The position numbers were made by a program, and so were the translations under genes. Shown piece by piece: positions 1 through 33,148 of a stretch of 33,148 nt of DNA; position 1 is the stretch's first letter; every line of letters starts with the position of its first letter. Where the stretch lies: positions 1 to 33,148 of the forward strand of contig CAIOUK010000095.1 of the NCBI GenBank assembly GCA_903861445.1, read 5' to 3'. Source of the DNA: an uncultured Verrucomicrobia subdivision 3 bacterium (GTDB taxonomy: Bacteria; Verrucomicrobiota; Verrucomicrobiia; Limisphaerales; UBA11358). The notes under the pieces were generated by a model. The model made no database searches. It saw only the letters and a list, made by a program, of their open reading frames with translations, and had not been told where the DNA came from.

Positions 1-1
1 C

Positions 2-1360
2 GAGAACACGACCAATACCTTCAGTGTGACGACGAACGACGTGGTGCAGACGCCGGGCGGTTATCTGACCATCGTGAGCGTGAGTGCGACGAACGGCATT
101 GCCACCATTGTGAACGGGACGAACATCGTGTTTGCGCCGACACATAATTTCAATGGCACGGCGACCATTGGCTATACGATTACGGACAATATGGGCGGGA
201 CAAATAGCACGGTGGTGACGGTGACGGTTGGTAGCGTAGCCGACATCGTGGTGTCGGTAGCCGGCCCAGCCAGTGTGACGGTGGGTGATTCATTCTTCTA
301 TACCATTGGGGTAAGTAATGCCGGCCCATCAACGGCAATCAACACGCTCGTGACGAATTTAATACCGACGAATCTGGTCTTTTCCAGTGCTTCGGGTGGT
401 GGGTTGTTCACAAATAAGCTGGTGATTTGGCCGATTATTCCGACGTTGACGAACGGCCAATCCACCAATTTTATTTTGACCGTGTCATCAGTCATCGGTA
501 AGACGACCAATTTACCCACGTCCAATCCATTTAATTTTATTCAGACCAACTCAACGCCGTCGGTGGGCTTACTGACCAATCGGGCTTTCGCGTTTGCGGC
601 AACTTATGATCCGAACCTTACCAACAACAGTGCCTCAACAGTCTATACCAATGCCCAGGTCAATACGCTGATCGTGCCGGGTGTGCTTAGTGTGTTTATC
701 GCGACCAATAATTATCCGACCAACGGAGTGCTCACCAATACAATTACTCCGATCGGGCCTAACTTATTTGTTGTCGGCACCAGCGCGTTTAATCCGCAAA
801 CCGGGCTTTATGAAGAAAATGTGACGGTGACAAATATCGGTCTGGCACCGATTCACTCCGTGCGGCTTTATATCAGCGGCCTGCGCAGTGGGGTGACGCT
901 TTACAATGTGACGGGCACTAACAATGGTATGCCTTATGTGGAATATGATGCGCCTTACAGCGCGCCGCTGAATCCCTATCCGCAGGCCAATAACCATGTC
1001 AGCTTCCAATTGGAATTTTATGTGGCCGACCGCCGACCGTTCACCAACAGCCTGGTGGCTGTGGCCACACCCGTGACGACGACGGGTGGCATCAATGGCA
1101 CGCCGGTCGCGGGGAATCCCACGCAGATTACAGATGCCCGGTATCAAACCGACCGCTTCCTGATCGAATTCCCATCCGTTCCGGGTCACACTTACACGAT
1201 TCTTTATGGCAATACCGTGAATTCGATCACGAACATTGCTGTTCCGTCCATCGTGGCTTCGGCGAATGTGACGCAATGGTATGATGATGGTCCGCCCAAA
1301 ACCATTAGCACACCCACGTCGGCTGGATCTCGGTTCTATCTGGTAATTCAAAATAACTAA
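2..1360 (+). CDS. C-terminal part of a large surface/secreted protein with cadherin-like and DUF11 repeats (5' end outside window)
   Basis: Frame is open to the window edge (ENTTNTFSVTTNDVV...), so the GTG at 26 is probably not the true start. Contains a DUF11-like segment (ADIVVSVAGPASVTVGDSFFYTIGVSNAGPSTA...). Thr/Asn/Val-rich beta-sandwich composition. Confidence 0.75.
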   Translation, partial: ENTTNTFSVTTNDVVQTPGGYLTIVSVSATNGIATIVNGTNIVFAPTHNFNGTATIGYTITDNMGGTNSTVVTVTVGSVADIVVSVAGPASVTVGDSFFYTIGVSNAGPSTAINTLVTNLIPTNLVFSSASGGGLFTNKLVIWPIIPTLTNGQSTNFILTVSSVIGKTTNLPTSNPFNFIQTNSTPSVGLLTNRAFAFAATYDPNLTNNSASTVYTNAQVNTLIVPGVLSVFIATNNYPTNGVLTNTITPIGPNLFVVGTSAFNPQTGLYEENVTVTNIGLAPIHSVRLYISGLRSGVTLYNVTGTNNGMPYVEYDAPYSAPLNPYPQANNHVSFQLEFYVADRRPFTNSLVAVATPVTTTGGINGTPVAGNPTQITDARYQTDRFLIEFPSVPGHTYTILYGNTVNSITNIAVPSIVASANVTQWYDDGPPKTISTPTSAGSRFYLVIQNN

Positions 1361-1368
1361 ATTATTTC

Positions 1369-2400
1369 ATGAATAATAATTACAGAGCTTGGCGCGTGCC
1401 GGTGTGTAGCACCCTGTTGTTGGCCACGGCTGTTTCGGCCGAGCAGGATTTAAAAACTTACTTAGATTCAACCAATCGCGTGACCCTCTCGTTCCGGTTT
1501 GGGTTGAACATCTCCGGAAAATTTAAAGGCACCGGCGGCATTCTTGGTGGGGCTGGCCATTACGCCGATGGCTATGTCCTTACCGATGTCAGCGGCAATG
1601 CCGGCAACCAGACCTGGTATTGGGGGTATCAAAATGCAAGTCAGGTCAATGCCTCCGCGCCCAACTCGATCGATATGCACCGCTACTCGGCGGGCGGCTT
1701 GACCGGTGAAAATTCCGGTGACGACTCGCCGTATCTCGGCGCGGAAATTACATACAACCACGAATTCGGCATCAAGGAAGATTGGCATCATCTCCGTTAC
1801 GGTCTGGAAGTTGCCTTCAACTTCATGCCGATTGAGTTTAATAGTGGCGGGCTTTACAGTGCCGTTTCCCGCATCACGGATACCTACGGCTACACGGCTG
1901 GCACCACGCCGCCCGGTGCGCCGTATGCCGGCGGCTATCAGGGACCTAATTTTGTTCTGAATGTTCCGCCCATCAATTCGTCCACGGCGCTCGTTCCGGG
2001 CGCGTCGTTTTTGGCGCAACAGCATTTTGATGCGAATCTCTGGGGCTTTCGCCTTGGGCCTTACATTGAATATCCGCTGAGTAAAAAATGGAATTTACAT
2101 CTCTCCGGCGGTCTGGCGGTTGGCCTGCTGGACGCCGAAGCAAACTGGAAAGAAAAACTTACGGACCCATTGAATAACGTAAGCATCACTGCTTCCGGCA
2201 GTGGTAGCGATACGAGTTTGCTGTGGGGTTATTACATCGGCTTGGAAGCGGCTTACCAGATCAATAAAGACTGGGGCATTGAGGCCGGCGTGCAATTTCA
2301 AGACCTCGGCACTTATAGCCACAACTTCGGTGGCCGCGTGGCGGAGCTGGACTTGAGCCAGTCAATTTTTGTCCACGTCGGTGTCAGCTATAGCTTCTAA
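1369..2400 (+). CDS. outer membrane beta-barrel protein
   Basis: 343 aa with an N-terminal signal-like segment, Gly/aromatic-rich alternating strands and a C-terminal aromatic ending (...VHVGVSYSF) typical of OMPs. Starts 8 bp after the previous stop. Confidence 0.75.
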   Translation: MNNNYRAWRVPVCSTLLLATAVSAEQDLKTYLDSTNRVTLSFRFGLNISGKFKGTGGILGGAGHYADGYVLTDVSGNAGNQTWYWGYQNASQVNASAPNSIDMHRYSAGGLTGENSGDDSPYLGAEITYNHEFGIKEDWHHLRYGLEVAFNFMPIEFNSGGLYSAVSRITDTYGYTAGTTPPGAPYAGGYQGPNFVLNVPPINSSTALVPGASFLAQQHFDANLWGFRLGPYIEYPLSKKWNLHLSGGLAVGLLDAEANWKEKLTDPLNNVSITASGSGSDTSLLWGYYIGLEAAYQINKDWGIEAGVQFQDLGTYSHNFGGRVAELDLSQSIFVHVGVSYSF

Positions 2401-2416
2401 AGCTTCAAAAATTTGC

Positions 2417-2448
2417 GTGGTGGAATCGGTGGAAACCGATTCCACCAC
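2417..2448. terminator. perfect 14-bp inverted repeat between convergent genes, likely bidirectional terminator
   Basis: GTGGTGGAATCGGT-ggaa-ACCGATTCCACCAC. Lies between the stop of the OMP (2400) and the stop of the minus-strand CDS (2472). Only a weak T tract follows. Confidence 0.6.
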
Positions 2449-2471
2449 TTTCAATTTACCCCATCGAGGAG

Positions 2472-3266
2472 TTATTCTTTCCAGTCAAACACCGTCTCTG
2501 CGTCGAGATATTTCCACACCTTGCCTTTTTTGATGCGCGGGGTCGTGCGCCCGACATAGTTGAGTAACCGACGCTCCCCATCCTTTTCCAAAATGAAATA
2601 AAGCGGTGTCACCATCATGGCCACGAGCGGATTTGTGGGGATCATTTTTAGCCGCACAACCGGACGATGGTTCAAAGATGATTCACTTTCCTTGGTTAGT
2701 TGAAAATTATAAGTGCATTCCTGTTCGAGCGCGACAAAGCGAAACTTAACGCTGGCGCCTTTCATCAACTCTTCCCAGTGTGCGATAATGAACGGGTAGA
2801 GATTGTCGGCGATCAGCGTATCTGGCTGGAGCGGTTCGCCGTCGGTTTTTTTTCGGACGGCGGGCGAGTGGCAATAATCAATCAGGATACGCCGCGCGCC
2901 GGGATTCTTCGGATCTGCCACCGTCTGAATATCGCCAAAAATATTCGCGCGGGGCTCGGACATCGTGTAGTCCGTCAACTGGCCATCCTGATAAGCGATG
3001 TTTTCCACTGCCACCAGCGTGCCGTCCGGCTGGAGAAATTTCCGTTCCACGCGCAGGGTGTCGCCGGTTTGCGTCGCTGTGCGTTGAAAGATGAACAAAA
3101 CTTTTTTTCGCTCGGAATCTTTCTGGTAAATCGTGCCGGTGAGGAACTTGGGCTCGGCGAGATGGTTCGGGTTGACCGTGAACTCATTTGCGCGACTCGA
3201 CCATGACGTGAGCAAGCCGGCCACCAGCAAAATGAGCCGGAGACTAAATACGTTTGGAAATATCAT
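2472..3266 (-). CDS. exported hypothetical protein
   Basis: 264 aa ORF with signal-peptide-like N-terminus (MIFPNVFSLRLILLVAGLLTSWSSRA). The overlapping opposite-strand ORF lacks comparable protein character. Confidence 0.7.
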   Translation of the reverse strand: MIFPNVFSLRLILLVAGLLTSWSSRANEFTVNPNHLAEPKFLTGTIYQKDSERKKVLFIFQRTATQTGDTLRVERKFLQPDGTLVAVENIAYQDGQLTDYTMSEPRANIFGDIQTVADPKNPGARRILIDYCHSPAVRKKTDGEPLQPDTLIADNLYPFIIAHWEELMKGASVKFRFVALEQECTYNFQLTKESESSLNHRPVVRLKMIPTNPLVAMMVTPLYFILEKDGERRLLNYVGRTTPRIKKGKVWKYLDAETVFDWKE

Positions 3267-3287
3267 GTAATACCCCGGGTGCGCCCT

Positions 3288-3908
3288 TTACCGAACGGTC
3301 TGCGGTGAATCCTTGATGACGTTTTTATGCTGCAACTTTTTAACCTTGGGCGCAATGGTTAGCTGGCAGTAAGGCTCATGTCCGTGCGCGTCAAAGTAAC
3401 CCTGATGATAATCTTCGGCCTTGAAAAACTTCTTGAACGGCGTGATTTCCGTCACAATTGGCCGTAAAAAATCCTGCTGTGCTGTCAGCTTGGATTTTTC
3501 CGCGACCAGTTTTTGCTGCTCGTCATGGTAGAAAATCACGGAACGATATTGCGTGCCCTCGTCCGCGCCCTGCCGGTTGAGCGTGGTCGGGTCGTGCGCC
3601 TGCCAGAACACCTCCAGTAATTGCGCGAAAGAAATTTTTGCCGGGTCAAATTCAATCTGCGTCACCTCCGCGTGGCCGGTGTTACCGCTGCAGACTTCCG
3701 GATACGTCGGGTTTTCCGTGTGGCCGCCGGCGTAGCCGCTCGTCACGGAAATCACGCCAGGCAGCCGTTCATAGACGGCCTCCATGCACCAGAAACAGCC
3801 GCCGCCCAAGGTGGCGACCTCGATTTTATTTGTGCTCATTGTGTTGGTGGACTGCGCGACCGCCGCCAGATTCAGGGCGACGGCGGCGAACAGATAAAAA
3901 AGCTTCAT
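3288..3908 (-). CDS. msrA: peptide-methionine (S)-S-oxide reductase MsrA, exported form
   Basis: GGCFWCMEAVYERLPGVISVTSGYAGG...YHQGYFDAHGHEPYCQ is diagnostic of MsrA. Preceded by a signal-peptide-like MKLFYLFAAVALNLAAVAQS; start placed at that Met rather than at 3944. Confidence 0.93.
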   Translation of the reverse strand: MKLFYLFAAVALNLAAVAQSTNTMSTNKIEVATLGGGCFWCMEAVYERLPGVISVTSGYAGGHTENPTYPEVCSGNTGHAEVTQIEFDPAKISFAQLLEVFWQAHDPTTLNRQGADEGTQYRSVIFYHDEQQKLVAEKSKLTAQQDFLRPIVTEITPFKKFFKAEDYHQGYFDAHGHEPYCQLTIAPKVKKLQHKNVIKDSPQTVR

Positions 3909-3965
3909 GTTGGCAAAGGTTTGACCGCCTCCCGGCCAATCCATTCAATTCCTCCCAAAGTAAAT

Positions 3966-4176
3966 TCATTCCTCCGGCCGGTCCAAGTGTTCACCCGGCG
4001 GCAGGTCGGCAAACTTTTCAAAATGTTCCGGCCGGAGCGGTTCGGAAATCGCGTGCTCGCCCACCCAGCCATTTGCCAAGGTCAATCAGTTTGCAGCGGT
4101 GCGAACAGAACGGCCCGTATTTGCCCGCGAACCAATCGCCTGCCTTTTTGCACGTCGGACACTTGACGGCGGGCAT
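3966..4176 (-). pseudogene. yacG: YacG-like zinc-finger protein (DNA gyrase inhibitor family), apparently frameshifted
   Basis: ATG at 4176 gives [38 protein letters not shown] (C-x2-C-x14-C-x3-C plus KLIDLGKWL, YacG-like), then a TGA after 52 aa. Skipping one nt around 4059-4070 gives ...[32 protein letters not shown] ending at 3966. Absent from the supplied ORF track. Confidence 0.7.
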
Positions 4177-4178
4177 GA

Positions 4179-4676
4179 CTAGCGCGTCGCCTTGGCCAGC
4201 GCTTTCAAATCCGTGATGACTTTGGCCGCTTCATCGTTAGTCGCCCCGGCGTCGAGCAGAATCTTGCGGACATCGTCCAGCAACGTCGTCTCTTGGACGG
4301 TGGTGACGGTGGCTCCGTTGCACAACGAATGCAGGTTGCGGGCGAGCTTGTTCAAGTGATCGCTCATCGTCGTTTTGCCTAGCACGGCGGGCAACAAATC
4401 TTGCGTGAGGGTCTGCACGGCTTCCGCCGACGGCTTTCTGCCCTGCGCCGCTGTCGTCAGATGCGCCAGCAGCAAGGCTTTTTGTTCCGCCGAGGCCTTG
4501 GCGGTGTAGTTCAACGCCGACAAGTCCGCGCGGAGGTCGGCGATGTTTCTGAAAGTCGCCGCAAGCGTGGCTTCGTCGTTCGGAGCAGGGGTGGTCTGTG
4601 CATTGCTTTGGCTTGCACCGGTCAGCACGATGGCCGCGCCGGTCAAAATAATTTTTAGGAAGGTGATGGTTTTCAT
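4179..4676 (-). CDS. small exported hypothetical protein
   Basis: 165 aa with signal peptide ([27 protein letters not shown]) and an Ala-rich helical body. Confidence 0.65.
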
Positions 4677-4681
4677 AATTT

Positions 4682-7033
4682 TTATTGGTTGGCGATCAGT
4701 GGGCGATTTTTAGCGGCCAGCGAAATATAATCAAGCAGGATGTTTTCCGTTTCGTCAAGAACGGGATCAAACGCCGGCGCGGATTTTTTGCCGTTCACTT
4801 TACTTGGGTTCGTGCCGGTGAAGGTGTGGGCTGGCTTCGGGTCGCTATTTCCGGTTTTGGTGACGATGTTGTTGGAGGTGCTGCCACTGGTGGCCGTCAC
4901 CGTGTTGGTGTCTTCGATTCCGGGGCGATATTCCGTCAAGCCCGGTTCGCCGGCGTTCTTGACGGTGATTTCATAAATTTTCAGCGCCGAAGCCGGCCGC
5001 GCGTTTCGTTCCGTCTCACGGGCCTTGTTTTGCCGGGCAATGCGCTCGCGTTCCTGGATGGCGGCGCGTTCATTCAAAGTGACGGTTTTGTCGGCCTGCA
5101 ATTTTTGAAATTGCGCGATGTCTTGCTGGACGTAGAGAAAATCCTGATTCGTCACGATTCGTTCAGTCGAGCGCGATTTGAGCGCGGCGAGAAACGGCTG
5201 AATCAAATTCAACTTATCGTAGGCGGCGGGCCGGATGGTGTCCCACGGCAACGGATTGTCGAGCGCGGTCTCGCCAATCTGGGTGGAATAATTCAACACG
5301 TCCGGCAAAACCATGTCCGGCTCGACGCCTTTGAGTTGGGTGGACGCGCCACTGACGCGGTAGAATTTGCGGATGGTGATTTTGATGGTGCCGGGATCAT
5401 TCGTGCTGCCGAGCATGAACGGCTTGAGCGGATTCAAATTTTGCACCGTCCCTTTGCCGAAGGTCGAGGTGTCGCCGATAATGACCGCCCGGCCATAATC
5501 CTGCAAGGCCGCCGCCGCGATTTCCGAGGCGGACGCGCTGAAGCGGTTGATCATCACCGCGAGCGGGCCGTCGTAAATCTGCATCCCTTCCGGCGCGGAA
5601 TCCACCGCCACCCGACCGTCCGGGTCGCGCGCGAGCACCACTGGACCACCCTTGATGAACAGGCCGGTGAACTTGATGGCTTCCTCCAGCGACCCGCCGC
5701 CGTTGGATCGCAAATCAATGATGATGGCGGAAACTTTTTCCTGGGTCAGCCGCCGCACCAGCTTGGCCACATCGAGTGAACAATATTTCGGCGAGGCGTG
5801 GCTGCTGTTGCCCGTCAGACTGTCCATGGTCGCGTAAAACGAAGGCAATTCCAGCAGGCCAAGACGTTTGCCGTCCGGCAGTTCAATCAACTTGGCCTTG
5901 GCCTCGGAGTCTTCGAGTTTGATTTCATCACGGATGAGCGTGACCACCTCGCGTTTGGTGCGGTCGGTGGCCGGGCTGATAGTCAGCCGAACCTCCGTGC
6001 CTTTCTTGCCGCGGATTTGTTGGACGACTTTTTCCAAGTCCATGTCCACCACGTCCACCACCGGTTGACTGCCCTGCGCGACGCCGACGATGCGGTCGCC
6101 TTCGTGCAGCAATTTGCTTTTCGTTGCCGGGCCGCCGGGCACCAGCGACATGATGGTGCAATAGCCATCGTCCTCGTGCAGTTGCGCGCCGATGCCGAAA
6201 AGCGCGAGGTTCATTTGCATGGCGAAATCCTGTGCGCCCGGCGCGCTGTAATATTCCGAGTGCGGATCGTAGGCGATCGCGAGGCAGTGGAGGTAGGCTT
6301 GCAATACGTTTTCGCTGTCCCAGTTCGTCATCATCCGCAACGTCCAACGGTAATGTCGCGCGAGCGTGGCCGTGATGTTCGTGGTGGCGTCTGCCGGCAA
6401 TTTCACGGTGAAGTTGCCGTTAGTCTCGGCGATTTCGCGCGTGAGTTTTTCCTGGAGAAATTCATAGCGCAGCCGTTGTCGCCAAAGCTGGTGTAGTTCA
6501 TCCATATTTTTTGAAAACGGCTCGTGGCGACGATCCACGAGAATCTTATCATCCGCGTTGAACTTAAATTTCTCGTGAGCCAGCATGCCGTCCACATAGC
6601 TCACATGCTGCTGGTAACGTTCGGCGTAGCGCTGGTAAATGGCAAACGCCGGCGTCAAGTCCGCCACGCCGCGCCCGCCGGTTGTCAGCTGGTCGAGATG
6701 CGTGCGGTAACGGTCGAACTCCGCCAGATCGGCGGCGAGAAAATTTTCGTGGCGCGGATCCAGTGAATTAATGTAGCCGTCAAAAAAACGCTCCGACAAC
6801 TCCGCGTCCAGCGGGCGTTGCAGATAATGATATTCCTCCAGCAACCGCGCGGCGATGTAGGCGATGCGCGGCGCGTCCGCGCTGGGTTTCACGATTGGGG
6901 CGTTGGCGGAAGCATCTGCCGCCGGTTTAGCCGTCGCGCTCTGCAACCACAGGCTGGTGACGACGAGAACCGTCGCCAATGGGAGGAGTAAAATTTTTGT
7001 TAAACGCATGATGCTTGGCACAATTTGACTCAT
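4682..7033 (-). CDS. S41 family carboxy-terminal processing protease (Prc/Tsp-like) with PDZ domain
   Basis: 783 aa with signal peptide, PDZ region (IGAQLHEDDGYCTIMSLVPGGPATKSKLLHEGDRIVGV) and S41 motifs (IIIDLRSNGGGSLEEA, NRFSASASEIAAAALQDYGRAVIIGDTSTFGKGTVQ). Start could be 7033 or 7009. Confidence 0.93.
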   Translation of the reverse strand: MSQIVPSIMRLTKILLLPLATVLVVTSLWLQSATAKPAADASANAPIVKPSADAPRIAYIAARLLEEYHYLQRPLDAELSERFFDGYINSLDPRHENFLAADLAEFDRYRTHLDQLTTGGRGVADLTPAFAIYQRYAERYQQHVSYVDGMLAHEKFKFNADDKILVDRRHEPFSKNMDELHQLWRQRLRYEFLQEKLTREIAETNGNFTVKLPADATTNITATLARHYRWTLRMMTNWDSENVLQAYLHCLAIAYDPHSEYYSAPGAQDFAMQMNLALFGIGAQLHEDDGYCTIMSLVPGGPATKSKLLHEGDRIVGVAQGSQPVVDVVDMDLEKVVQQIRGKKGTEVRLTISPATDRTKREVVTLIRDEIKLEDSEAKAKLIELPDGKRLGLLELPSFYATMDSLTGNSSHASPKYCSLDVAKLVRRLTQEKVSAIIIDLRSNGGGSLEEAIKFTGLFIKGGPVVLARDPDGRVAVDSAPEGMQIYDGPLAVMINRFSASASEIAAAALQDYGRAVIIGDTSTFGKGTVQNLNPLKPFMLGSTNDPGTIKITIRKFYRVSGASTQLKGVEPDMVLPDVLNYSTQIGETALDNPLPWDTIRPAAYDKLNLIQPFLAALKSRSTERIVTNQDFLYVQQDIAQFQKLQADKTVTLNERAAIQERERIARQNKARETERNARPASALKIYEITVKNAGEPGLTEYRPGIEDTNTVTATSGSTSNNIVTKTGNSDPKPAHTFTGTNPSKVNGKKSAPAFDPVLDETENILLDYISLAAKNRPLIANQ

Positions 7034-7251
7034 CCTAACCTAAATCGTTCACAGAAGAAAATAAATTGCGCCAAAAAACCGTCGGAATAAATTTATTGCC
7101 CGGCAGCGCCGAATTTTTGTCGGGCTGGCAGAGAAATATATTCGAATATTCGACTGGGAGTGGCCTTGACCCGATAGGGTGGACAGCTTTAGCCCAAACC
7201 AACACCGGGCAGCGGACGTTGGCAGGAGCGATTGCTTGAGTCGATTCAACA

Positions 7252-7284
7252 CCGGAATCAAACGGGTTCCGGCTTTTTTATTTT
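7252..7284 (+). terminator. intrinsic terminator on + strand with no assigned upstream gene
   Basis: CCGGAA-TCAAACGGG-TTCCGG followed by CTTTTTTATTTTT. Confidence 0.5.
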
Positions 7285-7372
7285 TACAATCTTTGGTGTG
7301 GTGGTTCGTGTGAAACTTGTCCGAGTTCGTCATTGAATCACGCCAACAAGTCGTTACACTGCGCGCATGGTT

Positions 7373-7450
7373 CGGGGCGTAGCGTAGCCCGGCTAGCGCG
7401 CTTGCTTGGGGTGCAAGAGGTCGGGAGTTCAAATCTCCCCGCCCCGACCA
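7373..7450 (+). tRNA. tRNA-Pro(GGG), CCA encoded
   Basis: Acceptor CGGGGCG/CGCCCCG, anticodon arm CTTGC-TTGGGGT-GCAAG (anticodon GGG), T arm GGGAG-TTCAAAT-CTCCC, 3' ACCA. Confidence 0.95.
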
Positions 7451-7547
7451 TTTTTAATTTCACCAAAAGTTTCACGGAAATCCGTCCATTGCGCCGCCAC
7501 GCCGGTTTTGCCACAATCCGCCTTCAACCATTCACCAAAGAAAAATT

Positions 7548-7820
7548 ATGGCGCAAGCAATCATGGAACCGGAGAAGGTGCGGCGGTTCGCCGAGGAACT
7601 GCAACGCTTCAACAGCGATCTGGAAAACCGGCTCACGATGCTGCACGCGCGGTTCGCTGCGCTCGGCGACACCTGGTCGGACCAGGAGCACGAGAAATTT
7701 GCCGAGGAGTTCAAGCAGACGATGAAGGCGCTGAAAAAATTCGTCGAGATGTCCAAAGCGCACACGCCGTATCTGCTTCGCAAGGCACAGCGCATCGAGG
7801 AATATCTCAACCAACGCTGA
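7548..7820 (+). CDS. WXG100-like small helical protein (ESAT-6-like fold predicted)
   Basis: 90 aa, helix-turn-helix composition with W-S-D-Q-E-H-E-K-F at the expected turn, the same W-x-[G/D]-x5-[F/Y] spacing as WXG100 proteins. First gene of an operon containing an FtsK/SpoIIIE-type ATPase. Confidence 0.7.
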   Translation: MAQAIMEPEKVRRFAEELQRFNSDLENRLTMLHARFAALGDTWSDQEHEKFAEEFKQTMKALKKFVEMSKAHTPYLLRKAQRIEEYLNQR

Positions 7821-7823
7821 CGC

Positions 7824-8354
7824 ATGGCCGAAAAAGCCCAGATCACTTCCGTCGAGGCCATCGCGGCATTCCGGGCCAAGCTGGTCGTTTATCTGGCGCA
7901 GACGCGTTCTGTGATGGACGAGGTCAGCAACGAGATGTCCCGCGCCCGGCAGTGGTTGCAGGGCGAACAGCGCATGTTTTGGGAACGGGAAATGCGGGTG
8001 CGCGCCCGCCGGCTGGAAGAAGCGAATCAGGAATTGTTCAGCGCCCGGCTTTCCAAAATCGGGGAATCCACCGCGCTGCCTTTGATGGCGGTGCAACGCG
8101 CCCAGCGTGCCGTGCAGGAGGCCGAGGCCAAAATGCGGATATTGAAACGCTGGGACAACGAACTGGAAAATCAGGCTTCGCCGTTGCTGAAGCAGACCGA
8201 GCAGTTGCAGGGATTTCTCGCCGCCGAAATGGTTCATGCCGTCGCCTACTTGGATCAAGTGCTGAAGGCGTTGGACGCTTACCGCAATGTGTCAGCAACG
8301 CGCGGCGACGGCCAAACTCCTGCGGAACCGTCCAAACCGGAGGTCGCGCCATGA
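7824..8354 (+). CDS. coiled-coil hypothetical protein of WXG100/FtsK-type locus
   Basis: 176 aa, almost entirely helical heptad-like sequence with a Pro-rich C-terminal tail. 3 bp after the previous stop; ATGA overlap with the next gene. Confidence 0.75.
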   Translation: MAEKAQITSVEAIAAFRAKLVVYLAQTRSVMDEVSNEMSRARQWLQGEQRMFWEREMRVRARRLEEANQELFSARLSKIGESTALPLMAVQRAQRAVQEAEAKMRILKRWDNELENQASPLLKQTEQLQGFLAAEMVHAVAYLDQVLKALDAYRNVSATRGDGQTPAEPSKPEVAP

Positions 8355-8563
8355 GCATGAGTGGCAACAAAGGCCGGCTGACCGGGCTGACGCGCGAGAT
8401 TTCGCTCGAGTGGGAGGAGACAAAAAATCACTGGCGCGATGCCCGGAGCGCCGAGTTCGACCGCAAATATATGGATGAACTTTCCGATCATGTCAGCCGC
8501 GCGACGCTCGTGCTGGAACAGCTGGAGGAACTTTTGAAAAAAGTCAGGAGCGAATGTGAATAG
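8351..8563 (+). CDS. second small WXG100-like helical protein
   Basis: 70 aa: MSMSGNKGRLTGLTREISLEWEETKNHWRDARSAEFDRKYMDELSDHVSRATLVLEQLEELLKKVRSECE. Contains WRDARSAEF (W-x-D-x5-F). Hidden in the ORF track as the C-terminus of a spurious 385-aa ORF. ATGA overlap upstream, 8-bp overlap downstream. Confidence 0.68.
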   Translation: MSMSGNKGRLTGLTREISLEWEETKNHWRDARSAEFDRKYMDELSDHVSRATLVLEQLEELLKKVRSECE

Positions 8564-11500
8564 CCAGCCCGCCGTCAGAGAAATCATCGTGCTGCTGGAC
8601 GCGCTGAAAAGCGCTGTCCGCGAATTTGTCGCGCGCGAGGAAAAGTTGGAGAGTGATTTCCGCGTCCAGTCCGCCGCCCTGACCAACGCTCTCGCAGCGC
8701 AAACTGAAGCGCAGACCGCAGCAGCGTATGAGCAGGAGGTGGCGGCGTTTGCCGCGCTGATTGCGAACAAAGACCGGCTGCAGGCGCGGTTTGAGCAGCG
8801 CAAGCTGCGCATCACGCGCGCACATTCGGTCGTCAGCCAGCGGGTGACAGAGGCTATCGGCGATTGCGACGCCGAATGGAAGGATCGCACACAACTGGGC
8901 GTGCAGGCGGCGGAAGTTCACCGCGACGAGGAGCTTGTTCGCGTCACGACGGAGTATAATAATTTCCAGCAAAACCTTGCCGTCGCCGGTGAGGAACTGG
9001 CGCGGATCGAGGCGGCGGCACGCAGGAAATTTCGCGGCTACGGAAAATTTCGGCGGATGTTGGCACCCGACCGTCCGTGGCCGGAATCGGATTTGAAGCC
9101 AGATCACAATGGACTTTTCGGCGAACTGCAAAAGCTGCAAACGAAAACCACCGACAATCTAAAACGCTTCGGAAAATTTCCGCTGCCGGTGGTTTTCAAG
9201 TTTCTGCCCATCTGGCTGGTGTCGGTCCTGCTGCTCGGCGGCTCGGCGGCGAATCCGGTGCTGGAGCATTTTCAACGGCACGACGTCACGCGTCTTCAAT
9301 CCGGTGTGGCGCTGGCGGCATTTTTCATTGTCGCGGTGATTTATTTTATCGGCGGCCGCGCCGCCGCGCCGCTCGCCACAACCATTGCCGGCGACGTGGC
9401 CAGGATGCGCCGGCTGTTTGACACCTGCATTGAAAAATCCGCCGCATATCTCCAGTCGGAGCAGGCGCGGATTCATAACGAATTTGAAACGGCCAAACAA
9501 AATTTCAATCAAGAATGGCGGCAGGCCGTTCGCGACATCAGTCAGTCGCGCAGCAGCAATGCGACGCTCATCAGCGAGAAGGCGTCGCGGCTCATCCAGA
9601 AAAACCAGCAGTGGCGCGGCGTGGAACTGGAGAAAATCCAGCAGCACCACGCCGAAGCTTTGGCGTGCTTGAAAGCAGAAGATACCGCGCAAGTTCGGAA
9701 AATTACCGAGGCGCACCAGACCAAAATGGCGCAAGCCGAGGCCGTTCACCAGCATCGCTGGCAGGAATTGGAAGCGGACTGGAAGAATCAACTCACGCCG
9801 CTCTGCGAGCAGTTGCGCGCCGCCAACGAAATTGCCGGGCAAATATTTCCGGCGTGGGACGATGCGATCTGGAAAAACTGGACGCCGCCGACCGCCTTTC
9901 AAAACGCCGCGAAATTCGGGCGGTTGGAAACGGGCGTGGACAAATTGTTCGAGGCATTGCCGAAAGACGCGCGCCTTAAATGGCCGGGGCCGACGACGGT
10001 TTGCGCCCCGCTGTCACTGGTGTTTCCAACGCAAGGCTCCATTTTGTTCGAGTCCGGCAAGACCGGCGGCGACGAGGCGTTTGGTGCGATTAACAACATT
10101 ATTTTCCGGCTGCTGGCCACCACGCCGCCGGGTAAATTGAATTTCACGATTTTTGATCCGGTCGGTCTCGGCCAGAATTTCGCCGCGCTGACACACCTGA
10201 CGGATTACGACGAAAGCAGTATCAATAGCCGCATCTGGACGCAGCCGGCGCAGTTCGAGGAAAAGCTCGCGGAGCTGAACGAGCACATGGAGAAAATCAT
10301 CCAAATGTATCTCCGCAACGAATACGCGACCATCGCGGAATACAACGCGCAGGCCGGCAGCGTGGCGGAGAAATATCATTTCCTCGTCATCGCGTCGTTT
10401 CCGGTGAACTTCACTGAGGCGGCGGCGAAGCGGCTGCGCAACATCGCCGCGAACGGCGCGCGCTGCGGCGTGTTCACGCTCATTCACTGGGATCAGCGGA
10501 GTCCGCTGCCGCAGGATTTTGTGCCGGACGAGTTGCGCAAAAATAGTGTGTGCGTCGTTCGCAAAGAGCGCGGGTTTGAGCTGGCTAATTGGAGTTCGCC
10601 GGGTGTGAAATTAATTTTTGATGCGCCGCCGCCGCCGGAATTCGCCACGGATTTTCTCCAGCGCATCGGCGAGGGCAGCAAGGGCGCGAACCGCGTTGAG
10701 GTGCCGTTCGAGCAGATTGCGCCGGCAGAACCGGATTTTTGGAAAGAGGAAACCACCGAACTTTTGCGCGTGCCGATCGGCCGTTCCGGCGCGACCAAAA
10801 TGCAGTATCTCGAAATCGGCAGCGGCACACGGCAGCACGCGCTGCTCGCGGGCAAGACCGGCTCCGGCAAATCCACTTTGTTTCACGTCATCATCACCAA
10901 CCTCGCGCTGCGGTGCAGCCCGGACGAAGTGGAATTTTATCTGGTGGATTTCAAGAAGGGCGTCGAGTTCAAATGCTACGGTAGCCGTCGGTTGCCGCAC
11001 GCGAAAGTGGTGGCGGTCGAGAGCGACCGGGAATTTGGCTTGAGTGTTTTGCAGCGCGTGGACGAGGAATTGCGCCGGCGTGGAGATTTATTTCGTAAAG
11101 TGGGCGCGCAGGATCTGGCGGGCTATAAACGGGCGCGTGGCACCGAGCCGATGCCGCGCGTGCTGTTGATGATTGACGAGTTTCAGGAATTTTTCACCGA
11201 GGAAGACCGCGTGTCGCAGGGCGCGGCGGTGCTGATGGATCGCATTGTGCGCCAGGGCCGCGCGTTTGGCATACATGTGATTCTCGGCTCGCAGACGCTC
11301 GGCGGCGCGTTCACGCTCGCGCGCGCGACCATCGGGCAGATGGTCATCCGCATCGCGCTCATGTGCAACGAGGCCGACGCCTATCTCATCATGGATCAGG
11401 ACAACCCCGCGCCGCGTCTGCTTTCGCGTCCGGGTGAAGGCATTTACAACGATGCCGCCGGTTCCATCGAAGGCAACTCACCGTTCCAAACGGTCTGGCT

Positions 11501-12419
11501 GTCGGACAAAACGCGCGACAACTATCTGGCAAAAATCCGCGCGCGCGCAGATGAAAATGAGGAACGCTATCCCGGTCCGATTGTGTTTGAAGGCAACGCG
11601 CCGGCGGATGTGCGGGAAAATATTCCGTTGCGGTTGGCGCTGCAAAAAGTCGTAACGCAAACGCCTGTGCAAGCCGCCGCGTGGCTGGGTGCGCCGAATT
11701 CCATCAAAGGCCCGACCGAGGCGATTTTTCGGCGGCAGAGCGGCGGTAATTTGCTTATCGTCGGCCAGAGCGAAGAGCGCACCACGACCATGCTCGCGGT
11801 GTCGCTGGTTTCTTTGGCGGCGCAATTTCCGAAAGGCGGCGCGCGGTTTATGGTTTTGGATAGCACGCCGGCGGGATTTTCACAGCGGGAGTTTCTGGAG
11901 CAAATCGTGAAGTCGGTGCCGCATGAAACCATTCAAGGCGGCAACGGCAATCTCGCGGAAGTGATGGCCGGTTTGGCGGAGGAATTAAAACGGCGTGCGG
12001 AAAATGAGTCAACCGTCCCAGAGATTTTTGTGCTGATCCAGGGTTTGCAAAATTTCAAGAAGCTGCGGGCGGAAGACGAATTTAGTTTTTCCAGCGGCGG
12101 TGGCGACGCGCCGACACCGGCGGCGATTTTACTAAATCTTATTACCGAAGGCTCGGCGCGCGGGATTCACGTCATCGTCACCTGTGACACTTACAATAAC
12201 GTGAGCCGCTATCTCGGCCGGAAAACGTTGAGCGAATTTGAAATGCGCGTGGTGTTCCAGATGAGTGCGAGCGACTCGGCCAGTTTGATTGACGCGCCGA
12301 ACGCCAGCGCGCTCGGCCTGAACCGCGCGCTATTTTACAACGACCGCGAAGGCAGCCTCGAAACTTTCCGGCCCTACGCGCAGCCGGACGGCGATTGGGT
12401 GGCAAGTCTGGTGCGTTAG
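8556..12419 (+). CDS. FtsK/SpoIIIE-type multi-ATPase membrane protein, EccC-like (type VII secretion-like)
   Basis: 1287 aa, GTG start. N-terminal coiled coil, two TM segments (FKFLPIWLVSVLLLGGSAA, GVALAAFFIVAVIYFIGG), Walker A GKTGSGKST at 10851-10877, Walker B RVLLMIDE at 11157-11180. Degenerate P-loop-like sites at ~10053 (SGKTGGDEA) and ~11763 (GQSEERTT). Confidence 0.85.
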   Translation: MNSQPAVREIIVLLDALKSAVREFVAREEKLESDFRVQSAALTNALAAQTEAQTAAAYEQEVAAFAALIANKDRLQARFEQRKLRITRAHSVVSQRVTEAIGDCDAEWKDRTQLGVQAAEVHRDEELVRVTTEYNNFQQNLAVAGEELARIEAAARRKFRGYGKFRRMLAPDRPWPESDLKPDHNGLFGELQKLQTKTTDNLKRFGKFPLPVVFKFLPIWLVSVLLLGGSAANPVLEHFQRHDVTRLQSGVALAAFFIVAVIYFIGGRAAAPLATTIAGDVARMRRLFDTCIEKSAAYLQSEQARIHNEFETAKQNFNQEWRQAVRDISQSRSSNATLISEKASRLIQKNQQWRGVELEKIQQHHAEALACLKAEDTAQVRKITEAHQTKMAQAEAVHQHRWQELEADWKNQLTPLCEQLRAANEIAGQIFPAWDDAIWKNWTPPTAFQNAAKFGRLETGVDKLFEALPKDARLKWPGPTTVCAPLSLVFPTQGSILFESGKTGGDEAFGAINNIIFRLLATTPPGKLNFTIFDPVGLGQNFAALTHLTDYDESSINSRIWTQPAQFEEKLAELNEHMEKIIQMYLRNEYATIAEYNAQAGSVAEKYHFLVIASFPVNFTEAAAKRLRNIAANGARCGVFTLIHWDQRSPLPQDFVPDELRKNSVCVVRKERGFELANWSSPGVKLIFDAPPPPEFATDFLQRIGEGSKGANRVEVPFEQIAPAEPDFWKEETTELLRVPIGRSGATKMQYLEIGSGTRQHALLAGKTGSGKSTLFHVIITNLALRCSPDEVEFYLVDFKKGVEFKCYGSRRLPHAKVVAVESDREFGLSVLQRVDEELRRRGDLFRKVGAQDLAGYKRARGTEPMPRVLLMIDEFQEFFTEEDRVSQGAAVLMDRIVRQGRAFGIHVILGSQTLGGAFTLARATIGQMVIRIALMCNEADAYLIMDQDNPAPRLLSRPGEGIYNDAAGSIEGNSPFQTVWLSDKTRDNYLAKIRARADENEERYPGPIVFEGNAPADVRENIPLRLALQKVVTQTPVQAAAWLGAPNSIKGPTEAIFRRQSGGNLLIVGQSEERTTTMLAVSLVSLAAQFPKGGARFMVLDSTPAGFSQREFLEQIVKSVPHETIQGGNGNLAEVMAGLAEELKRRAENESTVPEIFVLIQGLQNFKKLRAEDEFSFSSGGGDAPTPAAILLNLITEGSARGIHVIVTCDTYNNVSRYLGRKTLSEFEMRVVFQMSASDSASLIDAPNASALGLNRALFYNDREGSLETFRPYAQPDGDWVASLVR

Positions 12420-13250
12420 CTAAAGTGAGCGATAGGCTTCGCCAACAGGAGTCAATGAATTGTCCGGATTGAACAACGCGCAAGGCCCGAGCGGGGGACT
12501 ATCTGGCCCAGCCGGAAACCATGCGTAGCGCTCGACGAAATCACACTTGTCCAGACGGGGCAGCAACTCCTCCAGAAACTTCACGATTTGCTCGGGGCGA
12601 TAACGGTTCTCCGCGCGAGTTTTGGCCTGCCAGTCGCCGACCGCAAATTCCGTGATCCAGAGCGGGCGTTTGAACATCTGGTGCACTGCCGCTAGCCGGT
12701 TCATCAACGCCTCCGCATTCAAGCCGCCGTAGGAATGAACGGTGATAAAATCCACCCGCAATTTTTTCTCGTCCACGCCTTTCATGAACGCTTTCATCCA
12801 TTCCCGGTCGGGATGAGCGCATGCCGGGCTGCCCAGACGCAGTTCGGTTTCCATAAGATTGGGCCACAAAGCTAGTGCATCTTCGACCGTGATGTTAGAC
12901 TGGTCCTTCTGATCCGGCTCATTAAATCCGAGCAGTTGCTGGCAACCCGATTTTTGTAGTTGTTCGCCCAGCGTAGTGAAAGAGATGCCGGGTTTGCCAC
13001 CCCAGACCATCGGCACAAACTGCACTCTACCAGGAATGTTTTCTGGCGCGGTGCTGCCCCAAGAATAAAACCAACTGGCATCACAGGCTATAAGCTTCTC
13101 GCGCCACTGGCTGTCTGGCTTGTTGGTGATACCAATACCGCGCTTGGCGTTACGCTGGGTGGCTGACTTCGGCGTCGCTGCGTTGCTGCCGGGAAGAATC
13201 GTGACCGCTGTCGCTGCCAGACCCAACTGAATAAATTTTCTTCGATTCAT
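12420..13250 (-). CDS. GH128-like (Asl1-type) secreted glycoside hydrolase with Tat signal
   Basis: Tat-like MNRRKFIQLGLAATAVTILPGSNA; GFNEPDQKDQSNITVEDALALWP, VDFITVHSYGG, RPLWITEFAVGDW, YAWFPAG motifs resemble the glycosyl hydrolase catalytic-core (GH128/Asl1) family. Confidence 0.78.
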   Translation of the reverse strand: MNRRKFIQLGLAATAVTILPGSNAATPKSATQRNAKRGIGITNKPDSQWREKLIACDASWFYSWGSTAPENIPGRVQFVPMVWGGKPGISFTTLGEQLQKSGCQQLLGFNEPDQKDQSNITVEDALALWPNLMETELRLGSPACAHPDREWMKAFMKGVDEKKLRVDFITVHSYGGLNAEALMNRLAAVHQMFKRPLWITEFAVGDWQAKTRAENRYRPEQIVKFLEELLPRLDKCDFVERYAWFPAGPDSPPLGPCALFNPDNSLTPVGEAYRSL

Positions 13251-13290
13251 GTCTGGGGCGTAGCGCAAATGCGATGGCTAGCTTCAGAAT

Positions 13291-14712
13291 TCAGTCCACC
13301 AGATCTTTTTCCAATTGTTCGAGCGTCTTGCCTTTCGTCTCCGGTAACTTGAGGAAGATGAAAAAAAAGCCCAGCACGCAAATCGCGCCGTAGAGCCAGA
13401 AGGTGCCGGACGATCCCAGTTGCTTGTTCAAAATCGGAAACGTGAAAGTCAGGATGAAACACGCGATCCACAACGCGGAAACGGCTACCGACATCGCCGC
13501 GCCCCGGATGCGGTTGGGGAAAATTTCTGAAATCACCACCCAGGTCACCGGCGCGAGCGACATCGAGTAGCAGGCAATCGCCGCCAGCACCAGCAGCAGC
13601 ACCGGCAAGCCTTGCACGGCGTTGGCATAGCACAGGCCCATCGCTCCGTAGATGACGGCCAGCCCGGCCGCGCCAAATAACATCAACGGCCGGCGGCCCA
13701 GGCGATCCACCGTGCCGAGCGCGACAAAGGTGAACGCCATGTTGACCGACCCGGTCCACGCGATGTTGCTCAACACGCTTGAAATGTCGTAACCCGCACT
13801 GCGAAAGATTTCCTCGGCATAGTTGAAGATGACGTTGATACCGCACCATTGCTGGAACACCGCGAGCACCACGCCCAGCGCCAGCACTTTGCGGAGTCCC
13901 GGCTGGAGCAGGTCGGCGAAGCGCACGTGCTGGATTTCTTCTTTCGACAGAGTCGTGTTGATTTCCGCAACGGCAGCGTGGGCGTAATTTGCGCCACCGA
14001 TTTTTTCCAAGATGGATTTGGCCTGCACGGACTTCCCATTTTTCGCCAGCCACCGCGGGCTTTCGGGAACGAAAAACATACCGAGCAGAAACAATAATGA
14101 CGGCACGGCGGTGAGACCAAACATCCAGCGCCAACCTTGCTGACCGAACCATGAAGTCTTGATGAATTCATCCGTCGCGCCCGCCGGCAGGTTGCGAACG
14201 AGACACCAGTTGACCACCTGCGCCGCGAGAATGCCCACGACGATGGTGAGTTGGTTGATCGAGACCAGCTTGCCGCGCATCTGCGCCGGAGCGACTTCCG
14301 AGATATACATCGGCGACAAACCGGACGCCAAGCCGATGCCCACGCCACCCAGGATGCGCCACGCGATGAAGATGGTGAAGTTGTTCGCGAGCGCGTTACC
14401 CAGCGAGGTGACGACAAACAGCAGCGCCGCCAGCATCAGTAACCGTTTGCGTCCGAATTTATCACTCAATGCGCCGGCCATCAGCGAACCGAATAGACAG
14501 CCGATAAGTGCGCAACTGTTCGCCCAGCCGATCTGCGCCTCGCTGGTCAGCTCGAAGTAGCGTTGGAAAAACGGCTTCGCGCCGCCGATGACGACCCAGT
14601 CCCAGCCGAACAGCAAGCCGCCCATGGCAGCCACGACAGAGATGAGCCAGACGTAGCCGAGATTGTAGTCGGCCTTGAGGTTGGAAGATGGTTTTGAGGT
14701 GTTGGTTATCAT
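13291..14712 (-). CDS. MFS transporter, sugar porter family
   Basis: 473 aa, multiple TM helices, signatures LSDKFGRKRLLM, PESPRWLAKNGK, DRLGRRPLML, PETKGKTLEQLE. Confidence 0.92.
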   Translation of the reverse strand: MITNTSKPSSNLKADYNLGYVWLISVVAAMGGLLFGWDWVVIGGAKPFFQRYFELTSEAQIGWANSCALIGCLFGSLMAGALSDKFGRKRLLMLAALLFVVTSLGNALANNFTIFIAWRILGGVGIGLASGLSPMYISEVAPAQMRGKLVSINQLTIVVGILAAQVVNWCLVRNLPAGATDEFIKTSWFGQQGWRWMFGLTAVPSLLFLLGMFFVPESPRWLAKNGKSVQAKSILEKIGGANYAHAAVAEINTTLSKEEIQHVRFADLLQPGLRKVLALGVVLAVFQQWCGINVIFNYAEEIFRSAGYDISSVLSNIAWTGSVNMAFTFVALGTVDRLGRRPLMLFGAAGLAVIYGAMGLCYANAVQGLPVLLLVLAAIACYSMSLAPVTWVVISEIFPNRIRGAAMSVAVSALWIACFILTFTFPILNKQLGSSGTFWLYGAICVLGFFFIFLKLPETKGKTLEQLEKDLVD

Positions 14713-14719
14713 GGATGGG

Positions 14720-17700
14720 TCAATGGTTCTGTAAATTCAAGTCGGCGGCAAGCGCGTGATTCGGATCGCGTTGCAAAATTTGCTGCAACAATTTCTTCAC
14801 CTGGGCTTTCTGGCCGAGGCCGAGTTGCGCCTGCGCCTGCAGGAACAGCGCCGCAGTCTCCTGCCGGAACTGTAAATCGTCGTCGAACAGCAGCATCGTC
14901 GGCAGCGACGTGGCGAAGTAATCAATCTTCGCCAGCGTCTTTGCCAACTGCTGCGCGTAGGCCAGCAAGTCGCGGAGCAGCTTCTTCGCCTTCGCACGCT
15001 GGCCCAGCTTTTCCAGCGCCAGCGCCGAGTAATACGTCATCTCACTGAAAGCGCGGACGCTCATTTCCTGGAAGTCGCCTTTGAAATTCGCGGCGCGGCG
15101 CCAGTGTTGTTTCGCCTTGCCAATTTCGCCAGCGGCAGCCAGCGCGCTACCCAGCCAGTAGTGGATGTCGCTTTGGTTCGCCAGCAGATGCTTGGCCTCG
15201 CCGAGATTGCGAGGTGCGGTCAGCGCGTTCTCAAAATGACTGATCGCACACGGATAATCGTGGTGCGCCAGCGCCTCGCGACCGAACGCGAGTTGCGTGC
15301 GAACGTGCTGGCCGAGCGGCCCGCCCTCGCCGCCTTCCCACGGTTGAAACTGACGGCCAGCGAGCAAGCGCATCACCTCGACGTGACGTCCGGTCTGGTT
15401 CAGCAATGCGCAGAATTCCACGCTCAAATCATCGCGCTGCGCGACCAGTGCTGAATTTTTTTCAAATTCGCGTAGGCGGCGTTGCGGCGTTTCACCGAGG
15501 CGCTTCCACAATTGATCGCGCTCGAACAGCAGCCGCGCGTCTTGAGGATTCGCCCGGAAGGCGCGGTCGTAAGCGGCACGGGCTTTCGCCGGCTGGCCGT
15601 GGATGTTGAAATAGCCGATGCCGAGATTACGCCAGACGATGGAGAAGCTGGCGTCCAGCTTCGCGGATTTTTCCCAGAGCGCGATGGCCTCCGCGTGACG
15701 GTGGCGGTCGTAAAACAGATTACCCAGATAATATGGCGCTTTGGCGTCGCGGGGATTGGCGCGCATCGCCGCTTCGAGAATGGCGATTTCTTCCAGTCGC
15801 GCCGGAAAGCAGTAATCCGACGGCAACGCGGCAGCCTGCTTGAATTGCTTCAACGCGGCGCGTTCATCGCCGCGCTGCTGCTCCAGCCAGCCGAGCGTGT
15901 AGCGAATCAGCGGCATCGCGCCCCAACTTTGGTCGGGGAGCACAGCCGCCTCGGCTGTTCCGTTCAGCGCCCCGCTGAACGGTTGAGTCGCGCGGCGCGA
16001 CTCAATGCGCCCGAGGCGGGCGCGCTCCACCAGCAATTCAATCGCCTCCGCAAAAAATCCGGCGCGGGCAAAATCGTGGGCGATGTCCAGAGCCATTTGC
16101 AAATTGGAGGTTAGCTTTTCACCGCGCAGACAACGATTCCACCAATCCAATCTGTCGGCGTTCGCGACCAAAGACCAGACGGCTTTCGCGCCTCCCACGT
16201 TGCCGCGTTCGCGGCAAACCAGACCATAAAGATTAGTTGCCCGCAGATTTTGCGTTGGAAAAGACAGCACTCGGGAAAGATGATCTTCCGCCTTGTCCCA
16301 GTCTTTCCGGCAACAATCAATTTCCGCCAATGCGTGATAACCGGCGGACATCCACGCTTGATTCCAGCACGCCTTGTAGAACGCGTCGTAAGCCTCATCA
16401 TCCCGGCCCAGATACCGCAAACACAGGCCGAGATTGTAATAAACTTCGCCGTCGTGGGGATTGGCGTTGCGGCGGGTGAGTCGATCGATGGCCTGGCGGA
16501 AATATTTTTCGGCGGTGCTAAACTCGCCACGCTTGAGGTGCCACGAGCCGAGTGCGTTGTTGCAGCGGGCGTCGAGCGGGTCGCGGCGCAAGGCTTCGCG
16601 CCAGTAAAGCGTGGGGCAGCGCGTGGCATGGCGATATTGCTCGAGATGCAGGCCGGTTATGTAAAGTTCGTCGGCGCTCGCGATGTCCGCCGGCGCGGAC
16701 GGCTCGGTGGCGGGCGGCGGAACTTGGCCGACAACGCGCGACTTGGGCTGATAGGAGATGACGTCATTGCCGGCGGCATCCGTGATGCGCAGGTGCAAAT
16801 CGGTTTCGGCCACACTGCGCGGCAGTTTGATTTCTTTCGTGAACGATTGACCGGGCGCGAGGTCGCGGGTGCTAGAGAAAAGTTTTTTACCGTTTGCGGC
16901 TAGGGAAATTTTGGCGTGGGCGAATTTGCAGGTGACTGAAACGCCCAGATAAATTTTGCTCTCCGCCAATTTGAGGCTGACCGCCGCATCCAGATTCGCG
17001 TGTTGTGCCGCGCCGATTTTCTGGATGGGATACCAATACTGACTCCACGTTTTTGTTTCGCCGGGCTGGAGAAAACTGAAGTCCGGCTGGTTGTCCGTGT
17101 AGACACCCGCCATGATCTCGATGTAGGGCGCGAACTCGCCGTGCGCGTCGGCGTCCGTCAGGTTGCGATCCCACGCGTAGCCGAACTCGTGATTGCCCCA
17201 TGTCCACTGCTTCTTGCCGGGCGAAATGTGATGGTTCGCGATGTGCACGATGCCCGCCTGCGCCGCGTAATCGTAACCGCCGAAGAAATCTTCCTTGCTG
17301 CCCATGCACATGTAGGACGTCGGCACGGGAATGTTCGCGTAGAAGGAAAGGTCATTCGGCGCGTAGTCCACCGGTGCTTTGCCACCGGCATGCGGCGGGA
17401 CAAATTGCCCCGGCACTTCGCTCGCGGGTATTCCTTTACGACCGCGTTCGCCATAGTTGACGCCGTAGTAATGGCCCTTGGCCAGCGGATACTCACTCAT
17501 CGAACGGCGCGCGTGGTCGGCCACGTAATAAACATCCGGCGGGAAAAAACTTTGATACGCCTCGTGCACGCGCGTGGCGACATTCGCCCACCAGAGAAAC
17601 GTCTGGACGTGCGGCGTGCGGTTATATGCGCGCACCTTTAGCTCAACGATGGCCTTGCCGGGATGCAGGCAGACGCCGTGCATTCCCTTCATGCGACACA

Positions 17701-18166
17701 TCGGATCGTGGTCGCTGCACCAAATAGTTTTGGAACCGTCGGCGTGTTCCTCGATTTCAAAAGCCACCGGCAGAAACGTCGCGGGCCGGTGATGCTGCGG
17801 CCAGTTGAACTCGATGCCGCCGCTCGCCCATGGCCCGGCGAGGCCGACGAGCGCGGGCTTGATGACGGACTGGTTGTAAATCAGGTCGTAGCCGTTGGTC
17901 TTGTCCTGAATCGCGTGGATGCGTCCGCCGATTTCCGGCAGCACCAAGACGCGCACAAATTCATTCTCCAGCCAAACGGCCTTCCATTTCCGGTCCACCG
18001 GCTTTTCGGCGATACGATCGGTGAAGGGCAGGGGATAGACTTTGCCACTGCTGCCCTGATACACACGCTTCTCCAGAAACATCGGGTTCTTGTCCGGCGG
18101 AGCGGGAAGATACGTCGGCAGCGTGATGGTGGTCTTGGTAACTTTGACGCGGGCGGTTTGGTTCAT
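14720..18166 (-). CDS. DUF5107 domain protein with C-terminal TPR array
   Basis: DUF5107-like N-terminus (KAVWLENEFVRVLVLPEIGGRIHAIQDKTNGYDLIYNQSVIKPALVGLAGPWASGGIEFNWPQHHRP) followed by many TPR motifs. Start moved to MNQTARVKV (18166) because the ORF-track start (18271) lies inside a tRNA. Confidence 0.85.
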   Translation of the reverse strand: MNQTARVKVTKTTITLPTYLPAPPDKNPMFLEKRVYQGSSGKVYPLPFTDRIAEKPVDRKWKAVWLENEFVRVLVLPEIGGRIHAIQDKTNGYDLIYNQSVIKPALVGLAGPWASGGIEFNWPQHHRPATFLPVAFEIEEHADGSKTIWCSDHDPMCRMKGMHGVCLHPGKAIVELKVRAYNRTPHVQTFLWWANVATRVHEAYQSFFPPDVYYVADHARRSMSEYPLAKGHYYGVNYGERGRKGIPASEVPGQFVPPHAGGKAPVDYAPNDLSFYANIPVPTSYMCMGSKEDFFGGYDYAAQAGIVHIANHHISPGKKQWTWGNHEFGYAWDRNLTDADAHGEFAPYIEIMAGVYTDNQPDFSFLQPGETKTWSQYWYPIQKIGAAQHANLDAAVSLKLAESKIYLGVSVTCKFAHAKISLAANGKKLFSSTRDLAPGQSFTKEIKLPRSVAETDLHLRITDAAGNDVISYQPKSRVVGQVPPPATEPSAPADIASADELYITGLHLEQYRHATRCPTLYWREALRRDPLDARCNNALGSWHLKRGEFSTAEKYFRQAIDRLTRRNANPHDGEVYYNLGLCLRYLGRDDEAYDAFYKACWNQAWMSAGYHALAEIDCCRKDWDKAEDHLSRVLSFPTQNLRATNLYGLVCRERGNVGGAKAVWSLVANADRLDWWNRCLRGEKLTSNLQMALDIAHDFARAGFFAEAIELLVERARLGRIESRRATQPFSGALNGTAEAAVLPDQSWGAMPLIRYTLGWLEQQRGDERAALKQFKQAAALPSDYCFPARLEEIAILEAAMRANPRDAKAPYYLGNLFYDRHRHAEAIALWEKSAKLDASFSIVWRNLGIGYFNIHGQPAKARAAYDRAFRANPQDARLLFERDQLWKRLGETPQRRLREFEKNSALVAQRDDLSVEFCALLNQTGRHVEVMRLLAGRQFQPWEGGEGGPLGQHVRTQLAFGREALAHHDYPCAISHFENALTAPRNLGEAKHLLANQSDIHYWLGSALAAAGEIGKAKQHWRRAANFKGDFQEMSVRAFSEMTYYSALALEKLGQRAKAKKLLRDLLAYAQQLAKTLAKIDYFATSLPTMLLFDDDLQFRQETAALFLQAQAQLGLGQKAQVKKLLQQILQRDPNHALAADLNLQNH
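15935..16028. repeat. palindromic multi-hairpin element (REP/MITE-like) embedded in frame in the DUF5107-TPR CDS
   Basis: Four adjacent perfect hairpins: ACAGCCG-CCT-CGGCTGT, CCGTTCAGCG-CCC-CGCTGAACGG, TTGAGTCGC-GCGGC-GCGACTCAA, GCGCCCG-AGG-CGGGCGC; flanked by GGAGC...GCTCC. Confidence 0.7.
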
Positions 18167-18210
18167 GCGGGGAAGTTTGGTTTGGAAGAACTTCAAAGTG
18201 CATTGCAAAA

Positions 18211-18285
<75 letters not shown>

Positions 18286-18482
18286 GACCGGCTGCAAAAA
18301 CGGACGTTTACGTTACTACAACCAGCCCAGACAACAAGTGGAAATTTTGGCGGGCGTGAAGCCGGTGGTAAAAGTATTCCGGGATTTTTTGAAACCTCGC
18401 GCATTGACAGACAGTCTCATATTTTTGAAACTATGATTTATAATGCAACCGCAACCCGTTCAGCTTCCCGCCGGCTTACCGC

Positions 18483-20075
18483 ATGAAATCACAAAATCGA
18501 AAAATTAGTTTGCTGGCGAGGGTCGCTTGCCTCTGGTTGACGCTGGGGTTTTCCGGGTTCAGCCAGACCCCCAGCCACCCCAACATTTTGTTTATCCTGT
18601 CCGATGATCATGCCTGGCAGGCGGTGAGTGCTTATGGCGAATCCCGGCATCTGATTCAGACGCCCAACATTGACCGGCTGGCGAAAGAAGGGATGCGGTT
18701 TGATCGTTTTCTGGTGAACAACTCCTTGTGCGGTCCCAGCCGCGCATCGTTCATCACGGGAACTTACAGTCATATCAACGGCTATTACAACCTGCAAAAC
18801 TGCCGGTTTGACGGCTCGCAGCCGACTTATCCGCAACTGCTCCAAAAGGCCGGTTACCAGACGGCGATGATTGGCAAATGGCATTTGGAAACCAATCCGA
18901 CGGGATTTGATTATTGGGAAATGCTCCTGGAGCAAGGCATATATTACAACCCGCCGATGATTCGCGATGGTCAGAAAGTGAAACATACCGGCTATGTCAC
19001 GGACATCATCACCGATCTTTCGCTGGACTGGTTGAAGCGGAGAGATCCGAACAAGCCCTTCATGCTGATGTGTTGGCACAAGGCGCCGCACCGCAATTGG
19101 GAGCCGGCCTTGCGCGATTTGGATTTTGATCACGACCGCATTTATCCCTTGCCGGACAATCTCTTCGATGATTATTCCGGTCGCGGTATGGCTGAGCACG
19201 AGCAGAACATGACCATTGCCAAGACCATGTTGCTGAAAGTGGACAACAAAGTTGGTTTTACGCTGAAGGAATTAACACCGGAGCAGAAAAAGATTTGGGA
19301 CGCCTACTATGTCCCGCGTAACACGGCGTTTCTGGAAAAAAAACTTACTGGTCGGGCGCTCACGGAATGGAAATACAACCGCTACATGCACGACTATCTC
19401 GCCTGCATCAAGGGCGTGGATGACAATGTTGGCCGGCTGTTGAAATATCTCGACGACACCGGTCTGGCGACGAACACCATTGTCATCTATTCATCCGATC
19501 AGGGCTTCTTCATGGGCGAACACGGCTGGTTTGACAAGCGCTGGATTTTTCAGGAGTCCGCGCGCACGCCCTTTCTCATCCGTTGGCCGGGTGTCATCAA
19601 AGCCGGGAGCGTAAATCAGGATTTGGTTGCCAACATTGATGTCGCCGAGACTTTCCTGCAAGTCGCCGGAGCGCCCATTCCCAACCGGATGCAGGGACGC
19701 AGTTTTCTCCCGCTGCTCAAGGGCAACACGCCCGCCGGCTGGCGCACCGCGTTTTACTATCATTACTACGAATACCCGGCCAGCCACAAGGTGCGTCCGC
19801 ATTACGGCATCATCACCACCAACTACACGTTGGTTCATTTCTATAAACCCGAAGTTCAGGGCAAACCGCTGAAGGCCATTGCCGCCATTCCTAACGATTA
19901 CTGGGAACTCTTCGACCACCAAAAGGATCCCGCCCAAATGCGCAGCGTCTTTGGCGAACCCACCTACGCGCAGGTGCAGACCAACCTGATGCAGGAAGTC
20001 TTCCGGTTGCGTAGCGAACTCAAAGAGCCGCCGCACGACAATCCCAAGTCCTACGGGGGCGATGATCGGGATTAA
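18483..20075 (+). CDS. sulfatase (arylsulfatase-type, S1 family), exported
   Basis: Signal peptide; PNILFILSDDHAWQAVSAYG; formylglycine motif CGPSR at 18729-18743; GKWHLE; SSDQGFFMGEHGWFDKR. Confidence 0.93.
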   Translation: MKSQNRKISLLARVACLWLTLGFSGFSQTPSHPNILFILSDDHAWQAVSAYGESRHLIQTPNIDRLAKEGMRFDRFLVNNSLCGPSRASFITGTYSHINGYYNLQNCRFDGSQPTYPQLLQKAGYQTAMIGKWHLETNPTGFDYWEMLLEQGIYYNPPMIRDGQKVKHTGYVTDIITDLSLDWLKRRDPNKPFMLMCWHKAPHRNWEPALRDLDFDHDRIYPLPDNLFDDYSGRGMAEHEQNMTIAKTMLLKVDNKVGFTLKELTPEQKKIWDAYYVPRNTAFLEKKLTGRALTEWKYNRYMHDYLACIKGVDDNVGRLLKYLDDTGLATNTIVIYSSDQGFFMGEHGWFDKRWIFQESARTPFLIRWPGVIKAGSVNQDLVANIDVAETFLQVAGAPIPNRMQGRSFLPLLKGNTPAGWRTAFYYHYYEYPASHKVRPHYGIITTNYTLVHFYKPEVQGKPLKAIAAIPNDYWELFDHQKDPAQMRSVFGEPTYAQVQTNLMQEVFRLRSELKEPPHDNPKSYGGDDRD

Positions 20076-20222
20076 AATTCGCCAATCGGATTCAGCCGTT
20101 GGCCGGTCTCGGTGAATCATTGATTTAACCCACAAATTCGGCGGCAACGACAAGCGGTGTGTCGCGCTTTGTTTTGATTAGGACTTTCATTTTTACCCCG
20201 CTGAATTAAAGTATTTGCGCTC

Positions 20223-20792
20223 ATGATTTTGGTTTTGGACAACTACGATTCGTTCACCTACAACCTCGTCCAGTATCTCGGCGAACTGGGAGCGGACTTG
20301 CAGGTGCGGCGCAACGACGAGATTTCGCTCGACCAAATCCGCGCGCTCAAGCCCGAACGCATCCTCGTCTCGCCCGGCCCGTGTTCGCCGCGCGAAGCGG
20401 GTTTATCCAACGACGTCATCAAGACTTTCGCCAGCGAAGGAATTCCGATTTTCGGCGTCTGCCTCGGCCACCAATGCATCGGGCACACCTTTGGCGCGGA
20501 GGTCGTGGTGAATTACCGCATGATGCACGGCAAAGTTTCGCCGATTAAGCACAATGGCAAAGATTTGTTCACGGGAATGCCGAATCCATTTCTGGCGACG
20601 CGCTATCATTCGCTCGTCATCAAGCGCGACACGATTCCCGATTGCCTCGAAATCACCGCCGAGACGGACGAAGGCGAAATCATGGGCGTGAAACACAAGA
20701 CGCTGCCGATCTGGGGCGTGCAGTTCCATCCCGAAAGCATTTTGACCGAAAGCGGCCGCACGATTCTGAAAAACTTTCTGAAACTGAAATAA
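20223..20792 (+). CDS. trpG: glutamine amidotransferase, anthranilate/aminodeoxychorismate synthase component II
   Basis: [71 protein letters not shown]. trpG versus pabA cannot be decided from sequence alone. Confidence 0.93.
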
Positions 20793-20798
20793 TCCACC

Positions 20799-21161
20799 AT
20801 GCAGATTCATTTGCTCAAATCCAAGATTCACCGTGCCACCGTCACCGGCGGCGACGTGAATTACGAAGGCAGCCTGACCATTTCCGCCGACCTTATGGAG
20901 AAATGCGGCTTGCAGGAATACGAAAAAATTCTTTGCGGCAACATGGCCAACGGCAACCGGTGGGAGACCTACGCCATTCGCGGCAAAAAAGGCACGGGCG
21001 AAATCATCATGAACGGCGCGGTTGCCCATCTCGGCAAAAAAGGCGACGTGCTGACCATTATGAACTTCGCGGCTGTCAGCCAAAAGAAGGCGAAGAAATG
21101 GAAGCCACGCGTGATTGTCCTTGGCAAGGGAAATAAAATTTTGAGCACGCGCGGCATCTGA
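20799..21161 (+). CDS. panD: aspartate 1-decarboxylase
   Basis: 120 aa; KSKIHRATVTGGDVNYEGSLTISADLMEKCGL with the pyruvoyl self-cleavage site G-S; NGNRWETYAIRGKKGTGEIIMNGAVAHLGKKGD. Confidence 0.95.
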   Translation: MQIHLLKSKIHRATVTGGDVNYEGSLTISADLMEKCGLQEYEKILCGNMANGNRWETYAIRGKKGTGEIIMNGAVAHLGKKGDVLTIMNFAAVSQKKAKKWKPRVIVLGKGNKILSTRGI

Positions 21162-21273
21162 ATTGTGTGCAGGCGCCCCTCTACGTCTAGTTTTCGGTGA
21201 CAGACTGCGAGTGGATGGCGGCTTATTTTTTAAGCAGACGCTCATTCCACCAGCAAAGCATTGTTGCCATAAT

Positions 21274-24039
21274 ATGTCTATCAGCCGAATTAAACTGTTC
21301 ACCCTTTCGGTTCTTCTAGTCTCATCGTTGACTGCACTACATGCCGCCGAGGTTGGCGGTTTACACTGCGAATACCTTACCGATCTTTTGGGCGTTGACA
21401 CGCCGCAACCGCGATTGAGTTGGCTGCTGGAATCCACCCAACGTGGCGAATGCCAGACGGCGTATCAGGTGTTGGTCGCTTCGTCGCCGGAACGGCTCGG
21501 TCATGATAAGGGAGATTTGTGGGATAGCGGCAAGGTGGCGTCCGACCAGAGCATCCAAGTGAAATATGCGGGTAAGCCTTTGAGCAGCCGTCAGCCCTGT
21601 TATTGGAAGGTGCGTGTCTGGGACAAAAACGGCCGCGCCTCTGATTGGAGCCAGCCGGCGTTTTGGACCATGGGGCTGCTGGCCGACAAGGACTGGCGCG
21701 GTCGCTGGATTGCGTCCGATCTGGAGCTGATGGATTATCAAAAAGAACTACGCGCGCTGACGGATTTTGGGATGGAAGATGAGAAAGTTATCTGGGACCT
21801 GGCCAAAAAAATCCGACCAAAGCTGGCCAGCGTGACCAATGCTCCGGCGATCTGTTTGCGCAAGGAGTTTGACACGCCCAAAACCATTCGCCGCGCGGTG
21901 GTTTCGGTTTCCGGACTCGGCGTCTTTGAGCTTTACCTGAACGGTCAGCGCGTCGGCGATCATCAACTGGATCCGGCCTACACGGATTACCAAAAAAGGG
22001 TTTTGTATGTTACACACGATGTCACGGCCCTGCTGCGACCGGGGCGCAATGCGCTGGGGGTCGTGCTCGGTAACGGTTGGTTCAATCTGATCACTCCTCA
22101 TGTGCTGCGCTTTTACGCCGCTGATTACATTGCGCCGCCGCAACTGCGGCTCGACCTCGACTTGGAATTCACCGATGGCTCGCACGAATTTATCGGCAGT
22201 GACGAGAGTTGGAAGTTCACGACCGACGGCCCAATCCGTTTTAACTGCGTGCTGGCCGGTGAAACCTATGACGCCCGCAAGGAAATGCCGGGCTGGGCCG
22301 AGGCGGGTTTCGACGACGCGCAATGGAAGCCGGCCAAGTCCGCGTCCGCGCCGGACGGCCGCCTGTTTAGCCAGCAAGTGCGCCCGGTGCGCAAGGTGCA
22401 AACGCTGCCGGCCGTGAGCGTGAAAAAAGTAAAAGGAGTCTGGCGTTTTGACCTCGGTGTGGAAACGACCGGCTGGGCCAAGGTGCGCGTGAAGGGTAAA
22501 CCCGGCCAGGTCGTCACCATCCGATTACCCGGCTCTGATTCGCACACGCTCGGTCGCTACCAGACGAGCAAATACATCCTGCGCGGCGGCGATTATGAAG
22601 AATTTGAACCGCGCTTTTGCTACGCGGGTTTCCGTTATGTGGAGGTGGCCGGACTGGATTATCAACCCGCGCTGACTGATTGCGTGGGACAGCAGGTTTG
22701 CACGGATCTGGAACCGGCGGGCAGCTTCGCGTGTTCCGATGAGCGTCTCAACCGACTTCAGACCATCCTGCTGCGAACCTTGCGGAATTACATCGTCCAC
22801 ATTCCCAATGATCCAACCCGCGAAAAGGCGGGCTGGACGCAAGATATTGAAAACGGTTTCTTTGAAACAGCGCTCAACTTCAACGCGGTGACAATGTATG
22901 CCAAGTGGCAGCATGATTTTCTCGATGCCATTCACCCCAATGGCTACATGCCGCCCGTCGTGCCCGGCCGGTTTGACGGCCCGACCATCAACGGCCCGTG
23001 GTGGGGCGGCGTGGTGATTTACGCGCCTTGGTATATGTATGAGTTCTATGGCGACCGCGAAATCCTCGCCGAGAGTTATCCCGCCATGAAGGCGCAATTT
23101 AATTATCTCGGCTCGCTCGCGACCAATCATGTCGTGCGTTGGGGATTGGGCGACTGGCTTGAAGTGGGCAGTGTCCGTCCGGTGCGCACTCCGATCCCGC
23201 TCACCTCAACCTGTGCTTATTATTGGTTCGCCTGCATTCTGCGCGACACCGCCAACCTGCTGAATCGGCCGGAGGAAGCCAAGCACTTTGCCGCCGAAGC
23301 CGAGGCCATTTGCGCCGCCTACAACCGCGAATTCTTCAATTCCAAAACTGGCGACTATGCCAGCGGCAGCCAGACCTGCCAGCTCGTGTCGCTGGTATTC
23401 GGACTGGTGCCGGAAGCGCAGCGCGAATGGGTCAAGCAGCGTCTGGCCGAACGCATTGCTAAAGACAAAGACCACCTCACCACCGGCTTCGTCGGCACAC
23501 CGCTGCTGCTGACCGGCCTGACGGACTTGGGCCTACCTGGACTCGCCTGGAACATCGCCACGCAAACAAATTATCCGAGTTTCATTGACGCGGTTCTGAA
23601 TCGCGGCAACAGCGTCATGAAGGAGGATTGGAAAGGCGGTTTGGTGCAGATGCCGTCGTTACAGGGGCCGATTGGCACCTGGTTTTATCATTCGCTGGCC
23701 GGCATTCGACTCGACCCGCAAGCGCCCGGCTTCAAGCGTATTATCATCAAGCCAGAAATCGCCAACAATCTGACATGGGTTCAGGCCCATCATGATTCCC
23801 CCTATGGTCGCATTGTTAGCAACTGGAAACGCGAGGGACAAAAATTAACGATGGAGGTGACGATTCCCGCCAACACCACCGCGACGGTGTATGTGCGGGC
23901 GCGGGATGCGGCGTCCGTCACCGAATCCAACAAACTTGCCAGTGAAACAACGGGCGTGAAATTCTTACGAACAGAGAATAACGCGGCGGTCTATGCGGTC
24001 GGCTCGGGAACTTACCGGTTCCAGTCCACGCTTCCGTGA
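21274..24039 (+). CDS. GH78 alpha-L-rhamnosidase
   Basis: Signal peptide from MSISRIKLFTLSVLLVSS; N-terminal GH78-type domains, DPTREKAGWTQD catalytic-region motif, C-terminal GH78 beta-sandwich. Start placed at 21274 rather than 21163. Confidence 0.9.
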   Translation: MSISRIKLFTLSVLLVSSLTALHAAEVGGLHCEYLTDLLGVDTPQPRLSWLLESTQRGECQTAYQVLVASSPERLGHDKGDLWDSGKVASDQSIQVKYAGKPLSSRQPCYWKVRVWDKNGRASDWSQPAFWTMGLLADKDWRGRWIASDLELMDYQKELRALTDFGMEDEKVIWDLAKKIRPKLASVTNAPAICLRKEFDTPKTIRRAVVSVSGLGVFELYLNGQRVGDHQLDPAYTDYQKRVLYVTHDVTALLRPGRNALGVVLGNGWFNLITPHVLRFYAADYIAPPQLRLDLDLEFTDGSHEFIGSDESWKFTTDGPIRFNCVLAGETYDARKEMPGWAEAGFDDAQWKPAKSASAPDGRLFSQQVRPVRKVQTLPAVSVKKVKGVWRFDLGVETTGWAKVRVKGKPGQVVTIRLPGSDSHTLGRYQTSKYILRGGDYEEFEPRFCYAGFRYVEVAGLDYQPALTDCVGQQVCTDLEPAGSFACSDERLNRLQTILLRTLRNYIVHIPNDPTREKAGWTQDIENGFFETALNFNAVTMYAKWQHDFLDAIHPNGYMPPVVPGRFDGPTINGPWWGGVVIYAPWYMYEFYGDREILAESYPAMKAQFNYLGSLATNHVVRWGLGDWLEVGSVRPVRTPIPLTSTCAYYWFACILRDTANLLNRPEEAKHFAAEAEAICAAYNREFFNSKTGDYASGSQTCQLVSLVFGLVPEAQREWVKQRLAERIAKDKDHLTTGFVGTPLLLTGLTDLGLPGLAWNIATQTNYPSFIDAVLNRGNSVMKEDWKGGLVQMPSLQGPIGTWFYHSLAGIRLDPQAPGFKRIIIKPEIANNLTWVQAHHDSPYGRIVSNWKREGQKLTMEVTIPANTTATVYVRARDAASVTESNKLASETTGVKFLRTENNAAVYAVGSGTYRFQSTLP

Positions 24040-24216
24040 ATGAAATATTCTCGAGTAAAAAACTAGGCGTGGCAGATAACAAAACGTTAACGCCAGACTG
24101 ACAAAGTCCTCACAACTAAAAAACAAAGTGCTAAAATAATGATACAAAAGTTACCCGTGCCCGCCCCACGGGCTATGGATTAAAAGGTCCCACTTGCTCA
24201 TGTAAATATTTCAATC

Positions 24217-27195
24217 GTGAAACGAACTATTCAGATCATCATCGGAGCAGCTCTTCTTGCCCTCACCGCCTTCAGCCACGCTGCGCTGCCAGTGGTCACG
24301 GTGAACACGCTAGAGGATTGCAATGTCGTCTGGGACTCGCCCAGCAGGGATTCCTTTGGCTCGATGCCGTTGGGCAACGGAGACGTCGGGCTGAATGTGT
24401 GGGTCGAGGAGAACGGAGACCTGGTGTTTTACATCAGCAAAATAGGCGCGTTCGACGCCGGGCATTCGCTGCCGAAACTCGGACGCGTGCGGGTGCGGTT
24501 CGCGCCGGCGCTCGACGTGAAAGACTTCCGGCAGTCGCTGGTGCTGCGCGATGCAGCCATCGCAATCAAGGCCGGCGATGTCAATCTGAAGGTATGGGTG
24601 GATGCCAACGCGCCGGTGATTCGCGTGACGGGCAGCAGCGCGACCCCGCGCACCGCCACCATTGCCGTTGAACCGCTCCGGGCGCTGGCCAACGCAGAGT
24701 CCGCACTTCCGTCCAAGGGCACACCCGGGGTGATCTTCAATGACAAAGTGGACCGGCTCGCCTGGTGCTACCGCAACCAATCGTCGGACTGGGCAAAGAA
24801 GCTCGCGTCGCAGAACACGCCGGACTTGGTCGCCAAGATCAAGGATCCGATTCTGCATCGCACTTCCGGCTGCGTGTTGCAGGCTCAAGGGTTTGTGCGT
24901 GAGAATCGGACTACCTTGAAAACAAAAGCGCCAGCAACGACCTATGATTGCTCGGTGCGCGTGCTTTCCAACCAACCGGAGAGCGTCCAGGAATGGCTGT
25001 CCGCTGCGGAGCAACCGGTGAAATCCGACTGGAATGCGCATCAGGTTTACTGGAATTCCTTTTGGAATCGCAGCCATATTTTTGTCACGGGCTGCGGTTC
25101 GGGCTCGATCAATCTTGACCAATACCGCTTCACTCAGTTTTCCATTGGCTCGAAAGCCTACGAGGGACACAAAGAAATTCCAGCCGTCAAGAACGCTTTC
25201 CAGCTTAGTCAGCGCTATGCGTTGGAGCGATTCTGCGAAGCTATCGCCAGCCGTGGCGAGGTGCCTCCGCCATTCAACGGCTCGATCTTCACCATGGACA
25301 TGCCCGCCGGCGTGATGAGTTTTAGCGGGCCGAAGAAGGGCGTGTCTTCCGCCGATGGCCGCGATTGGGGATTTCTCCCCTTCATGTGGCAGAACACGCG
25401 CCATCCCTATTGGGCGATGGCCACTCGCGGCGACTATGACACGCTCTGTCCCGGCATGCAGTTCGTGCGCGACGGACTCGATGTCTGCCGCGACCGCTGC
25501 CGGAAACAATTCGGCATTGACGGTGCCTTCATCAATGAGGCCAGCCTGTGGTATAATGTCGGCTCGTTCGGTGGGGCCGGGCCGGCGCATCTCCGCTATC
25601 ACCAACTTGCCACCGTCGAATTGCCCTGCATCATGGCCGAAACCTACGAGCACACGCGCGATCGGAAATTCCTGAATGAAATTCTACTGCCGTGTGCGGA
25701 CGACTTCATTGCCTATTACGCGAACCGTTTTCCCAAGCGCGACGCCAACGGCAAGATGCTGATGGAGAAGGTCGGTTGCGTCGAGACCTATCAGGGTGTC
25801 AACAATCCCTGCACCGAGATCGGCGGCCTAAAATTCCTACTGACCAAGTTGCTTACCTTTGAAATTAACGACGTCCGCCCCGCAAAATGGAGCCAGTTGT
25901 TCGCCGCGATGCCAGACGTGCCGACGCGCCGGATTCGCGGTATGGATCTGCTGTCCGTCGGGGATGTGTATGAGCCTGGCCGTTCCGATTGCGAGACTCC
26001 AGAGTTGTATTCGGTTTATCCATTCCGCCAAGCGTGGCTCGGCACCCCGGCGAAGCTCGCTCTGGCTCGGCAATCTTTCCACGTCCGCAACGTCTCGCTC
26101 GACGGCACGGTGGACTCCCAGCCGGTGGAAACCGGTGGTTGGCAGGCTGCACCCGTCCAAGCCGCCTATCTCGGATTGCCGCGTGAGGCGGCGCGTCTGG
26201 CGAGCATCAACTTCAACGACGCGTTCATCAATTGGTGCGAGAACTTTGAACCCAACACGCCGTTTCCGAACCGTCCGCGCGCCCGTTTCCCGGCCTTCTG
26301 GGAGTGCAAGATGGATTACACGCCGGACAACGACCACGGCGCGAACTCCGTGAACACTTTGCAGAGTATGCTGCTCCAGAGCGATGGTAAAAAAATCCTG
26401 CTGCTTCCGGCCTGGCCGGAGGACTGGGATGTTTCGTTCAAACTGTGCGCCGCCGACAATACCACCGTTGAGTGCGAATATCGCAACGGCAAGGTGCAAT
26501 CGTTGAAGGTGACGCCGGCGTCGCGGAAAGCGGATATCGTGGATATGGCATCGTCGGAAAACCGCATCCGCACGCTGGTAGAGATTGCCTGCGCGGATCG
26601 CAACTATCTGTTCAATCTACCGCCGATGCTCGATGCCCAGCCGAAGCCGGGCCCGGCAACGGAGGCGTGGCTGAAGAAATACGGGGAATGTCTGGAAGGG
26701 ACCAAGGCTGGGCCGTGGGAAAACTGCCTATTCAAGGGACGCACGCTCTATGTCTTCGCCTTTGACGGAAAGCGGGCATCCGCACCGCGTGTCGCCGCGA
26801 CGGTTCTCAAACAGAATTATCTCACCGGAGAAACTGAAAAGCCTGTGAGCATCCTTAAAGTGGATTATGACTGCGATCTCAATTCGCTGGCGCAGACAGC
26901 TCCCTCGATGGGATCGTTCAAAGCCATCAGGACTGGAACCACTCTTGATTTCGGCCAGCCGCAAACTTTTGACCGGCTTGAATTCACCATTGATAATCCC
27001 GGCCACCGTCGAGGACAGGCTAATGCTTTCGCGCTGCAAGCCCAACAGCCGGATGGCTCCTGGAAAACCGTCCACAACGGGAAAGTCTATGGAATAATTT
27101 ACGCCAAGCGCTTCGCGCCGGTGACCGCCCAAAAGCTGCGCCTCAACATCGACGCTCCCGTAAGCCAGTTCGACATCTTTCCCCCGGGGAAGTGA
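24217..27195 (+). CDS. DUF5703 domain-containing, GH95-like (alpha/alpha)6 hydrolase with C-terminal discoidin-like segment
   Basis: Signal peptide; VVWDSPSRDSFGSMPLGNGDVGLNVWVEENGDLVFYISKIGAFDAG resembles the GH95/DUF5703 N-terminal domain. C-terminal TTLDFGQPQTFDRLEFTIDNPG...QKLRLNIDAP resembles an F5/8 type C-like fold. Confidence 0.78.
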   Translation: MKRTIQIIIGAALLALTAFSHAALPVVTVNTLEDCNVVWDSPSRDSFGSMPLGNGDVGLNVWVEENGDLVFYISKIGAFDAGHSLPKLGRVRVRFAPALDVKDFRQSLVLRDAAIAIKAGDVNLKVWVDANAPVIRVTGSSATPRTATIAVEPLRALANAESALPSKGTPGVIFNDKVDRLAWCYRNQSSDWAKKLASQNTPDLVAKIKDPILHRTSGCVLQAQGFVRENRTTLKTKAPATTYDCSVRVLSNQPESVQEWLSAAEQPVKSDWNAHQVYWNSFWNRSHIFVTGCGSGSINLDQYRFTQFSIGSKAYEGHKEIPAVKNAFQLSQRYALERFCEAIASRGEVPPPFNGSIFTMDMPAGVMSFSGPKKGVSSADGRDWGFLPFMWQNTRHPYWAMATRGDYDTLCPGMQFVRDGLDVCRDRCRKQFGIDGAFINEASLWYNVGSFGGAGPAHLRYHQLATVELPCIMAETYEHTRDRKFLNEILLPCADDFIAYYANRFPKRDANGKMLMEKVGCVETYQGVNNPCTEIGGLKFLLTKLLTFEINDVRPAKWSQLFAAMPDVPTRRIRGMDLLSVGDVYEPGRSDCETPELYSVYPFRQAWLGTPAKLALARQSFHVRNVSLDGTVDSQPVETGGWQAAPVQAAYLGLPREAARLASINFNDAFINWCENFEPNTPFPNRPRARFPAFWECKMDYTPDNDHGANSVNTLQSMLLQSDGKKILLLPAWPEDWDVSFKLCAADNTTVECEYRNGKVQSLKVTPASRKADIVDMASSENRIRTLVEIACADRNYLFNLPPMLDAQPKPGPATEAWLKKYGECLEGTKAGPWENCLFKGRTLYVFAFDGKRASAPRVAATVLKQNYLTGETEKPVSILKVDYDCDLNSLAQTAPSMGSFKAIRTGTTLDFGQPQTFDRLEFTIDNPGHRRGQANAFALQAQQPDGSWKTVHNGKVYGIIYAKRFAPVTAQKLRLNIDAPVSQFDIFPPGK

Positions 27196-27301
27196 ATTGG
27201 GAATGAAGAAACGGCGAAACTTGGTGATACGAACTTTATAATTTTTAGATTCTCGCACTTTACCAAATGTCCTCAATTAACGCACAATAGGAAAATTCCA
27301 C

Positions 27302-30300
27302 GTGAAAAAATTTAACAAACTTACATTTCTCACACTTGCCGCCCTGCTGCTGTCGCTGACCGAACTGCAGGCCGCCGCCCTGAAACATCTTCGCTGTGAA
27401 TACGTCGCCAATCCATTTGGCATTGACGCGATGCAGCCGCAATTGAGTTGGGTGATAGAATCCGACCGGCGCGGCGAGCGGCAGACGGCGTATCAGGTTT
27501 TGGTCGCTTCGTCGCCGGAACTGCTCGGTCAAGATCAGGGGGATTTGTGGGATAGCGGGCAGGTAAAATCCGATCAGAGTATCCATGTTGAATACGCTGG
27601 CAAACCGCTGGCTTCACGGATGAGTTGCTATTGGAAAGTGCGCGTCTGGGATCAGCACGAGAAGTCGTCAGATTGGAGCCAGCCAGCGTCCTGGACGATG
27701 GGCTTGCTCAATCCGACGGATTGGCAGGCGAAGTGGATCACGGCGTCGAAGTGGTTTATGCCGCCAAAAGTTCGGCCCAGTGGTTTGGTCGTCAGTGCCG
27801 GCGGCTGGGCCGATGTGGATTTGGGCGCGGCGCTGCCCATTGACGAAGTCCGGCTTTATTTTGCCAGCTCCAATTCCGCCCCGACGCGGTTTCTGATTGA
27901 AAGCGCGGACGAGCCACAATTTTATCATCCGCAAATTCTCGTGGATCGTTCGACTGAGGATTTTCAGTCTGTTGGAACCGGTGCCCAGGTGTTTCCGGTG
28001 AAGAACACGACGGCACGCCATATTCGTCTTCGGATTACTGGCGTGCGCGGCAAAGGCAGGGCGGTGGTGCGCCAGATGGAAGTAATTTCGGGTGGCCGGA
28101 ACGTGGCCCTGATGCGACCCACGCGGGAAAAAGGCACGGGATGGAGCGGTGGCCACGCGCCCTTCCTGGTGGATGGTATGCCCTCGGCCAACGACGGCAA
28201 GGAGTGTTCACCGGAGGCGTGTCCGACCACCACCGCGCCTTTGCTGCGCAAAACATTTTCGCTATCGAAGCCGGTCAAGCGTGCCACGCTGTATGTCGCC
28301 GCGCTCGGCATGGCCGATGTCACCATCAATGGCCGGTCGGTGACTGACACCGTGCTGGGGCCGCCGTTCACGGATTACACGAAACGAGTGGTTTATCTCA
28401 CGCATGATATAACAACATTGCTGGCCAAAGGGGAGAACGTGATTGGAGCAACGCTGGGCAACGGATTTTTCAGCCCGCCCAGTAAAGGCTTTGGCGAGCG
28501 TCACGGCGGCAACGGTCCGGTGCGGGTGTTGATTCAAACTGAAATTGAGTATGCGGATGGCAGTCGCCAAACCATTCTCTCGGATGAAACTTGGAAATGG
28601 ACGCGGAGCGAGATTGTGAGCAACGACCCTTTTGGTGCTTATACCGAGGATCGCCGGGAGGCCAAGCCGGGTTGGAATTGTTCCGGTTATGATGACCACG
28701 GCTGGCAGCCGGTCGCGGTCACCCAAGCACTTAGCAGAAAACTCGTGTCGCCCATAGGGCCGCCGATTCGTGTGGTAGGCGAACTCAAGCCGGATTGGGT
28801 GGAGGGTAACAGAGCCTTCTTCAAGGTCTTGACCGCCGGTTGGCCGCGGGTGCAAGTAAACGGCCACGCCGGACAAACCATCACCATCCTCGGCCACGCC
28901 CCTAAATATAACGCGCCGTCACTCACCTTCACGCTGGCGACGAATGGTCTGACCGTGTTGGAACCACGTTTCATGTATCTCTCCGGTCCGCTGGAGATCG
29001 AGGTAAAAGGATTGTCCGAGCCGCTCGCGCCAGACGCGGTGACAATCCAACTTGTCCGCGCCGATCTGAAAATGGCTGGCAGCTTTTCCTGCTCCAATCC
29101 GTGGTTTAACCAAATCTACGCGGCGCTTTTACAAACCCATCTCAACTACGACGGCGATCAACCGATGGATCCGATGCGCGAGAAAGAAGGCTGGACACAG
29201 GACGCGCAGGGAATGTTCGAGACAGCGGCGTATCTGACCGACGTGGCTGGCATCTATCGCAAATGGGAGCGGGATTTCGCGGATGGCCAGGACGAATCCG
29301 GCTACCTTAGCTCCGTGCTGCCGCTGGTGGGCCGGCAGGCGTATGATTGGAATTCACCGTGGTGGAGTGGCGTGGTGGTGCTGTTGCCGTGGCAGCATTA
29401 TCAATATTACGGCGACCGCCGGATGCTCGCCGAAAGTTACGACACCATGCGTCGCTATGTGGACTTTCTCGGAAAATTGACAGCGAGCGGCTCAGTGCGG
29501 GGCTGGTCTGATTATCCGTATTTGAGCGGTGGAAACACAAATTCCTCGGAAGCCAAAGAAGGCATCCTGAGTTGGTGGGGTGCCGGTGATTGGATGAACC
29601 CCTATGGCGGCAAGAACGCTGTGTCGGCCTCGCTGTTGGATATGCCGGCGTGGTCTTATTATGCAACCATCGTTAGTGACACCGCGGCTTTACTTGGCAA
29701 GAAAGAGGACGCGGAAAAATATGCGGCCATCGCCGAGGGAGTGAAGAACCGCTTCAACAAAAGATTCCTCAATCGCGAAACCGGCCTTTATGGCGATCAT
29801 GCGGACAGCCAGACGGCGCAAGTATTGCCGCTCGCTTTGGGTGTTGTGCCGGTTGCCCAGCGCGAATTGACGTATCAGCGATTGCTGGATGCGATTCATG
29901 CCCGCAAGGATCATTTGGGAACCGGTTTTGTCGGCTTGCCTTTTCTGCTTTCGACCTTGGCCAGTCACCGTGAGACAGCACTGGCCAACAAAATCGTGAA
30001 CCAACAGGATTATCCCAGTTGGAAAACCTTGATTCACGACGGCGTTCTCGGCGAGGACTGGAAAGGCGGCGGCGCGCAGATGCCGTCCTGCGGCGGCGCG
30101 ATTGGTATGTGGCTTTATCAGTCTGTCCTGGGTATTCGTCCTGATCCTGCCGGACCCGGTTTCAAAAAATTTATTCTGGCGCCGCAACCCGACCCAACCA
30201 GCGGTCTGACTTCGGCGCGCGGTAGTTACGATTCTCTCCATGGACGCATTGTGAGTGATTGGCTGTGTGAAAATGGACGTTTCACCCTTCACGCTGTCAT

Positions 30301-30472
30301 TCCGCCTAATACCACGGCAACCATCTTCGTTCCGGCCAAGGATGCCGCCGGGGTGACCGAATCCAGCGAGCAAGCCAATAAGGCCGAAGGTGTAAAATTC
30401 CTGCGAATGGAAAACAGCATCGCCGTCTATGCCGTGGAGTCAGGAGATTACCGGTTCCAGTCCAAATTTTAG
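27302..30472 (+). CDS. GH78 alpha-L-rhamnosidase with inserted carbohydrate-binding-like domain; paralog of the 21274 gene
   Basis: N- and C-termini align with the 21274..24039 product (QTAYQVLVASSPE.LG...GDLWDSG; NTTATIFVPAKDAAGVTES...GVKFLRMENSIAVYAVESGDYRFQS). PMREKEGWTQD catalytic-region motif. Extra discoidin-like segment encoded at ~27770-28240. Confidence 0.9.
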   Translation: MKKFNKLTFLTLAALLLSLTELQAAALKHLRCEYVANPFGIDAMQPQLSWVIESDRRGERQTAYQVLVASSPELLGQDQGDLWDSGQVKSDQSIHVEYAGKPLASRMSCYWKVRVWDQHEKSSDWSQPASWTMGLLNPTDWQAKWITASKWFMPPKVRPSGLVVSAGGWADVDLGAALPIDEVRLYFASSNSAPTRFLIESADEPQFYHPQILVDRSTEDFQSVGTGAQVFPVKNTTARHIRLRITGVRGKGRAVVRQMEVISGGRNVALMRPTREKGTGWSGGHAPFLVDGMPSANDGKECSPEACPTTTAPLLRKTFSLSKPVKRATLYVAALGMADVTINGRSVTDTVLGPPFTDYTKRVVYLTHDITTLLAKGENVIGATLGNGFFSPPSKGFGERHGGNGPVRVLIQTEIEYADGSRQTILSDETWKWTRSEIVSNDPFGAYTEDRREAKPGWNCSGYDDHGWQPVAVTQALSRKLVSPIGPPIRVVGELKPDWVEGNRAFFKVLTAGWPRVQVNGHAGQTITILGHAPKYNAPSLTFTLATNGLTVLEPRFMYLSGPLEIEVKGLSEPLAPDAVTIQLVRADLKMAGSFSCSNPWFNQIYAALLQTHLNYDGDQPMDPMREKEGWTQDAQGMFETAAYLTDVAGIYRKWERDFADGQDESGYLSSVLPLVGRQAYDWNSPWWSGVVVLLPWQHYQYYGDRRMLAESYDTMRRYVDFLGKLTASGSVRGWSDYPYLSGGNTNSSEAKEGILSWWGAGDWMNPYGGKNAVSASLLDMPAWSYYATIVSDTAALLGKKEDAEKYAAIAEGVKNRFNKRFLNRETGLYGDHADSQTAQVLPLALGVVPVAQRELTYQRLLDAIHARKDHLGTGFVGLPFLLSTLASHRETALANKIVNQQDYPSWKTLIHDGVLGEDWKGGGAQMPSCGGAIGMWLYQSVLGIRPDPAGPGFKKFILAPQPDPTSGLTSARGSYDSLHGRIVSDWLCENGRFTLHAVIPPNTTATIFVPAKDAAGVTESSEQANKAEGVKFLRMENSIAVYAVESGDYRFQSKF

Positions 30473-30570
30473 AGTGAACTATCGAATGCAATATCTAGTA
30501 AGATAATCATAGACATGGTTGTTCAGACGGATACGAATCAAATTCCAAAAGTAAAGTATCGTTGCAAAAC

Positions 30571-31692
30571 ATGACTATGAGGTATCTGCCATTATTCGCC
30601 CTCTCGGCCTTTCTGTTGACGTCGTTGGCCAGCACGACTCAGACTTTCGCATCGCCCTCGTTAAAGCTGGAGCTAGTAAAAACTGAAGAACTTCCCGTCA
30701 TTGGTTCCTCGCATCCCGATACCAAAGATATTCTGGGTGGATTCGAGGCAGGCACGACCGTGAAGCTCACCATCAACGGAAAGACCGACTATCACATGGT
30801 CACCTCGACTTTGGAAGAGCCGGGCTGGAAACACATGAGAACCGAGCATTGGGTCTCGGAAGATGGATTGAAGTGGCGGCGGCACAAGGTCTTATTTTAT
30901 CCGCGTTATAATCCTGACATCAGGTTGTGGGAGTTGACCGGCAGCCCCTTTTTCTTTTTCGATGAAAAAGCGGATCGCTGGTTTATTTACTTCAATTATA
31001 TGGCGCTCAATGGCGTCAGGGGCTGGTGCACTCCCTGCTTGCTCCGGCGGTCGGCCGCCAAAACGAAAGGGGTGGACGGAATCAACGGGGATTTTGAATT
31101 TCCCGGAGAAATTGTTGCGCCCAGCGGCATCGCTCATCCCACAGATGCTTACGCGTCAAGTATCAGTCCGCCATACAAGGCTGCTGATGGCAATTGGTAT
31201 GCTTTCCTGGGCGGTGGCCCCAAAGCCTTTAATGCTGTATCGGGAAAATGGTGGGTAACAATTGTTAAGGCGAAAGATCCCGGCGGCCCTTTCGTCTATA
31301 TGCCGGAATATGCCCCTGTTCCATTCATGAATCCGACCGGCTTTGTCGAGAATCCTCTGATAACTAGAATAAAGGGGCCAGTGACCGGCAAAGAATATTG
31401 GACGGTCATCTTTGATTTTCTGAAACCCGAAGTTACCACCGGGAAAAATTCCACGATTGGATTCAGCTATTCCGAAGACGGATTGAAATGGCCGGTGGAA
31501 AACGCCCAGATTATCAACATGGAGGCAGGACTCCCAAAAGGCTCGGAGCCATGGTGGCGAGCCATTCGAGTTCCCCACCAACTTTGCGACGAAGGAAATG
31601 GAATTTACACCTGTTTTTTTTCAGCCTACGACCGAAAAGGAAATTACGAAAGCATCGGAAAAGCGACGTTTAGAATAAAAGAAACCAAGTGA
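30571..31692 (+). CDS. secreted five-bladed beta-propeller-like protein, possible glycosidase (GH43/GH117-like fold)
   Basis: Signal peptide (MTMRYLPLFALSAFLLTSLASTTQTFA); repeated SEDGLKW, FFFFDEKADRWFIYF, GKEYWTVIFDF segments typical of propeller glycosidases. Family not certain. Confidence 0.6.
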   Translation: MTMRYLPLFALSAFLLTSLASTTQTFASPSLKLELVKTEELPVIGSSHPDTKDILGGFEAGTTVKLTINGKTDYHMVTSTLEEPGWKHMRTEHWVSEDGLKWRRHKVLFYPRYNPDIRLWELTGSPFFFFDEKADRWFIYFNYMALNGVRGWCTPCLLRRSAAKTKGVDGINGDFEFPGEIVAPSGIAHPTDAYASSISPPYKAADGNWYAFLGGGPKAFNAVSGKWWVTIVKAKDPGGPFVYMPEYAPVPFMNPTGFVENPLITRIKGPVTGKEYWTVIFDFLKPEVTTGKNSTIGFSYSEDGLKWPVENAQIINMEAGLPKGSEPWWRAIRVPHQLCDEGNGIYTCFFSAYDRKGNYESIGKATFRIKETK

Positions 31693-31719
31693 TGAGCGAG
31701 GCCGTTTCAAATCGCAAAA

Positions 31720-31755
31720 AAAACGCGCCGGCTTTCACCGGCGCGTTTTGCTTTT
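31720..31755. terminator. strong intrinsic terminator, bidirectional
   Basis: AAAACGCGCCGG-CTTTCA-CCGGCGCGTTTT between the converging stops of the beta-propeller gene (+) and the SOD gene (-). Confidence 0.85.
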
Positions 31756-31782
31756 GAATATTGGGAGCCGGCGACTCGCTGG

Positions 31783-32391
31783 TCAGTATTTCACCACGTT
31801 CCAGTTCACCACATTCCAGAACGCTTTCAGGAAATCAGCGCGCTTGTTCTGGTATTTGAGATAATAAGCGTGTTCCCACACGTCACAGCCGATGATTGGC
31901 GTGCCTTCGCAACCGGCTACAGTTTTGCCCATGAGCGGATTGTCCTGGTTCGGCGTGGAGACAATCTCTAGTTTGCCGTTGTTTGACACGAGCCAAACCC
32001 AGCCGCTGCCAAATCGTCCGATGCCCGCCGCTTCAAACTTCGCCTTGAACTCATCAAAGCTACCGAACGTGGCTTTGATGTCGTCCGCGAGTTTGCCGCT
32101 CGGCGTGCCGCCGGCGTTCGGGCCAAGAATTTTCCAGAAGAAGGAATGGTTCCAGTGACCACCGCCGTTATTGCGGATGGGGCCGCGCACGGCATCGGGG
32201 ACAACGCTCAAATCTTTGATGAGCTGTTCGAGCGACTTGGCTTCCAGCGCGGCGTTGCCGGCGATGGCCTTATTAAGGTTGTCCACGTAAGCCTTGTGGT
32301 GGCGGCCATGATGGATTTCCATCGTGAGCGCGTCGAAGTGCGGTTCGAGTGCGGCCTTGTCGTAGGGCAGGGCAGGGAGTTCGTGTGCCAT
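31783..32391 (-). CDS. superoxide dismutase [Fe/Mn]
   Basis: 202 aa; [89 protein letters not shown]. Confidence 0.96.
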
Positions 32392-32737
32392 AATTTTACT
32401 TTTATTGTTTTAGTTAAACCAATTTGTGAACGCCAACTTGCGTTACCGGCCACGGAAAATCAAGTGCGGAGCGAGCGGAAAATATTTATTTTCGGCCATG
32501 ACGAATAGCGCCTAGCAAAAATTAAAAGCAGTTTTTGCGGCTATTTTTCGAATTGATGATTTTCTTGCCAAATCACCTCTAAAATTCGCATTTTTCGCTT
32601 TAAAAAATAAAATCTACGAGCAAGTCAAACGATAGTTATTCACAATTAGTAGTGCCACAGTTTTAATTGTGCACAACATATTGTGCTTTTCGCTTTACAG
32701 GAACTACAAGCTTTGGTTCGCTAGTCCCAACAAGATT

Positions 32738-33148
32738 ATGTATCTCAAAAATCTCACAGTTTTTGGTTTCAAGTCCTTCGCGGACAAGACAGCGCTGAAC
32801 TTTCAGCCCGGCGTCACCGCCATTGTCGGGCCGAACGGCTGCGGCAAATCCAACGTCTCGGACGCCATCCGCTGGGTGCTCGGCGAGCAATCGGCAAAAG
32901 CCCTGCGCGGCGGCGAAATGGCTGATGTGATTTTTAATGGCACCGACGGCCGCAAGCCGATGGGCATGGGCGAAGTCTCGCTCACGCTCGGCGGCGTCGG
33001 TGAAGAAAGTTTGAAGGCGGCGGGCGTCGAAGTCTCCTATGATGAAGTGACGCTCACGCGCCGGATTTTTCGCGACGGCGGCAGCGAATATTTTCTGAAC
33101 CGCACGCCTTGCCGGTTGAAGGACATCCAGCAGTTGTTCATGGGCACC
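32738..33148 (+). CDS. smc: chromosome segregation protein SMC, N-terminal part (3' end outside window)
   Basis: Frame open to window end: [71 protein letters not shown]...; Walker [10 protein letters not shown]. Not in the ORF track because it lacks a stop in the window. Confidence 0.95.

What the first reader, a model, noticed from the sequence alone, without database searches (positions are those of the whole stretch)
7548..12419. Compact type VII secretion-like operon (two WXG100-like proteins + coiled-coil protein + EccC/FtsK-like ATPase) in a Gram-negative-style genome
Seen: four same-strand genes packed with a 3-bp gap, an ATGA overlap and an 8-bp overlap, encoding 90 aa, 176 aa, 70 aa and 1287 aa proteins. 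The large one has coiled coil, two TM segments, and Walker A/B of the FtsK/SpoIIIE type. Established: WXG100 proteins plus an FtsK/SpoIIIE ATPase are the minimal shared core of type VII secretion. WXG100-like proteins have been reported outside Actinobacteria/Firmicutes, so novelty must be checked. Inference: a stripped-down T7SS-like transporter, since no EccB/D/E, EsaA/EssA/EssB, mycosin or obvious toxin is visible in the window and neighbouring genes are unrelated.
Basis: partly seen in the sequence, partly recalled or inferred. Interest (0 to 1): 0.82.

Follow-up and report, generated by a model that had tools for sequence, protein, structure and literature searches.

The report
Toxin-less Type VII-like operon in Verrucomicrobiota
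A compact set of four genes that looks like a stripped-down version of a protein-export machine known mainly from Gram-positive bacteria is conserved, nearly always in the same order, across two phyla of double-membraned bacteria, and unlike some relatives on plasmids it carries no toxin gene.

Summary

Gene 1 is a WXG100 protein (Pfam, above cut-off) and gene 3 a short relative of it. Both carry W-x-D instead of W-x-G, invariant in the family. Gene 2 is modelled as a long two-helix hairpin. Gene 4 has two membrane segments and three RecA-like ATPase domains; Foldseek finds EccC/EssC first, far ahead of FtsK. Only its middle ATPase domain keeps Walker motifs (91 of 91 relatives; never in the other two).

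81 of 96 fetched loci keep all four genes in order, and no further gene is conserved beside them. In the window's order the ATPase and WXG100 genes occur together in 74 of 146 genomes and apart in 6.

Prior notice: Zhang 2012 mentions solo WXG genes with a middle-active ATPase in planctomycetes and verrucomicrobia. Bell 2024 describes a CoCoNuT-associated version with a coiled-coil nuclease and no membrane segment. A Helicobacter plasmid relative has a nuclease toxin and immunity gene where gene 2 sits.

Best reading: a membrane-anchored, toxin-less Type VII-like transporter, with two WXG-like adaptors handling a helical-hairpin cargo or scaffold. Secretion itself is unproven.

The parts
7548..7820 (+). 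gene 1: WXG100 protein, 90 aa, W-x-D motif at residues 43-45; closest solved structures HP0062 (Helicobacter pylori), then EsxB/EsxA
   Evidence: Pfam PF06013 43.2 bits, cut-off 27.3; PDB matches; W-x-D-x5-F in 83 of 83 family rows
7824..8354 (+). gene 2: 176-aa helical protein modelled as one long two-helix hairpin (residues 7-76 and 84-162); cargo or scaffold candidate; no toxin domain
   Evidence: AlphaFold2 mean pLDDT 92.3; no Pfam family; profile matches the N-terminal part of a Rhodococcus plasmid protein at 19.7 bits against a background maximum of 12.6
8351..8563 (+). gene 3: short WXG100-like protein, 70 aa, W-x-D motif at residues 28-30
   Evidence: hhalign to the gene 1 family, 98.1% probability, E 1.2e-13; W-x-D-x5-F in 86 of 87 family rows
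8556..12419 (+). gene 4: 1287-aa membrane-anchored FtsK/SpoIIIE-superfamily ATPase, EccC/EssC-like, three ATPase domains
   Evidence: Pfam FtsK_SpoIIIE 113.8 bits; NCBIfam EccCa 120.9, EssC 102.2, FtsK 30.3; Foldseek top hit EccC 4nh0, E 7.4e-33
9183..9356 (+). two predicted membrane segments of gene 4 (residues 210-228 and about 247-267)
   Evidence: hydropathy; at least two such segments in 73 of 82 full-length family members, none in the Caballeronia, Deinococcus, L051 and L052 relatives
9873..10600 (+). first ATPase domain of gene 4, degenerate (no Walker A) but well conserved; borders approximate
   Evidence: canonical P-loop in 0 of 91 members; alpha/beta domain in the model
10851..11183 (+). 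middle ATPase domain: Walker A GKTGSGKS (10851-10874) to Walker B LLMIDEF (11163-11183)
   Evidence: Walker A identical in 91 of 91, Walker B DE in 91 of 91
11650..12416 (+). third ATPase domain of gene 4, degenerate; borders approximate
   Evidence: canonical P-loop in 0 of 89 members; alpha/beta domain in the model

Best explanation
A self-contained, membrane-anchored, Type VII-like export unit without a toxin. Gene 4 would sit in the inner membrane through two helices, with long coiled coils before and after them, and form a hexameric motor in the cytoplasm in which only the middle ATPase domain hydrolyses ATP; the two degenerate domains would bind cargo or regulate. Genes 1 and 3 would be WXG100-like adaptors that bind gene 2, a long helical hairpin, and bring it to the motor, as Lap1 and Lap2 do for LXG domains or PE for PPE proteins. 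Gene 2 would be the exported cargo or a structural part of the channel. Shown: gene order, homologies, motifs, co-occurrence. Predicted: membrane segments and folds. Inferred: the complex, the hexamer, export, and gene 2 as cargo.
For: WXG100 by Pfam; gene 3 homologous to gene 1; EccC/EssC are the best sequence and structure matches, aligning all three ATPase domains, while FtsK matches one; two membrane segments as in EccC/EssC; middle Walker motifs invariant; four genes hardly ever apart (Fisher p 6e-34); no other conserved neighbour. Sister loci put a coiled coil plus nuclease in the slot of gene 2: Helicobacter plasmid, WHH/colicin-DNase 44.6 bits followed by a SUKH immunity protein; Caballeronia plasmid, whose arrangement matches the coiled-coil/D-ExK nuclease cassette of PMC11090510. 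Analogy: two WXG100-like factors bind the LXG domain and are needed for export (PMC9600955).
Against: No YxxxD/E signal in genes 1 or 3 (0 of 79, 0 of 82). No EccB/D/E, EssA/EssB/EsaA or outer-membrane component nearby. A tree of the middle domain does not place gene 4 with EccC/EssC. No experimental data on secretion. The link between gene 2 and toxin trafficking domains rests on one weak match (Rhodococcus), not seen with Helicobacter or Caballeronia.
Confidence: 0.55

Rival explanations
1. A conflict (defence) device rather than a secretion system: the ATPase, its coiled coils and the small helical proteins would form a membrane-attached complex that reacts to phage or stress, as proposed for relatives next to CoCoNuT and TerY-P genes.
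For: The sister operon on the Caballeronia plasmid lies among VWA, CARF, PP2C, kinase and AAA genes, as described for type III-A CoCoNuTs (PMC11090510); the Rhodococcus relative lies near TerD genes. Weak PADLOC matches of gene 4 to SspH and mad8, both through the ATPase domain.
Against: The four-gene family has no conserved defence neighbour in about 90 loci, carries no nuclease, and occurs in over half of the genomes of the order, more than expected of a mobile defence cassette.
Confidence: 0.2
2. A system for the cell envelope or cell body: gene 4 and the helical proteins assemble or position an envelope structure in Verrucomicrobiota and Planctomycetota, without releasing protein to the outside.
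For: Mostly one WXG100 gene per genome and no toxin beside it; long helical stretches on both sides of the membrane segments; found here in the Planctomycetota-Verrucomicrobiota group.
Against: A close relative with recognisable cargo carries a toxin; patchy even inside the genus (2 of 4 other genomes lack it), so not essential for the envelope.
Confidence: 0.15
3. A DNA-translocating ATPase of the FtsK or conjugation type with unrelated small genes beside it.
For: The middle domain belongs to the FtsK/SpoIIIE superfamily, and the tree does not exclude grouping with FtsK and a conjugation-like ATPase (support 83/90).
Against: Three ATPase domains in an EccC-like row, 102-121 bits to EccC/EssC models against 30 to FtsK, strict linkage to two WXG100-like genes; the genome has its own separate FtsK-type gene.
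Confidence: 0.05

Closest known systems
'Solo WXG' loci with a YueA-like ATPase whose middle domain alone is active (Zhang et al. 2012, PMC3482391, Table 1 footnote 6)
   Same: WXG gene plus three-domain FtsK/HerA ATPase with only the middle domain active; planctomycetes and verrucomicrobia are named
   Different: The footnote gives no anatomy and calls them mobile; the passages read mention neither the hairpin gene, the second WXG-like gene nor membrane anchoring. Here the unit is widespread within an order and has no conserved mobile context
EssC-like/WXG100 cassette of type III-A CoCoNuTs (Bell et al. 2024, PMC11090510)
   Same: Two WXG100-like proteins, a coiled-coil protein between them, and a three-domain ATPase with only the centre active and an N-terminal coiled coil
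   Different: That cassette has a nuclease fused to the coiled coil, a DNA-mimic gene and VWA genes, and its ATPase lacks membrane helices; here two membrane segments are present and nuclease, DNA mimic and VWA are absent
T7SSa/T7SSb and subtypes T7SSc-j (PMC11217815)
   Same: EccC/EssC (TsxC)-type ATPase plus WXG100 protein; three ATPase domains and two membrane segments as in EccC/EssC
   Different: Those were described only in Actinomycetota and Bacillota and have further membrane components; active-domain pattern and WXG motif differ
HP0062 of Helicobacter pylori (PDB 3fx7; PMC3397514)
   Same: Best PDB match of gene 1; helical hairpin with W-R-D in the bend, encoded near an FtsK/SpoIIIE-domain gene, in a Gram-negative
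   Different: Function unknown; match of only 25 bits
LXG effector with Lap1 and Lap2 (PMC9600955)
   Same: Two WXG100-like small proteins plus an elongated helical protein of about 180-200 residues
   Different: No sequence similarity shown; gene 2 has no toxin domain; no FxxxD in gene 1

Membership tests
[quoted passage not shown]
   Pfam PF06013 43.2 bits against cut-off 27.3
Type VII secretion system (T7SS) | EccC/EssC-type ATPase with three tandem domains and two N-terminal membrane helices | tested here: met
   Foldseek 4nh0 E 7.4e-33; two membrane segments in 73 of 82 members
Type VII secretion system (T7SS) | match to the curated EccC or EssC models above cut-off | tested here: not met
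   120.9 bits against 509; 102.2 against 778; 102.1 against 347
Type VII secretion system (T7SS) | first ATPase domain (D1) catalytic | tested here: inconclusive
   Only the middle domain is canonical here, but by profile it resembles D1 of EccC/YukB (89-109 bits) more than D2 (47-62)
Type VII secretion system (T7SS) | W-x-G motif in the hairpin bend | tested here: not met
   W-x-D in all 83 rows of the gene 1 family; HP0062 also has W-x-D
Type VII secretion system (T7SS) | YxxxD/E export signal on a WXG partner | tested here: not met
   0 of 79 for gene 1, 0 of 82 for gene 3; 8 of 81 for gene 2
Type VII secretion system (T7SS) | EccB/D/E, or EssA/EssB/EsaA and YukD, encoded with the ATPase | tested here: not met
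   no further conserved neighbour in about 90 loci; none among the window genes scanned with Pfam
Type VII secretion system (T7SS) | secretion of WXG100 or effector proteins | not testable with these tools
   needs an experiment
Middle-active WXG/ATPase kind (Zhang 2012; Bell 2024) | only the central ATPase domain has Walker motifs | tested here: met
   91 of 91 for the middle, 0 of 91 and 0 of 89 for the others
Middle-active WXG/ATPase kind (Zhang 2012; Bell 2024) | WXG100-like gene or genes beside the ATPase | tested here: met
CoCoNuT-associated EssC cassette (Bell 2024) | coiled coil fused to nuclease; VWA and TerY-P neighbours; no membrane helices | tested here: not met
   gene 2 has no Pfam domain; no such neighbours; membrane segments present
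FtsK-type DNA translocase | closest to FtsK by model score | tested here: not met
   30.3 bits to FtsK against 102-121 to EccC/EssC models; the tree alone is undecided

The most novel reading that the evidence does not exclude
A chromosomal, toxin-independent Type VII-like secretion system native to diderm Planctomycetota and Verrucomicrobiota, in which the trafficking part of a toxin (gene 2) has become, or always was, the whole cargo or a structural part of the channel, so that four genes suffice to move protein through the inner membrane.
Probability: 0.3. Interest if true: 0.8.

Novelty: new variant of a known kind. Interest (0 to 1): 0.52.

Why it matters
T7SS is usually described for Actinomycetota and Bacillota, with several membrane partners around the motor. 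A four-gene unit with the motor, two WXG-like adaptors and one hairpin protein, conserved across two diderm phyla and anchored in the membrane, would be a minimal system in which one can ask what the motor alone does, and whether WXG100 transport is older than its toxins. It also offers a comparison for the CoCoNuT-associated version, whose lack of membrane helices led its describers to suggest a different mechanism.

Tried and rejected
Gene 2 as a WXG100 relative: profile comparison gave 3.8% probability. Gene 2 fold against the PDB: only generic coiled coils, nothing at E 0.001 or better. Gene 2 profile against slot-2 proteins of sister loci: only Rhodococcus stands out (19.7 bits; 4193 background ORFs reach 12.6, reversed 9.2, shuffled Rhodococcus 3.3), the others do not. 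tRNA-linked integration: a tRNA-Pro lies just upstream here, but only 5 of 79 family loci, this one included, have a tRNA within 1.5 kb (a first count failed by a parsing error). Further conserved operon genes: none, the commonest neighbour family is in 8 of 94 loci. Tree placing of gene 4: the middle domain of this family and its sister loci falls with FtsK/conjugation at 83/90 support, grouping with EccC/YukB D1 is not rejected (p 0.21), and the program warned of long branches. Anantharaman 2012, cited by PMC11090510, is not in the library.
Full report
What is there. Gene 1 is a WXG100 protein by Pfam, 43.2 bits against a cut-off of 27.3, and its closest solved structures are HP0062 of Helicobacter pylori and EsxB/EsxA proteins. 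Gene 3 matches no family, but its family profile aligns to that of gene 1 over 66 columns with the motifs in register (98.1% probability, E 1.2e-13). Both families carry W-x-D followed by F eight residues after the W: 83 of 83 rows for gene 1 and 86 of 87 for gene 3. HP0062 has the same W-x-D and is reported near an FtsK/SpoIIIE gene (PMC3397514). Gene 2 matches no family above cut-off and is modelled as one long two-helix hairpin, mean pLDDT 92.3.

The ATPase. Gene 4 scores 113.8 bits to FtsK_SpoIIIE, and 120.9, 102.2 and 102.1 bits to the EccCa, EssC and EccCb models against 30.3 to FtsK, all below the curated cut-offs of those models. In the PDB its sequence matches EccC at 1.8e-34 and FtsK at 1.6e-9. 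The model of its last 848 residues (mean pLDDT 85.6) shows three alpha/beta domains; the top eight Foldseek hits are EccC and EssC, from 7.4e-33, before FtsK at 2e-14. TM-scores are low (0.36 to 4nh0), perhaps because the domains are arranged differently, so this supports the three-domain make-up rather than an identical shape. Two hydrophobic segments lie in its first third, and at least two such segments are found in 73 of 82 full-length relatives. Walker A reads GKTGSGKS in 91 of 91 relatives in the middle domain, and no canonical P-loop is present in the first (0 of 91) or third (0 of 89) domain.

Conservation. Full-length or near full-length relatives occur in 14 of 288 other Verrucomicrobiota genomes sampled, 78 of 146 genomes of the window's order including its own, and 48 of 343 Planctomycetota (some of these matches are fragments). 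A scan of 85,000 genomes, limited to the best 80, returned loci named as Verrucomicrobiota or Planctomycetota, apart from a few titled only 'bacterium'. In 81 of 96 fetched loci all four genes stand in the same order and strand. In the order, ATPase and WXG100 occur together in 74 genomes, ATPase alone in 4, WXG100 alone in 2 and neither in 66 (Fisher p 6e-34; genomes are not independent, so the p-value overstates). With one exception each genome with WXG100 has a single such gene. No other neighbour is conserved. The window's nearby genes include a tail-specific protease, a methionine sulfoxide reductase, a glycosyl hydrolase, a sugar transporter, a TPR protein and a sulfatase.

Relatives with cargo. 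At about 30% identity, relatives lie on plasmids. Caballeronia: VWA, WXG100, 436-aa coiled-coil protein, 113-aa gene, 76-aa gene, ATPase, then CARF, VWA, PP2C, kinase, AAA. This is the arrangement Bell et al. describe as a type III-A CoCoNuT extension, with a coiled coil fused to a D-ExK nuclease and a DNA mimic (PMC11090510). Helicobacter sp.: WXG100, a 340-aa protein ending in a WHH/colicin-DNase domain, a SUKH-type immunity protein, a 77-aa gene, ATPase. So the slot of gene 2 holds a nuclease toxin, followed by an immunity-type gene, in the Helicobacter relative. In the four-gene family gene 2 usually ends soon after the hairpin; two Planctomycetota-side loci (L131, L162) instead add an Imm33-like domain. 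Whether gene 2 is homologous to the toxin N-termini is only weakly supported: the Rhodococcus protein scores 19.7 bits to the gene 2 profile, above every one of 4193 background ORFs, but the Helicobacter and Caballeronia proteins do not stand out.

Prior knowledge. Zhang et al. [quoted passage not shown] Bell et al. [quoted passage not shown] that paper is not held here. The 2024 survey of T7SS subtypes covers Gram-positives only (PMC11217815). I found no description of the four-gene unit, its membrane anchoring, or its wide presence within an order. Searches covered open-licence papers only, so absence is not proof.

Mechanism. The most economical reading is a membrane-anchored motor served by two WXG-like adaptors that handle a helical-hairpin protein. 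The nearest experimental parallel is Lap1, Lap2 and the LXG domain in T7SSb (PMC9600955), a parallel of form, not of sequence. Against a plain T7SS label stand the W-x-D motif, the missing YxxxD/E signal, the missing partner proteins and the unresolved tree. It may well work like a T7SS motor with its substrates; it should not be filed as a T7SSa or T7SSb.

Verdict. Real, strongly conserved, correctly read in outline; a variant of a kind noticed in passing in 2012 and 2024. Interest 0.52.

Noticed in passing
L134:6746-11148 (Helicobacter sp. NHP19-012 plasmid): WXG100, coiled-coil protein with C-terminal WHH/colicin-DNase domain (44.6 bits), SUKH-type immunity protein, 77-aa gene and middle-active ATPase: a candidate nuclease toxin/immunity pair in a Gram-negative Type VII-like operon.
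   Followed up: partly
L131:5811-6884 and L162:5-1027: Gene 2 homologues with an added C-terminal Imm33-like domain (30.6 and 32.8 bits, cut-off 27).
   Followed up: partly
L051:5395-10778 and L052:7789-12556: Divergent operons in Verrucomicrobiota resembling the Caballeronia/CoCoNuT-type cassette (coiled-coil nuclease-like protein 39-47% identical to it); G212 carries this as a second system beside the four-gene one.
   Followed up: partly
L048:6817-10665: ATPase of the family with none of the three small genes found beside it; sulfate adenylyltransferase-type genes lie upstream.
   Followed up: no
L065, upstream of 8004: Genes 2-4 present but no WXG100 gene found within the locus.
   Followed up: no
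L135:7489-12919 (Rhodococcus plasmid): Similar gene set in a different order, ATPase first and WXG100-like gene last, near TerD genes; the coiled-coil protein has an unidentified C-terminal domain.
   Followed up: partly
window 7373-7450: tRNA-Pro (GGG) 97 bp upstream of gene 1; tRNA proximity is not general in the family (5 of 79).
   Followed up: yes
window 20223-31692: Further + strand genes (189, 120, 958, 992, 1056 and 376 aa ORFs) after a sulfatase gene, not examined.
   Followed up: no

Follow-up and report, generated by a model that had tools for sequence, protein, structure and literature searches.

We describe a palindromic element of four hairpins (15935-16028) that is inserted in frame within a protein-coding gene of an uncultured Verrucomicrobia subdivision 3 bacterium, and we consider, with a probability of roughly 0.8, that it is a GGAG-tagged, REPIN-like miniature element that was mobilised by a REP-associated tyrosine transposase (RAYT), a step that is inferred, and that is tolerated in a loop of a TPR protein. 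The element lies in a window of 33,148 nucleotides, by which we mean the whole stretch of DNA that was analysed, and it contains no transposase gene. Its membership of a dispersed family, the empty sites in orthologs, the ends that it shares with transposase-bearing elements, the dispersal of near-identical copies, the conserved catalytic residues of the transposase, the purifying selection acting on this enzyme and its association with copy number were all observed.

The element and its insertion site

The host gene, ORF 14720-18271 on the minus strand, encodes a protein in which TPR repeats follow a DUF5107 domain (Pfam). The first-pass annotation had placed the element in frame on the minus strand, which is indeed what we found, the ORF being uninterrupted across the element and encoding VERARLGRIESRRATQPFSGALNGTAEAAVLPDQ there. 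Since a tRNA-Lys gene (18211-18285, minus strand) overlaps the called start of this ORF, translation of the host probably starts at Met36 (ATG near 18166), and the first ~35 codons of the called ORF are probably untranslated.

The element is bounded by a left tag, GGGGAGC (15935-15941, plus strand), which has GGAG where REPs have GTAG and which is also present on the embedded RAYT elements described below, and by a right tag, GCTCC (16024-16028, minus strand), which reads GGAGC on the minus strand, so that the GGAGC...GCTCC core covers 92 bp (15937-16028). Between these tags, the four perfect inverted repeats that had been claimed from the letters alone are all exact and span 15942-16023: an outer left hairpin, ACAGCCG-CCT-CGGCTGT (15942-15958), an inner left hairpin, CCGTTCAGCG-CCC-CGCTGAACGG (15960-15982), an inner right hairpin, TTGAGTCGCG-CGG-CGCGACTCAA (15983-16005), and an outer right hairpin, GCGCCCG-AGG-CGGGCGC (16007-16023), which recurs unchanged as the outer right hairpin of one RAYT element (L210). 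The 22-nt right end of the window element also equals the end of a RAYT element borne by an alanyl-tRNA synthetase (AlaRS) gene in a different species. Because the outer loops are C-rich on the left and G-rich on the right, the element looks rather similar when read from either strand. Folding predictions gave a minimum free energy of -45 kcal/mol for the DNA (z -7.36) and of -65.6 for the minus-strand RNA (z -7.22), with none of 200 shuffled sequences being as stable in either case. The further proposal that the outer hairpins can pair with each other into a cruciform was borne out as well, the outer arms being mutually pairable over 26 nt with 77% complementarity and the RNA centroid being a cruciform closed by these arms.

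Aligning the DUF5107-TPR orthologs, a check suggested by the same annotation, showed that the peptide is absent from most of those in the same genus, in which a short loop occupies the insertion site: these read AIELL-RNAGFAAGD-LPDQSWGA where the window protein reads AIELL-VERARLGRIESRRATQPFSGALNGTAEAAV-LPDQSWGA. Orthologs with 69-80% identity are without the segment. Since the element supplants a native loop of ~9 aa (about 30 nt), the net gain compared to an empty ortholog is only 21 aa, in frame. We noticed no target duplication where the element joins the host gene, which is weak evidence, the native loop having been lost.

The same loop also holds other repeat inserts in other species. 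Among the orthologs L044-L072, inserts were seen after window residue 747 and near residues 296, 378, 433, 620, 691 and 1005; the palindrome families at these loops include GGACAGGC/GCCTGTCC, CTCTCCCC/GGGGAGAG and GTAG-type repeats, and one ortholog (L061) has a 71-aa insert. In this loop or in others, L051 carries a GGACAGGC...GCCTGTCC palindrome, L047 and L048 carry a CTCTCCCCGGGGGAGAGGG-type insert and L065 and L069 carry GTAG-type repeats (GTAGCAGCCGA... and GTAGGAGCCGACGTGAGGAGG...). Several palindromic repeat families that are unrelated to one another have thus inserted in frame at a small, shared set of loops, which makes these loops insertion hot spots.

Dispersed relatives and the RAYT-bearing form

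The window's own genome is a metagenome-assembled genome (MAG) that is 79% complete, and a BLAST search of it with a whole 114-bp query returned the self-match only. The first-pass annotation had named a single-copy sequence as something that would refute a repeat family: the exact sequence is single-copy in this draft genome, and the family itself is dispersed in relatives. The only other element of the same four-hairpin design that we found at home is a GTAG-tagged sister (G000:C239:294-446; L336), which links the GGAG and GTAG tags. As this genome has one GGAG-tagged copy and as no RAYT of the AlaRS-borne subfamily was found in its 79% that is available, a cognate transposase for the window copy is undemonstrated in cis, and this copy may be a relic. 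In the genome's own AlaRS (L302), the position that holds a RAYT in relatives is taken up by a long loop (over 100 aa) of unknown origin; we rejected it as a trace of a past RAYT insertion, since it contains neither a RAYT nor any linker recognisable as hairpin-encoded.

Related elements were found in 29 of 59 relatives. Since the stems differ greatly between copies, BLAST with the whole element under-reports the family, and the conserved end motif was therefore searched instead: it was present in 21 of 49 genomes of the genus, with up to 23 ends per genome, while a reversed-pattern control gave none. We parsed 64 candidate elements, a few of them spurious and most of them 142-148 bp long. The architecture of the family is fixed (GGAGC, outer hairpin, inner hairpin, spacer, inner hairpin, outer hairpin, GCTCC), and its copy number is low for a REP family, with about 10 per genome at most. 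In one genome (G021), copies that are 98-99% identical lie at unrelated loci with unrelated flanks, and their identity drops to background at the tags or just outside, indicating a recent dispersal of elements with defined ends. Two species share one element, almost unchanged and in the same position (L025 in G009 and L030 in G034), which points to vertical inheritance of that insertion. Intergenic copies often lie inside another palindrome (CCGAACTCCGAA...TTCGGAGTTCGG; flanks of L016, L042, L188 and L190), which suggests that such elements land within one another.

Of the short copies that had enough flank (46, from the genus and the order), roughly one in three (15) is in frame within an ORF that extends for 90 codons or more to each side. 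Together with the orthologs that lack the segment and the elements in relatives, these copies substantiate the earlier inference of a protein-inserting repeat family. Their hosts include, by Pfam, a nitrogenase-type oxidoreductase, a molybdopterin-binding protein, a UvrD helicase, a LeuRS-type synthetase and a restriction-methylase, among others, and short copies are generally dispersed with no obvious gene preference. An enrichment of short elements in genes was rejected, given that just 15 of the 46 are within ORFs. The elements are stop-poor, with 4.05 of six frames open compared to 2.76 in shuffled sequences and 2.65 in segments taken at random, and the in-frame bias of intragenic copies may simply reflect survival.

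Four pairs of ends lay ~615 bp apart, and these longer forms encode a Y1/HUH transposase between the two hairpins of each side, with a Y1_Tnp domain in frame and a reading frame that continues into AlaRS on both sides. It was this spacing of the end motif that revealed the AlaRS-borne RAYTs of G004, G013, G021 and G067, which a PF01797 search alone had missed. The embedded transposase matches PF01797 with 29.7 bits (cut-off 23) and the NCBIfam model of REP-associated tyrosine transposases (NF047646) with an E-value of 3e-21 and 75.9 bits, just below the curated cut-off of 80, and in an alignment with E. coli TnpAREP (4ER8) the YINP tyrosine of the latter falls opposite the invariant Tyr137. 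All 83 sequences have the HUH histidines and 82 of them have the catalytic tyrosine, and dN/dS values of 0.025-0.062, which are rough because dS is high, indicate purifying selection. The recommended search for a RAYT-type transposase was hence met in relatives, where one is flanked by the same ends, and not in the element's own incomplete genome. A strict search found GGAGC-tagged outer hairpins at both ends of 34 loci, and more were found by eye. GTAG tags occur in sister elements of the same RAYT clade (L253, L261 and L274), while loci borne by RecG have GTAG with imperfect hairpins (L273, L285 and L287) or are mixed (L255 and L265); these last five loci rule out that embedding requires GGAG and leave the idea of a stop-free tag speculative.

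Embedding in essential enzymes is the rule for these RAYTs. A genus search with the RAYT gave matches in 12 genomes and placed every strong match in a frame of 698-1214 aa (AlaRS, ThrRS or PriA), and a scan with one genome per species found 76 of 79 RAYT loci embedded (40 in AlaRS, 23 in RecG, five each in MetH and ThrRS, two in CarB and one in PriA) and three free-standing. Across the phylum, where 291 genomes were sampled, all six matches below 1e-50 were embedded too. All of the loci come from MAGs; the arrangement recurs in dozens of these, deep within long contigs. Within the genus, the AlaRS site measures 250-277 aa when filled and as few as 41-45 aa when empty, most members having an AlaRS without a RAYT, and two genomes (G013 and G060) have the RAYT at a different AlaRS site. 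Residence in AlaRS is long-term, across several families, and the host-gene label changes at least 15 times on the RAYT tree. In a predicted AlaRS-RAYT structure, the RAYT domain is well folded and the low-confidence linkers are the hairpin-encoded parts; by fold, the model has AlaRS structures as well as 4ER8 among its matches. No Hint/intein splicing domain came up when the embedded inserts were scanned with Pfam, and the insert apparently stays, unspliced, in the host enzyme.

Most other PF01797 proteins in the early genus search lie in ordinary frames of 130-370 aa, so that embedding is not general to Y1 transposases. Other Y1 subfamilies were nevertheless seen in frame in the MetH activation domain, IspG, LeuRS, ValRS, adenosine deaminase, a ClpB/ClpC-type ATPase and PriA (L320, L321, L322, L323, L324, L329 and L337-L340). 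The PriA-borne RAYTs (L200-L203, in G035, G031, G025 and G022) have a different flanking repeat, the translation of which reads GTGxxPVVSG...GRDARAT for L200 and L201; this suggests an enzyme-borne RAYT particular to each REP family.

The number of element ends goes with the presence of the transposase: the median is 10 in the seven genomes of the genus that have a RAYT borne by AlaRS or ThrRS and 0 in the other 42 (Mann-Whitney p 5e-6, or 7.5e-5 when the RAYT element's own ends are excluded, with no correction for the relatedness of the genomes). One genome (G067) has the RAYT alone, with no further short copies detected by pattern search.

Alternative readings and a proposed mechanism

Could the segment be an ordinary native part of the protein, the GC-rich codons of which form hairpins by chance? 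Its single copy in its own genome and the GC-rich host would allow this, but the folding z of about -7, the right end shared with an AlaRS-borne RAYT element of another species and, above all, the empty orthologs and the homologous copies at unrelated loci have already refuted it, leaving it practically no credit. Hardly better placed is a classical MITE, which would involve a DDE transposase, terminal inverted repeats and a target duplication: the miniature size, the partly complementary outer arms and the existence of an autonomous partner would fit, yet this partner is a Y1/HUH enzyme instead of a DDE one, the ends are tagged hairpins and the junctions show no noticeable duplication, weak as this last point is. 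A palindromic element of the Rickettsia type (RPE) or a similar one, which would have no dedicated transposase and would spread by unknown means, remains improbable despite being harder to dismiss. Palindromes do lie in frame in many unrelated genes, as RPEs do (Di Nocera et al. 2013, PMC3733652), and the element's own draft genome has no detected RAYT; against this, the tag is GGAG/CTCC and not CGTC, relatives have a catalytically intact RAYT between these same ends and copy number tracks the presence of this RAYT.

We also doubt, if a little less strongly, that the system is domesticated, with RAYT-enzyme fusions serving the cell (for example by linking DNA processing to translation) and with hairpins that are regulatory. 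REPs do have regulatory roles in other bacteria, such as in RNA stability or as gyrase or IHF sites, and the strong purifying selection on the RAYT and its long stay in AlaRS across several families speak for this reading. This reading is at odds with the variety of hosts and sites (AlaRS sites 0 and 1, RecG, MetH, ThrRS, CarB and PriA), with an AlaRS that lacks the RAYT in the majority of the genus and with short copies that are scattered without obvious gene preference.

If the window element is instead a RAYT-mobilised REPIN-like element, as we prefer to think, it would be a non-autonomous form built as a REPIN from inverted pairs of tagged hairpins, each strand presenting a 5'-GGAGC followed by a hairpin with a C-rich loop. 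A Y1/HUH RAYT would most likely have moved it, cutting and rejoining a single strand at the tag plus hairpin, into a loop that joins two TPR helices in the DUF5107-TPR protein, where the insertion would have survived because it was in frame and stop-free in that frame and because the loop was tolerant. The putative autonomous form has, in relatives, these four hairpins as well, the inner two enclosing the RAYT gene, and it persists as an in-frame, apparently unspliced domain of essential enzymes (AlaRS, RecG, ThrRS, MetH, CarB and PriA), where the RAYT would gain the expression of the host gene and where its deletion would be costly. TnpAREP cuts single-stranded REP DNA beside a tagged hairpin, with the tag as a guide (PMC8266576); GGAG is one base away from GTAG and keeps its last two letters, the ones that this guide model has pairing with CT, the cleavage site. 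In the absence of activity data, it is by inference only that we take the RAYT to mobilise GGAG elements, the fused transposase to be active and the residence in essential genes to keep the RAYT.

More broadly, we lean towards the view that several RAYT subfamilies of Verrucomicrobiota are "intein-like without splicing", being in-frame domains of AlaRS, ThrRS, LeuRS, ValRS, RecG, PriA, MetH, CarB, IspG and ClpB/ClpC-type proteins and spreading stop-poor hairpin elements to other genes, and that one lineage exchanged the stop-containing GTAG for the stop-free GGAG, which would suit read-through. RAYTs are single-copy, apparently domesticated transposases, and the reason for their persistence is an open question. 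A clade with nearly all of its RAYTs inside essential enzymes offers a direct and testable answer, namely that loss by deletion is blocked. Mobile repeats would likewise supply proteins with new segments time and again, and long "AlaRS", "RecG" and "MetH" annotations in these bacteria may conceal a second enzyme.

Comparison with known systems

The first-pass annotation had likened the element to REP and Rickettsia elements, a comparison that holds for the REPIN-like pairs of tagged hairpins and for the RAYT in relatives and that fails for the tag: being GGAG, and neither GTAG nor CGTC, it makes the element not simply a canonical REP or Rickettsia element. With REPtrons (REP, REPIN or BIME together with a RAYT), the family shares tagged hairpins, inverted pairs and strand-asymmetric loops, a Y1/HUH RAYT that lies between the same hairpins in relatives and is alignable with E. 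coli TnpAREP (4ER8), and GTAG tags on sister elements within the same RAYT clade. It differs from them by its GGAG at both ends, by its two hairpins per side, by being often inside genes, as is the window copy, by its low copy number (no more than ~23 ends per genome) where REPs are high-copy and mostly extragenic, and by a RAYT that is an in-frame domain of an essential enzyme and not free-standing.

Intragenic REPs are already known. GTAG REPs lie in frame within coding genes of various species, including helicase and tRNA synthetase genes, and a verrucomicrobium, Opitutus terrae, has the largest number of them (Di Nocera et al. 2013, PMC3733652). The palindromes described here resemble these in being in frame within coding genes; what that paper reports as intragenic are the short REPs, and the parts consulted mention neither RAYTs inside housekeeping enzymes nor GGAG tags. 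The enzyme-borne, in-frame RAYT is the new part: we found no description of transposases or RAYTs embedded in tRNA synthetases or other essential enzymes in the open-access literature, to which our search was limited. RPEs, characterised by a CGTC tag and no associated transposase (PMC3733652), are similar as protein-inserting palindromes at tolerant sites and different in their tag and in lacking the RAYT that our family has in relatives. Finally, the embedded RAYTs are like inteins and homing endonucleases in being mobile enzymes in frame within an essential gene, where imprecise loss is costly; unlike inteins, they have no Hint/splicing domain in the fusions that were scanned and are apparently retained in the protein, and the movement of RAYT elements would be by Y1 strand transfer rather than by homing.
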